From Anaerolineae bacterium (GTDB lineage Bacteria > Chloroflexota > Anaerolineae > UBA4142 > SHND01): 64,000 nucleotides of DNA. The translations under genes and the position numbers were made by a program. Positions 1 to 64,000 of this stretch are shown here, in pieces. The notes beneath the pieces are model-generated. The model was not told where the DNA came from, did no database searches, and saw only the letters and a program-made list of their open reading frames with translations. Location of the stretch: contig JAJTXZ010000019.1 of assembly GCA_021463195.1 (NCBI GenBank), positions 1 through 64,000 on the forward strand, read 5' to 3'. The stretch's first letter is position 1. The number at the start of each line of letters is the position of its first letter.

Positions 1-264
1 ATGGGCTGCGCACACGCGCCGAAGAGAAATATGCCGAGGCGGTCCGCCTCAAAGCGGACATGCACGAGGCGTTCTACAATTGGGGCAATCTGTTAGGTGA
101 TTGGGCGCGAACGAAAAGTGGCGCAGAGGCGGATGGGCTGCGCACACGCGCCGAAGAGAAATATGCCGAGGCGGTCCGCCTCAAAGCGGACATGCACGAG
201 GCGTTCTACAACTGGGGCAGCTTGTATCTCTATTGGTATCGAGACAAAACCGGTGAAGAGGCAC
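1..264 (+). repeat. 132-bp intragenic tandem duplication (two units visible)
   Basis: Bases 1-87 match 133-219 with a single difference (position 80 against 212), and the two units then diverge. The period is 132 bp, or 44 codons, so the frame is preserved. The copies extend to the window edge, so more units may lie upstream. Near-identity including third codon positions points to recent duplication or gene conversion. Confidence 0.9.
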
Positions 265-515
265 GCGAGATGCTCGCGCGGGCAGAGGCGGTTCTATTGC
301 AGGCAGAATCCGTTCGCCCGGGTTCCGGTTCGTACAATCTTGCATGCGTCTATTCCCTTCTTGGGGATGAATCTGCCTGTCGAAAGTATCTTCTCAAGCG
401 CAAAGAATTTGGCAAACTGCCTTCGCTTGAGCATATTCAAAAGGACACAGACCTCGACCCCGTTCGTCACACCGATTGGTTTCAAGAATTTATTGGCGCG
501 CTGCCGCCGGAATAA
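3..515 (+). CDS. TPR-like repeat protein, 3' end (5' end outside the window)
   Basis: The reading frame is already open at the first base, so this is only the C-terminal part (about 170 residues) of a longer protein. It has tandem 44-residue units, each with an AEEKYAEAVRLKADMHEA-type helix followed by AFYNWG. This fits a tetratricopeptide-like helical repeat, normally a protein-protein interaction scaffold. The first two visible units are almost identical at the DNA level (132-bp period). The last unit has diverged (EAREMLARAEAVLLQAE) and is followed by a C-terminal segment with NLACVYSLLGDESACRKYL, which is itself TPR-like. No catalytic motif is visible. An intrinsic terminator follows directly. 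The repeat architecture is clear; the function cannot be assigned. Confidence 0.8.
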   Translation, partial: GLRTRAEEKYAEAVRLKADMHEAFYNWGNLLGDWARTKSGAEADGLRTRAEEKYAEAVRLKADMHEAFYNWGSLYLYWYRDKTGEEAREMLARAEAVLLQAESVRPGSGSYNLACVYSLLGDESACRKYLLKRKEFGKLPSLEHIQKDTDLDPVRHTDWFQEFIGALPPE

Positions 516-521
516 AAAATC

Positions 522-553
522 AAACGCCTCGCACAATTTCGTGTGAGGCGTTT
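522..553 (+). terminator. Intrinsic terminator after the TPR-like gene
   Basis: A 13-bp stem (AAACGCCTCGCAC pairing with GTGTGAGGCGTTT, one G.T pair) has a 6-nt loop and is followed by a T-rich tract. It lies 7 nt after the stop codon. It also separates the gene from the tRNA on the opposite strand. Confidence 0.85.
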
Positions 554-557
554 TGTT

Positions 558-634
558 TGGTGCCGCGTACGGGGTTCGAACCCGTGGTCTCAGCCTTGAG
601 AGGGCTGCGTCCTAGTCCACTAGACGAACGCGGC
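558..634 (-). tRNA. tRNA-Glu (anticodon CTC)
   Basis: Read on the minus strand, this folds as a full cloverleaf. The acceptor stem pairs GCCGCGT (634-628) with ACGCGGC (568-562), followed by discriminator A and an encoded CCA (558-560). The anticodon stem is CAGCC/GGCTG around the loop CTCTCAA, giving anticodon CTC (glutamate, codon GAG). The T-loop GGTTCGAACCC is canonical. Without CCA the tRNA is 74 nt. Confidence 0.95.
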
Positions 635-694
635 GGACAAGGGAGATTATAACATGGGTGAGAAATTTTTCAATTTCATTTTTTTATTTTCTCA

Positions 695-3034
695 TCACGG
701 CGCAACCTCTATCGGCGTGACAATGTGGTCGCCCTCCACGCGCCATCTTCCCCAATCGGTCCCACTCACCGGCAAGCGCTGCAAATCCTTTGCGCGATAC
801 ATTCCAAATTCCAACGTATAGGTCCCCGCAGCAAGGTCGCGCGGCAATTGCATTTCCAACGTATTGCCAACAATTTCCTCTGCGTTCCAAAGAGTGGTTG
901 GATATTGATTGTCCAACGGTTCCGCGTCCTTTTGGGCAACGATCTTGCCGTTCGCGTCCACCACATGCGCGAACAGAGTGTAATCCGCATCGGGAATTTG
1001 GCGCGCGCCCAACGCAACCCACAGACTCAACACATCATTCGGCTTGACGCGAATCGGTTTTGGCTCGGTGGTCTCGAAAGAAATTTCCGCGCTCCCGCGC
1101 CGCGCCTTGACCGCCGTATTCACCACTTGAAATTGATTGCCAAAGCGCAAGCGTGGTTCGGGGAGCGCGGGCGGCGTTGTCGAAAATTTGAATTGCGCGA
1201 GCGACGGCGTAATCGTTTCGCCTTGCGGATTGCGCGCGGGCAAAACGTTCGCAGCGCCCACGCGCGTCATTCCCACCTCGATGCGCCCGAGTGGCGGATA
1301 CGCGTCGGGAATTATTAGCGGCACGCGATATTCGTCCGCGTAAATTTCGTTCGGCTGCCACAAATGCGTGGGCAGCAAGCCGTTACCGGTGAACGCGTCC
1401 CATTGCCCAATGAGTTCGCCGCGCGCATCGTACACGTGAACGTACATTGGCAAATCGCGCGGAATCGGATTGTCCGTGCGCCAATACAATTTGAGCGGCA
1501 ATTCATTGCCTTGCAAAAAACGCGGCGCATCAAAACCAACGAGTTCGGGCTGCGCGTCGCCCGCGTCGTATTTGATGTGAACAGGATTCGGCACTTGCGT
1601 TTCGTCGGCAAGGCGCGCGGGCTGCGCGTACACGGGCGCGATGAGGAAAAAGGGCGCGGCAAGAGAGAAAGCGAAAAGGAAAAAGCTAAAAGCGAAAAGC
1701 AATATCAAGGGCGAGAGGCGAGGGGCGAAAGGCGAAGAATGGAATTTGCTATCAGCGATACGCGATACGCGATACGCGATTTCATACAGCCCGAGCGCGA
1801 ATAAAATGGAAATGGACGCAATGGCGGGAAACATCAAACGTCCTTGCGACGCGTAGGTGAGCAGCGTCCAACGAATGAGCGCGATGAACACAACCGCGAC
1901 TTGGAGCGCGGGGATCCACCACAACGCGGGCAAGGTTCGACGCAGCGCGCCGATAATGATTCCAATCAATGCGAGCAACGAAAAGAGATCGAGCGCGGTA
2001 TAAACCCATTCGGGCGCGATGATATTCACGCCGCCGAAATTGCCCCAGAACGAAATGCGGAAACCCTGAAATTCATTCAGCAAGCCCAACAACGTTTGCG
2101 GTGGGCGTCCGCCCGCGATTTGCAACCACACATTGAACGCGGTGACATCGCCGTACAAAAAATAATTGCGCGCAAACCACCACGCATCGAGGACGAAAAT
2201 GGGAAGCAGAAACAAAAGCGACGAAACGAGCAGCCGGCGCACGCTTTTTTGTTTCCACGCGCAGTACGCGAGCACGGACATGCCAACGATGCCGAGCGCG
2301 AGATTGCTGACTTTGGTGAGGATCGCCAGCCCGACGATGATTCCGAGAACAAAGGCGCGCAGGTTGGTCGCGCCGCGCGTGACGAGTTGCACGCATAAAA
2401 AAATCGCGGCGGTTGCCAACAGCGCGGCGAGTGAATCATTGTTCACCGACGCGCTGATGAACAAAAACATCGGATTGAACGCGACGAATGAGGCGGCGAA
2501 AATCGCGAGAACCTCACCCTCAGCTCCTCTCCTTGTCAAGACGAGGGGAGACATGATCTCGCGCGCGATTTTGTATGTGAGGAAAACGGTCCCCGCGCTA
2601 AACAAAACCGAAATGAATCGAATCAAATGCACCGCGAGCGTGGTGCCCCGCCACGGAAAATTTTCGGCGGCGGTATGAACGATCATGTTTTTGTTGCCGA
2701 ACGCGAGCGGCACGCCGATTTTGGCGTACGGATTGCGCCACAATCTTTCCGACAAATCGCGTGTATCAATCCAAAAGGTCAGCGCCGCGTTCGTCGCGTA
2801 ATAAAGCGGCGGCTGTCCGCCTTCTTGTTCCCACAACTGTTTTTGCGCGGGGTCTTGGACCGGCAGCCCGTTCCCGTGTGCGAGCCACTGCACGTACGGG
2901 TAATGCCACAACTCGTCGCCCGCTTCAAACAGCGGCGTGGTGATGGAATAGAGCGCGCCGAGAATTACAAACAACGCGACGAGAAAATAAATCGCGCGTT
3001 CGCTCTCCAAAAACGCCGTTACTTTATGCATCAT
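695..3034 (-). CDS. GT-C-type membrane glycosyltransferase-like protein with C-terminal beta domains
   Basis: This 779-residue polytopic membrane protein is probably a lipid-phosphate-sugar-dependent glycosyltransferase of the GT-C fold (ArnT/PMT or DUF2142-like), acting outside the membrane. It has an N-terminal transmembrane helix (about 15-35) followed by EAGDELWHY (37-45), matching the acidic first-loop motif of GT-C enzymes. GGQPPLYY (72-79) follows, then many hydrophobic helices up to about residue 455. The last 300 residues are soluble and look like two repeated beta-sandwich modules (each with MYVHVYDARGE-like and TYTLEFGMYR-like strands). These modules recur in the upstream gene. The ATG overlaps the stop of the upstream gene (ATGA), so it is the last gene of a three-gene operon. 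The region encoded by about 1660-1795 and by 2510-2556 looks like repeat DNA taken into the frame. Acceptor and donor cannot be deduced. Confidence 0.75.
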   Translation of the reverse strand: MMHKVTAFLESERAIYFLVALFVILGALYSITTPLFEAGDELWHYPYVQWLAHGNGLPVQDPAQKQLWEQEGGQPPLYYATNAALTFWIDTRDLSERLWRNPYAKIGVPLAFGNKNMIVHTAAENFPWRGTTLAVHLIRFISVLFSAGTVFLTYKIAREIMSPLVLTRRGAEGEVLAIFAASFVAFNPMFLFISASVNNDSLAALLATAAIFLCVQLVTRGATNLRAFVLGIIVGLAILTKVSNLALGIVGMSVLAYCAWKQKSVRRLLVSSLLFLLPIFVLDAWWFARNYFLYGDVTAFNVWLQIAGGRPPQTLLGLLNEFQGFRISFWGNFGGVNIIAPEWVYTALDLFSLLALIGIIIGALRRTLPALWWIPALQVAVVFIALIRWTLLTYASQGRLMFPAIASISILFALGLYEIAYRVSRIADSKFHSSPFAPRLSPLILLFAFSFFLFAFSLAAPFFLIAPVYAQPARLADETQVPNPVHIKYDAGDAQPELVGFDAPRFLQGNELPLKLYWRTDNPIPRDLPMYVHVYDARGELIGQWDAFTGNGLLPTHLWQPNEIYADEYRVPLIIPDAYPPLGRIEVGMTRVGAANVLPARNPQGETITPSLAQFKFSTTPPALPEPRLRFGNQFQVVNTAVKARRGSAEISFETTEPKPIRVKPNDVLSLWVALGARQIPDADYTLFAHVVDANGKIVAQKDAEPLDNQYPTTLWNAEEIVGNTLEMQLPRDLAAGTYTLEFGMYRAKDLQRLPVSGTDWGRWRVEGDHIVTPIEVAP
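1660..1795 (-). repeat. Low-complexity repeat DNA inside a coding region
   Basis: The stretch contains gaaaag/ctaaaag repeats (about 1660-1710), purine-rich gggcgaga/ggggcgaaa units, then three tandem copies of gcgatac (about 1752-1780). It stays open in the glycosyltransferase frame and encodes a Phe/Leu-rich helix and YRVSRIADSKF. Similar ctaaaag strings occur in the non-coding spacer at 41403-41473. Confidence 0.5.
2510..2556 (-). repeat. Palindrome-like repeat inserted in frame in a glycosyltransferase gene
   Basis: The arms ctcctctcc and gaggggag flank a short centre, and the surrounding text ctcaccctcagctc resembles repeats usually found between genes. Here it encodes RRGAEGEV in a loop between hydrophobic helices without breaking the frame. 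Confidence 0.45.
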
Positions 3035-5778
3035 CGAATTTGGATTCCCGCGTCGAGCGTTACGGCATTATTTGAAATCGGCGTTTGATTCGCGTCCAGC
3101 AGCGGCACGCGCGCGCCGCTCGCTTCGTCATACATTCCAACGAACAGGCGATAATCGCCGGGCGCGAGATCATTCGGTAATTGCAACGTGTATTCGTCCG
3201 TGATGTATTCGTCGGGAAACCAACGATTCGTCGGCAGCGCGCCGTTTTGCGGTATCGAATCGCGCTGCGCGCGGAGAACGCCGTTCGCGTCCACCAAATG
3301 CGCAAACACTTTATAACTCGCGTTCGGCGTTTGATTCGCGCGCCAATATAAGGTCAGCGGAATCGTTTCGCCCGCGCGATATTGATTGCGGTCTAGTTTG
3401 TAACCGAGCAGTTGCAGTGAATCGCCAACGAGCGTGAGTTGAGAATGTTGAATGGTCGGCGCGCTAAATTGGCGCTGCGATTCGCCGAGCGACATACGCA
3501 TTTCGGGCAGCGGCTGTCCATTGTATGATATCTCAAAGGTGATATACCCCGCCGGCGCGGTGGGCGGCAGAGTGAGCGTATGCCGCGCGCGCGCGCTTTG
3601 CGCGGGGTTGAACGCGTCTTGCGCGGCAAACAACGCGCCGTGATACAACCGCGTTTCCGCACCGCGCGCGTCGCGGAGTTTGATTTCCAAAACGCCGTCG
3701 CCGCGTGTCAAGCCCTGCCACCATGTCGAAAACTCTATTACGTCGCCGCCGCGCGGTTCAATATTGTCCACGCCGTAACCCAAAAATTTCGCGCCATCCA
3801 AATCCACCTCCAGCGGACGCGGAATACGCAGCACATCCGAACGCGCGGCTTGCTCTGACGCGCGAACATGCAACGGCAGCGTAACGCGCGCGGCGTCGCC
3901 GACCAACGTTTGCGGCTCTTGCGAATCGCGCGCCCAAGCGTCAAGTTCGAGCGTATATTTCCCCGGCGGCGCGTCGGGCGGAATGAAAATACCTTGCGGA
4001 TCGCGGAACGCGTCATCCGCGCGCGTCGGCGCGCGTCCGCCGAACGGCAAAGTTTCTTGCCGCATCCACACGCGTTCCGTCGCGTCGCGCAGCGTCCACT
4101 CTAACCGAATATTTTCCAACGGCGCGTCGGGCGCCCAATTCAAAATCGCCGCGACAAATTCACCCGCTATCGGCGTATCCAAATAATTCACCGCGCGCAA
4201 TTCATCCGCCGCGCCATATTGCGCCAACGCGAACCGCCGCGTCGCATTGCGCAAACTCGCGCGCCACAACGACGCGACCGGCGTCAGGTCCAAGCGCGCA
4301 AAATCAAGCGTTTCGGTATCGGCGGGATGTCGCGTCAAATAAATCGCCGCGCCTTTTTGCAAAGCCGCGCGCGCGCGCGCGGCGACATCGCTCTGCGAAA
4401 CCAGCTTGAGCTGGTCGCGATAAATCACAATCTTGTCGCGCCGCAAATCGCGCCTTGTGTCGTCCACCGCTTGATAATATTCAAGCGGCGTCAAATCTTC
4501 CCAGGGGCCCAACAGCGTCGCGTTCGGTTCGAGCGGCAGCGCGAGAATTTCTTGCCAACGCGTATCGGCGGCGTCGTTCTGGCTTTGGTCAGTGCGCGCG
4601 AAATTCGTCCACGTCAAAAACGCGACGACGCACGCGGCGCCTAGCAGCAGCGCGCCCGCCAAACCGCGCGACAGCTTGCGCGCGCCCCACCGCGCCTGAA
4701 TCGTATCGCACAACACCGCCAAGCCAATGCCGACCAAAAATAAAAAAGTGAGATACGACGGAATAAAAAAGATTTCGCTGTCCACCACCCAAAAGACCAG
4801 CGCAAAGGCGGTCTCGGCGAGATGCGCGAGCAGCAGCAAAACGAGCAACTGTCGCGGCGGCAGCGAGTCGGGAAAACCGCGCGGCGCGCGTTTCCACGCG
4901 AGCGCGCCTAATCCAAACAGCCCCAGCGCGAAACCGACAACGGTGAATTGTTCGACCAGCAGCGTCAGATAAACTTGGGTAAACCGTTCCCACAGGAAAC
5001 CGGGCGGACCAAATCGCAGCCAGACGGACGCGTTCGACGCGAGAATCATGTCCGCGAAATTGATCGCATGATATTCCACGCCCACAGAGCTATCGCCGCG
5101 CAGCGGAATATACAAATACAACAGCAGCGGCGTTAACAGCGCGACAAGATTCTTGCCGATTTCGCGCGGCTGCCAGAGCGAACGCCCCCCCCCCCACAAC
5201 ACAAAGACCGCCAACGCGGGCGCGAACCAAAGCATCGTGCGATGATGCGTCAGCGAAAATCCGAACGCGAGCGCGACCCACCACAACGGCGCGCGTCCCA
5301 TTCGCCACAGCATCGCCAGCCACAACACGAGGACGATGAAAAAGGAATTGAGCGTATAGACATCGGGAATCACCGCTTGCGACCATTGCACACGCGAGAC
5401 GCCAAACAAGCTCGCCGTAAGCAAGGCGACCGCGCGCCGCGGCGTCACGGTCCGCATTAGCGCGTAAATCAAAACCAACGTCGACGCGCCAAACAGGCCC
5501 GAAAAAACATTCGCGCGATACGCCACCGTGCCCACCGGCATCGCCAGCAGCCACAGTTTCGCCAGTAAAAAATAGAGCGGATAGCCCGTATGGCTCACGC
5601 CGAGGGTATAGATATTGGTTTGAAACTCGCCATAATCCGCGTCCAAAACGCCGGGCGCGGCGGTGAGCGCATAGAGCGTAAAGAACGCGAAAAACAGCCC
5701 CAGCGCCGCCAACGCATCCCAATTCACGCGCAGGGTGTGCAACGTTTCGTCAAATGTGTTTGTGACGCGCTGCGTCAT
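3031..5778 (-). CDS. DUF2723/TMEM260-like membrane O-mannosyltransferase-type protein
   Basis: This protein has 915 residues. The N-terminal membrane half carries DADYGEFQ (46-53) and SHTGYPLY (62-69), the signature layout of the DUF2723 family. That family is related to TMEM260, a GT-C protein O-mannosyltransferase. About ten hydrophobic helices run to about residue 390. The remaining ~500 residues are extracytoplasmic and contain several beta-sandwich modules ending in YRLFVGMYDEASGARV, shared with the downstream gene. The start overlaps the previous gene by ATGA, and the end overlaps the next gene the same way. An 11-G tract (5185-5195) encodes the Gly run in LWGGGRS; a slip there would truncate the protein. 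Likely role: transfer of sugar to a secreted protein or polymer. The family call is good; the substrate is unknown. Confidence 0.8.
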   Translation of the reverse strand: MTQRVTNTFDETLHTLRVNWDALAALGLFFAFFTLYALTAAPGVLDADYGEFQTNIYTLGVSHTGYPLYFLLAKLWLLAMPVGTVAYRANVFSGLFGASTLVLIYALMRTVTPRRAVALLTASLFGVSRVQWSQAVIPDVYTLNSFFIVLVLWLAMLWRMGRAPLWWVALAFGFSLTHHRTMLWFAPALAVFVLWGGGRSLWQPREIGKNLVALLTPLLLYLYIPLRGDSSVGVEYHAINFADMILASNASVWLRFGPPGFLWERFTQVYLTLLVEQFTVVGFALGLFGLGALAWKRAPRGFPDSLPPRQLLVLLLLAHLAETAFALVFWVVDSEIFFIPSYLTFLFLVGIGLAVLCDTIQARWGARKLSRGLAGALLLGAACVVAFLTWTNFARTDQSQNDAADTRWQEILALPLEPNATLLGPWEDLTPLEYYQAVDDTRRDLRRDKIVIYRDQLKLVSQSDVAARARAALQKGAAIYLTRHPADTETLDFARLDLTPVASLWRASLRNATRRFALAQYGAADELRAVNYLDTPIAGEFVAAILNWAPDAPLENIRLEWTLRDATERVWMRQETLPFGGRAPTRADDAFRDPQGIFIPPDAPPGKYTLELDAWARDSQEPQTLVGDAARVTLPLHVRASEQAARSDVLRIPRPLEVDLDGAKFLGYGVDNIEPRGGDVIEFSTWWQGLTRGDGVLEIKLRDARGAETRLYHGALFAAQDAFNPAQSARARHTLTLPPTAPAGYITFEISYNGQPLPEMRMSLGESQRQFSAPTIQHSQLTLVGDSLQLLGYKLDRNQYRAGETIPLTLYWRANQTPNASYKVFAHLVDANGVLRAQRDSIPQNGALPTNRWFPDEYITDEYTLQLPNDLAPGDYRLFVGMYDEASGARVPLLDANQTPISNNAVTLDAGIQIR

Positions 5779-7631
5779 GGACAGCCCCCCGGCGGCGCGC
5801 TTACCTGCGTATCGCCCACCGCGACAAAATCCGCGTCCGAGTTTTTCAAATTCACGCGCTGATCCGGCTCGCCAAATTTATATACGCCGACAATAACGGT
5901 GTAATTGCCCGCGCGCGCGCCTTGATTCAGCGGGATGCGAATCGTGTCTTGAAACAATTCGCCCGGTTTCCAATACACCGTCGGATACGCGCCGCCGCCG
6001 GGAATGACATCCTTGCTGCCCGCGACCGCGCCTTGCGCGTTCACCAAATGCGCGAACACGCGATAGGTTTCCGCGAGACGCTGGTCGCTCGTCCAAAATA
6101 AATGCGTGTCCAATTTGTCGCCGCACGCCACAACCCGCGCGCCCAACTGATATCCGCGCAAGCGCATGCCATTTTCAAACGCCGCATCCGACAGCGCGAC
6201 ATTTTGCAACGCGGACGCGTCGAGTCGCGCGGGCGACGCGTAGGCGGGCAGCGTGAACGCAAACAATACAAATAGCGGCAGCGCCAGCGCAAACGCCGTC
6301 CACGCCAAACTCACCGCGCGCGCGACGCGCCATTCCGCTGCCGCGCGGCGCGCGCGCGAAACGATTTGCCAAACCATTTCGCGCCAGCCCAACACATACG
6401 TCAGCGCGATGGGCATCACGGCGGGAAACAAATAACGCCCTTGATCGGTGCCGCTCGCGACGCGCATGAACTGCAGTTGCGCGATAAAAATCAACGCGAG
6501 CCACGCGTACAGCAAGCCGAGCATAAACAGGCGTTCCGCGCCCAGCGCGCGCCGATTGCGCGCGCAATATAGGATTGCGCCGCCGCAGCCAAGGATAAAC
6601 GCGCCCCACAGCGCATTCAAAAACCATTGCGGAAAATCGCCGGGCGTCGGTCCGCCCCAGAAGGTTTGCCACAACCACGGCAAATTGATTTGCGTCAATT
6701 CCGCGAACGTCAATGGCGCGTCGCGCGGCGGCAGCGCGGACGCCGTCATCAAACGATACGCGAGCGCATCGCCATACAACATTTGATTGCGGATGAAATA
6801 CCACGCGGCGAGGAGGAAGACGGGAAGAAAAAAGTAGCCGATAGCAAATAGTAGGGTTCGGAAGGAACGCGCGCGATACGCGAGAAAAGCGCTCACAAGC
6901 AGAACAATGGGAACGAGTCCGAGCGCGGTGGTTTTTGTCATGATGCCGAGTCCAACAAAAATTCCCAACCCCAAAAAGCGGATGTGGTCTTTTGTCTGCG
7001 GTCGGTCGTCTGCGGGCTGCGTCAAAATTTTCGCCATCACCAAAAAGGCGAACGCGCAAAACGCGGCGAGCGGAATGTCATTCGAGACGAGCGCGCTGGA
7101 AAAAAGAAAAGACGGATTGAGCGTGGCGAGCGCCGTCGTCGCCAAAGCAAGATAACGCTGCGCGGGAAACAGCGTCAATATCAACGCATAGATGGCGTAC
7201 ACGGCGCCGAGTCCAAATAAAATCGTCACGCCGCGCGCAAGATGAACAGCGAGGGTTGCGCGTTGATACGGAAAAGCTTCATTGACGAAATGGAAATACA
7301 AATTGCGTCCGCAGCACGCGCGATCGCCGCTGAACGATTGCGCGGGATTGCGCGTCAAATGCGTTTCATAATCGCTTGTATCAATCGGCGCAATGACGAA
7401 CGCGGCGAGCGCATAATACAATGGCGGTTGCCAACCCTGATGCCCCGCCGCCCCCCCCCCCGCTTGAAATAATTGCATAGGCAAGACGCGGTGGTCGGCG
7501 AGATATTTGGCGTAACGAAAATGATCGTCCTCATCGGGCCCTTCAAACAACGGCACGACGATGGCGTAGGTCATTGCCAGAACAGCAAAGACGCCCAAGA
7601 GGGCAAGCAGAAAAGGGTCAACGCGGCGCAA
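5775..7631 (-). CDS. GT-C-type membrane glycosyltransferase-like protein, first gene of the operon
   Basis: This 618-residue polytopic protein is paralogous to the product at 695-3034. FEGPDEDDHF (29-38) is the acidic GT-C loop motif and GWQPPLYY (66-73) follows. Hydrophobic helices continue to about residue 460. A single soluble beta module with VFAHLVNAQGAV and YTVIVGVYKFGEPDQ closes the protein, one module fewer than its paralogue. An 11-G tract (7451-7461) encodes Gly residues just before the GWQPP motif. The apparent start is TTG with no clear Shine-Dalgarno sequence, so the start is uncertain. It is the promoter-proximal gene of the three-gene operon and is transcribed away from the divergent gene at 7814. 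Part of the cytoplasmic loop QPADDRPQTKD is encoded by repeat-like DNA (6979-7024). Confidence 0.75.
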   Translation of the reverse strand: MRRVDPFLLALLGVFAVLAMTYAIVVPLFEGPDEDDHFRYAKYLADHRVLPMQLFQAGGGAAGHQGWQPPLYYALAAFVIAPIDTSDYETHLTRNPAQSFSGDRACCGRNLYFHFVNEAFPYQRATLAVHLARGVTILFGLGAVYAIYALILTLFPAQRYLALATTALATLNPSFLFSSALVSNDIPLAAFCAFAFLVMAKILTQPADDRPQTKDHIRFLGLGIFVGLGIMTKTTALGLVPIVLLVSAFLAYRARSFRTLLFAIGYFFLPVFLLAAWYFIRNQMLYGDALAYRLMTASALPPRDAPLTFAELTQINLPWLWQTFWGGPTPGDFPQWFLNALWGAFILGCGGAILYCARNRRALGAERLFMLGLLYAWLALIFIAQLQFMRVASGTDQGRYLFPAVMPIALTYVLGWREMVWQIVSRARRAAAEWRVARAVSLAWTAFALALPLFVLFAFTLPAYASPARLDASALQNVALSDAAFENGMRLRGYQLGARVVACGDKLDTHLFWTSDQRLAETYRVFAHLVNAQGAVAGSKDVIPGGGAYPTVYWKPGELFQDTIRIPLNQGARAGNYTVIVGVYKFGEPDQRVNLKNSDADFVAVGDTQVSAPPGGCP

Positions 7632-7750
7632 GATGGCTAAAAACTTTCGTTGGCTTGCAAAGCGGAGTGAAACGGCATAGTCGAATGATTATAGAACGCG
7701 GTCGGAAAAAGACAAAATGGCTGCGGCAGGCGCGCCGCCAACGCTTTATT

Positions 7751-7778
7751 TTGCGCGACGCGGCGGCTATGCTACAAT
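7751..7778 (+). promoter_or_regulatory. Predicted sigma70-type promoter with extended -10
   Basis: TTGCGC (7751-7756), a 16-nt spacer and TACAAT (7773-7778), preceded by TATGC. The same TATGC + hexamer arrangement occurs at 45772, 56531 (TGTGC) and 58157. It would start transcription about 30 nt upstream of the ATG at 7814. Confidence 0.55.
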
Positions 7779-7813
7779 CAATCAGATTTTAATCTCCCAT
7801 CTCGGAGCTTTCC

Positions 7814-8200
7814 ATGACACCGTACTGGTTCTCGAAAAAATTACCCGCTTCGCGGCATGGCATTGAAAATGCGCTGCGGCTCGCGTTTTGGGCGCAAGGA
7901 TTCGGCGATTCATATTTTACCTGCACTCAGCCCGAAACGCCCGTCAAATGCGTCGGTCTGTGGAAATCGGATTTTCCGCTCAACGTGGAATGGACGCCTA
8001 GCGAATATTTCACTGTCACCATGAACGAGCCAAACAAAGACGCGCTCGAAGCCTTTGAGCGCGTGTTGGGACATCACGCCACCGCCGCGTATCGCAACGC
8101 CGAAGGCAAAGTGGTCATTGAATGGCGCGTCAAGGATGCGTCCAACCGTTTTGCCGAACTGGCAAAGAGCGGCGTGACCGAGCTGGAACGTTTATCGTAA
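7814..8200 (+). CDS. Hypothetical protein, 128 residues
   Basis: I do not recognise this protein. It is soluble, with no signal peptide or membrane segment. It has Trp/Phe-rich stretches (YWFSKK, FWAQGF, CVGLWKSDFPLNVEW) in its first half and an amphipathic C-terminal part (FERVLGHHATAAYRNAEGKVVIEWRVKD). The alternation suggests a small alpha/beta domain. It stands alone, divergent from the glycosyltransferase operon, with a good upstream promoter, and is followed by a palindromic repeat element. Codon usage matches the neighbours, so it is likely a real gene. Confidence 0.7.
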   Translation: MTPYWFSKKLPASRHGIENALRLAFWAQGFGDSYFTCTQPETPVKCVGLWKSDFPLNVEWTPSEYFTVTMNEPNKDALEAFERVLGHHATAAYRNAEGKVVIEWRVKDASNRFAELAKSGVTELERLS

Positions 8201-8287
8201 CACGACCGGGCGGGTTTTCATTGCAAGGTGGTTTGCAGGTCGTCGCCTCCGCGTCACAACGGAACGGCTTGCAAACCTTTTTTATTC

Positions 8288-8382
8288 TAGCGCGAATTCC
8301 TGTTTGGTCTAGGGTAAAAGACCCTTGGGGTTTCCGCAAACCCAAAGGGTCTGTCCCCTAAATCAAATCGGAAACTGGTCTG
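8288..8382. repeat. MITE-like palindromic element, copy 1
   Basis: The core stem AGACCCTTGGGGTTT/AAACCCAAAGGGTCT (8319-8352, one mismatch, loop CCGC) is flanked by GCGAATTCCTGTTTGGTCTAGG on the left and CCCCTAAATCAAATCGGAA plus ACTGGTCT on the right. The flanks are themselves imperfectly complementary. Close copies lie at 20187-20283 and 22672-22768. It fills most of the gap before polA and could also act as a terminator. Confidence 0.8.
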
Positions 8383-8445
8383 GGCGGCGCATGACGCATC
8401 CGAATTGACGCGCCAGCTCGCGCCATTAAGACACTAGACTCTTTC

Positions 8446-11295
8446 ATGTCCGAAACGCAACTCTTGTTAATTGACGCGCACGCGTTGATTCATCGCAGTT
8501 ATCACGCGATCGAACGCGACCTCACGTCGCCGTCGGGCGAACCGACTAAAGCGGTGTACGGTTTTGCGTCCACCCTTTTAAAGGTCATCAAAGAACGCCA
8601 GCCGCAGTACGTGATTGCGACTTTTGACGCGGGCAAGAGTTTCCGCGCTGAGCGATTCGCGGCGTACAAAGCGAATCGTCCGCCGACGCCCGATGATTTG
8701 AAATCGCAATTCGCGCGCTGTCAAGAATTTTGCCGCGCCTTGAACATTCCCGTATTCGTCGAGTCGGGTTACGAAGCCGATGATTTGATTGGCACGCTGT
8801 CCAAACAAGCGCAAGTCGAAAATCTCGACACGCTTATTTTGACTGGCGACCGCGACACGCTGCAGTTGGTAGACGGCAAAACGAATGTGTTGATGATTAT
8901 CGGTCAGACCGGCGAACTCAAACTGTATGACGCGGCGGCGGTGGTCGAACGCTTTGGCTTTGCGCCCGCGCAACTGATTGATTTCAAAGCGCTGCGCGGC
9001 GACGCGTCGGACAATATTCCCGGCGTCGCAGGCGTCGGCGACAAGACCGCGACAAAATTGATTCAGGCGTACGAAAACGTCGAGGGCATTTACGCGCATT
9101 TGAACGCCGTCGAAGGCAAAATGCGCGACAAACTCGCGGACGCGCGCGCGCAGGTTGAATTAAATAAACAGCTGGTGACGATTGACCGCGCGGCGCCGGT
9201 GACGCTCGATGTGAACGCGGCGCGCTTTGGCGCATACGACCGCGCGCAGGCGGTGGAACTGGCGCGCGAATTGGGCTTTCAATCTTTGCTCCCGCGCTTG
9301 CCCGGCGCCGACGGCGCGACCGACGCGAGCGCCGCGCCTGTCGCGCCGTCGGACTATGCCATACAATACGCCGCCGTCATTTCGGACGCCGACCTCGACG
9401 CGTTGGTGGAACGAATCAAAAAAAACAAGGCGTTCGTGGTGGACGTCGAGACGACCGATATTGACCCGCAGCGCGCGGATCTGGTCGGCATCGCGATCGG
9501 CGTAGGGGGGGGGGAAGCGTATTATATTCCGGTGGCGTATGATGCGCCGCGCAGCGCGCCCGCCGCGCCCAAAACCAAAGCGCTCAAAGAACAAAAGCAG
9601 GCATCCCTTTTTGATACCAATGCGCCGACGCTTCCAATCGCCAGCGCCGACGCGCATCCGTTCGCGAAATTGCCGCTCGAACGCGTGCGCGCGAAAATGG
9701 CTGGCGTTTTCGCGGACCCGCATATCGAAAAATACGCGCACAACGCGAGTTACGATTGGGGCACGCTGCGCCGCGCCGGATTTGAAATCCGCGATTTCGC
9801 GTTCGACACAATGATTGCGGCGCATTTGTTGGAAAACAATCCGCAAGCGATCGGTTTGAAAAATTTGGCGTTTCAACATTTTGGCGCGCAAATGACCGAG
9901 ATTCAAGCGCTCATCGGCAAAGGCAAAAATCAAATTACGATGGCGCAGGTGAGCGTTGACAAAATCACGCAATACGCGTCCGCCGACGCCGATTACACGT
10001 ATCGCTTGTTTGAAAAATACAAACCGCTTTTGAGCGAACGCGGTCTCGCCAAATTATTTTATGAAATTGAAATGCCGCTCGTCGCGGTGATTGTGGATTT
10101 GGAAGCGGCGGGCGTCCTGCTAGATTTGGCGGCGCTGCATGAATTGTCGCGCGAGATTGCGGCGCGTCTCGACGCAATCGAAAAGCAAGTCTATGCGCTG
10201 GTCGGCGCGCCCTTTAATCTCAATTCACCCATGCAGCTCTCGGAAGCGTTATTTGAAAAATTGGGCTTGTCGTCGCAAGGTTTGGAACGCACCAGCACGG
10301 GCAAAATTTCGACGGCGGCGGGCGCGCTGGAAACGTTGCGCGATAAACATCCGGTGATCCCATTGATTTTGGAACACCGCGAATTATCCAAACTGCGCGG
10401 CACGTATGCCGATGCGCTGCCGCAGCTGGTGAATCCGACGGACGGCCGCGTGCATACGAGTTTCAATCAAGCGGGCGCGGTGACCGGGCGTTTGTCGTCG
10501 TCCAATCCAAATCTACAAAATATTCCGGCGCGCACCGAATTGGGTCGCCGCGTGCGCCGCGCGTTTATCGCGCCGCCGGGCAGCGTATTGGTCTCGGCGG
10601 ATTATTCCCAAGTCGAATTACGCATCCTCGCGCACGTTTCGCAAGACCCGAATTTGCTGCAGGCCTTCGCGCATGGCGAAGATATTCACGCCAGCACCGC
10701 CGCGACCTTGTTCAATGTGCCGCTCGCTGAGGTCACGCCGCAAATGCGCCGCTTGGGCAAAACGATCAATTTTGGCGTCGTATACGGCATCAGCGATTGG
10801 GGCGTCGCGGGACGCACCGAACTTTCGTTAGAGGACTCGCGCAAACTAATCAACGATTATTACGCGCGCTATCCGCGCGTCCGCGAATATTTGGAACGCA
10901 CCAAAGCGTTGGCGCGCGAACAGGGCTATGTCGAATCGCTCTTGGGGCGGCGGCGTTATTTTCCAGAGCTCGCGTCGGGACGCAAATTGATGCCCGCGCA
11001 AAAAAATCAAGCCGAACGCGAAGCCATCAACATGCCGATTCAAGCGACGGCGGCGGACATTATCAAAATCGCGATGACGCATTTGCATAGCGCGTTGCTC
11101 AAGCGAAAATTTCCGGGCAAAATGATTTTACAAGTGCATGACGAATTGGTGTTTGAATGTCCGCAAGAACTGGTGAATGAATTTGTTCCGCTCGTGCGCC
11201 GCATCATGGCGGACGCGTATCCTCTGGACGCGCCGCTCCAAGTCGAAGTCAAAGTCGGCGCGAATTGGGATGAAATGAGCAAGGCGCGCATATGA
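8446..11295 (+). CDS. polA: DNA polymerase I
   Basis: This 949-residue protein is a full-length family A DNA polymerase, used for Okazaki fragment maturation and repair synthesis. The N-terminal 5'-3' exonuclease (1-290) shows LLIDAHALIHRSYHA, GYEADDLIG and GDASDNIPGV. The 3'-5' exonuclease domain keeps its catalytic residues: DVETTD (about 331), HNASYDW (about 431) and YASADADY (about 510), so proofreading should be active. The polymerase domain has DYSQVELR (about 719), RRLGKTINFGVVYG (about 768) and QVHDEL (about 896). Phe in NFG predicts discrimination against dideoxynucleotides. A 30-residue insertion (APKTKALKEQKQASLF) sits in the exonuclease domain. A 10-G tract (9505-9514) encodes a Gly run. 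The next gene overlaps the stop by 4 bp. Confidence 0.97.
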   Translation: MSETQLLLIDAHALIHRSYHAIERDLTSPSGEPTKAVYGFASTLLKVIKERQPQYVIATFDAGKSFRAERFAAYKANRPPTPDDLKSQFARCQEFCRALNIPVFVESGYEADDLIGTLSKQAQVENLDTLILTGDRDTLQLVDGKTNVLMIIGQTGELKLYDAAAVVERFGFAPAQLIDFKALRGDASDNIPGVAGVGDKTATKLIQAYENVEGIYAHLNAVEGKMRDKLADARAQVELNKQLVTIDRAAPVTLDVNAARFGAYDRAQAVELARELGFQSLLPRLPGADGATDASAAPVAPSDYAIQYAAVISDADLDALVERIKKNKAFVVDVETTDIDPQRADLVGIAIGVGGGEAYYIPVAYDAPRSAPAAPKTKALKEQKQASLFDTNAPTLPIASADAHPFAKLPLERVRAKMAGVFADPHIEKYAHNASYDWGTLRRAGFEIRDFAFDTMIAAHLLENNPQAIGLKNLAFQHFGAQMTEIQALIGKGKNQITMAQVSVDKITQYASADADYTYRLFEKYKPLLSERGLAKLFYEIEMPLVAVIVDLEAAGVLLDLAALHELSREIAARLDAIEKQVYALVGAPFNLNSPMQLSEALFEKLGLSSQGLERTSTGKISTAAGALETLRDKHPVIPLILEHRELSKLRGTYADALPQLVNPTDGRVHTSFNQAGAVTGRLSSSNPNLQNIPARTELGRRVRRAFIAPPGSVLVSADYSQVELRILAHVSQDPNLLQAFAHGEDIHASTAATLFNVPLAEVTPQMRRLGKTINFGVVYGISDWGVAGRTELSLEDSRKLINDYYARYPRVREYLERTKALAREQGYVESLLGRRRYFPELASGRKLMPAQKNQAEREAINMPIQATAADIIKIAMTHLHSALLKRKFPGKMILQVHDELVFECPQELVNEFVPLVRRIMADAYPLDAPLQVEVKVGANWDEMSKARI

Positions 11296-12053
11296 ATCTT
11301 TTTTCATTGACCGATCTTGAGAGTCTGAGCGACGCGAACGCGGCAGACCCCGCGTATGATTCGGCGCGTCAGCACGCGCGCAATCAACTGGCGTGGCTGC
11401 ACGAACGCATCTATGGCGAAATCCGCGCGCGCCGCTGGGATATTCATTTTAGACCCGAATGGTCTCTGACTTGGGCGCGCCGTTCAGAGGCGCAGCCGCG
11501 CGTCAGCGCTTTGCGTTTGCGTTATACCAAAGCCGAATACGTGCTCCATCTGCTGCAAAAACAATTTGGCGGTCCGCCGTTGACGTGGGACGATTGCGCG
11601 TGGTTGGGCATTGGCTTGGATGGACAGGGACTTGTAGTCGAATGGAATATTCCCGCCAACGCGAAATTCGACGCGCAAAATTTTCACAACAAACTGACTT
11701 GGGGCGCGCCGGAAAAACGCACCCTCCGCCAAATCCTTGCCGAATTGGGCGGCGAAGGCGCGTTGACGCTGTACGCACAAGCGCAGCCGATACTCCAGGT
11801 GCGCTGCGCGCGTTTGGTGGACTTGAACGTCTTGAATACAACGTTGGAAAAATTCACGCCGGGCCGCCATACGTGGAATATCGCAATGCGCTTGGCGGTG
11901 ACCGACGCGCGCTTGACGCCGAACGGCGCGCCGGATGAATTGTTGTATCGGCTCGCGCAGTTGTATGCGCTGCATCAATTTGCCGCGTGGTCGCCGCGCA
12001 ATAATTTTCTCGACCGCGCGCGCGGCGAATCCACCTCCGGAGCCGTAACGTGA
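11292..12053 (+). CDS. Hypothetical protein coupled to polA
   Basis: This 253-residue soluble protein is one I cannot assign to a family. Its ATG overlaps the polA stop (ATGA), so the two are probably translationally coupled. Visible features are an N-terminal helical part (ARNQLAWLHERIYGEIRARRWDIHF), a central segment with RLRYTKAEYVLHLLQKQFG and WLGIGLDGQGLVVEWNIP, and a helical C-terminus (LLYRLAQLYALHQFAAW). There are no Cys/His clusters, P-loop or membrane segments. The WLHERIYGEIRARRWDIHFRPEW stretch with many Arg and Trp suggests a nucleic-acid-associated role, but this is only inference from composition and linkage. Confidence 0.7.
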   Translation: MNLFSLTDLESLSDANAADPAYDSARQHARNQLAWLHERIYGEIRARRWDIHFRPEWSLTWARRSEAQPRVSALRLRYTKAEYVLHLLQKQFGGPPLTWDDCAWLGIGLDGQGLVVEWNIPANAKFDAQNFHNKLTWGAPEKRTLRQILAELGGEGALTLYAQAQPILQVRCARLVDLNVLNTTLEKFTPGRHTWNIAMRLAVTDARLTPNGAPDELLYRLAQLYALHQFAAWSPRNNFLDRARGESTSGAVT

Positions 12054-12143
12054 TACGACAAACGAGCGCTTGGCTTGGCTGCGCTCGGTCTGACGCTCCG
12101 CGCTTGAACGCACGCGCAGTTTAAGAATTGTTTTATTCACGCT

Positions 12144-13664
12144 ATGCGCCGTATATTCAAACTTTTACTATTTGGCTTGCTTGCGCTTGGACTGCCCGGT
12201 TGCGCTTGGCAAAATACGCCGACGCCATCCATCTCAAAATCCGCCCGCGCGATTGTCATTACGGCAGAGCCGAAACCAAGTCCCACCGCGACCAATGCGC
12301 CGACTGCCACGCGCGCGCCAACGCGTACGCCAACGGCAACCGCGACACCGCCGCCCACCGCGACGCCAACAAATACGCCGACGCCGGACCCGTACACCAT
12401 CCCGCGCACGTTGGGCGGCGCGCGCGCATTGCCGCGCGACGCGGTATTAAAATTCGCGCCTCTCGAGCCGCTGCAAATCAGCCCCGCGTTCTTTGGCCTC
12501 AACTATTGGGTGGCGCCGTTTGGAAAACTGGCGCGCCAAGAATTCGCCGCGCTGCCGTTGACGGTAATACGCTGGGGCGGCGAAAATTTTGAAAACGATA
12601 AATTCGCGTGGAGCGCGTTGGACCGCTTTATTTTGGACGCGCGGCTTATGAATATGGAACCGCTGATTCAGGCGCCCTATTCGCATCACGACCCCGCGTT
12701 CGCCGCCGAGATGGTGCGCTATGTGAACATTGAAAAAAAATACGACGTGCGCCTTTGGAGCATCGGCAACGAAGAAGATAAAAATTATCGCGGCGGCGCC
12801 AAAGAAAAATGGATTAACTCGTGGCGCGGTTATCGCGACGCGATGAAAGCGGTGGACCCGAACATTTTGATTTTCGGACCCGAATATTCGTACGCCTATG
12901 ATTTCAGACATCCCGAACGCGATTGGCTGACGCCGTTCTTGCAAGTAAACGGCGACGCGGTGGATGTGATTTCGCTGCATCGCTATCCCTTTAACGGCAA
13001 TCAACGCAATGTCACGATGCTGTTGCGCGACGCCGTTGGAACCATGTCGCGAGTGCATGCTTTGCAGGGACATATTCGCGCGGTGACGGGGCGCGATATT
13101 CCGCTCGCGTTCACCGAAATGAATCTTTCGCACGATTGGCGCACAAATGGCGAAGGCAGCAGCGCGTCGTTCACCGCGGGACTTTGGATGGCGGAAACAC
13201 TTGGGCAGATGGCGGAAGGCGGCGTGGCGATGGTGAATGTGTGGAGCGCCGTCGGCGACGGTTCGCTGAGTTTGCTCGAAGCCAAAACCTTGAACAAGCG
13301 TCCGACTTTTTACGCGCTGCAAATGTACGCGCAGTACGGCGACCGCGTGGTCCCCGCCGCGTCGCACGTCCCAAATGTAAAGGTCCACGCGGCGCGCGAT
13401 TCGCGCACGGGCGCGGTGACGATCGTGTTGGTCAATCTTGGCAAGACCGCCGCGGATTTTCGGCTCATTTTGAATTCAGGCGGCGAACAAAAAGACGGCA
13501 ATATTTATTTTGATTTGAACACGCGCAAACGCATTCCTTATACCCTGCCCGCGCACAGCATGGTTTCATTTTCCTTTGACAATCAACTGGCGCGCACGCG
13601 CACTTTATTGTACTCGCGCGCGATGCACGATGCGGGACAACTTCCGCAATATACGACACCTTGA
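12144..13664 (+). CDS. Secreted lipoprotein with clan A glycoside hydrolase-like domain
   Basis: This 506-residue lipoprotein has a signal peptide with lipobox LPGC (Cys20), followed by a Thr/Pro-rich linker (about 40-75, PTATPTNTPTPDP) of the kind common in Chloroflexota exported proteins. The mature domain looks like a (beta/alpha)8 hydrolase. VIRWGGENFENDKFAW resembles the substrate-binding beta-strand of GH44-like enzymes. WSIGNEEDK holds the Asn-Glu expected for the acid/base, and LAFTEMNLSHDW holds the Glu expected for the nucleophile. DVISLHRYPF also fits this clan. The C-terminal 100 residues (VTIVLVNLGKTAADFRL) look like the small beta-sandwich found after such barrels. A retaining polysaccharide hydrolase is likely, with family and substrate open. 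It lies 15 bp upstream of argS. Confidence 0.7.
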   Translation: MRRIFKLLLFGLLALGLPGCAWQNTPTPSISKSARAIVITAEPKPSPTATNAPTATRAPTRTPTATATPPPTATPTNTPTPDPYTIPRTLGGARALPRDAVLKFAPLEPLQISPAFFGLNYWVAPFGKLARQEFAALPLTVIRWGGENFENDKFAWSALDRFILDARLMNMEPLIQAPYSHHDPAFAAEMVRYVNIEKKYDVRLWSIGNEEDKNYRGGAKEKWINSWRGYRDAMKAVDPNILIFGPEYSYAYDFRHPERDWLTPFLQVNGDAVDVISLHRYPFNGNQRNVTMLLRDAVGTMSRVHALQGHIRAVTGRDIPLAFTEMNLSHDWRTNGEGSSASFTAGLWMAETLGQMAEGGVAMVNVWSAVGDGSLSLLEAKTLNKRPTFYALQMYAQYGDRVVPAASHVPNVKVHAARDSRTGAVTIVLVNLGKTAADFRLILNSGGEQKDGNIYFDLNTRKRIPYTLPAHSMVSFSFDNQLARTRTLLYSRAMHDAGQLPQYTTP

Positions 13665-13679
13665 AACGGACATCACGCT

Positions 13680-15368
13680 ATGATTCGTCACACTCTGGAA
13701 GAACTCTTGCGCGACGCGCTGAGCGCCGCGCAAACGGCCGGCGACCTGCCCACGTTTGAAATTCCGCCCATCGAAATCGCGCGCCCGCCAAAACCGAATA
13801 TGGGCGACTATTCCACGTCGCTCGCGCTCAAACTCGCGGGGACGGCAAAACGCGCGCCGTTGCAAATCGCGCAAAGCGTCGTCAAACATTTTCCCGCGCA
13901 CGCGGCAATTGCCCAAGTCGAAAGCGTCGCGCCCGGTTTTGTCAACCTCACCCTCGCGCCCGCGTGGCTGGCGCAGCAGGTGAACGAAATCAACGCGGCA
14001 GGCGCGCAGTTCGGCAATGTGCCGTTGGGCAACGGCGCGCATGTTCAAATCGAATTCGTCAGCGCGAATCCGACGGGTCCCATGACCGTCGCGTCGGCGC
14101 GCAATATGGCAATCGGCGACACGCTGGCGCGACTTTTGCGCGCGGCGAATTATCGCGTGGCGACCGAGTACTATGTCAATGACGCGGGTTCGCAAGTGCG
14201 TCATCTGGGCGAAAGCATTTACGCGCGCTGCGCGCAGCAGCGCGGCCGCGACGAACCTTTTCCCGACGACGGTTACAAAGGCGAATATGTCAACGACATC
14301 GCGCGCGCGATTCTTGAACGCGACGGCGATACCTATTTGCAAATGGAATATCCCGCCGCTGTCCGCGCGTTGAAAAAAATCGGCGTCAGCATGATGCTGG
14401 AAAAAATCCGCGCGACGCTCGCGCGCGCGGGCGTCGTATTCGACGAATGGTTTTCGGAACAAAGTTTGTACGATTCCGGTTTATTTAATACGATTCTGGA
14501 CAAATTGGCGGCAAAAGGTCTGACCTATGAAAAAGATGGCGCTGTGTGGTTCCAAGCCACCGCGCTAGGTTTGGACAAGGACGCCGTGCTAGTGCGTTCC
14601 GCGCAGGTCGTGAGCGAGCCGGATGAGCGTCCAACATATTTGGCATCCGATTTGCCGTACGTCTGGAACAAGCTGGTGACACGCGGCTTTGACCGCGCGA
14701 TTTATATATGGGGCGCGGACCATCAAGGCGATGTGCCGCGCGTGTTGGCCGGCGCGCAAGCGTTGGGACTTGATCCCAAACGCGTCGTCATTATTATTTA
14801 TCAACTCGTGCGGCTCACGCGCGGCGGCGAAAAAGTCCGCATGTCAAAACGCGCGGGCGAGTTTGATACGCTCGATGATTTGATTGACGATGTAGGCGTG
14901 GACGCGGTGCGCTTTTTGCTCATCACCAGTTCGGCGGACACTTCGATGGATTTTGATTTGCAGCTCGCCGTGCAGCGGTCAAACGAAAATCCGGTGTATT
15001 ACGTCCAATATATGCACGCGCGCATCGCGGGCATTTTGCGCAACGCGGCGGAACAGGGCATCGCGCGCGGCCAAGCCGACGTGAATCTATTGCGACATCC
15101 CGCCGAATTGAATCTAATCAAACAAATGCTCAAGCTGGAAGAAATCATCGAACTCGCCGCGACGAAATTAGAGCCGCATCATTTGCCGCATTACGCGATG
15201 GAATTGGGCAGAGCGTTCAGCGCGTTTTATGACCACTGCCCCATCTTGCCGCCCAAGCAAACCGACGCGGCATTGACGCGCGCGCGGTTAGAGCTCGCGG
15301 TCGCGGCAAAAACGGTTCTCGCGCGCGCATTGGATTTGGTTGGCGTGACCGCGCCAGAGACGATGTGA
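13680..15368 (+). CDS. argS: Arginyl-tRNA synthetase
   Basis: This 562-residue class Ia synthetase charges tRNA-Arg. The N-terminal additional domain (1-115) is followed by EFVSANPTGP and the Rossmann catalytic domain with YYVNDAGSQ. IYIWGADHQGDVPR and the KMSKS-type loop VRMSKRAG follow, and the anticodon-binding helical domain (about 440-562) includes YYVQYMHARI. The HIGH signature is unusual. After ANPTGP, where H-V-G-H is normal, the sequence is M135-T-V-A-S-A-R-N, so both histidines are replaced. Everything else is well preserved and the reading frame is complete. The enzyme is presumably functional, since argS is essential. The start ATG follows the lipoprotein stop closely. Confidence 0.95.
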   Translation: MIRHTLEELLRDALSAAQTAGDLPTFEIPPIEIARPPKPNMGDYSTSLALKLAGTAKRAPLQIAQSVVKHFPAHAAIAQVESVAPGFVNLTLAPAWLAQQVNEINAAGAQFGNVPLGNGAHVQIEFVSANPTGPMTVASARNMAIGDTLARLLRAANYRVATEYYVNDAGSQVRHLGESIYARCAQQRGRDEPFPDDGYKGEYVNDIARAILERDGDTYLQMEYPAAVRALKKIGVSMMLEKIRATLARAGVVFDEWFSEQSLYDSGLFNTILDKLAAKGLTYEKDGAVWFQATALGLDKDAVLVRSAQVVSEPDERPTYLASDLPYVWNKLVTRGFDRAIYIWGADHQGDVPRVLAGAQALGLDPKRVVIIIYQLVRLTRGGEKVRMSKRAGEFDTLDDLIDDVGVDAVRFLLITSSADTSMDFDLQLAVQRSNENPVYYVQYMHARIAGILRNAAEQGIARGQADVNLLRHPAELNLIKQMLKLEEIIELAATKLEPHHLPHYAMELGRAFSAFYDHCPILPPKQTDAALTRARLELAVAAKTVLARALDLVGVTAPETM

Positions 15369-15383
15369 GGCGCCAGCAGATAA

Positions 15384-16013
15384 ATGGAATTTACACTGGG
15401 GGTTTTGGTCGGAATTTTACTTACGCTGTTGATTTTGGGCGCGAGTCTTTTGATATTGCAGCGCCGTTCCATCGCGCCGCCACTATCGCCGCCGCAAAAT
15501 TTTGAGGGCGAACCGGCGGTAACGGTGCTGATGATTGAATCGTTTCTGAATCAGCAGCTGCGCGAAGCATTGGCAGCCGAAACCGTAGCTGAAGTGACAA
15601 ACTCGGCGCAAAAAGCGCCGCGCGTCAAAATCAAACTGAACGATGCCACATTAGATGTGCAAGCCGGACAGCACGCGCGCTTTTACGCGCAGTTGACGGC
15701 GACAGCGTGGAATTTGCCGGTGCAGCTGCGTCCGATTGCGGACATGGTATTTGGGCTACAGGATGGACGCGTGAAAATTAACGTGACCCAAGTGCAGCTC
15801 GGAGGCGTGCGCGTGCCGCACGCGTTGGTAGACCATTTTGTCAGTCAAGTCGTCGCCGCGGCAGAGACAAAATTAAATCATTCGTTAACGCAGCTGCAGC
15901 GCGACACGCGCGCGCAGTTGACGCGCATCGAAACGACCGAAGATTTGATGATTTTAAAATTCACCGCGCCGCGCGCGGCGCAAACCACAGCGTCGCAAGG
16001 AGCGCCTCAATGA
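15384..16013 (+). CDS. Membrane-anchored protein, paralogue of the next gene
   Basis: This protein has 209 residues. A single N-terminal membrane helix (about 5-25, LGVLVGILLTLLILGASLLIL) anchors a domain that faces outward. The domain starts at IESFLNQQLREAL, continues with a beta-rich central part (RVKIKLNDATLDVQAGQHARFYAQL) and ends VRVPHALVDHFVSQV...TKLNHSL and TTEDLMILKF. Each of these blocks has a counterpart in the downstream lipoprotein. The layout (FLNQQL near the start, VGG.RVP, then an amphipathic helix) reminds me of the DUF2993/LmeA-type lipid-binding envelope proteins, but this resemblance is weak. The gene ends in a 4-bp overlap with the next start. Confidence 0.7.
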   Translation: MEFTLGVLVGILLTLLILGASLLILQRRSIAPPLSPPQNFEGEPAVTVLMIESFLNQQLREALAAETVAEVTNSAQKAPRVKIKLNDATLDVQAGQHARFYAQLTATAWNLPVQLRPIADMVFGLQDGRVKINVTQVQLGGVRVPHALVDHFVSQVVAAAETKLNHSLTQLQRDTRAQLTRIETTEDLMILKFTAPRAAQTTASQGAPQ

Positions 16014-16576
16014 GAACAAGCCAAACAGGATTACTCGGAATTATTTTAATCGTGGGCGCGCTCGGGTGCGGAATCTTTTCGGATGCGGCGACCGCAGTCC
16101 CGACGCCGACGCGCCTCGTAAGCATCGCGCCGACGAATCCGCCGCCGACGCGCGCGCCGCTTGCGCCCACCGCGCCGAACGCGCAAAGCGTCAGTATCAG
16201 CGAAAGCGATTTGAATCAACAACTGAATCAAAATCTGCCACCAGGCGGTCAGGTCTCGAATGTGTTTTTGGACTTGCACGCGGAGAATACGGCGAGCATA
16301 AGCGCGACGATACAGTTGAATTCAATTACTTTGCAGCCCACCGCGTCGCTCCAAGCCGCCGTCGTAAATCATCGCATCGCGATTACGGTAACGCGCGTGC
16401 GCGTCGGCGGGTTTGGCGTGCCGAGCAGTATGATTGAACCGCAAATCGCCGATTTGAAAAATATGGCAGAGCGCGAACTCAACGCGCAGTTAGAAAAGTT
16501 GGAACAAACCACCGGATTCAAACTCCAAGCCATCACGACGACCGAAAACGAATTACGCTTGTATTTCGCGCAATAA
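16010..16576 (+). CDS. Lipoprotein, paralogue of the preceding membrane-anchored protein
   Basis: This 188-residue protein has a lipoprotein signal with lipobox GALGC (Cys20), then a Pro/Thr linker (PTPTRLVSIAPTNPPPTRAP), then the same domain as the gene before it. ISESDLNQQLNQNL, ITVTRVRVGGFGVPSSMI, RELNAQLEKLEQTTGF and TTENELRLYF align with the paralogue. The start ATG overlaps the upstream stop (ATGA), so the pair is translated as a unit. One copy is anchored by a helix and one by lipid, which suggests two membrane-tethered forms of one binding domain. The function is unknown. A strong terminator follows. Confidence 0.7.
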   Translation: MRTSQTGLLGIILIVGALGCGIFSDAATAVPTPTRLVSIAPTNPPPTRAPLAPTAPNAQSVSISESDLNQQLNQNLPPGGQVSNVFLDLHAENTASISATIQLNSITLQPTASLQAAVVNHRIAITVTRVRVGGFGVPSSMIEPQIADLKNMAERELNAQLEKLEQTTGFKLQAITTTENELRLYFAQ

Positions 16577-16586
16577 GTCGCGATCC

Positions 16587-16626
16587 AAAAATCCCGTTTT
16601 GCGAAAACGCAAAACGGGATTTTTTT
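16587..16626. terminator. Bidirectional intrinsic terminator
   Basis: A 16-bp perfect stem (AAAATCCCGTTTTGCG pairing with CGCAAAACGGGATTTT) has loop AAAA, with A and T runs outside. It lies between the convergent genes ending at 16576 and 16655 and can serve both. Confidence 0.92.
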
Positions 16627-16654
16627 AGCCACAACTTGAACGCGCCAAGATTTT

Positions 16655-18343
16655 TTATTGCCCAATCTTGCGATATTTGGCATAGCGCGTTTCCAAGAGC
16701 CGTTCGAGGGGCTGGTCTTGGAGCAGCGTCAATTCGCGCGCGAGAAACGCTTTCACCTGTTCCGCCGCCGCATCCGCGTTTCCTTGCGCGCCGCCTGCGG
16801 GTTCGGGAATAATCGCGTCAATAATTTTGCGTTGCAACAAATCATGCGCGGTGAGGCGCAAATTGACGGCAAGTTCCGGCGCGTGCGCGGCATCGCCGTA
16901 CAAAATCGCGGACGCGCCTTCGGGCGAAATCACCGAATAGACGGCATGTTCCAACATCGCCACGCGGTCCGCCGCCGCCAACGCGAGCGCGCCACCGCTG
17001 CCGCCTTCGCCAATCACAATCGCGATACTGGGCGCCTGCGCGTCGAGCATTGTCGAAATCGAATGGGCGAGCGACATGGCAATCCCGCGCTTTTCCGCCT
17101 CGTATCCGGGCGCCGCGCCCGGCGTATCCACAAATGTAATCAATGGCACATGCCATTTCGAGGCGAGCCGCATCAAACGCTGCGCCTTGCGATATCCTTC
17201 GGGTTCGGCGCGTCCCTCGTGATGTTTTGCGCGCGTCTCGCCGTGACCCCGCTCCAAGCCAATCACCATCACGCCGCGCCCATCCAACTGCGCGAGACCG
17301 CCAACGATGGCGGGATCGTCGCCAAAAAAATGGTCGCCATGCAGCTCGACAAAATTTTCAAAAATGCGCGCAATATAATCGAGCGTGGTGGGGCGTTCGG
17401 GATGCCGCGCGAGTTGAACCGTTTGCCACGGCGTTCGAGCGCCAGAAGATCGCGGGTCCAAAGCGCGCGGCCGAGTCGGCGCTGGCGACGGCGATGTTTG
17501 ACGCGCGGTCGGCGCGCGCTCGGACGCGACGCTGCCGGCGAGGATTTTTGAAATCGTCGCGCGCAATTCCATACGCGGCGCGATCGCGTCCACCATGCCG
17601 TGTTTCAAAAGAAATTCAGCGCGGTGCGAATCGCGCGGCAATTTTTCGCGCGTGAGGATTTCGACGACGCGCGGGCCCGCAAAACCGATGAGCGCGCGCG
17701 GCTCTGCCAAAATCACATCGGCGAGATTGGCGAAACTGGCGTACACGCCGCCCGTCGTCGGATGCGTCAAAACCGCGATGTAGGGCAAACGCGCCGCTTG
17801 AAAACGATTCACCGCGGAAACAGTTTTCGCCATTTGCATCAGCGCGCGCATCCCCTCTTGAATGCGCGCGCCGCCCGACGCGGTGACCGCAATCAACGGC
17901 ACGGCGCGTTCACCTGCCAGTTCGAACGCGCGCGCGATTTTTTCGCCCGCCGCCGCGCCCATCGTGCCGCCGAGAAAACGAAAATCCAAAACGACGAGCA
18001 TCACGGCGCGCGCCTGAATTTGCGCGACGCCGATGACGACGGACTCGCGCAAGTTGGTTTCGCGTTTCGCCGCGCGCACGCGTTCGGCGTATGCGCTGTC
18101 GCGCGGCTGCGTGAGACCGCGCGGCAGCGTGGTTAGAAATTGTTCAAGTTCGTGAAAAGTGTTGGCGTCGGTCAGTGTCTTGATGCGTTCCGGCGCGTTG
18201 AGCGGAAAATGATGTCCACAATGTTCGCAGACGCGCCATTCGCGGTACAACGCCGAGTGTCGCAGATTGAAACCGCAGCGCGGGCAAGGAAAAGTTGATT
18301 TGCGGCGCAAAGCGGTTTGCGCGCGCGCCAGCCAATTATTCAA
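16655..18343 (-). CDS. accDA: Acetyl-CoA carboxylase carboxyltransferase, beta-alpha fusion
   Basis: This 562-residue protein joins both carboxyltransferase subunits of acetyl-CoA carboxylase, which moves carboxyl from carboxybiotin to acetyl-CoA to make malonyl-CoA. The beta (AccD) half has the zinc ribbon C20-x2-C23...C39-x2-C42 and ASGGARIQEGM. A Pro/Ser/Thr/Arg linker (about 276-310) joins it to the alpha (AccA) half with DYIARIFENFVELHGDHF, DTPGAAPGYEAEKRG and GEGGSGGALALAAADRV. Separate genes are the rule in many bacteria, and fusions occur in some lineages. The apparent start is TTG, since no ATG exists before the zinc ribbon. An intrinsic-terminator-like hairpin (18358-18391) lies just upstream. 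No biotin carboxylase or BCCP gene is in the window. Confidence 0.93.
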   Translation of the reverse strand: MNNWLARAQTALRRKSTFPCPRCGFNLRHSALYREWRVCEHCGHHFPLNAPERIKTLTDANTFHELEQFLTTLPRGLTQPRDSAYAERVRAAKRETNLRESVVIGVAQIQARAVMLVVLDFRFLGGTMGAAAGEKIARAFELAGERAVPLIAVTASGGARIQEGMRALMQMAKTVSAVNRFQAARLPYIAVLTHPTTGGVYASFANLADVILAEPRALIGFAGPRVVEILTREKLPRDSHRAEFLLKHGMVDAIAPRMELRATISKILAGSVASERAPTARQTSPSPAPTRPRALDPRSSGARTPWQTVQLARHPERPTTLDYIARIFENFVELHGDHFFGDDPAIVGGLAQLDGRGVMVIGLERGHGETRAKHHEGRAEPEGYRKAQRLMRLASKWHVPLITFVDTPGAAPGYEAEKRGIAMSLAHSISTMLDAQAPSIAIVIGEGGSGGALALAAADRVAMLEHAVYSVISPEGASAILYGDAAHAPELAVNLRLTAHDLLQRKIIDAIIPEPAGGAQGNADAAAEQVKAFLARELTLLQDQPLERLLETRYAKYRKIGQ

Positions 18344-18357
18344 AGCGTTTGAGGAAA

Positions 18358-18391
18358 ATAAAATTTCGAGCGCAGCGGCTCGAAATTTTAT
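18358..18391 (-). terminator. Hairpin between the aminotransferase gene and accDA
   Basis: A 14-bp perfect stem (ATAAAATTTCGAGC with its complement) has a 6-nt loop and is followed, on the minus strand, by TTTTATTTTCC. It ends the aminotransferase transcript 9 nt after its stop. It also lies only 15 nt upstream of the accDA start, so it could limit read-through into accDA. Confidence 0.8.
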
Positions 18392-18399
18392 CTCAAAAC

Positions 18400-19737
18400 T
18401 TATTCGATAACCGAATCATCGGCGATTTCTAACGCGCGGTCAATGATTTCCATGCCTTCATCAAGTTCTTGTTCGGTGATGATGAGCGGCGGATTGACGA
18501 GAATATTGTTCCAGCGCACAAAAGTATACAGCCCGTTGTCGCGGAAAAATTTATTGATGACGCCCATCGGACCCATCTCGGACGCTTTGGCGTTGAACGG
18601 CGCCATCGGTTCGCGCGTCCGACGATTTTTGACGATTTCAATAATCGAGAACATGCCGATATAGCGCACGTCGCCGACGGATGGATGTTTGGCTTTGAGT
18701 TTTTCGTGCCACGCGCCAAGATACTTGCCCATCGCGCGCGCGCGTTCAATCAGATTGTCCTCTTGATAAACTTTGATGCACGCGATCGCCGCCGCGCAGC
18801 CCATCGCGTGGCCTCCGTACGTCAAACCGGCGTACAAAACTTTTTCGTCAAAATAGCTCGCGACTTCTTCGCTCACAATCGTCGCGCCGAGCGGCAAATA
18901 GCTGCTGGTCAAACCTTTGGCGACGGACATGATATCGGGTTCGACGCCCCAATGGTCTACGGCAAACCATTCGCCCGTGCGCCCGAAACCGCTCATCACT
19001 TCGTCGGCGATAAACAGGATGCCGTACTTGTCGCACAACTGACGAATGCCTTGCATGTACCCGTCGGGCGGAATGATGATGCCGTTCGTGCCGGTGACCG
19101 GTTCCATAATGATGGCGGCGACATTGTTGGGGCCTTCAAACTGAATTGTATCCTCGACGTGATTGAGACAATTCAAATTGCACGCGTCCAAGCCCTCGCA
19201 CCAGCGACAGCGATAGCGATACGGGTCCATGACGCGCACGACGCCGGGAATGCCGGGTTCAGAGGGCCAACGGCGCGGGTCGCCCGTGAGCGTCATGGCG
19301 CCGGCGGTGCCGCCGTGATAGGAACGATAGCGCGCGATGATTTTTTGTTTACCGGTGACCATGCGCGCGATTTTGATGGCATTCTCGTTTGATTCGGCGC
19401 CGCCGAGCGTAAAAAAAGATTTTTTCAAACGCTTGGGTGTAATCTCGGCGAGCATTTCGCCTAATTGACCGCGCACGTCGGTCGCCATATAAGGCGACGC
19501 GTACGTAAGTTTGGCGGCTTGGTCTTGAATCGCTTTGATGACGCGCGGGTCGCCGTGACCGATATTGACGCTCATCAACATCGAATTCATATCAATATAG
19601 CGTTTGCCATCGGTATCCCAAAAGTGGACGCCCTGCGCGCGGTCTACCGTAATCGGCTGGATGGCGTTTTGCGCGCTCCATTCAAAGAGGGTGTATTCTT
19701 TATTTTGCTGAACCAATTCAGCGGTGGACATGGTCAT
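18400..19737 (-). CDS. PLP-dependent class III aminotransferase
   Basis: This 445-residue fold-type I, class III (omega) aminotransferase converts an amine or amino acid to the aldehyde or oxoacid with a 2-oxoacid as acceptor. Visible motifs are FFTLGGAESNENAIKIAR (cofactor phosphate site), RYRSYHGGTAGAM, FIADEVMSGFGRTGEWF (Asp contacting PLP nitrogen), SVAKGLTSS with the Schiff-base lysine (about residue 280), and LTYGGHAMGCAAA. A four-Cys segment (CRWCEGLDACNLNC) in the middle recalls taurine-pyruvate and related transaminases. Members act on taurine, beta-alanine or putrescine, and the exact substrate cannot be read here. The dihydropyrimidinase at 28.8 kb makes beta-alanine-type amines possible. 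The start ATG has GGAG 9 nt upstream. Confidence 0.88.
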   Translation of the reverse strand: MTMSTAELVQQNKEYTLFEWSAQNAIQPITVDRAQGVHFWDTDGKRYIDMNSMLMSVNIGHGDPRVIKAIQDQAAKLTYASPYMATDVRGQLGEMLAEITPKRLKKSFFTLGGAESNENAIKIARMVTGKQKIIARYRSYHGGTAGAMTLTGDPRRWPSEPGIPGVVRVMDPYRYRCRWCEGLDACNLNCLNHVEDTIQFEGPNNVAAIIMEPVTGTNGIIIPPDGYMQGIRQLCDKYGILFIADEVMSGFGRTGEWFAVDHWGVEPDIMSVAKGLTSSYLPLGATIVSEEVASYFDEKVLYAGLTYGGHAMGCAAAIACIKVYQEDNLIERARAMGKYLGAWHEKLKAKHPSVGDVRYIGMFSIIEIVKNRRTREPMAPFNAKASEMGPMGVINKFFRDNGLYTFVRWNNILVNPPLIITEQELDEGMEIIDRALEIADDSVIE

Positions 19738-19766
19738 TGCTTTTACTCCATTGTGTAGGGTTTTTG

Positions 19767-19965
19767 TTATGCCAATTTCGTGACGAGCGGTATTTGTTTC
19801 TCGATTTCGCTGACGCGGGCTTTCAATCTTGATTCGTAAGCAAACTCGAACAACCTGTTAATTTCGCGCCAACGCGCTTGCGGATTTACGCTTGGCTTTT
19901 GCCAGCTCAAACTGTTTCACGGTTTTCCACCCTGCGCGCCATACCGCCCCTTGCTCCCGCGTCAT
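19767..19965 (-). pseudogene. Small frameshifted ORF remnant
   Basis: From an ATG at 19965 the minus strand reads MTREQGAVWRAGWKTVKQF and on to SALARN before a stop. Shifting by one base near 19863 continues in another frame as REINRLFEFAYESRLKAR and VSEIEKQIPLVTKLA to a stop at 19767. Both halves have coding-like composition and together would give about 65 residues. I do not recognise the family. It may be a decayed gene, a sequencing error, or chance. Confidence 0.35.
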
Positions 19966-20186
19966 CTTGACGTTTCCACAGCAAACATTGTACGATTTTG
20001 ATTCATTGCGTCAACCGCCCCAGACCCCAAAGAGAGTTGTTCAGATTGGGTGAGCTGGCAGACGAATCCAATTCGCGTCAACAAAAACGCAACCGCGCCG
20101 CAAACGAACTGCGTTTGCTCCGCAGGTTAATCTGCGTAGGTAGACTTTGTAGGTGTAACCGCGCTTTCAAAGCGTCTCTCGAACAG
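19966..20186. other. Non-coding spacer, nothing recognised
   Basis: These 220 bp lie between the frameshifted remnant and the second palindromic element. I see no convincing gene, RNA or hairpin in them. Confidence 0.5.
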
Positions 20187-20283
20187 CTAGACCAGTTTCC
20201 GACTTGATTTAGGGGACAGCTCTTTTGGGTTTTCGGAAACCCAAAGGGGCTTTTATCCTAGACCAAACAGGAATTCGCTCTAG
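20187..20283. repeat. MITE-like palindromic element, copy 2 (inverted relative to copy 1)
   Basis: In reverse complement this copy matches copy 1 along its whole length, including the outer segments CTGTTTGGTCTAGG and CCGACTTGATTTAGG. The core is CTTTTGGGTTTTCGGAAACCCAAAGGGG-like. It ends at the stop codon of the regulator gene, so it may form that gene's terminator. Confidence 0.8.
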
Positions 20284-21192
20284 CTAGCGCGATTTGCGCC
20301 GCGCCGCGTCGAGGCGAATGGGCGGCAGAGATTTGAAATGCGCGCGCAATTCTGCCAGCGTGAACGCGGGCGACGCGTGATGTTCATCGCGCATGCGCCG
20401 CGCATAATTCTGATATGCCGCGCGCGCGCGCGCCATATCGCCTTGCGCCAAATACAACTCGATGACAAGGCGATGCCCCATGTCGCGCAAGGGATCGAGC
20501 GCGCGGAGACGATGGGCGTAGGTCTGCGCCCCCACTAGATTGCCCTGGCGCGCATAATAGCGCGCGAGCGCATTCAGCGCGTTCCAAACTTGGTCATACT
20601 GTTGATCCCGCTTGAGCGCGCACCATTCGTCAAAAGCAAAAGCATCGCGCAGCGTGAGTCCCGCGAGGAAATCGCCGCGATAAAGCGCGACGGCTCGGCG
20701 CAAACGTTTCGCGCATTTCGCGCATTCCAACGGGTCGGAATGGTTGTGCGCCAAAGATGTTCCAATCAACACGTCAAACTCGGCAACGTCGAGCAAAAGC
20801 GCATCAGGCGAGTGGAGGCGCAGCGCGACAGCTTGACGCGTGCTTTCGAGCTGCACCGCGCTTTTGTGGACGAGCCAACATTCAAGGGTATCGTTCAAGC
20901 GCGCGAGCGAGATACGGAAATTGGTGAGCGCGGTGGCGTGGGCCAATTCGCCCCACAAGAGCGTGGCAAGCGTTTCGCGCCGATGCGCGCGGTTCGGTTC
21001 CATCACGAGATAAACCAAAAGCGCGCGAAGCTTGTCCGTGCGAAAGTGGAGCTTGAGCCCATCCAGTTCCGCCGAAAATCCGCCGAATAGTTCAAGGTCA
21101 AGAGTCGGTATATTGCGAAAAAAATCATAGAGCGCACAGGCGCAAAGTATTTGCGGACGCGAATGTCGTTCGATTCGCGGAGGTAAAGCCAA
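20284..21192 (-). CDS. BTAD-domain transcriptional regulator, short form
   Basis: This 302-residue protein has an OmpR-like winged helix near the N-terminus (LDLELFGGFSAELDGLKLHF, then KLRALLVYLVMEPNRAHRRE and TLLWG). A bacterial transcriptional activation domain of TPR-like helices follows (RRAVALYRGDFLAGL, FDEWCALKRDQQYDQVWNAL, YARQGNLVGAQTYAHRL, DPLRDMGHRLVIELYLAQGD). This is the SARP/BTAD arrangement. Many relatives continue into a large AAA-type ATPase and TPR region, but here the protein stops right after the BTAD, where a palindromic element begins. It is either a minimal regulator or a truncated one. The apparent start is TTG and the first 30 residues are doubtful. Its target is unknown. 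Confidence 0.8.
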   Translation of the reverse strand: MALPPRIERHSRPQILCACALYDFFRNIPTLDLELFGGFSAELDGLKLHFRTDKLRALLVYLVMEPNRAHRRETLATLLWGELAHATALTNFRISLARLNDTLECWLVHKSAVQLESTRQAVALRLHSPDALLLDVAEFDVLIGTSLAHNHSDPLECAKCAKRLRRAVALYRGDFLAGLTLRDAFAFDEWCALKRDQQYDQVWNALNALARYYARQGNLVGAQTYAHRLRALDPLRDMGHRLVIELYLAQGDMARARAAYQNYARRMRDEHHASPAFTLAELRAHFKSLPPIRLDAARRKSR

Positions 21193-21261
21193 CTACTTGG
21201 ACCCTACGCTTACCCCAACATTATACCTTGAATTGGATACGATTTGGTTACGATAGGTTAT

Positions 21262-21321
21262 TATAATTAGAATAGTTTTTTTTATTGAAATATTCGCAAA
21301 GTGCGATATTTCTCAAGGAGG
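21262..21321 (+). promoter_or_regulatory. AT-rich leader with -10 box, hairpin and strong RBS
   Basis: TATAAT (21262-21267) is followed by a T-run. A hairpin follows (GAAATAT-t-CGC, loop AAAGT, GCG-ATATTTC, 21287-21312), and AAGGAGG (21315-21321) lies 8 nt before an ATG at 21330. That ATG opens only five codons (MNIKN, stop). The signals of a well-expressed gene are present but the coding start is broken. Confidence 0.5.
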
Positions 21322-21329
21322 AATTCGCA

Positions 21330-22023
21330 ATGAATATAAAAAACTGACTGCGCCGTGAACCCAGCCAACGGCTAGGTTTGAAAGACAACAATTTATTCAT
21401 ACATCAGGCAACAATCAAAGAGAGGGAAGAACTGTTTTTGACAACTGAAAACAGAGCCGCTCGATATGGTCGAAAAAATCTATACCGAAGTCACCAGCAA
21501 GTTCAAAACTCCTGCCTACGACAAGAGCAAGTTCGACGGGTTTGTTGTGTACTTGACGAACAAGGGGCCGTGGACGGAGGTCAGCAAACTCGAGCCAGTA
21601 GGTAGCATGTGGTTGAACCGTACGACCGGTGTGAACGAGGGGGACGAACTGCGCGGCGGCGCAAGCAAACCCTATTTGTGGATTGACGAGCAAATGATCT
21701 GCAAACGCGGCGTACAAACGCGCGAGGAGAATTATCAAGCCGGGACGCGCCCCACCCCGGACGATGATACCGAGCGAACGTTTGACCAGGTGGTCCATGA
21801 ATTCGGTCACTCGATCATGTTACGGTATGGACTGGAAAGCAAAATTGCCCAGCTGTTCCCGGGAAAATATGGTCAAGAGGACTTTGCCTGGGCAGTGCAG
21901 GACAAGTTCAGCACTCCCGCTCAACCCGGCAAATATAACGCCGACCAAACAGCTTTACTGAACGAGATATTCAGCGCCGGGTCAAGCTTTAAATGCAGTG
22001 ACTACAAGCCCGACGCGCAATAA
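21330..22023 (+). pseudogene. Zinc metalloprotease-like gene remnant, 5' part disrupted
   Basis: The good ribosome-binding site leads into an ATG (21330) that stops after five codons. The longest usable frame begins only at 21466 and gives 185 residues. In-frame coding-like sequence (QLKTEPLD) continues upstream of that ATG to a stop at 21439, so the N-terminus is probably lost through frameshift or deletion. The surviving part contains VVHEFGHSIMLRYGL, an HExxH zinc-binding motif, with EDFAWAVQDKF as a possible source of the third ligand. Base composition is less GC-rich than the neighbours. Intact relatives would be expected to be secreted, but no signal peptide remains. Whether the 185-residue form is made is unknown. 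Confidence 0.5.
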
Positions 22024-22078
22024 GCGCAATCTCTGATAACTCGCGTTACGCGCCTTTGCTAAAAAATAGCGCGCAAAC

Positions 22079-22105
22079 GTAGGGCAAATTTGAAATTTGC
22101 CCTAC
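22079..22105. repeat. Perfect palindrome, 13-bp arms
   Basis: GTAGGGCAAATTT, one central G, and its exact complement. It lies between the metalloprotease remnant and the next palindromic element. Confidence 0.8.
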
Positions 22106-22112
22106 ATCGCAA

Positions 22113-22196
22113 GGGGCCCTTCGGGTTTTGAAAACCCGAAGGGCCTAACTGTCCAAAACCCCAAAATCTTTTGTCCCCGACCAAATCAGAATTCGG
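22113..22196. repeat. Diverged MITE-like element, copy 3
   Basis: A 15-bp perfect stem (GGCCCTTCGGGTTTT, 22115-22145, single-base loop) is followed by TTTTGTCCCCGACCAAATCA and GAATTCGGCT. That flank matches one end of the element at 8288 and 20187. The other flank is not recognisable. It ends at the stop of the following minus-strand gene. Confidence 0.6.
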
Positions 22197-22197
22197 C

Positions 22198-22617
22198 TTA
22201 ATCATCGCGTGACTGCGCGCGCCGCCACGCTTTGGTCTGGCTGTGGCGTTTTTTGTTCGCCGAACGCCGCGCCTTGACTGCGCGCGAAGGTTTGGTGGCG
22301 CGGCGCGTTTTCGGCGGGATGAGCGCGCGTTGAATCAACGCGACTAGACGCGCGCGCGCGTCCGCGCGATTTTGTTCTTGCGAACGAAAACGTCGCGCGT
22401 CAATGGTGAGAATCCCGTCCTCTGAAATTCGATTCGCGGCCAGCTGCGTCAAACGCGTTTGAAGTTCTATCGGCAATGAAGAATGGGGAATGTCGAAATA
22501 GAGTTGCACGGCGGAAGAAACTTTGTTGACATTCTGCCCGCCGGGCCCAGAGGCGCGCACAAAGGTTTCTTGAATTTCGCTCTCGTCGAGCGCGAGGGTT
22601 GGCGTGATGAACAGCAT
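22198..22617 (-). CDS. arfB: ArfB-like peptidyl-tRNA hydrolase (ribosome rescue)
   Basis: This 139-residue protein has the release-factor catalytic domain only: ASGPGGQNVNKVSSAVQL with GGQ at 26-28, then the Arg-containing RFRSQEQNRADARARL. The C-terminal tail is Lys/Arg-rich (KTRRATKPSRAVKARRSANKKR). This is the layout of ArfB (YaeJ), which enters ribosomes stalled on non-stop mRNA with its basic tail in the empty mRNA channel and hydrolyses the peptidyl-tRNA. There is no codon-recognition domain. I chose ATG 22617 because the domain starts there; an in-frame start at 22662 would add 15 unrelated residues. It is a single gene flanked by palindromic elements on both sides. Confidence 0.9.
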   Translation of the reverse strand: MLFITPTLALDESEIQETFVRASGPGGQNVNKVSSAVQLYFDIPHSSLPIELQTRLTQLAANRISEDGILTIDARRFRSQEQNRADARARLVALIQRALIPPKTRRATKPSRAVKARRSANKKRHSQTKAWRRAQSRDD

Positions 22618-22671
22618 ATAAAGAGGTCTTGAATTTCGCGATATGCGACGCGTTAGCCACACATTGACGAA

Positions 22672-22768
22672 CTAGCGCGGATTCCAGATTAATTTAGAGG
22701 ACAGACCCTTCGGGTTTTCGGAAACCCGAAGGGTCTTTTATCCCAGATAAAATAGGAATTCGCTCTAG
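22672..22768. repeat. MITE-like palindromic element, copy 4
   Basis: The core stem AGACCCTTCGGGTTT with its complement (22703-22736, loop TCGG) is perfect. The flanks AATTTAGAGGACAG and TCCCAGATAAAATAGGAATTC match the family in the same orientation as copy 2. Its end overlaps the 3' end of the next minus-strand gene by 4 bp. Confidence 0.8.
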
Positions 22769-23454
22769 CCGCTAAAGGCGCGCAAATATTTTTCAATATA
22801 ACGCTGGCGATCTTTGGATTTGTATTGTTGAATAAAACGCGGATGCTCCAGCGTAATCAATTCGTCAAATAAACGCGCTTGGTCATTTAGCTTTTGAATA
22901 AAGGTCGCGTTTTTCTTGCCCAAGACAAACACTTGGGTCGCGCGCAACCCTAAACGAATATTTTTCCGCAAGGACGCAATCATAAAATCTTTGGTCATTT
23001 CAAACAGCGCGGGATCATCATAATAATTGGCGTTGAGCCATTTGCCATTCGGCGTTCGACGCAAGAGCGCCAACGGAAAGGGCGAATTGATATAAAAATC
23101 TTGATAGAAACGCGCGGCGCCGCCGTAGGCGTGAATCATATCGTACATGAAAACCGAAGAGACTTCGTGGGTGCGCGCCGAGCGCATCTTGATACCGCAA
23201 ACGCTTTCTAGACGTTTGGTATCGGTAAAAGGCACGCCTGTCACGCCCGCGCCGTGCCGACTGGGATTAATTCCGATAATGAATTTCCGCGGCGTCGTAT
23301 CGCTGTAATATTTGCGATAAAATTCGCGCATGACTTGGAGCGTTTCCGGATTTTCCGTATAAGGATTCAACGCCTGAAATCCTTGTGGCAGCTTGCCGGA
23401 ATAACGCAGCTGAAGGTTAAACTCGATGGCTCGTTCCGCGAAATTTTTTGACAT
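22765..23454 (-). CDS. SMUG2-type uracil-DNA glycosylase family protein
   Basis: This 229-residue protein belongs to the SMUG2-like branch (DUF4918) of the uracil-DNA glycosylase superfamily, base-excision enzymes that remove uracil or damaged pyrimidines. Visible are AIEFNLQLRYSGKLPQGFQALNPY and the active-site loop IIGINPSRHGAGVTGVPFTD. The second signature HPRFIQQYKSKDRQRYIEKYL is near the C-terminus. The start ATG at 23454 (MSKNFAERA) fits the family. The longer reading frame begins with TTG at 23514 and adds 20 basic residues that look non-native. Upstream on the same strand lies a TUDOR-like gene. Substrate preference is inferred from the family only. Confidence 0.85.
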   Translation of the reverse strand: MSKNFAERAIEFNLQLRYSGKLPQGFQALNPYTENPETLQVMREFYRKYYSDTTPRKFIIGINPSRHGAGVTGVPFTDTKRLESVCGIKMRSARTHEVSSVFMYDMIHAYGGAARFYQDFYINSPFPLALLRRTPNGKWLNANYYDDPALFEMTKDFMIASLRKNIRLGLRATQVFVLGKKNATFIQKLNDQARLFDELITLEHPRFIQQYKSKDRQRYIEKYLRAFSG

Positions 23455-23510
23455 GACTAAATGCCTCGCGCGTTCGACAGTCTTGCGGCGCGCTAAAATT
23501 TGCTGACGCC

Positions 23511-23735
23511 TCAATCGTCGGCCGACGCGAGTTTGGTCAACGCGGCGCCTTTATGCGCCGCGATATGTTCGGATTTATCGCTTTTGATTTCATATTGCGG
23601 ATCGTCGGGGGTCGCGTGATGTGTGTATCCTTTGTAATTAAAAGCTTGGGTATGCACTTTGATAATGACGCCTGAAACTCTGCCGGCTTCTGAATTCCAA
23701 CTAACATGGTCGCCGACTTGAAACTGGGTGATCAT
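23511..23735 (-). CDS. HVA1/DUF2945 TUDOR-like small protein
   Basis: This 74-residue protein begins FQVGDHVSWNSEAGRVSGVI and continues with THHATPDDPQYEIKSDKS and AHKGAALTKL. This is the complete hypervirulence-associated protein TUDOR-like domain (DUF2945), a small beta-barrel with VxW..G...G.V and a YEVKS-type strand. The function in bacteria is unknown, and these genes are often found as single small cytosolic proteins. The order and spacing suggest co-transcription with the SMUG2-like gene. Confidence 0.85.
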   Translation of the reverse strand: MITQFQVGDHVSWNSEAGRVSGVIIKVHTQAFNYKGYTHHATPDDPQYEIKSDKSEHIAAHKGAALTKLASADD

Positions 23736-23777
23736 AAATGCGCTCCGAATTGATTTTATATTTTGCGCTGAACCGCG

Positions 23778-24491
23778 CTATGGCGCCGCGTGTTCCAAAC
23801 GTTCAAGCAGCGCGGGCAATTCCGCGAGACGCTCGATTTTGTAATAGCGCGGCTGTTCGTCCGGCGGGGGCGCGGCGTATTCGTGCTGCCAAGTGATTTC
23901 GTATGGCACATAGACCGCGTGGCCACCGATTTCCAAGACGGGCAAAATATCCGACTTGAGTGAATTGCCAACCATGAGCAAACGCTGCGGCGCGAGGCGC
24001 TGTTCGTTCAGGACGTGTTCGTAGCTCGCGCGATTTTTGTGGCTGACAATTTCGATACGTTGAAAATATTGTCCCAAGCCGGAACGATTGATTTTAGTTT
24101 CCTGATCAAGCAAATCGCCTTTGGTGATGACCATCAAGGGATATCGCTCGGCAAGGCGCGGAATCGTTTCGGCGACCGTGTTGAGCAAAGCCACTTCGGC
24201 GGTCAGCATCGCTTTGGCGGTATCAATCAAGATTTGAATATCGCGCCCCGTGATGCGGCCTTCGGTCAATTCGACGGCGGTCTCGATCATCGAAAGCGCG
24301 AACGCTTTGATACCGTAACCGAAATGAATAATATTATGCGCTTCGGTTTCGTCCAAGCGCGCTTGGACCCATTCGGCGCTGTGATAACGCGCGAGCAGCT
24401 GCGTAAAGCGCGCTTGGGCGTCCACATACAAGCGTTCGGTGTGCCACAAGGTATCGTCCGCGTCGAACGCAATCATATCAAAACGTGACAT
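23778..24491 (-). CDS. HAD-superfamily hydrolase
   Basis: This 237-residue phosphatase-like protein has all HAD motifs: motif I FDADDTLW with nucleophile Asp10 and acid/base Asp12, motif II MVITKGD, motif III lysine in VSHKN, and motif IV MVGNSLKSD. A helical cap lies between motifs I and II (about 20-95). This fits a small-molecule phosphatase of the haloacid dehalogenase superfamily; the substrate is unknown. The gene lies just beyond an attC-like site (24507-24626) but has no such site after it, so it looks like resident chromosome rather than part of the cassette island. Confidence 0.85.
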   Translation of the reverse strand: MSRFDMIAFDADDTLWHTERLYVDAQARFTQLLARYHSAEWVQARLDETEAHNIIHFGYGIKAFALSMIETAVELTEGRITGRDIQILIDTAKAMLTAEVALLNTVAETIPRLAERYPLMVITKGDLLDQETKINRSGLGQYFQRIEIVSHKNRASYEHVLNEQRLAPQRLLMVGNSLKSDILPVLEIGGHAVYVPYEITWQHEYAAPPPDEQPRYYKIERLAELPALLERLEHAAP

Positions 24492-24506
24492 ACATGACTC
24501 TTATAT

Positions 24507-24626
24507 GATTAACAAATCGCAGGTGGACGAGCGTAGACAATGCTTGGACGCAGGAAAATGTTTGGGCAAAGAAAATGCTTCTCAATGCCGCCCAAACTCC
24601 GCTGTCCGCCGCACGCTTTGTTGGGC
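24507..24626 (-). other. attC-like recombination site A (integron cassette type)
   Basis: Read on the minus strand it starts GCCCAAC (matches RYYYAAC) and ends GTTAATC (6 of 7 to GTTRRRY), 120 bp in all. The inner arms pair imperfectly: GGCGGACAGCGGAG near the start with CTACGCTCGTCCACC near the end, leaving an unpaired base as attC sites do. It begins 6 nt after the stop of the DUF3267 gene, the usual cassette position. It is clearly homologous to site B at 25296-25424 (shared AACAAAGC, CCAAGCATT and GCATT blocks). Confidence 0.65.
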
Positions 24627-24632
24627 GCGTTT

Positions 24633-25244
24633 TCACTTGATGCTGTCTTCACCTTGCGGAAGGAAAACCCGAATGCCGTCTTGTTCATCAATAATATAAG
24701 CATGTTCGGGATAACGAAGCGCAACAGCAGTTAGCCACAAATCGCCGATCGCTGCGCTACCGTTGATTGTTGCCCAAATTGCCCACAACCAAACGTTAGA
24801 TGTGCCTGCTTGCATCAGAATGCCAAGACATGCCAAAATGCTTAAACTCACCAGCGGCGCCAGGCTGATTACAAGGTATTGATTGCGCGAGAATGCATAG
24901 CCGGGGGCAGTAGCATAAAACATCAATCTCTTCCAAATAGCCCCGTATTTCGGTTGTGCGCCAAAAATCCGCATCGCTACTCCATGGGCCAACTCGTGCG
25001 CTACAACGACTAACAGTATACCGACGAGAAAAATCGCCGGTTGCGTTGAATCTATTGATATGAGTTCAGGCGGCTTGCCAAACCCAAGCGCAAAAATAAA
25101 GAACATAATTCCAAAGGCAAAACCCAATGGCACTGACAATAAATTCATAACGACAATGCGACCAGTCTTGTCGCCAATCTTCCAGTAAAGCGCCTCTTTG
25201 TAATCAGATGGTGGTGTGCCCGAAATCGTTTTTGCGTTAGACAT
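24633..25244 (-). CDS. DUF3267-type membrane zincin metalloprotease-like protein
   Basis: This 203-residue protein has three or four membrane helices. The first cluster is 32-58, a second helix (70-90) contains HELAHG (His83, Glu84, His87), and further helices follow at about 125-165. HExxH inside a membrane helix is the feature of the DUF3267 family, related to site-2-protease-like zincins. The soluble C-terminus contains YPEHAYIIDEQDGIRVFLP. The gene is bracketed by two attC-like sites. It starts about 55 nt after site B and stops 6 nt before site A, exactly as a mobile integron cassette would be laid out. The substrate is unknown. Confidence 0.8.
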   Translation of the reverse strand: MSNAKTISGTPPSDYKEALYWKIGDKTGRIVVMNLLSVPLGFAFGIMFFIFALGFGKPPELISIDSTQPAIFLVGILLVVVAHELAHGVAMRIFGAQPKYGAIWKRLMFYATAPGYAFSRNQYLVISLAPLVSLSILACLGILMQAGTSNVWLWAIWATINGSAAIGDLWLTAVALRYPEHAYIIDEQDGIRVFLPQGEDSIK

Positions 25245-25295
25245 AGAAATGATTTTCGTTTTAAAAGGTTGATTTTCCGATTTACAACTTTATGC

Positions 25296-25424
25296 GCCCA
25301 ACGGTTTGCGTTACCTGCGTGTGGGCGGGCGTGAATAATGCTTGGGAGCAGAAAAAACTCGAAGCGAGGAAAATGCCCGAAAATGCCGCAGAATCCCACC
25401 CGTCAAGCGCATGCTTTGTTGGCT
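25296..25424 (-). other. attC-like recombination site B (integron cassette type)
   Basis: Read on the minus strand this 129-bp site starts AGCCAACAAAGC (6 of 7 to RYYYAAC) and ends CCGTTGGGC (GTTGGGC matches GTTRRRY exactly). The inner arms GGGTGGG and CCCGCCC can pair. It begins 24 nt after the methyltransferase stop. Compared with site A, the outer boxes and several internal blocks are conserved while the centre differs, as expected for attC sites. Confidence 0.65.
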
Positions 25425-25447
25425 GGCGTGCTGTTGTGCAAGTCGCA

Positions 25448-26716
25448 TTATTTACGAGTAGAGCGATTGTCTGCTTTTTTAACTTTAGAGCGGTAATTAA
25501 TTTTCTGCTCTTTAATTGCTTTAATTGAATTGCGTCGCATAACAACAATATATTCTTGAGTCATTGTGTCGTCAAGAATTCCAGTCGCATTCGTAGGGCT
25601 ATTTCTTGAAGGCATACGCTTGTTGGGAATAGAGCGCATAAAAGTATTTACATATTCAAAACCGTAATTTCCAAAAAAATCTTTTACTGCAATATCCGTA
25701 GGTAGAACTACACCTTTTACTTTTCTGTTTCCAACTACATAACAAGCATATCCATTTTGCTTTATTACTTTTGCGACATTTGAGATTGACGTATGTAAAT
25801 CAACGTAAAAGGACACAACTTCACGAGCGCGTTTCTCATCAGATTTCTTTATATTTTCAATAGCATTATTAAGTGCTTCACTGGGAAATGATGAAACTTC
25901 TTTGACGGTTTTCCCGCCCATTAACTTGCGGTCAATTTTATCTGGCTCTTCAAGTTCAAGCCACGCCGCAGATAAACGAGAATATTGACCATAAGCAACA
26001 GTTGTGCCTGAATCCCCATAAGGGGGAGAAGTCACGACAATATCAATGCTTTCAGGAGAAATACAACTTTCGGGTATTCCTTCAACTGTGTTGAAATCGA
26101 AAATACTTGCTTTTGGATGATGTTTGAGATTATCAATAATGGCTTTATATTTTTTGTATCCGTCAAAATTTCTTTGTAGTTTTGAAGCCATTATTCCGTA
26201 AACATCGGGGTTGAATTTTGCTAACTTATCCTCGTCATACCTATATAACTTAAATTCTGCATTTCGAGTGTTGGAACTATCTCGAACTGTTTCACTAAAT
26301 GCAACTTGGAAAAATAAACGAATTTCTTCATCTTCTATATTTTGAATAAACTTTCGCAGTCGGAATAATTTCTCGATAACTTCTGGCTTGAACCAAAAAT
26401 CTAAACGAGCAATACCGTAAACTTGCGGCGTTTCTTTAAGTTTACGTAGTTTATCTTCCAAAGCCGTTTTATTGAAAACAGATATTTGCTTTTCAAGTAG
26501 TGCGATTTTTGGCGTTGTCGTTTTTGCCTGCGCTATAAGTCGCGCCAATGGATTAAGGTCAGTTCCAAAGGCATTAATTCCCCTAATGTTGGATTCTACT
26601 AAAGAAGTCCCGCTACCTGAATATGGGTCAAAAAGGAATTTTGCAGAAATGCCAAATAAATTTAATACTCGATGTTTAACTCTAAATTCTGTTTTGGATG
26701 TGGAAAATGCGGACAC
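25448..26716 (-). CDS. DNA methyltransferase with SPPY motif (N4-cytosine/N6-adenine type)
   Basis: This 422-residue amino-methyltransferase is the probable modification enzyme of the adjacent MvaI/BcnI-like nuclease. Motif I DPYSGSGT (30-37) binds AdoMet, followed by FGTDLNPLARL. Motif IV is VVTSPPYGDSGT, and the SPPY form is typical of N4-methylcytosine enzymes. The apparent start is GTG at 26716, very close to motif I. A stop lies 18 nt upstream, yet another frame is open for about 36 codons before it (26717-26826), so the natural N-terminus may be lost to a frameshift. The DNA is strongly AT-richer than the flanks, indicating transfer. The gene ends 24 nt before attC-like site B. Confidence 0.85.
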   Translation of the reverse strand: MSAFSTSKTEFRVKHRVLNLFGISAKFLFDPYSGSGTSLVESNIRGINAFGTDLNPLARLIAQAKTTTPKIALLEKQISVFNKTALEDKLRKLKETPQVYGIARLDFWFKPEVIEKLFRLRKFIQNIEDEEIRLFFQVAFSETVRDSSNTRNAEFKLYRYDEDKLAKFNPDVYGIMASKLQRNFDGYKKYKAIIDNLKHHPKASIFDFNTVEGIPESCISPESIDIVVTSPPYGDSGTTVAYGQYSRLSAAWLELEEPDKIDRKLMGGKTVKEVSSFPSEALNNAIENIKKSDEKRAREVVSFYVDLHTSISNVAKVIKQNGYACYVVGNRKVKGVVLPTDIAVKDFFGNYGFEYVNTFMRSIPNKRMPSRNSPTNATGILDDTMTQEYIVVMRRNSIKAIKEQKINYRSKVKKADNRSTRK

Positions 26717-26831
26717 TTCGCGTGCAGGTTCTTAACTCGTTTTTTTCTCGTAAAACGATACTTGTCAGCGTCCCGTGAAAGTAAAAATATGAGTTGCGTA
26801 TTAAACGAATCCGCGTAAATTGCAAGTCAAT

Positions 26832-27914
26832 CTAACCTAAAAAGACTTGCTCGCCATGCCACTCAAGGGCTATTTTTGAAGGCGAATAGTTAGAATTTAT
26901 TACAGAACGAATTTCTTTACCGTTATATTTCGTAATCTTTTGTATTGAAATATCTGTCCTTGTCTTTTGTAAGTATGAGGCGGTCACAACAGTCAAGTTC
27001 TCAGGTTTTATAGTAATAACTCCTTCATCGAAAGCCCAATGGCAATTTCCGCAAAGACAAATGCCGTTTCGTGGGTCATCAGACCCTTCACTGTGCTTTG
27101 GGATAATATGAGCAGCCTCTGCTAAATAAACGCCACGCGGAGTAGGTAATTTAATGCCACAGACCGCGCAATAATATTCGTATTGGGATGTGACAATCGC
27201 TCTAAAGGCACGGTCTCTAGCAAATGTTTTTCTAAGTGAATCAATCTTGTTTGTTGTTTCGAATGGTTTGAACTCGTCCAAAGCGAATTCTTGTAAGAGT
27301 TTCTCTTGCTCTTTGATTTCATGTTTTTGAATTGCGATAAGTTCGGGTGGGTGTTCAAGAACAAATAGCCAACCGCTTTCAGTTAATGAAAAAAGCCCAT
27401 TCTCAATTTTCATAAATTCCATTGTTCGCAACCAATCTATTCGATGACGAGATTGATTATTAAGAGTTTTTCGACTCCAGCCTTGCATTTTTGGGAATCT
27501 ATCCTTAACCAAATCATACCAAGCACCGATTAACTCGGTTGAGTTAATTTGTGGTTTTGACCGCAAAATTTCCAGAAACCCTGCGACACCCGCAAAAGAT
27601 TTCTCAAAAACTTCTAGCAACATAAATGGCGAAGAAGTTTCTAACACAACTTTTCCGTCAGTTGTTAAACAACATTTTTCATTTTTCACAGTAACCAAGC
27701 CACTACTGATAAATAGCACTGTGTATATATCTCTTGCGAAATAATGGCTCAATTGATATTTGGCGCGAAGCCATTCATAGACTTGTTTTGGAGTAGGTTT
27801 ATTTTCGTCAACCCACGATAGTGTATCTAGTAAATTTTGAAATTGTTTTTCAACACTCCCCACCATTGGGTAAAAAGTCATTTTTACTTTTGTTAAATCA
27901 GGGGACTTGCTCAT
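26832..27914 (-). CDS. HNH endonuclease-domain protein in the R-M locus
   Basis: This 360-residue protein has an N-terminal two-thirds of helical and winged-helix character (YEWLRAKYQLSHYFARDIYTVL, RHRIDWLRTMEFMKIENGLF). The C-terminal HNH domain has CAVCGIKLP, EAAHIIPKHSEGSDDPRNG and LCGNCHWAFDEG; two CxxC pairs hold zinc and His lies in the AHI strand. I place the start at ATG 27914, which overlaps the MvaI-like gene by ATGA and has GGAGAG upstream, rather than the 27926 ATG. It sits between the restriction and methylation genes and is translationally coupled to the former. It may be a second nuclease of the system or a helper. Its own specificity is unknown. Confidence 0.82.
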   Translation of the reverse strand: MSKSPDLTKVKMTFYPMVGSVEKQFQNLLDTLSWVDENKPTPKQVYEWLRAKYQLSHYFARDIYTVLFISSGLVTVKNEKCCLTTDGKVVLETSSPFMLLEVFEKSFAGVAGFLEILRSKPQINSTELIGAWYDLVKDRFPKMQGWSRKTLNNQSRHRIDWLRTMEFMKIENGLFSLTESGWLFVLEHPPELIAIQKHEIKEQEKLLQEFALDEFKPFETTNKIDSLRKTFARDRAFRAIVTSQYEYYCAVCGIKLPTPRGVYLAEAAHIIPKHSEGSDDPRNGICLCGNCHWAFDEGVITIKPENLTVVTASYLQKTRTDISIQKITKYNGKEIRSVINSNYSPSKIALEWHGEQVFLG

Positions 27915-28597
27915 AAGTCTCTCCATTCCTTAAATAACAAAATCAAATTGTCTTCTTTGACGGCAAAACTTGCTTCTTTTTCAGATGATTGTCGTGACAA
28001 TCTTATGTGAAAGAAAATATTGTCACTTAGAATTTGCCCGCTGATAATTTCTGCTGAAGTTCCTGTCAATAATTGCGCTCGGTCAAATTTGAGCCATTCA
28101 TGATCGCCCCGCATTTCACTAAACGCGCTTACTAATATTAACGCTGGAATTTTCTCTACAAATCTTTCCGCTAATGTTTGAAGTTGCCATTCCGCGACAA
28201 TTTCACCTGATATATGTCGAACTGATATTGTTTCGCTTTCCATGTGCAAAAATAACCCCGCGCTATTTGGCGTGCGGGACATGGTGAAATATAAACCAAG
28301 TCGTCCATCTTCATCTGGCGTGCCATATTTTTTTATGGCTTCAAGAGGTTTCATTTTCCACACTTTACGGTTAAATGTGAAAAGAGTAATCATCGAAGAT
28401 GAATTTATGCGATGCGCTTTGAGTTCAATTTCTCCTAAATCTGGCGAAGCAATATTATTTTCAGGCAAGCCGATTAATTTTTCTAAAGTGTGTCCAATTC
28501 CTGTTGCGCCTTTGCGTTCTGACTTGACCCAATTTTTTGCTTTTAATTTATTGAATGCTTTTATAAATTCACTCAAAGTCATTGTGTTTCTAGGCAT
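27911..28597 (-). CDS. MvaI/BcnI-family type II restriction endonuclease
   Basis: This 228-residue protein has the family signature GATGIGHTLEKLIGLPENN (30-48). The catalytic cluster is PDLGEIELK, with Asp53, Glu58 and Lys60 in D-x4-E-x-K spacing as in MvaI, followed by AHRINSSSMITLFT. Family members cut CCWGG (MvaI) or CCSGG (BcnI) as monomers. The target of this one cannot be read from sequence. It heads a three-gene minus-strand locus with an HNH protein and an SPPY methyltransferase. A possible ribosome-binding site is AGAAGG upstream of the ATG. A 12-bp inverted repeat with TATAAT on each arm lies 86-122 bp upstream and may be promoter or operator. Base composition is AT-rich. Confidence 0.88.
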   Translation of the reverse strand: MPRNTMTLSEFIKAFNKLKAKNWVKSERKGATGIGHTLEKLIGLPENNIASPDLGEIELKAHRINSSSMITLFTFNRKVWKMKPLEAIKKYGTPDEDGRLGLYFTMSRTPNSAGLFLHMESETISVRHISGEIVAEWQLQTLAERFVEKIPALILVSAFSEMRGDHEWLKFDRAQLLTGTSAEIISGQILSDNIFFHIRLSRQSSEKEASFAVKEDNLILLFKEWRDL

Positions 28598-28682
28598 GTA
28601 TTACCTTCTGCGGGATGGAATACCCCATTTTACCTTGTTTATTTCCTGCGAAGCCAGCCAACTATGGATTATATGACAATCT

Positions 28683-28719
28683 TGCCGTATAATCTCCTCT
28701 ATCAGTGGATTATACGGCA
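28683..28719. promoter_or_regulatory. Inverted repeat with paired TATAAT boxes upstream of the R-M genes
   Basis: The arms TGCCGTATAATC (28683-28694) and GATTATACGGCA (28708-28719) are perfect complements around a 13-nt spacer, with partly complementary flanks outside. Each arm contains TATAAT, and another TATAAT lies at about 28671-28676 on the minus strand. The position suggests an operator or divergent promoter controlling the restriction locus. No C-protein gene is visible. Confidence 0.45.
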
Positions 28720-28754
28720 TCGTGTCGCACAATTCTTTATCTACGTCATTCCAC

Positions 28755-28782
28755 AAGGGCAACCCGAAAATGGGTTGCCCTT
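28755..28782. terminator. GC-rich hairpin after the dihydropyrimidinase gene
   Basis: An 11-bp perfect stem (AAGGGCAACCC with its complement) has a 6-nt loop. The T-rich tail (TCTTTTCT) lies on the plus-strand side. In the direction of the dihydropyrimidinase gene there is a stem but no T-run, so it may act as an mRNA 3' stabiliser or weak terminator. Confidence 0.55.
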
Positions 28783-28802
28783 TCTTTTCTCCACGCACTC
28801 GG

Positions 28803-30188
28803 TCAAAAATGCGTTGGCTCGCGTTTGATAAATTGTCCGCGTCCAATCGTCCCCACAAATTTTCCATCTTGGGCAGCAAGCTCGCCGCGCACCGTGACCG
28901 CGCTCGGGCGTCCCTTGATTTCCCAACCTTCGAACGCGCTGTAATCCACATTGATCAACTGCGTTTTCGCCGAAATCACGCCGCGATAATTCGGATCGTA
29001 CACCACCAAATCCGCGTCGCTGCCCAGCGCAATCGCGCCTTTGCGCGGAAACATGCCAAAAAGTTTCGCCGCTTGCGTGCTTGCCGCATCCACAAACGTA
29101 TTCAAATCAATGCGCCCCGTCGCGACGCCGTGCGTGTACAACAAATTCACGCGATCTTCTAAAGAAGGAATGCCGTTCGGAATTTTCGTGAAATCATCGC
29201 GGCCCATTTCCTTTTGGCCTTGAAAATCGAACGGCGCGTGGTCGGTGGCGACGGTCGCGACCCAGCGATTGCGTAACGCGTTCCAGAAAACATCCTGATT
29301 CTCTTTGGTCGGCAGCGGCGGCGACATGATAAATTTCGCTCCTTCAAAATTTGGCAGCTGCGTATAACTATCATCCAAGACGAGATATTGAATCAACGTC
29401 TCCATCTTGAGATTGACCCCGCGCGCGGCAGCCGCCATCCCCGTTTCAAACGCCTCGCGGCAGCTTGTATGCACTACGTAAACATGCGTGCCGTGCGCCT
29501 CCGCGAACGTGGCGAGATGATGCACCCCTTCCGCTTGCGTGCGCGGCGGGCGACTCCAATAATGCCATTCGGGTCCCGTCTTGCCTTCGCCCAACAATTT
29601 CTTTTGCATCTCGAAAACAAGTTCCGCGTTTTCGCAATGCGCGGTCACAATCACGCCCAAACGTTTCGCGAGCGCCATCGTTTGATACAACTCTTCATCC
29701 GAAATATTGAACGCGCCCTTATACGCCAAAAAGATTTTAAAACTGGCGACGCCCTGCTTGACGATTTCTTCAATCTGCGGCGCCGTCTCTTGGTCCAAAC
29801 GCGTAACCCCTTGATGAAAGGTGTAATCGCACGCGCTTTTGCCGTCCGCTTTGCCCTTCCACAATTCAAACCCGTCGCGCCACGGCTGCTCTGACGTAGC
29901 TTGACAAATCATTTCAATCAACGTTGTCGTGCCGCCCACGAGCGCGGCGCGGCTCGCCGTCTCGTACGTATCCTTGGCGTACGTGCCCATGAACGGCAGA
30001 TAGACATGCACATGCGGATCAATAAAACCGGGAAATACATATTTGCCTGTCGCGTCAATCACCGTCGCGTGCGGCGGCGCATCTAAATTTTTGCCAATGC
30101 GTGTAATCTGTTCATCCTCGCAATAAATGTCCGCCGTGTAATTTTCGCTCGCGGTGACAATATTGCCCTGCTTGATTAAAAGAGACAT
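28803..30188 (-). CDS. hydA: Dihydropyrimidinase (hydantoinase)
   Basis: This 461-residue amidohydrolase opens dihydrouracil, dihydrothymine or hydantoin rings, the second step of reductive pyrimidine breakdown. The binuclear metal site is complete: DPHVHV (His59, His61), the carboxylated lysine in FKIFLAYKG (Lys151), AHCEN (His184), VVHTS (His240) and TDHAPF (Asp316). Length and order match D-hydantoinase/dihydropyrimidinase. Allantoinase and dihydroorotase are less likely, given the DPHVHVYLPFMGT substrate loop and the length. Further upstream on the same strand are an NMT1/THI5-type ABC transporter and an LLM-class oxidoreductase, which could supply and process the same kind of compound. 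No dihydropyrimidine dehydrogenase or beta-ureidopropionase is present in the window. Confidence 0.92.
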   Translation of the reverse strand: MSLLIKQGNIVTASENYTADIYCEDEQITRIGKNLDAPPHATVIDATGKYVFPGFIDPHVHVYLPFMGTYAKDTYETASRAALVGGTTTLIEMICQATSEQPWRDGFELWKGKADGKSACDYTFHQGVTRLDQETAPQIEEIVKQGVASFKIFLAYKGAFNISDEELYQTMALAKRLGVIVTAHCENAELVFEMQKKLLGEGKTGPEWHYWSRPPRTQAEGVHHLATFAEAHGTHVYVVHTSCREAFETGMAAAARGVNLKMETLIQYLVLDDSYTQLPNFEGAKFIMSPPLPTKENQDVFWNALRNRWVATVATDHAPFDFQGQKEMGRDDFTKIPNGIPSLEDRVNLLYTHGVATGRIDLNTFVDAASTQAAKLFGMFPRKGAIALGSDADLVVYDPNYRGVISAKTQLINVDYSAFEGWEIKGRPSAVTVRGELAAQDGKFVGTIGRGQFIKREPTHF

Positions 30189-30289
30189 ATCAACTCCTTC
30201 GTGAACTGTAAACCGATTGCGGCGCGCCTCAACTTGTTATACGATTGCGCTACCAAAACTCAAGGCGCGCGCGTCATTTCTCAAGCGCG

Positions 30290-30514
30290 TTAGGCGTCCA
30301 TACCTTCATCCATCCACCGCTTGAATTTCGCGATATTTTCATCGTTCCAGGGTATATCTTCGGGCATCCGCTTTTCGGCGAGCGCCCTGTAAATCTGTTC
30401 CGCGTACATACGCACTTCGCTCAACGAGGATAAATCCAAACCATAGTCCACCATACATTCCACATCGCTCTCTCGAATGAGCGGGCGAATATCACGCGCA
30501 AAAGAAAGCTCCAT
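30290..30514 (-). CDS. Small hypothetical protein
   Basis: This 74-residue protein starts MELSFARDIRPLIRESDVECM and continues through LSEVRMYAEQIYRALAEKRM to PEDIPWNDENIAKFKRWMDEGM. The form FARDIRPL...L....VR..A..I...L....MP...PW....I..FKRW.DEGM resembles the core of the haem-less cytochrome-c-like modules attached to large exported proteins in some phyla. Here it stands alone and has no CxxCH. I chose the ATG at 30514; an upstream frame start (30571) would add an Arg-rich tail. The function is unknown. Confidence 0.65.
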   Translation of the reverse strand: MELSFARDIRPLIRESDVECMVDYGLDLSSLSEVRMYAEQIYRALAEKRMPEDIPWNDENIAKFKRWMDEGMDA

Positions 30515-30604
30515 CCTTGGCTCCTCCGGCGCAGCCGCGCGATTCGTTAAAAAGAATCGCCGCCGCGCCAATGTACAAGTTTATAAAATTTAACCGTACG
30601 CTCC

Positions 30605-31912
30605 TCACGGCTTGGGCGTTTCGATTTCCGGCTCGACGCGCATGCTTTGACTCAGCTGGTCGAGCAAACGCAGATTCGGCGCGAACGCGGCGGGAGGCAG
30701 CGCGTCGAGCGCCGCGACCGTTTGCGTCAGATACGCCTCAAATTGCTGCGCGTTGGCGTCCGCCGGCAAAACTTTTTGCGCCGCTTCGACGGTATCGGGC
30801 AGCGCGGGCGTGCTGACCTTCCAATACACGGCAACGTACCACGCGCCGTCGAGCGAGATGCCTTGAAAGGTGTAAAAGATATCTTGATTCGTGAGCGCGG
30901 ACGCGTCTTGTCTGTACGCGGTCACAAAACTGACGCCGCTGCCATTAACGAAATCGAGAAAATGCGTTTGCGCGTGAAACACTTGCGACGCGGGCATCAA
31001 CGGCAAAATCGGAATTTCCTGTTCCGGCGCAACCGTTTTAGCGACGAGAATGGCTTGCAGAGCTTGGACATTTTTCGCCACGCTCGGATCGAGCGCTTGC
31101 AACCCCGCCACTGGGAACACGTATACTTGCGCCAAATGCGGATCAAAATAATCGGGCGCGGTCGCGTTGTCAAACAGAAAACGGAGATGCAGCGGCGCGC
31201 CGCCGCCAAGCGCGGGCGCGTTCGGGTCGGGCGGAACAGCGGGCTGCGTGGCGCCTTGCGCGGATTGGGCGAGCAAAGTGTCGTAACTAAACGTGACGCC
31301 GCCGTATTCGGCTTGCTTGGTAACGCCCGTGCCAATACGCTGCAGCGGCAAACCAGCTGAACCGTACTGCGCCGCGTCCGCTTGCACGCTCTTGAGCTGA
31401 TTGTTATCCAACTGCCAAGTGATCCGATTATCCTGCGGTGTGTCATCGCGCAGAGTAAAGATTACATGCGCCAAATTATCTACCTCTGTCCAAGTGCCGC
31501 TTTCGACAATCGGCGCGCCCTGACCGATAAATTGCGTGGTCATCATGGCGCTGCCGTCCAATCCCAAATCCAACGTCACCACACGCGCAATCGCGCTCGC
31601 CGCGGGCAAGATGCCGCTATAACTTCCGATATAGGGCGAATCGGTTGGCACTGGCGCGGCAGGCACGGGCGTAAATTCCGCAGTCGGCGTTGACGCGGGA
31701 TTACCCATCGCAACGGTGGTTGGTTCGGATGGAACAAACTGCTGCGCGGGAGTCGGCAGTTCGCGCGTCGCCGTGACAACGCCTGCGGCTGCGGCGCGTG
31801 TCGCTGCCGGAATAGTTGTCGCCGCCGGAACTTGCGGCGCAGTGGCATTGCCGCCGCACGCCGCCAAGAGAATCACCCCGCTTAAAACGCTGAATAGAAA
31901 AAGAAAACGCAT
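30605..31912 (-). CDS. Lipoprotein with NlpE-like N-terminal domain
   Basis: This 435-residue lipoprotein has a signal peptide with lipobox LAAC (Cys19) and a Thr/Pro/Ala linker to about residue 95. A compact beta domain SYSGILPAASAIARVVTLDL...GTWTEVDNLAHVIFTL has the spacing of the NlpE N-terminal (copper-resistance/surface-sensing) domain. The C-terminal 230 residues are a separate alpha/beta domain (HLRFLFDNATAPDYFDPHLAQVYVFP; LFYTFQG-like strands) that I do not recognise. The ATG at 31912 has AGAGGG just upstream; an extended frame to 32065 lacks a signal peptide and overlaps the next gene. The mature protein should sit on the outer face of the membrane. The role is unknown. Confidence 0.75.
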   Translation of the reverse strand: MRFLFLFSVLSGVILLAACGGNATAPQVPAATTIPAATRAAAAGVVTATRELPTPAQQFVPSEPTTVAMGNPASTPTAEFTPVPAAPVPTDSPYIGSYSGILPAASAIARVVTLDLGLDGSAMMTTQFIGQGAPIVESGTWTEVDNLAHVIFTLRDDTPQDNRITWQLDNNQLKSVQADAAQYGSAGLPLQRIGTGVTKQAEYGGVTFSYDTLLAQSAQGATQPAVPPDPNAPALGGGAPLHLRFLFDNATAPDYFDPHLAQVYVFPVAGLQALDPSVAKNVQALQAILVAKTVAPEQEIPILPLMPASQVFHAQTHFLDFVNGSGVSFVTAYRQDASALTNQDIFYTFQGISLDGAWYVAVYWKVSTPALPDTVEAAQKVLPADANAQQFEAYLTQTVAALDALPPAAFAPNLRLLDQLSQSMRVEPEIETPKP

Positions 31913-31973
31913 AACCCTCTCATTGGCTTGGGAAAAAGATTTCACTAGAAAATTCTGTGAAATCATTCTCCCG

Positions 31974-33392
31974 TCAAGCGCAAACCTCAAGCTCGTTAAT
32001 TTCATGCGCCGCGCGCAAACCCGACTCGATGGCGCCTTGAATCCACGCGTGCGCGAGCGAAGCATGTTCGCCCGCGAAATGAATGCGCCCTTCGGGCCGA
32101 ATTATATCGGCGTACAAACGCGTCTGCTGGCCCGGTTCGAACATCGCAAATGCGCCGCCCGCGTGCGGATCATCGTGCCACGACCACGACGCGCCGCTTT
32201 CGTACTCGGTCACAATTTGCGGATGAACCTGCGCGATGTTTTCAATCGCTTGTTCCAAACGTTCGCGCGGCGGCAGCGACGCCCAACGTTCCGCGTCGTC
32301 CGCCCACGTATAACTCGCGAGCAAAACGCCGCGTCCCGTTTCGCGTCCGTGTTCGGGATAATACAAATTGCGAATCGCCAAATCGGTGACGGTGCCGCCG
32401 CCGAAAATATTTTCGTCCGTTTCCCAAAAACGCTTACGACACTGAATGAAAATTTTTGTCGAAGCGTCGTAATGCAGCTGCCGAACCGCCTTTTGTTTCG
32501 CGTGCGTAAACGGTTTCAAAATTTCAAGATGGCGCAGCACCGCAAAGGGCAGCGCGCAAATCATATAATCGGCGGTTTCGCTGAAACGTCCCGCCAGCGT
32601 TTTGAAATGCGCGGTGACAGCGGTTTCGTCTTGGTCTAGGGCGACAACCTGCGCGCCGAGCCGCAGATACGGCGCGAGCGACGGATAAAACGCGTACGGC
32701 AAACGGTCCGTGCCGCCCTCGATTTGCATCAGGTTGGTATAATACGCGCCGATTTCCTCGCGCAATAATTCCACAAACGCAAAGTTCATGTTCGCTTCTT
32801 GATTTTCCAGCAAGCCAAACAATTCAATCGCGCCTTCGGACCATTTGCGCGCCTCGAGAAATTCGCGCGTCGAATAATCGTCGTACTGTTTTACAATGTC
32901 ATCCCACGCGGTATCGCCCTGCGCCGCCACCAGCGTCACAAATTCCCGAAGCGCTTCATTCCACATTTTTTGCACCGTCTGACCGCGTTCGTGGTCATCC
33001 AATTCATGCGCCAACAATTCGGGACCCGCGCGATATTGCGCCGCGCGCAATTTACGCCCGTTCAAATACAAATACGCGTTCGGATTCCCCATCGTAAACG
33101 GATACAACTTTAATCCGAAATGCTGACAATAGTGCAGCGTCAAATCGTGCGTTTGCGGAATTCGCATCGCGCCCGCCTCGGCGTGTAATCCCTCGGCGAA
33201 CGGCGCGCGCAAGGTCAGAATGCGCCCGCCCAACCGATTCTGCGCTTCCAAAATAATCGGCGTGTGTCCCGCTTGCAACAATTCATACGCGGCGACCAGT
33301 CCCGCAATCCCCGCGCCGAGAATCAAAACTTTTTTGCGCGGCGCGTTGTTCTGCGGCAAGCCGTTTTTTGCGACATCGAGCCATCGAGACAT
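31974..33392 (-). CDS. Flavin amine oxidase (L-amino-acid oxidase-like)
   Basis: This 472-residue FAD enzyme has the Rossmann dinucleotide fold VLILGAGIAGLVAAYELL with ILEAQNRLGGRI (GG-doublet motif) at residues 22-57. The substrate domain has GAMRIPQTH, and the C-terminal FAD-binding stretch is IHFAGEHASLAHAWIQGAIESG. The pattern matches the monoamine oxidase/L-amino-acid oxidase family, which makes an imine (then oxoacid or aldehyde) plus hydrogen peroxide. The ATG follows the Nudix stop directly (TGAATG). The set 35146-31974 reads as a tight run of three genes. The substrate is not deducible. There is no signal peptide, so it is cytosolic. Confidence 0.88.
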   Translation of the reverse strand: MSRWLDVAKNGLPQNNAPRKKVLILGAGIAGLVAAYELLQAGHTPIILEAQNRLGGRILTLRAPFAEGLHAEAGAMRIPQTHDLTLHYCQHFGLKLYPFTMGNPNAYLYLNGRKLRAAQYRAGPELLAHELDDHERGQTVQKMWNEALREFVTLVAAQGDTAWDDIVKQYDDYSTREFLEARKWSEGAIELFGLLENQEANMNFAFVELLREEIGAYYTNLMQIEGGTDRLPYAFYPSLAPYLRLGAQVVALDQDETAVTAHFKTLAGRFSETADYMICALPFAVLRHLEILKPFTHAKQKAVRQLHYDASTKIFIQCRKRFWETDENIFGGGTVTDLAIRNLYYPEHGRETGRGVLLASYTWADDAERWASLPPRERLEQAIENIAQVHPQIVTEYESGASWSWHDDPHAGGAFAMFEPGQQTRLYADIIRPEGRIHFAGEHASLAHAWIQGAIESGLRAAHEINELEVCA

Positions 33393-33878
33393 TCATCTCT
33401 CCTTGATTCGTTTCTTGATCGCATTCAACGCGTGATATACGGAAGGTAGAAATTTGCTGGGATTCATGTCCTGTAAATCAACCCATTCAATCGCTTGAAA
33501 ATCGTTCGCCTCCTCGGCGTTCTCATAATTGAAATTACGCGTCAGGGGGTAACATGCGTAAAACAAGCGAACGCAATGTGCGGCATAGTCGAACGGGTCG
33601 TGATAATAAATCAAATTGTCCGCATACAACAACGTCCCAATTTCCACCTCGACGCCAAGTTCCTCGCGTACTTCCCGCTTTAACGCTTCTTCCAACGATT
33701 CAGTTGCTTCAATGCCACCGCCGGGGAAATAGTATCGCCCATTGCTCATTTTGAGCATGAGTACACATGCGTCTTCGATGATAATTGCATATACCCCAAC
33801 CCGTTGCAGGCGGGTGTTGAGTGTGACAGGTTTTGTTTTTCCGTAATATGTTTCGGCGGAAAAAATTTGTTCTGTCAT
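33393..33878 (-). CDS. Nudix hydrolase
   Basis: This 161-residue protein has a complete Nudix box GGGIEATESLEEALKREV followed by REELGV (about 54-76), matching Gx5Ex7REUxEExGU. Nudix enzymes cleave nucleoside diphosphates linked to another group. The substrate is undefined, and the strand RVGVYAIIIEDACVLMLKM preceding the box is typical of ADP-ribose or dNTP-type members. I set the start at ATG 33878, which overlaps the stop of the AlkX-like gene by 4 bp, rather than 33896. It is cytosolic and co-transcribed with the DNA-repair-like gene before it and the amine oxidase after it. Confidence 0.9.
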   Translation of the reverse strand: MTEQIFSAETYYGKTKPVTLNTRLQRVGVYAIIIEDACVLMLKMSNGRYYFPGGGIEATESLEEALKREVREELGVEVEIGTLLYADNLIYYHDPFDYAAHCVRLFYACYPLTRNFNYENAEEANDFQAIEWVDLQDMNPSKFLPSVYHALNAIKKRIKER

Positions 33879-35146
33879 CGCAGCACACGGCTCCACGCGT
33901 TCGGCATTTTTTTCGCGTATTGAATTTCCGTCGCCCCTAAAAATTCGCCCAGCTCTTCAATCGCGTCGCGCACGGCGCGCGCTGTTTTCAAATCGCGCGG
34001 CGCGTTCGGTTCGAGATACACCGCGTTGATGTTCAAAACACCTTCTGCGCGATCCATTTTCGGGTCAATGCGCCCAATCAGTTGGTCATTGCGCAAAATC
34101 GGCAGCACATAATAACCGTATTTGCGTTTCGCTTGCGGCACATAAATTTCAATCTTGTAATCAAAATTCCAAAATTGTAGATTCCGCACACGATCGCGCA
34201 CGAGATTATCGAACGGCGAAAGCAAAACCGTGCGCCCTTGAAATTCGCCGCGTTCTAATTTTTCAAGCAATGGAATGTCCGAACGATGAATGTACCACAT
34301 TCCCTTCCAATGTTCGCGCGTCGAATCTCTAATCTCCAGTCTCTCTATTTCCCCCGCGCGTTCCAATTCATTCAAACGTTCGCGCAACTGTGGATAACGC
34401 CCGTGAATATAATGTTGCGAAATATGTTTTTCGGTTCCCACGCCCAGCGCACGCAAACTTTTTTGCGCCGCGAACGTGACAATATCGCGTTCCGACCATT
34501 TTTCGCGCGGCGTCCATTCCGGCAACACACGTTCGGACAAATCCCAAAATTTATTTAACCCTTCGCGCTTTGCCACCATGATTTTGCCCTGCATCCACAA
34601 AAAATCGAGCATCCGCGAAACGTTGCGATCATTCGTCCAGCCCGACGACACCCATGCTTTGGGCGCTTCGCCCATTTCCGTCAACACGCGCGAAGAGAGG
34701 GGACCATTCCGTTTGATTTCGCGCAGAATCATGTCGCGCAATTTTTTATTCGCGTCAATCCATTCCGCGATGCGAAGATGCCACGCGTCATCCGTCTTGG
34801 CATATTCTCTCATCCGCAAATGATGAATCGGATAATCTTCGGTAAGAACGTGCGACGCCGCGTGCGCCCAATACTCGAACAATTTTTTGTCGTGATAAAT
34901 CAGTTTATCGAGGTCAGCAATTTCATACGGACCGACGCGCGAAAAGACGACGAGCGTGTGACTGCGCGCCACCGTTTGAAGCGGGTCGAGTTGCAAGCAG
35001 CCAATATCGCGAACGGTTTGATAAATTCCGTCGGTTGTGGGTTCGTAACGCGTCGCGTCAAGATGCTGTTTGGTGATAGCGAGACGCCGCGCGGTTTGGG
35101 CGGAAATAGATTTGATTTTTCGAGACGATTGTTGGCGTTGTGGCAT
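33875..35146 (-). CDS. AlkX/YcaQ-family DNA glycosylase-like winged-helix protein
   Basis: This 423-residue member of the HTH_42 family includes YcaQ (AlkX) and AlkZ, glycosylases that unhook DNA interstrand crosslinks. The catalytic Q-x-D loop is present: GCLQLDPLQTVARSH (about 49-63). Three winged-helix modules follow (ARRLAITKQHL, LSSRVLTEMGE, ISQHYIHGRYPQLRERLNEL), and the C-terminal beta part is YGYYVLPILRNDQLIGRIDPKMDR. Length and motif order are normal for YcaQ. It is the first gene of a coupled trio with Nudix and amine oxidase genes. Repair of alkylation or crosslink damage is a reasonable expectation from the family. Confidence 0.88.
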   Translation of the reverse strand: MPQRQQSSRKIKSISAQTARRLAITKQHLDATRYEPTTDGIYQTVRDIGCLQLDPLQTVARSHTLVVFSRVGPYEIADLDKLIYHDKKLFEYWAHAASHVLTEDYPIHHLRMREYAKTDDAWHLRIAEWIDANKKLRDMILREIKRNGPLSSRVLTEMGEAPKAWVSSGWTNDRNVSRMLDFLWMQGKIMVAKREGLNKFWDLSERVLPEWTPREKWSERDIVTFAAQKSLRALGVGTEKHISQHYIHGRYPQLRERLNELERAGEIERLEIRDSTREHWKGMWYIHRSDIPLLEKLERGEFQGRTVLLSPFDNLVRDRVRNLQFWNFDYKIEIYVPQAKRKYGYYVLPILRNDQLIGRIDPKMDRAEGVLNINAVYLEPNAPRDLKTARAVRDAIEELGEFLGATEIQYAKKMPNAWSRVLR

Positions 35147-35157
35147 AAGTCAATTTG

Positions 35158-35420
35158 AAAAACAAAAAGATGTTCTCGGCAATGGTTTGGACACGGCTCA
35201 ACGCTGCTGAACGTGGAAGCGGCAAATTCAAATTGGAAATCCGCGTTAATCCGCGAACATCCGCGTCCGATTCAAAGAATTGTACTGTCCTGTGTCACAG
35301 CGCATCACAGCTCTAGCTTTGGGACACAGATTTCGCAGATTTTCACAGATAAATGCGACGAACAGCATAGCCAAAATCTGTGTTATCTGTGGCATCTGCG
35401 TCCAAAATTGTAATGTCCTG
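35158..35420. repeat. Intergenic dispersed-repeat-like sequence
   Basis: The spacer has no gene. It contains reiterated phrases such as atccgcgttaatccgcgaac with atccgcgtcc (about 35237-35265) and atctgtgttatctgtggc with atctgcgtcc (about 35375-35403). These are partly complementary to acagatttcgcagattttc (35328-35346). Such strings look like decayed dispersed repeats. Confidence 0.45.
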
Positions 35421-35762
35421 TCAAGTTATGGACGCAACGTAATCGAGCGCCGCTTGTGTGTACGCGCGCCATTTCGCGCGCTGCGCGTACGGCAGCACAA
35501 GCCACTGTGTCATCCCTTTGCCTTTGCCCAGCGGATTGAAAATGTGCGCGCCCTTTAATTTCATCCCTTTCGCAAACATTTCCGCATCGAGTTTGACCAC
35601 CAAACTTGCACCCGACCAGCACGCGAAAATTTTGCCGCGCACTTTCAAGCACGGCGCGCCGAACGCGTTCGATTTTTTGATGCCCGCGTCTGCGGAGACA
35701 AATTCCTTTACGATGGTGTCGAAAAGTTTTTGAGAAGGAGACGACGCGACGGCTTTGGGCAT
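35421..35762 (-). CDS. TfoX N-terminal-domain-like protein
   Basis: This 113-residue protein starts MPKAVASSPSQKLFDTIVKE. The central KKSNAFGAPCLKVRGKIFACWSGASLVVKL has the layout of the TfoX/Sxy N-terminal domain (a small alpha/beta fold; MFGxxxLxxxGKxFA-type motif). The C-terminus is helical. In enterobacteria TfoX regulates competence, but stand-alone N-terminal domains in other phyla have no assigned role. I use ATG 35762; the frame is open to 35804 but the extra residues are Arg/Cys-rich and unlikely. It is a single gene between spacers. Confidence 0.75.
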   Translation of the reverse strand: MPKAVASSPSQKLFDTIVKEFVSADAGIKKSNAFGAPCLKVRGKIFACWSGASLVVKLDAEMFAKGMKLKGAHIFNPLGKGKGMTQWLVLPYAQRAKWRAYTQAALDYVASIT

Positions 35763-35878
35763 GAGTGTATGATAACACCGCTTGCGCGTTCGCGGCAAGA
35801 GCATTTCTTTTCAAAAAGTGGCGGGTTCCGAAAACCCTGTCACTTCTTCGCTTGGGGTCTTGCAGTGGTAGGGCGGAA

Positions 35879-37045
35879 TCAAAAAGAAAAGAGGCGCACG
35901 TATCCGTCAAGGGTGTAATACGCAAGCAGATGGTCGGTCATGAAAACAATGCGCGTCGTTTGCGATGAATCCATATCAGAGGTGGCGCGCACTTGATTCA
36001 TTTCCCAATCCCACACCTGAACGCGTCCCGCCGCATCGCCGATTGCCAATAATTTTCCGTTGGGACTAAAGGCAACGCTGAACGCGTCGAGAGTTTGGGG
36101 CGGTTCGTTCTCGATTTTAATAGTTGGCGTAAAAACGCGCGTGACGCTTCCGTCGGACACATTCGACAAAGAAACAACGGATGCGCCTTCACAGCGAGTC
36201 TTTTGGACTGTTCCTACGCTTGCAATGATTTTTCCTTGTGGATGAATTGCAAAATCTGTCACGGAATTTCCATAGGCGCTGAAGATTTGCCGCGCACTTG
36301 CGGATCCTTCCTGCCAAACAAATACGCCACCGTCGCTGCCGCCACTGCGCTCGCAACTTTTAGCGTTCGTTGAAAAGTAAATCTGTTTGTCAGGACCAAA
36401 AAGCACGCGTTCGACATCGCTCGCCAAAGACAAAATCCTTACAGTGACTGGATTTTCTTTGTTCCAAACTGTTACTCTGCCGGTACCATTTTCATAGTTG
36501 CCGGACGAACCAACGGCGACGAGTGTTTCATCGTCATTCAGCGCAATACTTGTCGGGCTGCCATTTACATTTCCCAAGATTTGGTCGCGCAGTCCTGTGC
36601 GCGCGTTCCAAATTTCGATTGCGCCATCTACCGAGCCGAGAATGACACGTTCTTGCTTGGATTCAACCGCAACCGCGATGGGCGAATTCGCATCGAGCGG
36701 ACGTTGTTCCAAAAGATTGTATGCGGGAATAAATACCGCGCCCGAATAAATTTCTTGCTGCTTTTCACTATTCCAATCCCGACGGGTCCACGCAAACGCG
36801 GTCCCGTTGTTAGATGCTGCCAAATCCGTCGCATTGGCGTGATATTCCACTTGAACTTGTTGGTCAATCCTCACGCGCGGAATTGGAAGCGGTGTTTGTG
36901 TCGGCGTTGGCGCTTGGAGTGGGGATGGCATGACGGTCGAGGCAGCGATGTTGGTAATGATATTTGACGCGGTAGTTGGCGAAGCGCACGCGGCAAGCTG
37001 CATGGCGAAAAGGAAAATGCAGGCAGAATAAATGAACGGTAGCAT
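35879..37045 (-). CDS. WD40-like beta-propeller lipoprotein
   Basis: This 388-residue protein has a signal peptide with lipobox LAAC (Cys20), then a Thr/Pro linker (about 38-56, PSPLQAPTPTQTPLPIP). The rest consists of repeated blades: AVESKQERVILGSVDGAIEIWNART, SIALNDDETLVAVGSSGN...VTVWNKEN, FAIHPQGKIIASVG, VAFSPNGKLLAIGDAAGRVQVWDWE and a last YYTLDGYVRLFSF. Five to seven WD40-like repeats would make one propeller outside the membrane, normally a binding scaffold. No enzymatic motif is visible. The partner is unknown. Confidence 0.82.
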   Translation of the reverse strand: MLPFIYSACIFLFAMQLAACASPTTASNIITNIAASTVMPSPLQAPTPTQTPLPIPRVRIDQQVQVEYHANATDLAASNNGTAFAWTRRDWNSEKQQEIYSGAVFIPAYNLLEQRPLDANSPIAVAVESKQERVILGSVDGAIEIWNARTGLRDQILGNVNGSPTSIALNDDETLVAVGSSGNYENGTGRVTVWNKENPVTVRILSLASDVERVLFGPDKQIYFSTNAKSCERSGGSDGGVFVWQEGSASARQIFSAYGNSVTDFAIHPQGKIIASVGTVQKTRCEGASVVSLSNVSDGSVTRVFTPTIKIENEPPQTLDAFSVAFSPNGKLLAIGDAAGRVQVWDWEMNQVRATSDMDSSQTTRIVFMTDHLLAYYTLDGYVRLFSF

Positions 37046-37096
37046 AGTGTGTCTGCTCCTTTTTTCATAGGACGTTGTTTGTCTGGTTCGCGTTCC

Positions 37097-37133
37097 AAAA
37101 AAATAGCGCAGAGAAAATCTGTCTCTGCGCTAT
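37097..37133 (-). terminator. Intrinsic terminator after the LLM oxidoreductase gene
   Basis: On the minus strand an 11-bp perfect stem (ATAGCGCAGAG with its complement, 9-nt loop) is followed by seven T residues. It lies 17 nt after the stop codon at 37150. Confidence 0.9.
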
Positions 37134-37149
37134 GGGTTGATTGCGATGC

Positions 37150-38238
37150 TTACTTTTTCTTGGCTGCTTTTTTCGCTGCGGTCTTGTGCGCGGTTTTCGT
37201 TCGTTTCGCGCGTTTCGCGCTCCCAATCTTTTTCCCACCATTGAAATGCGGAATCACTTTACTTCCATACGCCGCCACCTGTTTTTCTTCGTCGCCAACC
37301 ATGAGATAAATATTGAATTGGCTCACGCCGAGCGACTGCAATTCTTCGAGACGGCGGATTTGTTCCTTGACATTGCCCACGATGCAGTAGCGGTCAACGA
37401 TTTCGTCCGAGACAAATTGCGCGTTGTCGCTGCCCACTTGCGCGTGATGCAAATAATCATAGCCCTTGCGGTCTTCCACGTACGTGTACAGTTCGGGCGG
37501 CAATTCCTCGCGCGGATGCCGTTTCAATAAATCCACGACATGATTCGACACGAGCGCGGGGAACCAGCGCACATGCTCGCGCGCTACTTGCAAATCATCG
37601 GAAATCCAAACGGGCGCGGCGGCCATGATTTTGATGTCGCGCGGATCGCGCCCCGCTGCTTGCGCGCCCTGTTTCACAAAATCGCTGCACCACTTGACGA
37701 GATGCGGATCGGCGAATTGCAAAATAATTCCATCCGCGTATTTTCCTGCCGCCGTCAAAACTTTGGGTCCGTACCCCGCCACCCACACGGGCGGCACACC
37801 CGCGTCCGCCCACGTCAACTGAATCGGATAGCTATCGTACTCGACGGGCTGTCCCGCCGTGAGCGCGCGAAACTCCTCGACGAAATTCATCAAGTTGTCA
37901 TTCGTCGTCGGTTTTTTTCCAAGCACGCGCCGCGACGAATCGCCGCGCCCGATACCCAAATCCATGCGCCCGCGCGAAATTTGTTGCAACGTCGCAAATC
38001 CGCTCGCGGTCACGGTAATGTCGCGCACAATCGGATTTGTGACGAGTGTGCCAATGTGAATTTTATGCGTGTTCCACGCCCACAACGCCATGCGCGTATA
38101 ACATTCTTGCCACAAGACATGCGAGTCAAACGTCCACACATAACCAAAACCCGCCGCTTCGGCCTGTTGCGCGAGTTTTACTTCACGCCGCACGTCGAGA
38201 TCGCTTTTTAACGTAATACCAAAATCCAAATGTGACAT
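37150..38238 (-). CDS. LLM-class flavin-dependent oxidoreductase
   Basis: This 362-residue protein has the luciferase-like monooxygenase fold. It starts LDFGITLKSDLDVRREVKLAQQAEAAGFGYVWTFD and continues with SGFATLQQISRGRMDLGIGRGDSSRR (cofactor-binding loop) and ADAGVPPVWVAGYGPKVL with AGKYADGIIL. Members use FMN or F420. This one resembles the F420-dependent-type group, and cofactor choice cannot be decided from motifs alone. An unusual Lys/Ala-rich tail of about 25 residues (KRAKRTKTAHKTAAKKAAKKK) follows the domain. It sits directly downstream of the NMT1-type ABC transporter genes, consistent with a shared substrate route for a heterocyclic compound. Confidence 0.88.
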   Translation of the reverse strand: MSHLDFGITLKSDLDVRREVKLAQQAEAAGFGYVWTFDSHVLWQECYTRMALWAWNTHKIHIGTLVTNPIVRDITVTASGFATLQQISRGRMDLGIGRGDSSRRVLGKKPTTNDNLMNFVEEFRALTAGQPVEYDSYPIQLTWADAGVPPVWVAGYGPKVLTAAGKYADGIILQFADPHLVKWCSDFVKQGAQAAGRDPRDIKIMAAAPVWISDDLQVAREHVRWFPALVSNHVVDLLKRHPREELPPELYTYVEDRKGYDYLHHAQVGSDNAQFVSDEIVDRYCIVGNVKEQIRRLEELQSLGVSQFNIYLMVGDEEKQVAAYGSKVIPHFNGGKKIGSAKRAKRTKTAHKTAAKKAAKKK

Positions 38239-38395
38239 CGTTGTCTGTGTAGAAAGGTAGCAGGTAGCAGGTAATAGATCGGCGATAGTAGGTCTCTGGT
38301 ATCCGGGAAGCGCTGCTGTTTATTCCTGGCTGCCTGCGCCTTGCTGTTCGCCGCCTGCTCCTTGCTACTTGCTACCTGCTCTACTTGTTACTCGG
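38239..38395. repeat. Low-complexity intergenic spacer (GTAGCAG-type)
   Basis: The 157-bp spacer carries ggtagcaggtagcaggtaat near one end and ttgctacttgctacctgctc near the other, so the ends are complementary, with gcctgcgccttgctgttcgc-type strings between. No gene is visible. It may fold as a long hairpin. Confidence 0.5.
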
Positions 38396-39586
38396 CTATT
38401 CTCCGCCTTTGGTGACCTGAATTGTTTGCGGCTTGAAATTCTCGCCGGTCACATCCACGCCAGCCGCCTTTAACGTATCCACCGCTTTTTGCGCCAAGTC
38501 GGTGCGATAGATTCCATCTTTGGGCGCCGCTTTAATCACGCCGAATTGTTGCGAAATTTCGACGGTCTGTTTGAACAGCGCGGGGTCCATGATACCGATG
38601 CCTTGCGGCGAGGGCCAGATAAGTTTGTTGATTTCATTCAACATCCATGCCTGATGCCCCTTGCCCAACGTCGGACCGTATTTCAACACAATCCCGACCG
38701 CATCGTCAAAATTGTCGCGACAGAAAACCCAGCCCTTGAAGGCGCCTTCGAGAAACTTGGTCGCGGTATCTTGATTCTTGACATCTTGAATCCAGTCGCC
38801 GCGCACAAAAATACCATCGTTCAACATTGCGGTGCCAACCTCATTAAAGTCAATCACATTCAAATCTTCGGGTTGGTACAATTTGCCGGTCTTTGGATTG
38901 ACCGCTTCCAACACCTGCGCGTATTCGTTGTAGGTCATGGCTTCCGCCGCGTCAATTTCGCGATTCAAAAAGAGCGCCATATCAAACGGCTGTTGCACAA
39001 TCGTCACATCCGCTTTGTTATTCGGGTCAATGCCGACTTTGCGCATCGCGGCGAACAATTCAAATTCGTTGCCGAATCCCCAGGTGCCGACTTTTTTATT
39101 TTTCCAGTCTTCGGGCTTGGTGATGCCGCTATCTTTCCACGAAATTTCGAGCGTGCCGGAGCGTTGGAACGGTTGCGCCACATTCACGAGGTCCGCGCCC
39201 TGTTCCGCCGACGCCAACACTTTCGGAAGCCACGCCACGCCAAACTCCGCGCCGCCGGTGGCGACCACTTGCTGCGGCACAATTTCAACCGCGCCCGGTT
39301 TAACCGTCACATCCAAACCGAGGTCTTTCCAATATCCTTTATCCAGCGCGGCATAGTAACCGCAAAATTGCGATTGCGGCACCCATTGCAGTTGCAGCGT
39401 CACGGGTACCATCGCGGCGGGCGCGCTAGTGGGTTGCGCGGGCGCGGCAGTGGGTTGCGCGGGCGCGGCAGTGGGCTGCGCGGGCGCGGCGGTGGGTGGC
39501 GCGCTGGTGGGCGACACAGCCGGCGCGCACGCCGCGAACACGGCAACGCTTACCAATGTCGCAATCATCAAGGCAAACTTTTTCAT
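38396..39586 (-). CDS. NMT1/THI5-type ABC transporter substrate-binding lipoprotein
   Basis: This 396-residue protein has lipobox FAAC (Cys20) and three near-identical AAPAQPT linker repeats. The NMT1/THI5-type periplasmic binding domain follows: LQLQWVPQSQFCGYYAALDKGYW, then VKPGAVEIVPQQVVATGGAEFG, LEISWKDSGITKPEDWKNKKVGTWGFGNEF and PFDMALFLNREIDAAEAMTYNEY. The family binds pyrimidine-like thiamin precursors, riboflavin or related heterocycles. The matching permease, ATPase and second permease genes are on the same strand (39764-42442) upstream. With a dihydropyrimidinase 8 kb away, a pyrimidine, hydantoin or thiamin-precursor ligand is the best guess. Confidence 0.9.
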   Translation of the reverse strand: MKKFALMIATLVSVAVFAACAPAVSPTSAPPTAAPAQPTAAPAQPTAAPAQPTSAPAAMVPVTLQLQWVPQSQFCGYYAALDKGYWKDLGLDVTVKPGAVEIVPQQVVATGGAEFGVAWLPKVLASAEQGADLVNVAQPFQRSGTLEISWKDSGITKPEDWKNKKVGTWGFGNEFELFAAMRKVGIDPNNKADVTIVQQPFDMALFLNREIDAAEAMTYNEYAQVLEAVNPKTGKLYQPEDLNVIDFNEVGTAMLNDGIFVRGDWIQDVKNQDTATKFLEGAFKGWVFCRDNFDDAVGIVLKYGPTLGKGHQAWMLNEINKLIWPSPQGIGIMDPALFKQTVEISQQFGVIKAAPKDGIYRTDLAQKAVDTLKAAGVDVTGENFKPQTIQVTKGGE

Positions 39587-39763
39587 TCTTTCTCCTCCGT
39601 CTTTTTCATTTTTGATCCCTCAATTTTTCGGGACAAGTTTTCGGTTTCTGCTTTTCGATTCTGTCTTTATCGAGTCAATGCCACCTCCTTTGCAAGAGCT
39701 TGGGTCGAATGCGCGACCGCAAATCTGAAATCACAAATCCGAAAGCATAAAACGTAAATACGC

Positions 39764-40609
39764 TCATTCTTCTGTTTTACGCACCGACGCGTGCCAGGGA
39801 ATCACCAAACGCTCCAGCGCGACAATCAAGAGATAAAAACCAATGCCCAAAATGCACGCGATAATAATGGCTGCCCACGAATTTTGAAAGCGAAACTGCG
39901 CGGCTTCTTGCGTAATGTACACGCCCAACGCGTCGCGCGTGCCGCCAAAAAATTCGCCGACGACCGCGCCGATGAGCGCCAGAGTCGAACACACTTTGAA
40001 CGCGTTGAACATATAGGGCAGCGAATTCGGAATTCGCACCTCACGCAGCGTTTTCCATTCACTCACCGCGTACGAGCGCATCAGTTCCAACGCGGACGGG
40101 TCCACCAATGTCAGCCCGCGCGTCATATTAATCATCATCGGAAAGAACGTAATCACCGCGACGATTGCCATTTTAGAAAATTGATTCGACACGCCAAACC
40201 AATTATTCATCACCGGCGCAAACGCGATAATCGGCACCGAATTCGCCGCAATCGCCAACGGCAGCAGCGTTTCACGCGCGGTCGTCCACCGCGAGGTTGC
40301 CAACGAAACGCCGATGCCCAAAGCGCAGCCGATGATAAAACCGCCCAACGCTTCCGTCCCGGTATAAATCCCTAAATTAACCATCTGCGCCAAACTGCCC
40401 ATAAAGGCATCGAGAATGGCGCTCGGCGCGGGCAAAATAAATTGTTTAATATCCAGCCCACGCACCAAACCTTCCCACAACAGCAAAACCGCGACAAAAA
40501 TCAACGCCGTCGGCAAATAATAGCGCACGCGTTCCAGCCATGAAACGCGCGTCGTATCCGACGGCGCTTTCTGGCGGTCCGAATAGGTTTTTTCAACAGG
40601 AGATGCCAT
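39764..40609 (-). CDS. ABC transporter permease (NMT1-type system)
   Basis: This 281-residue inner-membrane protein has six helices and the permease EAA loop in SYAVSEWKTLREVRIPNSLPYMF. It starts with a cytoplasmic stretch then LPTALIFVAVLLLWEGLV, typical of the SsuC/TauC/ThiX-like branch (binding-protein-dependent transport for sulfonates, pyrimidines and similar). The ATG at 40609 lies 16 nt after the ATPase gene; the longer frame to 40735 only overlaps that gene. Together with the 41474-42442 permease it would make a heterodimeric channel. Confidence 0.9.
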   Translation of the reverse strand: MASPVEKTYSDRQKAPSDTTRVSWLERVRYYLPTALIFVAVLLLWEGLVRGLDIKQFILPAPSAILDAFMGSLAQMVNLGIYTGTEALGGFIIGCALGIGVSLATSRWTTARETLLPLAIAANSVPIIAFAPVMNNWFGVSNQFSKMAIVAVITFFPMMINMTRGLTLVDPSALELMRSYAVSEWKTLREVRIPNSLPYMFNAFKVCSTLALIGAVVGEFFGGTRDALGVYITQEAAQFRFQNSWAAIIIACILGIGFYLLIVALERLVIPWHASVRKTEE

Positions 40610-40625
40610 AGCCAATCGTAATTCG

Positions 40626-41402
40626 TTAACCCTTTGCGCTTTCGCCCCCACGCAGCGCTTCGCGCACTTGGGTAACCAACGCGTAAAAGCGCGGCAGCTC
40701 GCGCGTCGCCATATCGCGCGGCTGCGGCAAATCAATCGGGATAATTTCGGTGATGCGGCCGGGGCGCGCGCTCATCACCACAACGCGCGTCGAGAGGAAC
40801 ACCGCTTCGGGAATCGAATGCGTCACAAACACAATCGTCGTTTGCGTGCGCGCCCAAATCGCGAGCAATTCCGCGTTCAAACGCTCGCGCGTAATTTCAT
40901 CCAACGCGCCAAACGGTTCATCCATCAACAACAGCGGCGGATTGAACGACAGCGCGCGCGCAATCGAAACGCGCTGCTGCATCCCGCCGGAAAGTTGGTA
41001 CGGATAATGTTTTTGAAAGCCGGTCAATTCGACCAGTTCGAGCATCTCGTTCGCGCGCGCGGCGCGTTCGCTCGGTGTCTGGCCCATGATTTCCAAAGGC
41101 AGCTGCACATTTTTTTCCACCGTGCGCCAATCGAACAACACCGGCGCTTGAAACACGATACCGTATTCGCGGTTTTCGCGCGCTTGCGGCGCGGGTTTGC
41201 CATTCACCAACACCACGCCATTCGACGGTGAAATCAAATCGCCGATGATTCGCAGCAAGGTTGATTTCCCGCAGCCCGAAGGCCCAATGAGCGAGATAAA
41301 TTCGCCCGGCTCGATTGCGAGATTAATATCTTGAAGCGCGATCGTTTGATTCGGCGCTTTGCCAAAAACTTTGTTGACAGAGGAAATGGAGACTACGGAC
41401 AT
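40626..41402 (-). CDS. ABC transporter ATP-binding protein (NMT1-type system)
   Basis: This 258-residue nucleotide-binding subunit has Walker A GPSGCGKST (about 40-48), a Q-loop in VFQAPVLFDWRTV, signature LSGGMQQRVSIARAL, Walker B LLLMDEPFGALD and H-loop VTHSIPEA. It has the size and motif set of the SsuB/TauB/ThiZ-like branch. It drives import of the substrate delivered by the binding protein at 38396. It lies between the two permease genes, and the four genes form one transport unit. Confidence 0.95.
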   Translation of the reverse strand: MSVVSISSVNKVFGKAPNQTIALQDINLAIEPGEFISLIGPSGCGKSTLLRIIGDLISPSNGVVLVNGKPAPQARENREYGIVFQAPVLFDWRTVEKNVQLPLEIMGQTPSERAARANEMLELVELTGFQKHYPYQLSGGMQQRVSIARALSFNPPLLLMDEPFGALDEITRERLNAELLAIWARTQTTIVFVTHSIPEAVFLSTRVVVMSARPGRITEIIPIDLPQPRDMATRELPRFYALVTQVREALRGGESAKG

Positions 41403-41473
41403 GAAACAAGCTAAAAGTTAAAAGCTAAAAGGCAAAAATCAAGCGCCTACTTTTAGCTTTTAACTTTTTCCTT
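41403..41473. repeat. Low-complexity spacer with inverted ctaaaag repeats
   Basis: aagctaaaagttaaaagct and aaaaggc on one side and cttttagcttttaactttt plus ccttttagctt on the other are complementary and could form a hairpin of more than 20 bp. It separates two genes of one ABC transporter, so it may affect read-through or mRNA stability. Confidence 0.55.
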
Positions 41474-42442
41474 TTAGCTTTCCAACTTTCGCATATTGCG
41501 CGTCATGACGCGTTCGACCAACGTGATGCTGATAAAAAAGAGGATGCCGACGATCGCCGTAAAAATTATCGTCGCCCACAATTTTTGCGGCACGATGGCA
41601 TAGTATTGATTGAAATTCAAAATCGCGCCGCCCAATCCTTCGCGGATCCCGGACGGCAATTCGCCAATAATGGCGCCGACCACCGAAGTCGTCGCCGCGA
41701 TTTTGAGCGCGGTAAAAATATACGGCAGCGCGGAGGGATAACGCACCTTCCACAAAGTCGCCCATGTCGTCGCCGCGTACGATTTCATCAATTCCAACGC
41801 GCGCGGGTCGGGCGAACGCAAACCGCGCAGCGTATTAATCGTGACAGGGAAAAAACAGAGATACGCCGCGAGCAGCGCCACTGACCACCAACCCGCTTTG
41901 AGCCATACGACCACCATCGGCGCGATCGCCAAAATCGGAATCGTTTGCGATGCCACCACATACGGCACCAGCGAACGTTCCAATAACGGCGAATGCGCGA
42001 AAATCGTGCCAAGCAGCAAGCCGACTGCCGTGCCGATAATAAAACCGACCAACGCGGCGGCCATGGTGACGACGGCAGCTTGCGCCAACACATTCACCAA
42101 CGGCGGACCATTGCGCTGCGCGGGCTGAATCAACGCGCCAAAAATATCCCACAGATGCGGCATATTCAAATCGTTGGCGATTTTAAATTCAAACGGCGGA
42201 AACCAGGTGAAATCAAAGAGCGCGCCTTCGGCGGTGGTATAACGCCACGGCGTGCCGCCAATGAATTTCACCAGTTCCCAAACGAGCATCGCGAGCGCAA
42301 ACACCGCGACAAAACGCAAGACAATTTTTACGCCATCGCTAAAACGATTGGGCTGCGGCACGGCGACATCCGCGCCCAACACATCCATCACATCATGTTC
42401 AGCATCGGCAACCAGCGCGCCGGGAAGAGAAGAATCAGTCAT
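41474..42442 (-). CDS. ABC transporter permease, second subunit (NMT1-type system)
   Basis: This 322-residue permease has a roughly 35-residue cytoplasmic start, then a helix (FVAVFALAMLVWELVKFI). An extra extracytoplasmic segment follows (GGTPWRYTTAEGALFDFTWFPPFEF), and then the conserved core with AQAAVVTMAAALVGFIIGTA, VASQTIPILAIAPMVVVW and the EAA loop YAATTWATLWKVRYPSALPYIF. The last helix ends ITLVERVMTRNMRK. I use the ATG at 42442, 1 nt beyond the stop of the preceding gene; the frame to 42520 overlaps it. It is a distant paralogue of the 39764 permease. Confidence 0.9.
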   Translation of the reverse strand: MTDSSLPGALVADAEHDVMDVLGADVAVPQPNRFSDGVKIVLRFVAVFALAMLVWELVKFIGGTPWRYTTAEGALFDFTWFPPFEFKIANDLNMPHLWDIFGALIQPAQRNGPPLVNVLAQAAVVTMAAALVGFIIGTAVGLLLGTIFAHSPLLERSLVPYVVASQTIPILAIAPMVVVWLKAGWWSVALLAAYLCFFPVTINTLRGLRSPDPRALELMKSYAATTWATLWKVRYPSALPYIFTALKIAATTSVVGAIIGELPSGIREGLGGAILNFNQYYAIVPQKLWATIIFTAIVGILFFISITLVERVMTRNMRKLES

Positions 42443-42443
42443 A

Positions 42444-44045
42444 TTAGCGTCGTCGCGACGTGCCAAATAAATTTCCGAACAAGCCGCGTGTAATTTCTTT
42501 GCCGACTTGACTGCCGACATTGCCTAGAATTTGATTGAACGGATTATTTTTGGCGGCGCGTTCGGCTTCTCTCTGCAGACGCGCCTGTTCTTGAGCTTGG
42601 GCTTTAGCCACTCGTTCCGCTTCGCGCGCCGCGCGAGCTTCTTCTTTGGCGCGCGCCGCCTCTGCCTTTTTCGCGTCGGCTTCCGCCTTTTTTTGGTCCG
42701 CTTCGGCTTTTTTCTGCGCCGCTTCCGCTTCCTTTTCCAAACGCGCCTGTTCCGCCGCTTGCGCCGTGTTATCCGCCTGCGCCTTGAGCAGCTCAAACGC
42801 GGATTCGCGGTCCACTTCCGCTTCATACACGCCGGCAATCAAAGACGCGCGGATAATCGCGGCGCGCTGCTCGGGCGTAATCGCGCCAATTTTCGAACGC
42901 GGCGGCAGAATGAACGCGCGTTCCGTAATGCCGGGCGTGCCTTTTTCATCCAAAAATGAAACGAGCGCCTCGCCCACGCCCAGTTCCGTAATCGCCGCGC
43001 GCACATCGAGCTGCGGATTGGAACGAAACGTATCCGCCGCGACTTGGACCGCTTTTTGGTCGCGCGGCGTAAAGGCGCGCAGCGCGTGTTGAACGCGGTT
43101 GCCGAGTTGTCCCAACACTTTGTCAGGAACGTCCAACGGATTTTGGGTGACAAAATAAACACCGACGCCTTTGGAGCGAATGAGCCGCACGACCTGTTCA
43201 ATTTTGTCTTGCAACGCGCTGGGCGCGTCTTGAAACAAAAGATGCGCTTCGTCGAAAAAGAAAACCAATTTCGGTTTTTCGAGGTCGCCGACTTCGGGCA
43301 GCGTTTCAAACAGCTCCGCGAGCAGCCACAACAGCATCGTCGCGTACACTTTGGGATTTTGAATCAACTTGTCCGCCGCCAGCACATTGATAACGCCTTT
43401 GCCGTTTGCGTCCGTTTGAATCAAATCTTCCAGATTCAACGCAGGTTCGCCGAAAAATTTTTCCGCGCCCTGCTCTTGCAGCGTGAGCAAACCGCGTTGA
43501 ATCGCGCCAATGCTGGCGGGTGAAACATTGCCGTATTCGGTTTTGTATTCCGCCGCGTTGTCGCCGACATGTTTTGCGAGCGCGCGCAAATCTTTGAGAT
43601 CGAGCAGCAACAAGCCCTTGTCATCCGCGACTCGGAAAACGATGCTCAACACGCCGCTTTGCGTATCATTCAAATTCAACAGTCGCGCAAACAAAAGCGG
43701 TCCCATTTCAGAAACGGTGGTGCGAACCGGATGCCCTTGTTCGCCAAATACATCCCAAAACGTGACGGGATTGCCGCTCGCCGCCCAATCGGTCAAACCG
43801 AGTTGTTCAACGCGCGCTTGGATTTTGGGGTTATCGCCCGCCGGTTGGCTGATTCCTGAAACATCGCCCTTGATGTCGGAAACGAAAACGGGAACGCCGA
43901 TGCGCGAAAAACTTTCCGCCATCGTTTGCAGCGTCACTGTTTTGCCCGTGCCGGTCGCGCCCGCGACGAGCCCATGGCGATTTGCCATGCGCGGATAGAG
44001 AAAAATTTCATGTTCGCTTTTTGCGATATACAACGGTTCAGTCAT
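42444..44045 (-). CDS. HerA/DUF853 (YjgR)-like ATPase
   Basis: This 533-residue P-loop NTPase has Walker A GATGTGKT (29-36) and [13 protein letters not shown]. Walker B is [13 protein letters not shown], and a HerA/FtsK-like sensor region ([28 protein letters not shown]) follows. This is the DUF853 (YjgR) family, DNA-translocase-like ATPases of unknown role. After about residue 420 comes an Ala/Lys/Glu/Arg coiled coil ([20 protein letters not shown]) and a short basic, Gly-rich end ([13 protein letters not shown]). It is upstream of the ABC permease gene with one base between stop and start, so the two are co-transcribed despite no evident functional link. Confidence 0.88.
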
Positions 44046-44215
44046 GACAATGCCTCGAAAAAAAGGTTCCGCGAATATATGTTCACTTGCGCCTGCGCGT
44101 CGCGCTGCGCGCTGCGGCGATTATAGAGTATGCGGTAACGACTGTCAAAAGGTTTCACCCGCGTTGCGCCAAGTTTCCACGCCAACGCCGCGCGCGTATC
44201 ACGCGCGCGCGGCAT

Positions 44216-45385
44216 CTATCCTTCGCGCGGCAAACCAATTAAAAGCGCGATGGGGCCAATGAGCAGCAGCCACATCGCCGTCTGCAAACCAAACGCATCC
44301 GCGATGACGCCCATGACTGTCGGCGTAATCAAAATCGAAAGATTCGCCAGCGCCGTAACCGCTACCACCATGCCCGATTGGCCCGGCAGCGCGGAAAAGG
44401 CGCGCCCGCGCAAAATCGCAAACCACCCCGCCGTGCTGAAACTCACCGCCGCGATGAGAACATATTTCGCCCAAATGAACGGTACCAGCAAAAACGCGAC
44501 ATACAGCGCGATAACGCTAAACGAGGAGAGGCGAAGGACACGCATGCCATTCACGCGTTCGAGTAATGGAATCAGTAGGATACTGCCCACGAGTCCCGCG
44601 CTTGAAAAAACAGCGGACGCGAACGCGGCTTGCGCAAAATCAACGCCAACGACATCGTGAAAATATAAACCCGTGATATCAAATAATTTATCGAGCATCA
44701 AATCCGCGAGTTCGGTGAGCAAGACAAAACGAATCAACTCGCCATGCCGAAACGCGTTAAAAAAATCGCGCGCCAGTTGGCGCGGCGCAATCTGCGCCTC
44801 CGTCGCGCCGCCGTGCGTATTGAACGCGACGCGCCACACGAGCGCGGTGTACACGCCCGCCGCGCCCGCGAACGCGAGATACATTTCACGCCAGCCGTAT
44901 CCAATGCCAAACGCAAGCGTCGCCAAAATCGGCGCAATCATCACGCCAATTTCGCCAAACAACGTCCAACGCGCCATCGTCTGTTCCGTGCGCGCGGGAT
45001 TCAAATCCATCAGCGTCGCCTGCGCGAGATTCACGTACGCGCCCGACGCGACGTACAAAATACAAAACGCCGCCAGAATGACCGCGTACGTTTGTCCGAA
45101 CGCGACGAGCGCAAGCGCAAAAGTCGTCGCCAAAATTCCGCCGCGCACGAGCGCGCGCCGAAAACGCGTATCGCCCAAAATACCGATAAAAGGTTCGAGC
45201 GCGATACTAACGAGTCCGGGCGTAGTGGCAAGCAAACCAACCTGAAGATAATTCAGCGCGAGATCGCTCTTTAGCAGCGGCAAAGTCGCGCCGTACAAAC
45301 CATAAATGAGTTCGTCGAGCCATTCAATCGCGTACAGCGTAAAAACGGTGAACGCAATCGGTTTGAATTTTAATTTTGCGGACAT
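44216..45385 (-). CDS. Major facilitator superfamily transporter
   Basis: This 389-residue protein has twelve predicted membrane helices. FIGILGDTRFRRALVRGG after helix 2 is the MFS motif A loop (GxxxDRxxRR-like). The central loop (GGATEAQIAPRQLARDFFNAF) separates the two halves. It may be an exporter or uptake permease; no substrate signature is present. An 11-bp inverted repeat begins 8 nt before the ATG (45393-45445) and includes the presumptive Shine-Dalgarno AGGAG in its second arm, which suggests translational control. A Cys-free GC-rich hairpin (44187-44213) follows the stop and may end transcription. Confidence 0.88.
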   Translation of the reverse strand: MSAKLKFKPIAFTVFTLYAIEWLDELIYGLYGATLPLLKSDLALNYLQVGLLATTPGLVSIALEPFIGILGDTRFRRALVRGGILATTFALALVAFGQTYAVILAAFCILYVASGAYVNLAQATLMDLNPARTEQTMARWTLFGEIGVMIAPILATLAFGIGYGWREMYLAFAGAAGVYTALVWRVAFNTHGGATEAQIAPRQLARDFFNAFRHGELIRFVLLTELADLMLDKLFDITGLYFHDVVGVDFAQAAFASAVFSSAGLVGSILLIPLLERVNGMRVLRLSSFSVIALYVAFLLVPFIWAKYVLIAAVSFSTAGWFAILRGRAFSALPGQSGMVVAVTALANLSILITPTVMGVIADAFGLQTAMWLLLIGPIALLIGLPREG

Positions 45386-45392
45386 GCGAAAA

Positions 45393-45445
45393 CTCCTGTT
45401 GTCGTCAAGATTTGAGCTTGGAGACGTCTAGCCGGACAACAGGAG
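45393..45445 (-). promoter_or_regulatory. Hairpin sequestering the ribosome-binding site of the MFS gene
   Basis: On the minus strand CTCCTGTTGTC (45445-45435) pairs perfectly with GACAACAGGAG (45403-45393) around a 31-nt loop. The second arm includes AGGAG, 7 nt before the ATG at 45385. When folded, the site is hidden from ribosomes. This may be a riboswitch, a protein operator or a thermosensor; I do not recognise a known class. Confidence 0.55.
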
Positions 45446-45770
45446 GCGCGCGCGCGTTGGGCGATGGCGCGCTCGAGCGAGCTCAACGGGGAGGGTGAAA
45501 AATTTCAGTTGACGCAGTAAAAGGCATGGCGGAATTTAATGTCCTGATCATCGCGCTACCTTTGCCAAAATAAAAATGGAGCTTTCAAACTCCGAAATTC
45601 GCGAAATTTCAAAAGTTTGAAAAGCGGCTAGCACAGATACTGAATCGGTTATCAACTTGCAAGATCTCGGAATTTGCAAGCTTGTACGCAAAGGTGTTGG
45701 AAATTATAGCGAATTATTTTCAAGGAACAAGTCGCGCAATCGCGTCCAGCGCGCGCCCCATCGTCAAGCG
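45446..45770. other. Non-coding spacer, no gene recognised
   Basis: This stretch lies between the MFS leader and the aldehyde dehydrogenase promoter. It contains short complementary strings (gaaattcgcgaaatttc-like at 45593-45611) but no convincing gene or RNA. A long upward extension of the dehydrogenase frame to 45657 crosses it but lacks coding character. Confidence 0.5.
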
Positions 45771-45771
45771 T

Positions 45772-45782
45772 TATGCTATAAT
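45772..45782 (+). promoter_or_regulatory. Predicted extended -10 promoter
   Basis: TATGCTATAAT matches an extended -10 (TGn + TATAAT). It lies 63 nt before the ATG at 45846. No clear -35 box is seen. It shares TATGC + hexamer with sites at 7768 and 58157. Confidence 0.55.
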
Positions 45783-45845
45783 AACGTCCGAAAATCACGC
45801 GCTTTTCGCTTTATTCTCATCTCGCTTTTATCCAACGGAGTCAAA

Positions 45846-47315
45846 ATGCCTACCGGTTCATATATCAACGGAAAATGGTTTCATCCCAATTCAGAGCGTC
45901 TTGTCAAGAATATCAATCCCGCCGACCCAAAAGATGTGCTTGCGGAATTTCCCGCCGCGACCGCGCAAGATGTGCGGACCGCGCTCGACGCGGCGACCGC
46001 GGCGTTCCCCATGTGGAAAAATACGCCGGGACCGGAACGCGGACGCGTCTTGTGGCGCGCGGTGAATTTGGCGCGCGCGCGGTTAGAGGAAATCGCGCGC
46101 ACCATGACGCGCGAAGAAGGCAAAATTCTCAAAGAGGCGCGCGGCGAGGTCTTGAAAGGGATTTCGTTGCTAGAATTTTTCGCGGGCGAAGGATATCGCG
46201 TACACGGCAAAACAATGCCGAGCGAAGTGCGCGATACCTTTACGTACACGCTCCGCCGCCCCATCGGCGTCGTCGGTTTAATCACGCCGTGGAATTTTCC
46301 GTGGGCGCTACCCGTTTGGAAAATCGCGCCCGCATTGGTCGCAGGCAATACGATAGTTTTCAAGCCCGCCGAAATTACGCCCGCCACCGCGTCGCTGCTC
46401 GTCGAAATTTTTGAAGAAGCGGGTTTGCCCCCCGGCGTATTGAACATGTGCGTCGGTTCCGGTTCTGTTGTCGGCAACGCGATCGTGAATGCGCCCGAAA
46501 CGCGCGCCATCTCTTTTACCGGCTCGAATGAAGTCGGCAACGCGCTGTATCAACAAGCCGCCAAGCTGAATAAAAAAGTGACGTGCGAAATGGGCGGTAA
46601 AAACGCGATTGTGATTTTGCCCGACGCGGATTTGGACCAAGCGGTGAACGCCATCATCGGCGGCGCGTTTGGTTCAACCGGGCAGCGCTGCACCGCCACG
46701 TCACGCGTGCTAGCCGCGCCGCAAGTCAAATTGGAATTGGTGGAACGACTCGCGGCGCGCGCGTCCAAACTCCAAGTCGGGCCCGGCTTGGATGAAACTT
46801 CGGACATGGGGCCCGCAGTGGATGAAAAACAATGGAAGACCGACCTTTCGTACATCGAGATTGCAAAGCGCGAAGGCGCGCAGCTCGTGACCGGCGGCGG
46901 CGTTCCCGATAATGCGCGCGGCGGCTATTTTGTCCAACCGACCATCTTTGATCACGTGACGCCTGCGATGCGTATTTTTCAAGAAGAAGTTTTTGGGCCC
47001 GTGTTGGCGGTCGGCATCGCGCAAGACTTGCAAGAAGCCATTCGTTTTTCCAACGCGGTCGAGTACGGTTTGACCACCTCGATTTTCACGCGCGATATCA
47101 ATAACGTGCTGCGTTATATCGAAGATGTGGAAACCGGCATGGTGCATGTGAACGAACCGACTATCGGTGGCGAAGCGCAGCTGCCTTTTGGCGGCACCAA
47201 AAGCACGGGCGTCGGCGAACGCGAAATGGCGGAAGAAGGTCTAAATTTCTTTACTGAATTGAAAACCGTCTTTATCAATTATGGCGGCACGGGCGAACGT
47301 TCAATGATTCGTTAA
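45846..47315 (+). CDS. NAD(P)-dependent aldehyde dehydrogenase
   Basis: This 489-residue complete ALDH has substrate and cofactor motifs TPWNFPWALPVWK and ISFTGSNEVG. The catalytic Glu is in TCEMGGKN and the catalytic Cys in GSTGQRCTATS. EEVFGPVLAV and LPFGGTKSTGVGERE follow. It oxidises an aldehyde to the acid. MPTGSYINGKW at the start and overall form resemble 2,5-dioxovalerate (alpha-ketoglutarate semialdehyde) or succinate-semialdehyde-type members, but this is not decisive. The ATG at 45846 has GGAG upstream; the frame opens as far back as 45657 but that part is not coding-like. It is a single-gene unit with its own promoter. Confidence 0.92.
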   Translation: MPTGSYINGKWFHPNSERLVKNINPADPKDVLAEFPAATAQDVRTALDAATAAFPMWKNTPGPERGRVLWRAVNLARARLEEIARTMTREEGKILKEARGEVLKGISLLEFFAGEGYRVHGKTMPSEVRDTFTYTLRRPIGVVGLITPWNFPWALPVWKIAPALVAGNTIVFKPAEITPATASLLVEIFEEAGLPPGVLNMCVGSGSVVGNAIVNAPETRAISFTGSNEVGNALYQQAAKLNKKVTCEMGGKNAIVILPDADLDQAVNAIIGGAFGSTGQRCTATSRVLAAPQVKLELVERLAARASKLQVGPGLDETSDMGPAVDEKQWKTDLSYIEIAKREGAQLVTGGGVPDNARGGYFVQPTIFDHVTPAMRIFQEEVFGPVLAVGIAQDLQEAIRFSNAVEYGLTTSIFTRDINNVLRYIEDVETGMVHVNEPTIGGEAQLPFGGTKSTGVGEREMAEEGLNFFTELKTVFINYGGTGERSMIR

Positions 47316-47373
47316 GCCCAAACGCAAATCTTGCAAAATCGCGCCTCGCGATGCTAAAAGGAACAATCAACGA

Positions 47374-47416
47374 CGCATTGACGTCAAATCAATGCGAGTC
47401 CATCCAATTTGGACTC
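47374..47416 (+). other. Two adjacent hairpins in the leader of the peptide-type binding protein gene
   Basis: CGCATTGA with its complement (47374-47396, loop 7 nt) is followed immediately by GAGTCCA with its complement (47396-47416, loop 7 nt). There is no T-run. They lie 53-96 nt before the GTG start and may be mRNA leader structures. Confidence 0.4.
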
Positions 47417-47469
47417 TATGTGGCTGTACGGCTATTTGTGTCCGACAGCAAAAATCTTAGGAGGAACTG

Positions 47470-49284
47470 GTGCAAACCAAACAACAACTCAACTTGAATC
47501 CACTCATTGTGGGTTTGGTTGCCTGCGGTTTAACTCTGGCGTTCATTGCGCTGGCAATGCCCATGCTTACGGCTTCGGCGCAAACCATTATCGCCGCGTC
47601 GCCGCAAGGCGCGACCGCAGCGATGACTGACACAGTTCAGGGCCCCAAAGTGTTGCGGATTGGCGAAGATATTTTCCCCGACATGTTGGACCCGCAAAAA
47701 GCGTCCTTTGTGAACGAAATCTCGCTCTTGGATTTGACTTACGAAGGATTGGCGACGATTGACGCCAAAGGCAATGTAGAACCCGCCGCCGCGGAACGAT
47801 ACACGGTCTCGGCAGATGGCTTGACTGTAACCGTTCAGATTCGCAATGACTTGAAACGCGCGGACGGCACGCCTATCACTGCCAAAGATTTCGAATATGC
47901 GTTGAAACGCGCCGTTGACCCGCGCGTACCCGGCAAACAATACGTTTCTCTATTATTTGATTTGCAGGGCGCGCAGACGCTCGCCGAGATGGATCCCGCC
48001 CAAGTCACCGATGCGGATATCGAAAAAGCATACGAAAATTATGGCGTCCAAGCGCTCGACGATACAAATCTGGTGTTGACGTTTAATCGCCCCGCCGCTT
48101 CGTATTGGACATACATTGCCTCCATGCCAATTTTTTATCCGACCGACGCGCAAGCGGTAGCCAAAGACCCGGAAAATTGGTGGAAAGATCCCGCGAACCA
48201 CAACGGGAATGGCCCGTTCATGTTCAAAGAAATTGATCCCGTTAAAGGGCATGTGACACTTGTGCCAAATCCAAATTATTGGAAGGGCAAGCCCAACCTT
48301 GACCGCATTGAATTTACGTACAACCCTGATAACGCCGCGCAGCTGCAAGCGTACCAAGACGGACAACTCGATATCAATGCTAGCGTTGCCGCCGAATTGG
48401 TGCCAACGATTATTTCAAACACTCAAATTATTAGCGACTTTTTGCATTATCCCGCCGCGCAAACCGTGGCGATGGCATTCAACAATACGCGTAAACCGTT
48501 CGATGACCGCAACGTGCGGATTGCGTTTTCGCAAGCGCTCGACCGCCATGCTTTTATCGAAAATGAATTGGGCGGCATTGGCACGCCGTACACGCGCTGG
48601 ATTCCACCGGGCGTCCTCGGCAATCAAGCGAGCGAGCCAGGCGTTCCTGATAGCGACGCCGCCGCCGCCGTCAACACTTTGGTCAACAACGGTTACGCCG
48701 CGTCAGACAGCACGACGGACAAACCCAAAGTGGATTGCGCGAAATTGGGTGAAATCAAATTCACCTATCCCGATTCGCCGCTCAATCAACGACGCGCCGA
48801 ATTCATTACCGGCAATCTAACCAAGGTGCTTGGATGCCCGATTACACCCGAACCGGTTTCCGGCACGGAATTTACTTCGCTCACCAAAGATGTGCGGACG
48901 AATCCACAACTCTCGCTGCAGCGTTGGGTGCAAGATTATCCGCATCCGCAAAACTGGTTGACCACCTACTGGGCATGCGGCGCATTCTCGCGACGCTATG
49001 GCTATTGCAATTTGTATCTCGATGAGATTTTGCGCCAAGCCGATTCGACGGCAGACCTTGACAAAGCGATTCCGCTTTATCAACAAGCCGAAGATATGCT
49101 CATTCAAGATGTGCCGGGCGCGTTCATGTACAATCCCGAGAATTTGCAGCTCGTCAAACCATACGTTCTCGGACCCAAAGATAATCTCTCGTCTCAAGAT
49201 GCCGGTTGGGCAGGTCAATACGGTCCGGTGTGGCAGTACGATATTGATTTGACCCAGGTTCCCGCATCCTATCCTACAGAATAA
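47470..49284 (+). CDS. Peptide-type (SBP_bac_5) ABC transporter substrate-binding protein, orphan
   Basis: This 604-residue exported protein has an N-terminal hydrophobic segment (PLIVGLVACGLTLAFIALAMPML, signal or anchor). The family 5 binding domain contains DPQKASFVNEISLLDLTYEGL, RNDLKRADGTPITAKDFEYALKR and NGNGPFMFKEIDPVKGHVTLVPNPNYW. NNTRKPFDDRNVRIAFSQALDRHAFI and LTTYWACGAFSRRYGYCN follow. OppA/DppA-like proteins bind oligopeptides or other ligands. The start is GTG 47470, preceded at good spacing by AGGAGG. No permease or ATPase of this type is nearby, so it must work with a system elsewhere or as a receptor. Confidence 0.9.
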   Translation: MQTKQQLNLNPLIVGLVACGLTLAFIALAMPMLTASAQTIIAASPQGATAAMTDTVQGPKVLRIGEDIFPDMLDPQKASFVNEISLLDLTYEGLATIDAKGNVEPAAAERYTVSADGLTVTVQIRNDLKRADGTPITAKDFEYALKRAVDPRVPGKQYVSLLFDLQGAQTLAEMDPAQVTDADIEKAYENYGVQALDDTNLVLTFNRPAASYWTYIASMPIFYPTDAQAVAKDPENWWKDPANHNGNGPFMFKEIDPVKGHVTLVPNPNYWKGKPNLDRIEFTYNPDNAAQLQAYQDGQLDINASVAAELVPTIISNTQIISDFLHYPAAQTVAMAFNNTRKPFDDRNVRIAFSQALDRHAFIENELGGIGTPYTRWIPPGVLGNQASEPGVPDSDAAAAVNTLVNNGYAASDSTTDKPKVDCAKLGEIKFTYPDSPLNQRRAEFITGNLTKVLGCPITPEPVSGTEFTSLTKDVRTNPQLSLQRWVQDYPHPQNWLTTYWACGAFSRRYGYCNLYLDEILRQADSTADLDKAIPLYQQAEDMLIQDVPGAFMYNPENLQLVKPYVLGPKDNLSSQDAGWAGQYGPVWQYDIDLTQVPASYPTE

Positions 49285-49340
49285 TCAACCATGCCCTGTG
49301 GAAAATTTTTCTCGCAGGTCTGGTTTGGAGGAAACCGGTA

Positions 49341-50336
49341 ATGAAATTTTTTATTCGCGCAATGGCGCTGCTCGCGTTAATCTTGCTAGCGGGGATTGCG
49401 TCGAGCCAAATGGCTCAAGCAGCCCCATTCCAAGCGCAAACGCAGGCAGAAACGCTTACAATGCAGCCGGCTAGCGCGCCGAACGCGCAAGGATGCAGCG
49501 GAAGCCCATCGCTTCAATTCGTGACCGCCAATCCATCTATCACCTTTCCGGGCCAAGTCTCGACCATTTCGTGGGGCCTTGTCGGCAACGCGAGCGCCGC
49601 GTTCTTTCAATGGCCCAACGGCAATCGGCAAGGCATCGGCACGCCCGGCAGTCAGCAAGTGAATCCGACGCAAACGACCACCTACTTTATCGTCGGCTTT
49701 TGCGGTAACAATCAAGTGCAGTGGCCCGTCACAATCACAGTGCAAAACACGCCCTCTTGTAACGGCACGCCTCATATCTCGTCCTTTACGGGAAATCCAA
49801 CGACCATCAATAACGGGCAATCCACGACCTTGTCGTGGGGCGTTGTCACCAACGCCGACAGCGTGCAGCTCAGTTCAACCACACAGGGCGGCAGCGGAGT
49901 GCCAACCCCCGGTTCAGTCGTTGTGCATCCAACGCAGACGACAACCTACTTTTTGACCGCCTGGTGCCGCGGCATTTCTGCCCAAGCCCAAGTGCAAATT
50001 AACGTAAATAATCCGCCGCCGCCGCCGCCGCCGCCCTCCGGCAATCGCATCACAGACATAACCAAAAACGGCGGCTTGTCTAATGCAGGTCGGCTTGTCA
50101 TCGGCGTCCGTTACTTTTGGAATGGCGAAGACGCGCCCGCCACCCTGCAAGCGCGCGCATTCAATAACGCCGGCAATCAAGTTGGCATATCAAACGCCAC
50201 TCGCATCAACGCAAATCAAAATCTAAACGCGAATCTAAACTTGACGCCGTATCCCTCCGGTATGTCGCGCATCAGCGCTTGCATCATCGGTAGCAGCGGC
50301 ACTGAACTAGCGTGCAGCAGCGTAAATATGCAATAA
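49341..50336 (+). CDS. Secreted protein with two Ig-like repeats and a Pro linker
   Basis: This 331-residue protein has a classical signal peptide (1-27, ending AQAA). Two homologous beta-sandwich units follow: SLQFVTANPSITFPGQVSTISWGLV...NPTQTTTYFIVGFC and HISSFTGNPTTINNGQSTTLSWGVV...HPTQTTTYFLTAWC. Each of about 80 residues ends in a VTITV/VQINV strand. A run of eight prolines encoded by a CCG repeat (about 50022-50035) connects to a C-terminal domain of about 100 residues (RLVIGVRYFWNGEDAPATLQARAF) that I do not recognise. This is likely an envelope-associated or extracellular adhesion or binding protein. The ATG has GGAGG upstream. It probably shares an mRNA with the binding protein before it and ends at a clear terminator. 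Confidence 0.78.
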   Translation: MKFFIRAMALLALILLAGIASSQMAQAAPFQAQTQAETLTMQPASAPNAQGCSGSPSLQFVTANPSITFPGQVSTISWGLVGNASAAFFQWPNGNRQGIGTPGSQQVNPTQTTTYFIVGFCGNNQVQWPVTITVQNTPSCNGTPHISSFTGNPTTINNGQSTTLSWGVVTNADSVQLSSTTQGGSGVPTPGSVVVHPTQTTTYFLTAWCRGISAQAQVQINVNNPPPPPPPPSGNRITDITKNGGLSNAGRLVIGVRYFWNGEDAPATLQARAFNNAGNQVGISNATRINANQNLNANLNLTPYPSGMSRISACIIGSSGTELACSSVNMQ

Positions 50337-50337
50337 G

Positions 50338-50376
50338 CAAAAAAAGCCCAAGTCGTTTTGACTTGGGCTTTTTTTT
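50338..50376 (+). terminator. Intrinsic terminator after the Ig-like protein gene
   Basis: A 12-bp perfect stem (AAAGCCCAAGTC with its complement) has loop GTTTT, an A-run before it and eight T residues after it. Confidence 0.93.
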
Positions 50377-50420
50377 ACGATTGGACGTATAATGATTTTA
50401 TTCTCACGCAAGAGGTCATC

Positions 50421-51842
50421 GTGGATTATAAACTGTATATCAATGGCAAATGGATTCAAAGCGCTGAACGCACTCCCGTTTATAACAAATATAACGACCA
50501 ACTCATCGGCACCCTGCCGGTAGTGGATCAAGATCAACTCGATCAAGCCATCGCGGCGGCGGAGCGCGGCGCGCAAGTGATGGCGGACTTGCCCGCGCAC
50601 CAACGCGCCGCGCTTTTATTGCGCGTCGCGCGCTTGTTGCAAGAGCGTCGCGAAGAGCTCGCCAAAATGATCGCGGCAGAAGCGGGCAAAGCGCTCAAAT
50701 TCGCGCGCGCCGAAGTGGACCGCGCGGTCAGCGTCTTTACCATCGCGAGTGAAGAAGCAAAACGTTTGCACGGCGAAACAGTGCCGCTGGACGCGGCGCC
50801 GTCCGGCGAGGGCTATTTTGGTTTCTATGTGCGGCGCCCCGTCGGCGTCGTCGCCGCGATTACACCATTCAACTTTCCGCTCAATCTGGTCGCGCACAAA
50901 GTCGCGCCCGCGCTCGCCGCCGGAAATGCGCTGGTGTTGAAACCAGCCGCGACCACACCGCTCACCGCTGTTCTCTTGTGCGAATGTTTGCAAGCCGCGG
51001 GTTTACCGCCCGGCGCCATCAACCTCATCAACGGCCCCGGACGCACCGTCGGCGAATGGCTCGTGCGCGACCCGCGCGTCTCCAAAATCACTTTTACCGG
51101 CAGCGTTCCCGTCGGAGAACATATTTTGTCCGTCGCGGGAATCAAAAAGGTGACGCTTGAACTCGGCAACACCGCGCCCATCATTGTCGCGCCCGACGCC
51201 GATTTGGATGTCGTCGCGCAAAGAGCCGCTGTCGGCGCATTCTACAACAGCGGCCAAGTGTGCATCAGCACCCAGCGCATCTATGGACAAACCCAAGTGT
51301 ATGAACCGCTCACCGAAAAATTTGTCGCCGCAACCAACGCGCTGGTCGTCGGCGACCCATTGGATGAACGCGTGGACGTAGGGCCCATGATTGCCAAGAG
51401 CGAAGTCGAACGCGTCGCCGAATGGGTGAGCCAAGCGACGACGGGCGGCGCGCGCATTTTGACCGGCGGCACACATCAAGACAACGTCTATTACCCGACT
51501 ATTCTCGCCGACACCACCCCCGAAATGAAAGTGGTCGCGGAAGAAGTTTTCGGACCCATCGCGTCAATCATCCGCGCGGACTCGTTTGAAGAAGCGCTGG
51601 CGCAAGCGGACAAAACTTCATTCGGCTTGCAAGCGTCCGTTTTCACGCGCGACATCAATCGCGTCTTTCAAGCGATTAAACGCCTGAATTTCGGCGGCGT
51701 CATAATCAACGACGTGCCCAGTTTTCGCGCCGACCACATGCCCTACGGCGGCAATCGCCATAGCGGTCTCGGCCGCGAAGGCGTCAAATTCGCGATGGAA
51801 GAAATGACCAATCTTCAAATGGTCGTTATCAAGACAACCTAG
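50421..51842 (+). CDS. NAD(P)-dependent aldehyde dehydrogenase, second paralogue
   Basis: This 473-residue ALDH has TPFNFPLNLVAHKVAPALAAGN and ITFTGSVPVG, with the catalytic Glu in LELGNTAPII and the catalytic Cys in NSGQVCIST. EEVFGPIASI and MPYGGNRHSGLGREG follow. The form VAHKVAPALAAGNA and the Q-V-C-I-S context are like lactaldehyde, phosphonoacetaldehyde or glyceraldehyde-phosphate (GapN-like) dehydrogenases rather than the 45846 type. The start is the GTG at 50421 with AGAGG upstream. The open frame to 50358 would begin inside the terminator of the preceding gene. A TATAAT at 50385-50390 may be its promoter. It is followed by a long-armed hairpin. Confidence 0.92.
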   Translation: MDYKLYINGKWIQSAERTPVYNKYNDQLIGTLPVVDQDQLDQAIAAAERGAQVMADLPAHQRAALLLRVARLLQERREELAKMIAAEAGKALKFARAEVDRAVSVFTIASEEAKRLHGETVPLDAAPSGEGYFGFYVRRPVGVVAAITPFNFPLNLVAHKVAPALAAGNALVLKPAATTPLTAVLLCECLQAAGLPPGAINLINGPGRTVGEWLVRDPRVSKITFTGSVPVGEHILSVAGIKKVTLELGNTAPIIVAPDADLDVVAQRAAVGAFYNSGQVCISTQRIYGQTQVYEPLTEKFVAATNALVVGDPLDERVDVGPMIAKSEVERVAEWVSQATTGGARILTGGTHQDNVYYPTILADTTPEMKVVAEEVFGPIASIIRADSFEEALAQADKTSFGLQASVFTRDINRVFQAIKRLNFGGVIINDVPSFRADHMPYGGNRHSGLGREGVKFAMEEMTNLQMVVIKTT

Positions 51843-51869
51843 CGCATCTTTAACAGAGCGCTCGCTGAG

Positions 51870-51935
51870 AGACCTTTGGGGTTTTCGAACAATTTGCTCG
51901 GTCTGACGCGCGCGCGGCGAAAACCCCAAAGGTCT
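51870..51935 (+). repeat. Long-armed hairpin related to the palindromic element
   Basis: 18-bp perfect arms (AGACCTTTGGGGTTTTCG, 51870-51887 and 51918-51935) surround a 30-nt loop. The arm sequence is like the stem of the 8.3-kb element, but the outer flanks are missing. It may terminate the dehydrogenase transcript. Confidence 0.65.
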
Positions 51936-51983
51936 TGCGCCTACATTCGCTTTATTTTTTTGAACGCCTTTTCATTCCAACCT

Positions 51984-52193
51984 ATGCCCATCACCAAACG
52001 CAGTGAAATCAAAATCGGCGCGCGCGTCTTGGTCGTCGAAAAACAGAATCAACGCACCGGCGCCTTGACGGAAGGAATTGTCGCAAAAATTCTCACGCCC
52101 GGTTCCAATCATCCGCGCGGCATCAAGGTTATGCTCCAAGACGGACGCGTCGGACGCGCGCAAAAGATTGTAGATACCCATATAACTCCATAA
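51984..52193 (+). CDS. YwbE-like (DUF2196) small protein
   Basis: This 69-residue protein reads KRSEIKIGARVLVVEKQNQRTG, then LTEGIVAKILTPGSNHPRGIKV and LQDGRVGRAQKI. This is the whole YwbE pattern (KxDQRTGxLTxGxVxxILTxSxxHPxGIKVxLxxGxVGRV). The fold should be a small beta-barrel (KOW/Tudor-like). The function in bacteria is unknown. I use the ATG at 51984; the frame is open to 51876 but the sequence before it belongs to the hairpin and spacer. Confidence 0.88.
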   Translation: MPITKRSEIKIGARVLVVEKQNQRTGALTEGIVAKILTPGSNHPRGIKVMLQDGRVGRAQKIVDTHITP

Positions 52194-52277
52194 AAACAAA
52201 CTGTCGTAAAATGCGCGCGAAACAAATCTGATATATACTTTCGCTCCGTTCCCAACTTTGTCTTGCGAACATTCGAA

Positions 52278-55200
52278 ATGCGTCTCAAACAACTCCAAAT
52301 TCACGGTTTCAAAACCTTCGCCAATCCGACCAACTTTAATTATCAAGAGGGCATTACGGCAATTGTCGGACCAAACGGCTGCGGCAAATCCAACATTGCC
52401 GACGCGATTCGTTGGGCGCTCGGCGAACAAGCGCCCTCCAATCTCCGCACCAAAAAAACCGAAGACCTCATCTTTAGCGGCAGCGCGACCCGTCCCAAAA
52501 TGGGCATGGCGCAAGTCACGTTGACTTTGGAGAATCCGTTCGCGCTAGACGATGAGCGTCAGCTGACGGATAACCAAGCTCCGATCCAAAACCACTCTTC
52601 CAACGGCAAAGCGGACGCGGACGATACGACCAATTCTCGCCGCGCTTCCATCGTCGAAGAAATTCTCCGCGCGCGCCCGACCGAAGTCACCATCACGCGC
52701 CGCGCCTATCGCAGCGGCGAAAACGAATATCTGATCAATCGCCAACGCGTCCGCCTACGCGATGTGCATGAATTATTGCAACGCTGGGGCTTGGCGCGTT
52801 TGACTTATGCCGTCATCGGACAGGGTTTGATTGACCAGGCGTTGTCCCTGCGCGCCGAAGAACGCCGCGCCTTGTTTGAAGAAGCCGCGGGCATTGGTTT
52901 GTATCAAAACAAAAAAGCCAACGCGCTCGAAAAACTCGAAGAGACACAGCAAAATTTATTGCGCGTCAACGACATTATCAATGAAATCGCGCCGCGTCTC
53001 CCCGCGCTCGCGCGCCAAGCCGACCGCGCCGGCAAATCCCAAGCTGTCTCCACCGCCCTCAATGAAAAACTGCGCGCGTGGTATGCCTTTAACTGGGCGC
53101 ACGCGCAAGAAGGTTTTCTCGCCGCTCAAGCCGAAGAAATCAGCGCGCGCGCAAAGCTCGACGCGCAGCGCGTCGCTCTGCATGAACTCGGCGCGCAATT
53201 AACCGACGCGCGCCGCGCCGCGCAAACCTTGCGCGCGAAATTATCCGACCATCACCGCGCGCAGCAGCAGCGCGAAAATGAATACGCCGCGTTAGAGCGC
53301 GATTACGCGGTGCTGCAAGAACGCGCGCGTTTTGCCGCCGCGCAAGAAACCGACGCGCAGCGCGATTCCGACGCGGCGTTGACGGTGGAACAAAACGCCC
53401 TGAGCGCTTGGCAAGCATTCCAAGCGCGTCCGCTGACGCTTTCGATTGCGCCAGCCCCCGCGTCCGCGCAAAACACGGACAGCGCGCTCGCGCTGTCGCC
53501 CCAAACGCTCGCGGCGCAACTTGCCGAATACGAAACGTCCCAGCGTCGCGAAATTGACGCGCTGCGTCAAGCCGCGCAACAGACTGACGCGGAACACGCC
53601 GCGCGCGTGGCCAAACTTGATGCGGACGCGCAGCGCGCCGATGAAATCTGGCTTGCGCAAACTCGCGCGCTCGCGCAAGCGGACGAACAAAATAGCCACG
53701 CGCAACACACGCACGCGGCGCAGCAACTCACGCAGTTGGAACAGGAGCGTCTCGCGGTGGAAGAACAACGCGCGCGCGCTTTGGCGCAACAGCGCCTCGC
53801 CCAGCTGCGCGCGACGGAATTTGAAACGCCGCAGTCGAGTACGCTCAACTCGACGGCGGACCAAGACGCGCCGCCCGACCTCGCCGCGCATTTGATTGCG
53901 CTCCAAGAAAATTTACCGCTGTATGAATCCGCGCTCGCCCAAATCGCGGGTCTCGCCGCGCAAGCCGACGATTTGGCGCGCCGCGCCCGCGCCGCGCGCG
54001 AACGCGAACGCGCGCAGGAACGCGTGCGTCTGGAAATGAACGCGGCGCACACCGCGCTGACGCTAGCGGAACGCGACGCGCAGCAAGCGCGCCACGCCGC
54101 CGCCACCGCGCAGCGCGAACGCGAACGCGCCGCGCGCGAACACGCGCAAGAACGCGAACGCAATCGTCGCGAGCGTGAACGCGAGCGCGAACGCACGCGC
54201 GAACAATTCGCGCGCGAACGGGAACAGCTCGCGCGCGAACAGACGCAGCGTCAGCGCGAACAAGAACAACTGCTCCGCGACCGCGAGCGACTGATTCAAG
54301 AACGCGCGCGCGAACTAGAGCGCGAACGCGTACAGCTCGCGCGTGAGCAAGAACGCTTGGCGCGCGAAGAAGAACGCGAGCGCGAGCGAATGGCGCGCGA
54401 ACAGCAGCAGGCGCAAGAACGCCTCGCGCAGGAATGCGAACGCGCCGCGCAGGAACGTCTCGCCAAAGCGGCGCGTCTTGCCACATTCTCCGCGCAGCGC
54501 GCCGAGCTGCGCGACCAATGCGCCAAGCAGCAAACCCATGTGGACGCGCAGCGCGCCGTGTTGGACAAATTTCGCGCGCAGGCGGCGCCGGACGAAAACG
54601 CGTTAGCCGCGAGTGAAGCGCTGCAAAATGAATTGGAAGAACGCGAGGCGCAATTACGCCGCGCGTTGACTGCCGTCGAAGAACTGTGCAATCGCGCGAT
54701 CTTGGACGCGGAACGCCGCCGCGCCGAAATCGCGCGCCTTGAACAGGAAATCGAAGATGACCTCGGTCCGGTCGAAATGGACAGCGCAACGCCGCGTCAA
54801 CTGCGGCTGCGTTTGGTCGTGCGCGCGCGCTCCGCTGAAAATTCAAACTCTTTGGCCGGTGTGACTGCGGGCGAGGAAGAGAATCAAATCGAAAATTTAG
54901 CCAATGAAACGCTCGAACAAGAATTGATTACGCTGCCGCCGGTGGAAGCGCTGCCTGATGGCTTTGACAAGGAAATCCGCCGCCTAAAAAATCAGATGCG
55001 TTATATTGGCAACGTGAATCCGAACGCGCCGCAAGAATACGCCGAACTCAAAGAGCGCCACGCTTTTCTTGTCGCGCAGACGGCGGACTTGACGCAGGCG
55101 TTGGAAGGGCTTTATCTCGCGATTCAAGAACTCGACGCGATGATGAAACAAAAATTCCAAGATACCTTTAATGCCATCAATGTCGAATTCAAAAAATATT

Positions 55201-55619
55201 TTTCGATTTTATTCGGCGGCGGCACGGCGCGCTTGGAATTGACCGATCCGCAAGATTTGATTCGCAGCGGTATCGAAATCACGGCGCGCCCGCCCGGCAA
55301 ACGCGCGGCGCAGCTTGTATTATTGTCCGGCGGCGAGCGCGCGCTGACAGCCGCCGCGTTGATTTTTTCCATTCTGCGCGTCAGCCCCACGCCATTTTGC
55401 GTGATGGACGAAGTGGATGCCGCGTTGGATGAAGCGAACGTCGGACGTTTTCGCGACAGTCTCGCAGAGCTCGCGGACGCGACGCAGTTTATTGTGATTA
55501 CGCACAATCGCGTGACGATGGAAGGGGCGCGCGCCATTTACGGCGTTTCGATGGGCGAAGATGGCGTCTCGCAAGTATTGTCGTTGAAATTAGAACAAGC
55601 CGCCGCGAATGCGCGTTAG
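52278..55619 (+). CDS. smc: SMC-family chromosome segregation ATPase without a recognisable hinge
   Basis: This protein has 1113 residues. The N-terminal head has IHGFKTFANPTNF, Walker A GPNGCGKSN (31-39), RRAYRSGENEYLINRQRVRL, IGQGLIDQAL and RRALFEEAAGI. A polar insertion of about 35 residues sits at 90-125. The C-terminal head has FDKEIRRLKNQMRYIGNVNP, ABC signature LLSGGERALTA, Walker B FCVMDEVDAALDEANV and THNR. Between them (about 228-892) everything is Ala/Arg/Glu/Gln-rich helix, including an ER-rich run at about 575-735. The ~150-residue globular hinge expected at the middle is not seen; only a short Pro-containing segment (about 528-575) interrupts the helix. Total length is shorter than the usual 1170-1200 by about a hinge. 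The ATG at 52278 is chosen over an upstream TTG. Confidence 0.9.
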   Translation: MRLKQLQIHGFKTFANPTNFNYQEGITAIVGPNGCGKSNIADAIRWALGEQAPSNLRTKKTEDLIFSGSATRPKMGMAQVTLTLENPFALDDERQLTDNQAPIQNHSSNGKADADDTTNSRRASIVEEILRARPTEVTITRRAYRSGENEYLINRQRVRLRDVHELLQRWGLARLTYAVIGQGLIDQALSLRAEERRALFEEAAGIGLYQNKKANALEKLEETQQNLLRVNDIINEIAPRLPALARQADRAGKSQAVSTALNEKLRAWYAFNWAHAQEGFLAAQAEEISARAKLDAQRVALHELGAQLTDARRAAQTLRAKLSDHHRAQQQRENEYAALERDYAVLQERARFAAAQETDAQRDSDAALTVEQNALSAWQAFQARPLTLSIAPAPASAQNTDSALALSPQTLAAQLAEYETSQRREIDALRQAAQQTDAEHAARVAKLDADAQRADEIWLAQTRALAQADEQNSHAQHTHAAQQLTQLEQERLAVEEQRARALAQQRLAQLRATEFETPQSSTLNSTADQDAPPDLAAHLIALQENLPLYESALAQIAGLAAQADDLARRARAARERERAQERVRLEMNAAHTALTLAERDAQQARHAAATAQRERERAAREHAQERERNRRERERERERTREQFAREREQLAREQTQRQREQEQLLRDRERLIQERARELERERVQLAREQERLAREEERERERMAREQQQAQERLAQECERAAQERLAKAARLATFSAQRAELRDQCAKQQTHVDAQRAVLDKFRAQAAPDENALAASEALQNELEEREAQLRRALTAVEELCNRAILDAERRRAEIARLEQEIEDDLGPVEMDSATPRQLRLRLVVRARSAENSNSLAGVTAGEEENQIENLANETLEQELITLPPVEALPDGFDKEIRRLKNQMRYIGNVNPNAPQEYAELKERHAFLVAQTADLTQALEGLYLAIQELDAMMKQKFQDTFNAINVEFKKYFSILFGGGTARLELTDPQDLIRSGIEITARPPGKRAAQLVLLSGGERALTAAALIFSILRVSPTPFCVMDEVDAALDEANVGRFRDSLAELADATQFIVITHNRVTMEGARAIYGVSMGEDGVSQVLSLKLEQAAANAR

Positions 55620-55692
55620 CGCGATGGCGCGATAATAAAATTACCAAACTACTGAACCACAAATCCATCAAACTATCAAGCTACCAAATCAA
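55620..55692. repeat. Low-complexity spacer (caaactacc-type)
   Basis: A run of degenerate units (ccaaactac, accacaaatcc, caaactatc, aagctaccaaatc) directly precedes the ABC ATPase start. It is non-coding. Confidence 0.45.
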
Positions 55693-56490
55693 ATGACGAG
55701 TTTATTATCTGCCGAAAATATTTCTTTTGCCTATGCCAAGCTGTCAACGCTTGTGGAGGTTGATTTCACGTTGCGACCCGGCGCGCTGCGCGCTTTATTG
55801 GGTCCCAATGGTTCGGGCAAGACGACGCTCCTGAAAATTCTCGCGGGAATTTTGTCGCCGACGCGCGGCGTCGTCAAATATCAAGATACGGATTTAAAAA
55901 AAATGTCGCGACGCGAAATTGCCCGACGTATCGCGCTGGTGCCGCAAGAATTGAATCTGCAATTTAGTTTTACCGTACAGCAGATGGTAATGTTGGGACG
56001 CACGCCGCATTCTCACGCGTTGGGCGGGCCGTCGAAACAGGACCGCGAAATTGTCGAACGCGTGATGGACATGACCGCAATCGCCGCCATGCGCGACCGC
56101 GTGATTACCGAACTTTCGGGCGGCGAACAACAGCGTGTCGTGATTGCGATGGCGCTGGCGCAAGAACCGCAAATATTGATTTTGGACGAGCCGACAGTGC
56201 ATCTCGATATTAATCATCAAATCGAGATTCTTGACCTTACGCGTAAATTGAATCGCGAACGCGGCTTGACCGTTTTGGCGACGATGCACGATTTGAATCT
56301 CGCCGCGTTGTATTTTGACGACATTGTTTTATTGGAACGCGGGCGCATCGCGGCGCAAGGCGCGCCGGCGGCGGTGCTGGAACCAGAACGTATCCACGCG
56401 ATTTTTAACGCAAAAGTTTTGGTGCAGCCGCATCCCGCGCGCGCGCAGCTGCCGCAAGTGATTATGCTGCCGACAGAGCATTCTACTTGA
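55693..56490 (+). CDS. ABC transporter ATP-binding protein, iron/cobalamin (FecE/BtuD) type
   Basis: This 265-residue protein has Walker A GPNGSGKTTLL (about 38-48) and LVPQELNLQFSFTVQQMVMLGRTPH, characteristic of the siderophore/haem/B12 importer branch. Signature LSGGEQQRVVIAMAL, Walker B ILILDEPTVHLDINHQ and H-loop MHDLNLAALYFDD follow. A C-terminal extension of about 25 residues (VLVQPHPARAQLPQV) is also typical of this branch. No permease or binding protein is adjacent. With cobalamin salvage genes 5 kb downstream on the other strand, corrinoid uptake is plausible, but iron chelates cannot be excluded. Confidence 0.9.
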   Translation: MTSLLSAENISFAYAKLSTLVEVDFTLRPGALRALLGPNGSGKTTLLKILAGILSPTRGVVKYQDTDLKKMSRREIARRIALVPQELNLQFSFTVQQMVMLGRTPHSHALGGPSKQDREIVERVMDMTAIAAMRDRVITELSGGEQQRVVIAMALAQEPQILILDEPTVHLDINHQIEILDLTRKLNRERGLTVLATMHDLNLAALYFDDIVLLERGRIAAQGAPAAVLEPERIHAIFNAKVLVQPHPARAQLPQVIMLPTEHST

Positions 56491-56530
56491 CGTAAATCAA
56501 CGCGTCGCGCGACTTTCGCCTAGCGCGTTT

Positions 56531-56541
56531 TGTGCTAAAAT
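56531..56541 (+). promoter_or_regulatory. Predicted extended -10 promoter
   Basis: TGTGCTAAAAT fits the TRTGC + hexamer pattern seen at 7768, 45772 and 58157. A start point about 7 nt further on would lie at the GTG at 56550, so the mRNA would be nearly leaderless. Confidence 0.45.
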
Positions 56542-56549
56542 CTTGTGCC

Positions 56550-57629
56550 GTGAAGATACAAAAGCGGGGGCAACAGCGCGGCGCGCTGCGCAGCCCCTTT
56601 TTGTTAACCGCTGTCGCCGTTGTATTGAGTCTAGTCGGCTTGACGCAGCTCAATCCGCCGCTGGCGCAGCTCTTGTCATTCCATACGCCGACGCCGACCG
56701 CTACCGCCACGCCCGCGCCAACAGATACACCCGCCCCCACCAACACCAAGACCGCCACACACACCCCGACCAGAACCTTGACGCCTTTGCCAACCACAAC
56801 GCAAACTCCCACCGCGACGATGGTTATAAATCGCAAAGCCACGCGTCAAGCGCGCGCAACGCAGACTGCCGCCGCGCCGACGGCGACGCCAACACCGACA
56901 GCGACTCAAACCGCGCCGCCAATTCCACGCGCCGCGCGCGTGCCGATCTTGATGTATCATCATGTTGGCGAGCTGCCGCCCGACGCGGATGCGTTGCGTA
57001 AATCGCTTACTGTTTCAGCGGAACGTTTTAATGAGCAAATGCGATTTTTATCCGCGCAAGATTATACGACAATTCACATTGCCGAATTGATAAATCATCT
57101 GCAAACCGGCGCGCCCTTGCCCGAGAAACCGATCATCTTGACCTTTGACGACGGTTATGATGACGCGTATGTGAATGTATTTCCGACGTTAAAAGATTTT
57201 GGTTTCAAAGGAACTTTTTTCATCATCGGCGCGCCGACGGATTACGGGTCGCCCGGCTATATTCGCTGGGAACAGATTTTGGAAATGTCCGAGAACGGGA
57301 TGGAAATTGGCGCGCACTCGCTAACGCATCGCTACAATCTCGGTCAATTTCGCGCGAGTCTCCAAGACAATGAAATCATCAAGGGCAACCAGTTGATGGT
57401 GGACCATCTGCCAAATTGGATGCCGCTGTTTTCATACCCGTCGGGCAGTTACAATCAGCACACGCTCGATGTGTTGACGCAGCTCGGCTATGTGGCGGCG
57501 GTGACGACCAAACAAGGGATCACTCAATCGAGTGAAACGCCATTAGAGCTGCGCCGCATTCGCATTCGCGGCGAATGGAGCATGAATCAATTTCTATATT
57601 GGTTCAATTATTGGACAACGCGTCCGTGA
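56550..57629 (+). CDS. Polysaccharide deacetylase (CE4-like) with membrane anchor
   Basis: This 359-residue protein starts with a basic segment and one membrane helix (about 14-36, FLLTAVAVVLSLVGLTQL). A Thr/Pro-rich stalk of nearly 90 residues follows (PTPTATATPAPTDTPAPT). The NodB-type domain has RVPILMYHHVGELPP, metal and catalytic motif IILTFDDGYDDAY, zinc-binding GAHSLTHRYNLG and FSYPSGSYNQHTLDVL. It should remove acetyl groups from cell-surface glycans outside the membrane. I place the start at GTG 56550 because an earlier GTG (56532) overlaps the predicted -10 box. The last 26 bp overlap the end of folK on the opposite strand. Confidence 0.88.
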   Translation: MKIQKRGQQRGALRSPFLLTAVAVVLSLVGLTQLNPPLAQLLSFHTPTPTATATPAPTDTPAPTNTKTATHTPTRTLTPLPTTTQTPTATMVINRKATRQARATQTAAAPTATPTPTATQTAPPIPRAARVPILMYHHVGELPPDADALRKSLTVSAERFNEQMRFLSAQDYTTIHIAELINHLQTGAPLPEKPIILTFDDGYDDAYVNVFPTLKDFGFKGTFFIIGAPTDYGSPGYIRWEQILEMSENGMEIGAHSLTHRYNLGQFRASLQDNEIIKGNQLMVDHLPNWMPLFSYPSGSYNQHTLDVLTQLGYVAAVTTKQGITQSSETPLELRRIRIRGEWSMNQFLYWFNYWTTRP

Positions 57630-58119
57630 GGGTGATTTGTTCATGAAACTTGTAGACGCCCGTAGGGGTGGGCAGCGCGGCGACGAGTTCGCGGACGGCG
57701 CGTTGTTCGCCCGCAAGCGCGACTTCGGGCGCAAGCTCGTTTAGCGGAATCAAGACAAAGGCGCGTTCCGCCATCCGCGCGTGCGGAATCTCCAGCTGTT
57801 CGGTTTGCAGCGTCAAAGCATCATACAATAAAATATCGAGGTCAATCACGCGCGGACCATAGCGTGTCGTTTCCATCCGCCCCAACGCGCGTTCGATGCG
57901 TTTGAGCGCGTCCAAAAGGCGCAGCGGCGATAGCGCGGTATTGCCCTCCGCGACCATATTCAAAAATTTCGGTTGGTCGGTGACACCCCACGGCTCGGTT
58001 TCGTACACTGACGAAATCCGCGTGACCGCGACCTCGGGCGCCAACGCCGCGAGCGCGCGCCGTAAATTTTGCGCGCGCTCGCCTTGATTAGTCCCAAGCC
58101 CCAAATAGATTTTTGGCAT
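57604..58119 (-). CDS. folK: 2-amino-4-hydroxy-6-hydroxymethyldihydropteridine diphosphokinase (HPPK)
   Basis: This 171-residue folate-pathway enzyme transfers pyrophosphate from ATP to 6-hydroxymethyl-7,8-dihydropterin. YLGLGTNQGERAQNLRRAL opens the protein. VYETEPWGVTDQPKFLNMV and RYGPRVIDLDILLYD (with the Mg-binding Asp pair) and IPHARMAERAFVLIPL complete the signature. The length is normal. The 3' end overlaps the convergent deacetylase gene by 26 bp, so no terminator separates them. No other folate gene is in the window. Confidence 0.95.
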   Translation of the reverse strand: MPKIYLGLGTNQGERAQNLRRALAALAPEVAVTRISSVYETEPWGVTDQPKFLNMVAEGNTALSPLRLLDALKRIERALGRMETTRYGPRVIDLDILLYDALTLQTEQLEIPHARMAERAFVLIPLNELAPEVALAGEQRAVRELVAALPTPTGVYKFHEQITLTDALSNN

Positions 58120-58139
58120 ACAATTATTGTAACAGTGAA

Positions 58140-58167
58140 TTGTTCTGCCAACACTTTATGCTATACT
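58140..58167 (+). promoter_or_regulatory. Predicted sigma70-type promoter with extended -10
   Basis: TTGTTC (58140-58145), 16-nt spacer, TATACT (58162-58167) with TATGC immediately before it. It lies between the divergent folK and the membrane gene at 58257. Confidence 0.6.
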
Positions 58168-58256
58168 CTTTGACGCTTTGCTTCCGAAACGCGTATGTTG
58201 GAAATACCTCTGTATAAATCGCAAACGCACACATCGCTTGGCGCGGCAGCTTGACT

Positions 58257-58928
58257 ATGCCTTCCCTCAACGACCTCGCGCGCGCGTTCGCGCTATTTGG
58301 CGCATACGAATTGGAATTGGGTCTCTTGTTGGCAGTCGGAATCGTCGTGCTTGTTTCCGATTGGCGGGTTTCGCTGGTCGCCCTCGCCGCCCAATATGTT
58401 CTCGTCGCCATTTTGCTCTCGACGCTCATTCCGTTGCAAATCGCCGCCGTGCGTATGATTGCGGGCGGTTTGGTGGCATTAATGTTCTATATCACGGCGC
58501 GCCGCGTGCAGCCCGCGCGGCGCCGTCAACGCGAAATGCCATCGCCCGAAGCGCGCGTATTGACGCCGCGCGCGATTTTCTGGACCAATTTTCCATTTCG
58601 GTTGATTGGTTTGGCGCTGGTCGCCGTAGGGGTCATTACCGCGAGCGACCAATTCGTGTTGTTGAATGCGCCACTCTTGTTTTGGGTGACGGGCTTGTGG
58701 CTGGCGATGGGCGGATTGTTGACGATTGCGCTGACGCGCGACGCGCTCAAACTCGGCATGGGCTTGCTCTTTTTCACCTCCGGCTTTGGCATCATTTATC
58801 TTTCCATTGACAATAGTCTGGTCATTTACGCGCTGCTTGTGATTGCGGATTTGGTGATTGCGTTGGCGATCGCGCACATTGCCAGCGCGCCCGCGCATTT
58901 TCAAGGCAGACGGCGCGGCGAGATGTAA
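58257..58928 (+). CDS. Polytopic membrane protein, possible partner of a complex I/Mrp-like subunit
   Basis: This 223-residue protein has six or seven hydrophobic helices (ELELGLLLAVGIVVLVSDW, LVALAAQYVLVAILLSTLI and others) and a short cytoplasmic Arg-rich loop (RRVQPARRRQRE). There is no obvious family signature. The size, topology and position next to an antiporter-like membrane protein suggest a NuoJ/NuoK- or MrpC-like role, but this is inference from context only. The ATG at 58257 is chosen; a TTG lies six bases earlier. The stop is 10 nt before the next start, so the two genes form an operon with its own promoter. Confidence 0.65.
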   Translation: MPSLNDLARAFALFGAYELELGLLLAVGIVVLVSDWRVSLVALAAQYVLVAILLSTLIPLQIAAVRMIAGGLVALMFYITARRVQPARRRQREMPSPEARVLTPRAIFWTNFPFRLIGLALVAVGVITASDQFVLLNAPLLFWVTGLWLAMGGLLTIALTRDALKLGMGLLFFTSGFGIIYLSIDNSLVIYALLVIADLVIALAIAHIASAPAHFQGRRRGEM

Positions 58929-58938
58929 ACGGATTCAC

Positions 58939-60405
58939 GTGACTTTATCTTTGCTTTTGCTCATTCTGGTCGCGGCGGCGGTAACTCTGCACGTCGCGCG
59001 CTATTGGCGCCCGCTCGCTTTTGTGACGAGCGTGACCGCGACCGCGGTTTTGCTGTGGGCGACGCAAACTGCCGCAGGCGCGACGAACGATCTATTTGGC
59101 ATGACCTTTGAGTTGCAGCCGCTCGCGCGCGATTATTTGACAGTGGCATTGGCTTTGTCGGGCATCTTGGCGATTGCGACTTCGTTTGGCGAGGCGCGCC
59201 GCACGCTCGGTTTTTTATTTTGGAGCTGGATTGTTTGGCTCGTCGCGCTAACTGTCAACGATTTTGTGATTGGCGTATTCGCATGGGTATCTGGACTCGC
59301 CGTGATTGTGATTGCAATGGAGCCGCGTCACACGCAGCGCACTGGCGGCGCGGCGTATTTTTTGGCGTTGCTCGTGATTTCCGCGGGGCTGCTCCTCATC
59401 GGGCATCGTTTTGTGCAGCTTTTTCCGCTGACGCCCGACCGCTTTGAATTGCTCGATTCGGCGGTTCTGTTTCTAAGTTGGGGCTTGGGACTCTTGTTGG
59501 CAATCGCGCCATTCGTGCTGTGGCTCGGACCGATGACAGACGAAACGCCGCCGCCAATTATCGCGGCGCTGTTAGGATTGGGGCAGCCGCTCGGCTTGTG
59601 GTTATTATATTTGCTCATCGGCCAATCGCCGCGTCTGTTGGAACAATCCGACCTCAACGCGATTATGGTCATCGGCGGTTTAGGTTCAATCTGGATTGGC
59701 GGCGCATTGTGCCTGTTTGAACGGCGCATTGGGCGACTCATGAGCTACGCGGGTTTGGTCGCGCTGGGATTTGTGTTGATAGATTTGGCGCGCGGCACTT
59801 TGGAAGGCACGGCGTTCGCGGTGATTGAAATTTTCGCGCGCGCGTTAAGCTTGAGCGTAATGGCGGCGAGCATCGTAATCGCGCGCGCCATTCCCAATCG
59901 GTGGGTGAGTTATCTCGCGCTCGGCGTTTTTATTTTAGGCGGACTGAATCTGGTCGGTCTGACGCCCGGCGTTTCGCTGGTCACGCGTTGGAATCTGTTA
60001 TTGGAATTTGAAGCCACCGACCGCCGCGTCTTTTTTCTGATTCTCTTGGCATTGCTTGGCGTAATGATTGGTTTGGCGCGCTATGTGTTGACCTGGCTCG
60101 AAACGCTGCCCGAAAGCGTTCCCGCGCAAGAGAACTTGGCGCCCGCGCCGCCGCCCGAATCAATTAGCGAACGCCTTCGTTTTCGTTTGCGCGGCATGTG
60201 GTTGGATTGGGGCGCGCGCCTACGTCAGCGCATCCCCGCAACAGCGCAATATGCCGCGCGCCAAGTCACCGCACATTGGCGCGCGTTGTTTGCGGGAATT
60301 TTATTGTGCGCGCTCGGCGCCTTTATCTTGTGGTACAGCGTTTCGCCCAATCTATGGTTGCAGCGCGCGCTCGCCACAGCGGCGCAGCTGGCATTCATTC
60401 GCTAA
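58939..60405 (+). CDS. Polytopic membrane protein distantly like NuoN/MrpD antiporter subunits
   Basis: This 488-residue protein has about thirteen hydrophobic helices. IAPFVLWLGPMTDETPPPIIAALLGLGQPLGLWLLYL resembles the segment of NuoN/MrpD-type subunits where a charged helix precedes the P-rich loop (normally WLPxAHxxAPTPVSALL). FERRIGRLMSYAGLVALGFVLI resembles their D-x-K-R-xxAYSSIxHxG region, with the key lysine and His replaced. The match is weak. A tail of about 110 residues (amphipathic helix with Arg/Trp, then a last helix) follows. The start is a GTG at 58939; the frame opens earlier but inside the upstream gene. A perfect terminator follows. Proton transport is possible but not shown. 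Confidence 0.65.
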   Translation: MTLSLLLLILVAAAVTLHVARYWRPLAFVTSVTATAVLLWATQTAAGATNDLFGMTFELQPLARDYLTVALALSGILAIATSFGEARRTLGFLFWSWIVWLVALTVNDFVIGVFAWVSGLAVIVIAMEPRHTQRTGGAAYFLALLVISAGLLLIGHRFVQLFPLTPDRFELLDSAVLFLSWGLGLLLAIAPFVLWLGPMTDETPPPIIAALLGLGQPLGLWLLYLLIGQSPRLLEQSDLNAIMVIGGLGSIWIGGALCLFERRIGRLMSYAGLVALGFVLIDLARGTLEGTAFAVIEIFARALSLSVMAASIVIARAIPNRWVSYLALGVFILGGLNLVGLTPGVSLVTRWNLLLEFEATDRRVFFLILLALLGVMIGLARYVLTWLETLPESVPAQENLAPAPPPESISERLRFRLRGMWLDWGARLRQRIPATAQYAARQVTAHWRALFAGILLCALGAFILWYSVSPNLWLQRALATAAQLAFIR

Positions 60406-60406
60406 A

Positions 60407-60434
60407 AAAAAACGACGCATATGCGTCGTTTTTT
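60407..60434. terminator. Bidirectional intrinsic terminator
   Basis: AAAAAACGACGCAT is directly joined to its complement, a 14-bp-arm perfect palindrome with A and T runs at the ends. It lies between convergent stops at 60405 and 60447. Confidence 0.92.
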
Positions 60435-60446
60435 CAGCCCACTGCG

Positions 60447-61337
60447 TTAACGCAGCAATTCCGCCTCGCGTAAAATCTCGCGCAGTTTCACCCGTTCGGT
60501 CTCGCCAAGCGACAATAGCGGCGCGCGCGGTGAACCGCCATAATAGCCCAATTCATCCAACGCCGCTTTCAATCCCGGCACTCCCCATTTCGATGTCACC
60601 GCCGCGTTCGGGCGAATCATTCGCAGTTGCAAATTGCGCGCCGCGTGAAAATCGCCCGCGCAGAATGCGTCATATATCGCCACACATTCGCGCGGCGCGA
60701 TATTGCCCAACGCCGGCACGACTCCTTTGGCGCCAATGCTCAACGCGGGAACAATCGCCGCGCCCGAACCGACCAATACCGCGAAATCGGGCGGCGCAAA
60801 GCGAATAATTTCGCCCATCTTGGCGACATTCGCAGAGCTGTCCTTTATGCCCTTGATATTCGGATGCTGCGCCAACGCGATCACCGTATCCGCGTCAATC
60901 TCAACCGACGTTAACGCAGGCACGTTATAAATTAAAATCGGAATCGGCGACGCGTCAGCGAGCGCGCGATAATGCAATGTCCAAGTCGCCGCGTTCATTT
61001 GGCCGCGATAATAATGCGGCGTCACAATCAACGCCGCGTCCGCGCCGATTTCCGCCGCGCGTTTCGTCAAATCAATCGCCTGACGCGTGGAATCCGCGCC
61101 CGTCCCCGCAATCAGCAGACGGTCTTGGGGAATCATTTCGCGCGCAAGTTCCAACGCGCGCATTTTTTCCTCTGTATTGAGCAGCGCGTATTCGCCATTC
61201 GAACCGAGGACGACAAAACCATGCAAATCCGTTTCCAACCAACGCGCCAAATTCGCGCGCTGCGCGGTTTCGTTGAGCTTGCCGTCAGTATCGAATGCGG
61301 TCGGAATCGGCGGAAGCACGCCGTGAATGGATTTCAT
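60447..61337 (-). CDS. DapA-family aldolase, 4-hydroxy-2-oxoglutarate aldolase-like
   Basis: This 296-residue class I aldolase of the dihydrodipicolinate synthase/N-acetylneuraminate lyase family has the Schiff-base lysine in IKGIKDSS (Lys165), the catalytic Tyr in IYNVPA (Tyr137) and a complete TIM barrel. The substrate loop reads GSNGEYALL (45-53), where true DapA has GTTGE. GSNGE is the form in mammalian HOGA, as are the C-terminal stretches IRPNAAVTSKWGVPGLK and ELGYYGGSPRAPL. Cleavage of 4-hydroxy-2-oxoglutarate (hydroxyproline breakdown) to pyruvate and glyoxylate is therefore more likely than lysine synthesis. It lies downstream of the cobalamin genes with a 50-bp gap, so co-transcription is possible. 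Confidence 0.85.
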   Translation of the reverse strand: MKSIHGVLPPIPTAFDTDGKLNETAQRANLARWLETDLHGFVVLGSNGEYALLNTEEKMRALELAREMIPQDRLLIAGTGADSTRQAIDLTKRAAEIGADAALIVTPHYYRGQMNAATWTLHYRALADASPIPILIYNVPALTSVEIDADTVIALAQHPNIKGIKDSSANVAKMGEIIRFAPPDFAVLVGSGAAIVPALSIGAKGVVPALGNIAPRECVAIYDAFCAGDFHAARNLQLRMIRPNAAVTSKWGVPGLKAALDELGYYGGSPRAPLLSLGETERVKLREILREAELLR

Positions 61338-61387
61338 ATCTCTGCCTTGACGTTTTTGATTGAAATACGCGCGGATTGTAACATATT

Positions 61388-61909
61388 TTAAAATTCGACG
61401 CCCGCTTGCGCGAGAATGCCTTTTTGAAACGGATGTTTGATTTCGCGCATTTCGGTCACAAGATCGGCATATTCAATCAATTCGGGCGGCGCGTCGCGTC
61501 CGGTGAAAATCACATGCAGCGTGGAGGGTTTGTTTTCGCGCAGCCACGCAATCACCGCGTTCACATCCAACCAACCGTAATGAAACGCGTACGTGATTTC
61601 GTCCAACGCCAGCACATCGTACGCGCCGCTCGCGATTTTCTCTTGCGCCAACGCCCACGCCTGCCGCGCCTTGTCGGCGGACGCGTCCAAATCTTTCGAG
61701 GTCCACGTAAAACCATCGCCGAGCGCGTGCCATTCAATCTCCAATTTTTTCGCCGCGCGAATTTCGCCCCAGTTGCCCGTTTCAGCTTTGATAAATTGCA
61801 CGACACAGACGCGCATTTGACGCCCCCACGCGCGCAGCAGCGTGCCAAGCATCGCCGTCGTTTTGCCTTTGCCGTTACCCGTATTGACCATCACCAATCC
61901 GTATCGCAT
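61388..61909 (-). CDS. cobO: Cob(I)yrinic acid a,c-diamide adenosyltransferase
   Basis: This 173-residue CobA/CobO/BtuR-type ATP:corrinoid adenosyltransferase attaches the 5'-deoxyadenosyl ligand to cob(I)alamin or its precursors. The modified P-loop [14 protein letters not shown] (9-22) is diagnostic. [31 protein letters not shown] and [20 protein letters not shown] follow as expected. I use ATG 61909, which has AAAGGAGG just upstream; the frame to 61936 adds only basic residues. The start lies 35 bp inside the end of cobU, so the genes are translationally linked. Confidence 0.95.
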
Positions 61910-62495
61910 ATTCCTCCTTTTCGCGCGTTTGGACACGCGCCGAATTTTTTATCTCGATCGGCAAACCCGCCACCATCAAAATGACGTGACTCGCGGCTTG
62001 CGCCACGTATGCGTTCACGCGCCCCAAGACATCGCGAAAATGTCGCGCCAGCGCGTTTTCCGGCACAATGCCCCAGCCCACTTCATTGGACACGAGCAGC
62101 AAAACAATGCCGCGCTGACGCGCCCACGCTAAAATCAAATCCAATTGCGCAAACAACCGCTGCTCCAGCTGCGCGGCGTCGGCGAGCATTTCGTTTGTCG
62201 CCCACAAAGTCAAACAATCGAGCAAAATCAGCTGCGGCGCGCGTTCCAAGGCCGCAAGCGCGCGCGGAATATCGCGCGGCGCCTCGAGCGTCTCCCACTC
62301 GGGCGGACGCGTCGCGCGATGTTGAACAATGCGTTCGCGCATCTCGTCGTCCAACGCTTGGGCCGTGGCAATAAACAAAACGCGCTTGGCTTGCGCGCGC
62401 GCCCACTGTTCCGCGTACGCGGATTTGCCGCTGCGCGCGCCGCCAAGCACAAAAACGACTTCGGCTTGCAGAGTCTGCGTTTCAGAATGAACCAT
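61875..62495 (-). CDS. cobU: Adenosylcobinamide kinase / adenosylcobinamide-phosphate guanylyltransferase
   Basis: This 206-residue bifunctional enzyme of nucleotide-loop assembly phosphorylates adenosylcobinamide and adds GMP. The P-loop is GGARSGKS (18-25). [12 protein letters not shown] contains the His (His59) that carries GMP, and [15 protein letters not shown] and [21 protein letters not shown] complete the motif set. The start is ATG 62495, which shares its A with the TGA of the upstream cbiR-like gene. An open frame to 62735 lies inside that gene. Product GDP-cobinamide is the substrate of CobS, encoded upstream. Confidence 0.95.
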
Positions 62496-63265
62496 CAGCT
62501 GTTTATTTCCAACACACGCTCGAGTGTTTCGAGCGACGTAAAAAAATCGGTTTCGCCAAACACTTCGAGCGTCACAACGCCGCGATAATTTTCGCGGCGC
62601 AGCGCCGCAAGCGCCGCCGCGAGTTGCGCTTGCGATTGACGCGTCAACGCGGAATGGTCGCGCGCGCCGACACCGTGTAAATGAATGACGCGCGTCTGCG
62701 GCAAATGGGCGGCGAGATGCGGCAGCGGATCGCATTGATTCAACCAGAAATGGCCAATATCAATGCAGCGGCTCGCGCGCAGCTCCGCGACTATTTCTTG
62801 AAAATACGCGGGGTCTCACGCTTCCACATTCTCAACGCACACCCGCGCCGCGTCGCCGACCCATGCAATCACCTGCGCCAGCGCGCGCCCAGCTTCCGCG
62901 CGCCAACGCGCGACGCGCGCGGCGGACGTGTCTCGCATCAACGCGCGCCCGTCCAAATGCGCGATATACGCGTACGGATACAAACCGCGCGTAGCGTCAA
63001 TCGCGCGGCGGTTTTGGTCGCATGCTTGTTCGTCATGCAAATTCATATCGCGCGGCAGATGCACCGTAAACGTCAGCGCATTCTCGTCCGCGATTTTATT
63101 CAACGCGGCGAGCGTGTCGCGCGTCGGAAAATTCGAGCCGAAATTTTCCGCCTCAAACAGCACAAGTTCGATGTCATCCACGCGCCCCGCGAGACGACGC
63201 GCGTTCGTCACGAGGTCAGCGGGATAAACAAAAGAGGTGGAACCGAGCCGAAAAGATTTTTGCAT
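62495..63265 (-). pseudogene. cbiR: CbiR-like cobamide-remodelling enzyme, interrupted by in-frame TGA
   Basis: The frame from ATG 63265 (MQKSFRLGSTSFVYPADL) to the stop at 62495 is continuous except for one TGA (62818-62816). The 256-residue product is a TIM barrel of the AP endonuclease 2/sugar-phosphate-isomerase superfamily. FRLGSTSFVYPADLVTNARRL, DDIELVLFEAENFGSN and LTFTVHLPRDMNL are like CbiR, the Akkermansia enzyme that hydrolyses cobamides for remodelling. Its position between cobS and cobU supports this. After CVENVEA the TGA is followed in the same frame by DPAYFQEIVAELRASRCIDIGHFWLNQ and RVIHLHGVGARDHSAL, clearly the rest of the same protein. TGA may be a mutated TGG (Trp). It could be a pseudogene, a sequencing error or read-through. 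Confidence 0.75.
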
Positions 63266-63391
63266 GACCAAAACTCGTGCGGCGAGCCGCAAAAAATCGC
63301 ATACGCCCGGCGCTTTAATTTGGAAAATTACGAGATCGTCTGCATAGCAAGACGTTCTCATGCCGCGTTAGAGAATGCGGGCTAGACAATT

Positions 63392-64000
63392 TCATTTTGT
63401 CAAAAACCCTAGACTTGCCAGCAGCACGCTCACCTCGACGACTTCGCAAATCATCCCATAAATATCGCCCGTCAACCCGCCAAGTCGCGCGATGGCAAAA
63501 CGCGCGAGCAAGGTCGCGACTAGGACAGCGGTCAGCCACGCGCCCACCGCGAGCCAACCAAACGCAATGACAAGACCCAACGCGCAAAGCGTGGCAAGCA
63601 ATACTTTGCGCCGCGTCAACGTCTTGGCAAACAGCGCCGCCATCCCCTGACTGCGCGCCAGCGGAAACGCGGCGGCGTACACCATCGCCCAACGCGCCAG
63701 CACGGGCGCGAGAAATAACGCCGCAAGATTCACGCTCGCCAGCGCGGAAAATTTCAAGAGCAATATCACAATCAAACCGGTCGCGCCGAACGCGCCCATA
63801 TGCGGATCGCGCAAAATTTCCAAACGACGTTCGCGCGTCGCCGTCGCAAACAACGCATCGCATGCATCGCTCACGCCGTCGAGATGCAGCGCGCCCGTGA
63901 GCAACGCCCATAAGGCGACTAGCAGCGCGGCGAGAACGAACGGCGGAAAAAATGGTTTCAAGACAATTTGCGCGCCGACCAGAATAATTCCGAGCAACGC
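63392..64000 (-). CDS. cobS: Adenosylcobinamide-GDP ribazoletransferase (cobalamin synthase), 5' end outside the window
   Basis: This integral membrane enzyme joins alpha-ribazole (phosphate) to adenosyl-GDP-cobinamide, the last step of cobamide synthesis. LHLDGVSDACDALFATATRERRLEI and DPHMGAFGATGLIVILLL hold the DxxDxxxA-type metal-binding acidic residues. GGLTGDIYGMICEVVEV near the C-terminus is the second signature. Five to six helices are visible in about 200 residues; 40-60 residues of the N-terminus lie beyond the window. It is upstream of the cbiR-like gene, cobU and cobO on the same strand. Confidence 0.93.
   Translation of the reverse strand, partial: ALLGIILVGAQIVLKPFFPPFVLAALLVALWALLTGALHLDGVSDACDALFATATRERRLEILRDPHMGAFGATGLIVILLLKFSALASVNLAALFLAPVLARWAMVYAAAFPLARSQGMAALFAKTLTRRKVLLATLCALGLVIAFGWLAVGAWLTAVLVATLLARFAIARLGGLTGDIYGMICEVVEVSVLLASLGFLTK

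Follow-up and report, generated by a model that had tools for sequence, protein, structure and literature searches.

How gene cassettes come to stand in a chromosome with no integrase gene beside them is the question raised by a short region of a Chloroflexota (Anaerolineae-like) genome. Integrons are taught as one integrase, one attI site, and one cassette array. A preliminary description of the window (the whole stretch of 64,000 nucleotides analyzed here, part of contig C55) pointed to two attC-like repeats bracketing a DUF3267 gene. It proposed that this gene, and possibly the adjacent restriction locus, had been captured by integron recombination and formed a cluster of attC sites lacking an integrase (CALIN). 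We analyzed the window together with the rest of its genome (4.72 Mb, 143 contigs, 98% complete) and with five other genomes of the genus (G001–G005). The genome and its relatives are fragmented assemblies of many contigs each.

Two repeats in the window are attC sites

The two repeats, sites A and B, were present as described: 120 and 129 nt long, homologous, with the ends given for them, and each directly 3' of a stop codon. They can be aligned along their entire length. Site A begins with GCCCAAC and site B with AGCCAAC, both followed by AAAGC; the 3' ends are GTTAATC and GTTGGGC, respectively. About 9 nt are missing on the L'/R' side of site A, which is degenerate at its 3' side. Its GTTAATC has no complementarity to its own R'' box, which is what the final cassette of an array should show, and the trailing TTAATC is host sequence. 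The GTTGGGC (R') of site B is a property of the cassette that follows. Ends of the attC type, RYYYAAC (R'') and GTTRRRY (R'), together with pairing inner L boxes, were found at sites A and B.

The repeats had also been called palindromes, a claim that is weak when each is taken alone: folding of the single sites gave z values of -1.0 (A) and -0.5 (B), neither of them significant. An Rfam scan of the window returned tRNA only. Since both sites are unremarkable when folded singly, the case needed other evidence. The stem is nevertheless real, as seen from covariation over 11 sites of the genome. Ten relatives of sites A and B occur elsewhere in this genome, all within cassette arrays. Over the 11 sites, 91.7% of the stem cells are paired, seven pairs carry compensatory changes, and 16 cells are changed on both sides. 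None of 500 shuffles reached values as high (cells paired or covariation), and in slid controls pairing fell to 30–38%.

When the 4.72 Mb were searched with a covariance model, 11 full-length sites (E <= 3e-20), one site cut by the end of contig C128, and one doubtful site on C139 were obtained. The model had been trained on those 11 sites, so this result shows that there are few other sites and is not an independent test. With this model, neither of the observations named beforehand as speaking against attC sites (no model hit, or copies at many unrelated positions) was made. Three clear attC sites lie on C66 and at least three on C128. The C139 match is weak (41.8 bits, L168:7141-7266) and overlaps a coding frame; it was left out because no cassette start was found. 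We conclude that sites A and B are attC sites, the ends of integron cassettes.

The window array consists of two cassettes

In a free circular cassette, attC is made of R'' at the cassette end and R' at its start, and insertion splits it at G|TT. Each R'' should therefore pair with the bases that open its own cassette and not with the R' that stands after it. Site A has the R'' GCGCCCAAC, which complements without mismatch, over 9 nt, the R' GTTGGGCGC at the end of site B, where the cassette of site A starts. Site B has the R'' GCCAGCCAAC, complementary without mismatch, over 10 nt, to GTTGGCTGGC at position 28662, upstream of the MvaI/BcnI-like gene. Footprints of at least 9 nt were found for 11 of the 12 strong attC sites of the genome (1.7% for shuffled R'' ends), and footprints of at least 8 nt for 40 of 55 attC sites of the relatives. 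Folding gave -31.6 for the excised form of site A versus -20.0 for the placed form; the corresponding values for site B were -26.5 and -18.8.

These footprints fix the cassette limits (Table 1). The DUF3267 gene lies in a cassette that coincides with the unit proposed for it (25301–24513). The restriction locus, suspected earlier of belonging to the same array, does belong to it, as its start is complemented by the R'' of site B, and is itself a single 3360-bp cassette. With its restriction-modification operon, this single 3.4-kb cassette clearly exemplifies a defence system packaged for the integron route. The match of its methyltransferase to the best defence-library model begins at position 62, and the N terminus may be missing, frameshifted, or mis-started.

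Table 1. Positions of the cassettes, recombination sites, and genes of the window array and its flanks
Feature	Position	Strand	Remarks
Left flanking gene, hydantoinase/dihydropyrimidinase-like (name from sequence)	28803..30188	-	Stop 141 nt before crossover
Distal dyad of attI-like site (GAATTGTGCGACACGATGCCGTATAATCC)	28707..28735	-	Matches same position in intI-linked C13 attI (GAATTATGCGGCACGATGCCGTATAATCC)
Proximal dyad of attI-like site (GATTATACGGCAAGATTGTCATATAATC)	28667..28694	-	4 nt before crossover G|TT
Crossover triplet G|TT	28660..28662	-	G at 28662 belongs to attI-like site; TTGGCTGGC opens first cassette; GTTGGCTGGC is exact reverse complement of site B R'' end
First cassette, 3360 bp, three-gene restriction-modification operon and attC site B	25302..28661	-	R'/R'' footprint 10 nt
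MvaI/BcnI-family restriction endonuclease, first cassette	27911..28597	-	PF15515, E 8e-33
HNH endonuclease domain protein, first cassette	26832..27926	-	PF13391, E 2e-15
Type II DNA methyltransferase, first cassette	25448..26716	-	PDLC03322, E 6.5e-113 (model 62-443/446); PF01555
attC site B	25296..25424	-	129 nt; covariance model 140.9 bits
Second cassette, 789 bp, DUF3267 gene and attC site A	24513..25301	-	R'/R'' footprint 9 nt
DUF3267 putative zincin peptidase, second cassette	24633..25244	-	PF11667, E 4e-23
attC site A	24507..24626	-	120 nt, last of array; covariance model 82.9 bits
Right flanking gene, HAD-family hydrolase	23778..24491	-	PF00702

The array starts at an attI-like site

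A shared sequence stands at the array start in the window (C55) and on contigs C128, C66, and C13: an inverted repeat (GATTATACGGCA..TGCCGTATAATC), next CATA or TCTA, and last GTT. With at most one mismatch allowed, the pattern occurs at only these four places in 4.72 Mb, each right before a first cassette. The reversed pattern, used as a control, did not occur, and two further matches to the pattern itself appeared at three mismatches. On C13 the site lies beside an integrase gene, intI; the sites of C55, C66, and C128 are without one. The insertion point of the window array therefore shares sequence with an intI-adjacent site. Since the left flanking gene ends only 141 nt from the crossover, there is no room for an integrase between them.

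In type, the sites of C55, C66, and C128 are like the attI of C13 and unlike that of C56, where a second intI is found; the attI of C56 shares their build but has another core (ACGTCA..TGACG). A second inverted repeat lies ahead of the first in most sites, and the proximal dyad keeps its register with the G|TT crossover in most of 22 sites from nine genomes. The right half of the proximal repeat stands where the L box of attI would be, and the repeats may be integrase-binding boxes.

In G001, contig C231 (L154, about 5560-5660) carries an intact intI and an attI of the same inverted-repeat build, again with another core (ATGGAA..TTCCA), hinting that the integrase and the attI cores change together.

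Two integrase genes lie elsewhere in the genome

A search with TIGR02249 (cut-off 265) detected two full-length intI genes, on C13 (459.1 bits) and C56 (451.5 bits). The catalytic R-H-R-H-Y residues, read by eye, are present in both. The same search found nothing near this score level in the rest of the genome and no integron-integrase match on C55. Both genes adjoin cassettes with attC sites of the A/B family: on C13 the order is intI, a 156-aa gene, attC, and the contig end, and on C56 it is intI, a 212-aa gene, attC, a HicAB pair, and attC. Thus, the genome that harbors the window array does contain integron integrases. The earlier view of a CALIN without integrase holds locally, as C55 has at least two attC sites with no neighboring integrase, and no intI stands next to attI and array there as in a complete integron. 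It does not hold for the genome, which has two intI genes, and the attI-like site had been overlooked. Judged from its sequence, the window array is a CALIN anchored in a dispersed attI-like site.

Some features of the intI-linked arrays were seen in passing. About 41 nt are common to the ends of C13 and C103, and the two contigs appear to be contiguous. The R' box of the C13 attC is interrupted by an element whose ends, GAAACTGTCGAAAA / TTTTCGACAGTTTC, are inverted, so that one array is split (L039:9905-10000; L042, the C103 end); there is a probable GTT target duplication. A promoter-like sequence, TTGACA-N16-TATACT, lies beside the intI-linked attI sites, and also on contig C14 of G002, where intI is missing, and points into the array (L039 8990-9040, L040 about 11500-11535, L163 about 3460-3500). 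It is absent from the intI-less sites of C55, C66, and C128.

Same-place sites carry different cassettes in related species

The attI-like motif was counted 4, 2, 3, 1, and 1 times in the five other genomes of the genus. Nearly all copies stand directly before a cassette-like GTT start; the G005 copy does not. At a xanthine-dehydrogenase-like (XDH) locus, both C66 of our genome and G004 have a site 178 nt after the same gene. The spacer is gap-free, with 156 of 178 positions identical (88%), and the right junction (66 nt) is 98.5% identical. The arrays contain different cassettes, and blastn found only attC sequence in common. At the same place in G001 the two flanking genes overlap, with nothing between them. 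The kamA locus presents a similar picture: C128 and G002 both have a site 111 nt after the stop, with different cassette genes, and no site was found at this place in G001, G003, G004, and G005. Other members of the genus were without a site at these two loci.

For the window locus, a partial match was obtained on contig C127 of G001, where it is rearranged and the site lies further from the hydantoinase gene. No empty-site relative of this locus was found in the genus genomes. The HAD gene of G002 was rejected for such a comparison because it lies in another neighborhood, and the hydantoinase orthologues of G003 and G004 because other genes follow, with no attI.

The presence of intI itself differs between the genomes. 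At the murE locus, the order murE-intI-attI of C13 corresponds to murE-attI in G002, where intI is lacking and the leader resembles the intI promoter side. Contig C156 of G001 (L279, about 2030-2720) has a broken intI (middle deleted or frameshifted) and an attI (TATTATACGTCAAAATGACGCTTAATC) 6.4 kb from kamA. In G002, G003, and G004 (79, 95, and 97% complete) intI was not detectable, though arrays are present. A tblastn search revealed no convincing intI remnant beside the intI-less sites.

How an attI-like site without intI may have been filled

We consider it probable that the window contains a two-cassette integron array in an attI-like site without an adjacent integrase gene, with IntI acting in trans as the conjectural part of this explanation. 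The integrase encoded on C13, beside an attI of matching sequence type, would act in trans on several dispersed attI sites. Folded single-stranded attC cassettes would be inserted there by the usual attI x attC reaction and would supply exchangeable accessory genes, here a restriction-modification system. The intI-less sites themselves could have originated through intI loss from once complete integrons or through duplication of the attI region. To a broader proposal we would give even chances: a distributed integron, in which one or two integrase genes would serve dispersed attI sites in trans, each with its own exchangeable array, and in which attI sites would be gained and lost during the evolution of the genus.

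The murE locus, the broken intI of G001 near kamA, and the lack of any intI in G003 and G004 would fit arrays that are dead leftovers of former complete integrons, with no IntI acting on them in trans. We regard this alternative as possible though rather doubtful. The XDH site is intI-less in both our genome and G004 and has the same gap-free spacer, so by parsimony intI was gone before their split, yet the cassettes are completely different and changed later. The kamA locus repeats this pattern, and no convincing intI remnant was seen beside the sites. The cassettes at XDH would have been changed either by an IntI encoded elsewhere or by exchange of the whole array through its flanks; the match in attI type to C13 favors the former. 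At least some of the sites most likely originated as complete integrons that lost their intI, which is compatible with later action in trans. As G002, G003, and G004 have arrays with no detectable intI, those arrays may be static, at least today.

Whole-array replacement through homologous recombination in the flanks is another way in which species could have come to differ in their cassettes. We think it unlikely that this process, or the passage of arrays together with their flanks from one lineage to another, accounts for the turnover in place of IntI acting on the site. At XDH the right junction is more alike than the left spacer, and some exchange across that flank is therefore possible. 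The R''/R' footprints show that arrays were assembled cassette by cassette, but not when or where this happened.

Insertion of cassettes by IntI at non-specific attG sites is an established route (as cited in PMC12901181 and PMC12444791), and Cury et al. name off-target insertion as an origin of CALINs (via PMC8618304). For the window array this route is very improbable. It would make the shared upstream sequence a coincidence or a regulatory motif, but the dyad motif is confined to four array starts, one of them the attI beside intI, and is in register with the crossover in most sites of nine genomes. Both kinds of site receive cassettes away from intI, but attG targets vary in sequence across the genome and have no relation to attI or attC, whereas the sites described here share an inverted repeat with an intI-adjacent attI. 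Finally, that the repeats belong to some other dispersed palindromic family (e.g., MITEs or terminators), as their weak individual folding might suggest, can practically be dismissed given the copies beside two intI genes, the cassette footprints, and the near absence of copies outside arrays.

Relation to known integrons

Integrons in a Chloroflexota chromosome had been expected to be noteworthy, which is only partly so: the phylum is already listed among those with integrons (PMC8618304), and an integrase above the cut-off was present in 27 of 99 sampled genomes of the class. The sedentary chromosomal integrons of the present genome (intI-attI-attC; C13/C103 and C56) share the attC family and attI architecture with the window array, which differs from them in having no intI. 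CALINs are common, and off-target insertion, intI loss, and rearrangement are given as their possible origins (PMC8618304). Like them, the window array has cassette genes and two or more attC sites, and intI is located elsewhere in the genome and not in the vicinity. CALINs are, however, defined without reference to attI, whereas this array is anchored in an attI-like site common to an intI-linked array.

Two known cases come closer. The CALIN of the Shewanella prophage M16-3 possesses an attI (PMC9892861); this attI belongs to a known type and marks the CALIN start, and a complete integron lies nearby. That is one prophage case, whereas here there are several chromosomal sites, with their place conserved between species and their cassettes exchanged. 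Different Xanthomonas species have CALINs at matching chromosomal loci, with intI elsewhere, as at the loci described here; the accessible part of that account reports no attI, in contrast to the attI-like sites found here (PMC12444791). An earlier report of several conserved intI-less attI sites in one chromosome, with turnover, was not found in the openly licensed literature. Conserved attI sites of this kind at multiple loci, with cassette turnover, thus appear to be new.

Filling of several intI-less attI sites in trans would allow one cell to operate a number of cassette platforms, each with its own housekeeping gene as neighbor, and many CALINs might then be active arrays and not debris. 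The presence of attI-like sites at the first cassette would also offer a testable answer on CALIN origin.

Further observations on attI-like repeats and cassettes

Outside the genus, attI-like patterns found at two mismatches were set aside, as most are asymmetrical and look like background. Similar array-start repeats do occur in another family of the order, e.g., on contig C43 of G008, a genome in which no integron-integrase match scores higher than those of other recombinases. On contig C97 of G002 (L156, 2807-2833), a second, weaker attI-like repeat lies inside an array, between attC sites and before GTTGGCACACCCC. The attI on C156 of G001 adjoins a short gene and a MazF-like gene. A near-identical leader (GTTGGCACGCCCCTTGCAAAATT) opens several cassettes with differing genes (L040 about 10590-10610, L043 about 5790, and L156 about 2800, all on the minus strand).

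What the first reader, a model, noticed from the sequence alone, without database searches (positions are those of the whole stretch)
62495..63265. CbiR-like gene in the cobamide cluster split by one in-frame TGA
Seen: TGA at 62818-62816 interrupts an otherwise continuous 256-codon frame; both sides match one TIM-barrel protein and the 3' part still overlaps the cobU start. Known: CbiR hydrolyses cobamides for remodelling. Inference: a fresh nonsense change (TGG to TGA would be a Trp), read-through, or an error. If real, remodelling ability would be switched off while salvage genes stay intact.
Basis: partly seen in the sequence, partly recalled or inferred. Interest (0 to 1): 0.6.

Follow-up and report, generated by a model that had tools for sequence, protein, structure and literature searches.

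The report
Vitamin-remodelling gene cut by stop codon
A gene for an enzyme that takes vitamin B12-like cofactors apart for re-use carries a single premature stop codon, most likely an ordinary recent loss-of-function change, although a sequencing error cannot be ruled out.

Summary
On the minus strand, ATG 63265 to TGA 62495 is one CbiR gene with a single in-frame TGA (62818-62816) at codon 150. Its two parts match consecutive stretches of the CbiR model NF041277 (122 and 100 bits; 235 read through). No other listed match over the family cut-off in the scanned genomes has an internal stop, and the closest relatives have a TGG Trp codon there. The gene sits in the conserved cobS-cbiR-cobU order, and apart from the TGA its 3' part is no more eroded than intact homologues. 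TGA is an ordinary stop in this genome; no suppressor tRNA or distinctive SECIS was found. tRNA-Sec and selB exist, but selA is frameshifted in the assembly and near homologues have Trp, not Cys, so a selenoprotein is unlikely. Best reading: a recent nonsense change that ends CbiR after five of eight barrel strands. The genome lacks CbiZ and CbiC, and a genus mate lacks cbiR at the same place, so the gene looks dispensable. No reads or second assembly were available; a consensus error is the main rival. The base to check is 62816, not 62817. Interest is low.

The parts
62495..63265 (-). cbiR, interrupted; ATG 63265 to terminal TGA 62497-62495
   Evidence: NF041277, 234.6 bits read through; neighbours cobS and cobU
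62816..62818 (-). in-frame TGA, codon 150; Trp (TGG) in the nearest relatives
62819..63265 (-). translated 5' part, 149 codons, first five barrel strands
   Evidence: NF041277 positions 1-147, 122.1 bits; model
62495..62815 (-). 3' part after the stop (106 codons and terminal stop), last three strands and most conserved His/Asp/Glu
   Evidence: NF041277 positions 150-248, 100.4 bits; invariant columns
61875..62495 (-). cobU, intact; ATG overlaps the cbiR terminal stop by one base
   Evidence: PF02283, 202 bits; sequence
61388..61936 (-). cobA/cobO adenosyltransferase, intact
   Evidence: PF02572, 215 bits
63392..64000 (-). cobS, intact, runs beyond the window end
   Evidence: PF02654, 145 bits for the part in the window; full frame in L123

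Best explanation
cbiR, a cobamide-remodelling phosphodiesterase gene between cobS and cobU, has acquired one nonsense codon in place of an ancestral Trp codon, so recently that nothing else has decayed. Translation stops after codon 149; the product lacks three of eight barrel strands and most conserved metal-ligand residues and should be inactive. The cell could then not open imported cobamides through CbiR and would depend on cobinamide or ready-made cobamides, using the intact cobA, cobU and cobS. Shown: the stop, the gene identity, Trp in relatives, intact neighbours, no CbiZ, no CbiC. Inferred: loss of activity, the physiological effect, and that the base is real in the population.
For: Both parts match one equivalog model in register. 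0 of 19 other places in 60 related genomes, and no other listed match over the cut-off among 298 class genomes, has an internal stop. The eight nearest genomes have Trp at the site; all 12 Trp homologues use TGG. TGA ends 58 of 180 long ORFs. The 3' part deviates at 1 of 25 conserved columns, as in intact homologues. cbiR is optional in the genus: G005 has cobS next to cobU without it.
Against: No reads and no second genome of the species were available. The lack of any further decay is also what an error or a translated codon would give.
Confidence: 0.58

Rival explanations
1. The TGA is a consensus error, or a base from a minority strain, in a draft assembly of 143 contigs; the organism has an intact cbiR.
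For: One base explains everything and the rest of the gene is intact. Another gene of the same genome, selA, is frameshifted at a run of nine G while 4 of 5 genus mates have it whole.
Against: The site is not in a homopolymer. 11 of 13 runs of eight or more G or C in 464 kb keep the coding frame across them, so the assembly is not generally error-prone there. A scan for same-frame stops with coding signal on both sides found few candidates, and the ten that I printed look like separate neighbouring genes by eye.
Confidence: 0.3
2. The UGA is partly read through by tRNA-Trp, so that some full-length CbiR is made and the gene stays useful.
For: Trp is the residue of the nearest relatives; no other decay. 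The tRNA-Trp D stem has one mismatched pair, of unknown effect.
Against: tRNA-Trp is CCA with five anticodon-stem pairs, not the four-pair form that raises UGA readthrough in E. coli (PMC13092985, passages). No UCA anticodon other than tRNA-Sec was found. No other homologue keeps a TGA.
Confidence: 0.06
3. The UGA encodes selenocysteine.
For: selB (345 bits) and tRNA-Sec (70.6 bits) are in the genome. 6 of 35 distinct homologues have Cys at the site.
Against: The nearest homologues have Trp. The hairpin after the UGA is no better than shuffles. A relaxed bSECIS test is met by 123 of 150 ordinary TGG sites, and by this one only with a below-median energy. selA is frameshifted in the assembly. 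No homologue carries TGA.
Confidence: 0.02
4. Two separate genes or a restart give a two-piece enzyme.
For: Nothing here; split barrels are known (recalled).
Against: The first in-frame start after the stop is a TTG 24 codons on, which would leave out invariant D169 and H172. No relative is split.
Confidence: 0.02

Closest known systems
CbiR, cobamide-remodelling phosphodiesterase (Akkermansia muciniphila Amuc_1679; NF041277; PMC7733943)
   Same: Family score, TIM-barrel fold, conserved His/Asp/Glu, place among cob genes
   Different: One in-frame TGA at codon 150; activity untested
Nonsense pseudogenes in general
   Same: One stop in an otherwise intact frame, gene dispensable in the genus
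   Different: No second inactivating change; base not verified by reads
Bacterial selenoproteins
   Same: In-frame TGA; selB and tRNA-Sec in the genome
   Different: Trp rather than Cys in near homologues, no distinctive SECIS, selA frameshifted in the assembly

Membership tests
CbiR (NF041277) | score over the curated cut-off of 105 bits | tested here: met
   234.6 bits read through; 122.1 for the 5' part alone, 100.4 (below the cut-off) for the 3' part alone
CbiR (NF041277) | conserved His, Asp and Glu of the AP endonuclease 2 superfamily | tested here: met
   H69, H103, E145, D169, H172, H195, H197, D203, H204, E234 invariant in 28 rows, own row included; those after E145 lie behind the stop
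CbiR (NF041277) | encoded next to cobamide genes | tested here: met
   cobS, cobU and cobA adjacent
CbiR (NF041277) | uninterrupted frame | tested here: not met
   TGA at codon 150
CbiR (NF041277) | cobamide hydrolysis | not testable with these tools
   needs an assay
Selenoprotein | Sec machinery complete | tested here: inconclusive
   selB and tRNA-Sec present; selA frameshifted in the assembly
Selenoprotein | Cys in homologues at the TGA site | tested here: inconclusive
   6 of 35 distinct homologues Cys, but Trp in the eight nearest genomes
Selenoprotein | bSECIS hairpin after the TGA | tested here: inconclusive
   MFE hairpin z about 0.4, and a relaxed model that does not discriminate
UGA=Trp genetic code | TGA not used as a stop | tested here: not met
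   TGA ends 58 of 180 long ORFs and cobS and cbiR themselves
UGA=Trp genetic code | tRNA-Trp(UCA) or a four-pair-stem tRNA-Trp(CCA) | tested here: not met
   one tRNA-Trp, CCA, five anticodon-stem pairs

The most novel reading that the evidence does not exclude
The UGA in cbiR is decoded rather than obeyed, as Trp or selenocysteine, so that the amount of remodelling enzyme is set by readthrough while the gene stays under selection.
Probability: 0.05. Interest if true: 0.7.

Novelty: new member of a known kind. Interest (0 to 1): 0.2.

Why it matters
If real, it is a snapshot of a salvaging bacterium losing cobamide remodelling while keeping the assembly genes, in a genus where some members already lack cbiR. 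That would narrow the cobamides it can use. As a genomic event it is an ordinary nonsense allele.

Tried and rejected
Changed genetic code: rejected on TGA stop usage and the tRNA set. Suppressor tRNA: none among the loci of the 42 tRNA matches plus tRNA-Sec; a tRNA on unassembled sequence could be missed. Formate dehydrogenase as a positive control for Sec use: 11 matches, none with an internal stop, so no SECIS control from this genome was obtained. RNA families at 61-64 kb: none up to E 1. Genome contigs: one distant relative only. Frameshift scan by coding potential: 19 candidates, but the selA locus put in as a positive control was not detected, so it says little. In-frame-stop scan of 464 kb: 1 candidate at the strictest setting, at which the cbiR stop itself was missed, and 15 to 25 at looser settings, cbiR among them; I printed ten others and judged them by eye, without a database search, to be neighbouring separate genes; 14 of the loosest list were not examined. 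The bSECIS test as I coded it does not discriminate.

In the residue count, 46 rows became 36 by dropping rows over 97% identical to another (mostly the same gene fetched twice); five weak matches (L016-L020) were left out of that alignment.

Full report
What is there. Between cobS and cobU on the minus strand lies a frame from ATG 63265 to TGA 62495 that is open except for a TGA at 62818-62816, codon 150. NCBIfam names it CbiR: 122.1 bits for the part before the stop (profile 1-147), 100.4 bits for the part after it (150-248), 234.6 bits read through, cut-off 105. It is the only match by protein search in its genome of 4,720,749 bases and 143 contigs; the family search finds 2 matches there, the other not among the listed rows. 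The cobU ATG overlaps the terminal TGA by one base.

Relatives. Of 60 genomes searched (own included), 18 have a match at E 0.001; none of the 19 other listed places has an internal stop. Of 298 genomes drawn from the class (own included), 246 have some match to the family and 83 one over the cut-off; among the listed matches over the cut-off only the own one has an internal stop, and one match under the cut-off (G199) has a TAG. The eight nearest genomes have Trp at the site. Across 35 distinct homologues the residues are Tyr 14, Trp 12, Cys 6, Phe 3; all 12 Trp codons are TGG.

Decay. At columns where at least 85% of the others agree, the own sequence deviates at 3 of 39 before and 1 of 25 after the stop; the intact homologues range from 0 to 10 and from 0 to 5. 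Coding signal is positive on both sides of the stop, and the first start codon comes 24 codons later. Against this, identity to genus mate G002 is 0.62 before and 0.54 after the stop, a slight lag of the 3' part. So the event is recent, or the codon is translated, or the base is wrong.

Structure. A model from 28 sequences of this window and fetched loci has mean pLDDT 95.7 and eight strands in barrel order. The nearest solved structures are a D-tagatose 3-epimerase-like protein and other epimerases, with endonuclease IV further down. The stop follows strand 142-145, which ends with invariant E145. Lost with the tail are D169, H172, H195, H197, D203, H204 and E234. [quoted passage not shown] I did not map its residue numbers onto these.

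Surroundings. cobA, cobU and cobS match their families; cobS and an ABC permease (by eye) continue beyond the window on the same contig. The order cobS-cbiR-cobU is kept in most loci examined; L013 has another order, and some loci end too soon to tell. In genus mate G005 cobS abuts cobU with no cbiR. G001's contig ends inside cobU, and G004 has no cobU match. CbiZ is absent from the own genome and present in 1 of 6 genus genomes, G003. CbiC, one marker of corrin-ring synthesis, is absent from all 6. This looks like a salvaging genus in which CbiR is optional, on the strength of single marker families.

Decoding. selB and tRNA-Sec are present, which made selenocysteine worth testing. The hairpin after the TGA is no better than shuffles. 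A test after the bSECIS model described in PMC13188914 (passages read) is met by 123 of 150 ordinary TGG sites, median best energy -12.7, and by this site with -9.4 kcal/mol, so it neither supports nor excludes. Near homologues have Trp. selA is frameshifted in the assembly at a run of nine G; 4 of 5 genus mates and G012 have it whole. The formate dehydrogenases found carry no TGA. tRNA-Trp is CCA with five anticodon-stem pairs, so the four-pair route of PMC13092985 (passages read) does not apply. TGA ends 58 of 180 long ORFs in 464 kb.

Verdict. A recent nonsense allele of cbiR is the best reading (0.58), a consensus error the main rival (0.30). Premature termination could also lower cobU translation because the two genes overlap; this is inference.

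Noticed in passing
L145 (G000:C124, about 15085-16163, minus strand): selA of the same genome is frameshifted at a run of nine G; 4 of 5 genus mates have it whole, and the three whose motif I could read have no such run. Slippage in a G tract (a possible on-off switch of Sec use) or an assembly error.
   Followed up: partly
window 5185, 7451, 9505; L127:16478, L133:11513, L140:11659, L142:13718: Runs of 10-11 G or C inside genes, mostly keeping the frame (11 of 13 runs of eight or more). In the 400-kb sample 5 runs have 10-11 bases against 7 with 7-9, fewer short ones than a random decline would give.
   Followed up: partly
L119 about 4600-4615 (G005:C286): Genus mate G005 has cobS directly next to cobU with no cbiR between them.
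   Followed up: yes
L121 4391-5310 (G002:C24): cobS of genus mate G002 matches in two pieces about 150 bases apart, a possible insertion or frameshift near its 3' end.
   Followed up: no
L109 (G000:C83, about 8115-8188): The single tRNA-Trp has one mismatched pair in its D stem as drawn by ARAGORN; effect unknown.
   Followed up: no
L125 18775 (minus strand): A PIN-domain-like gene is followed in the same frame by a short stretch that reads like the tail of ClpB (by eye).
   Followed up: no
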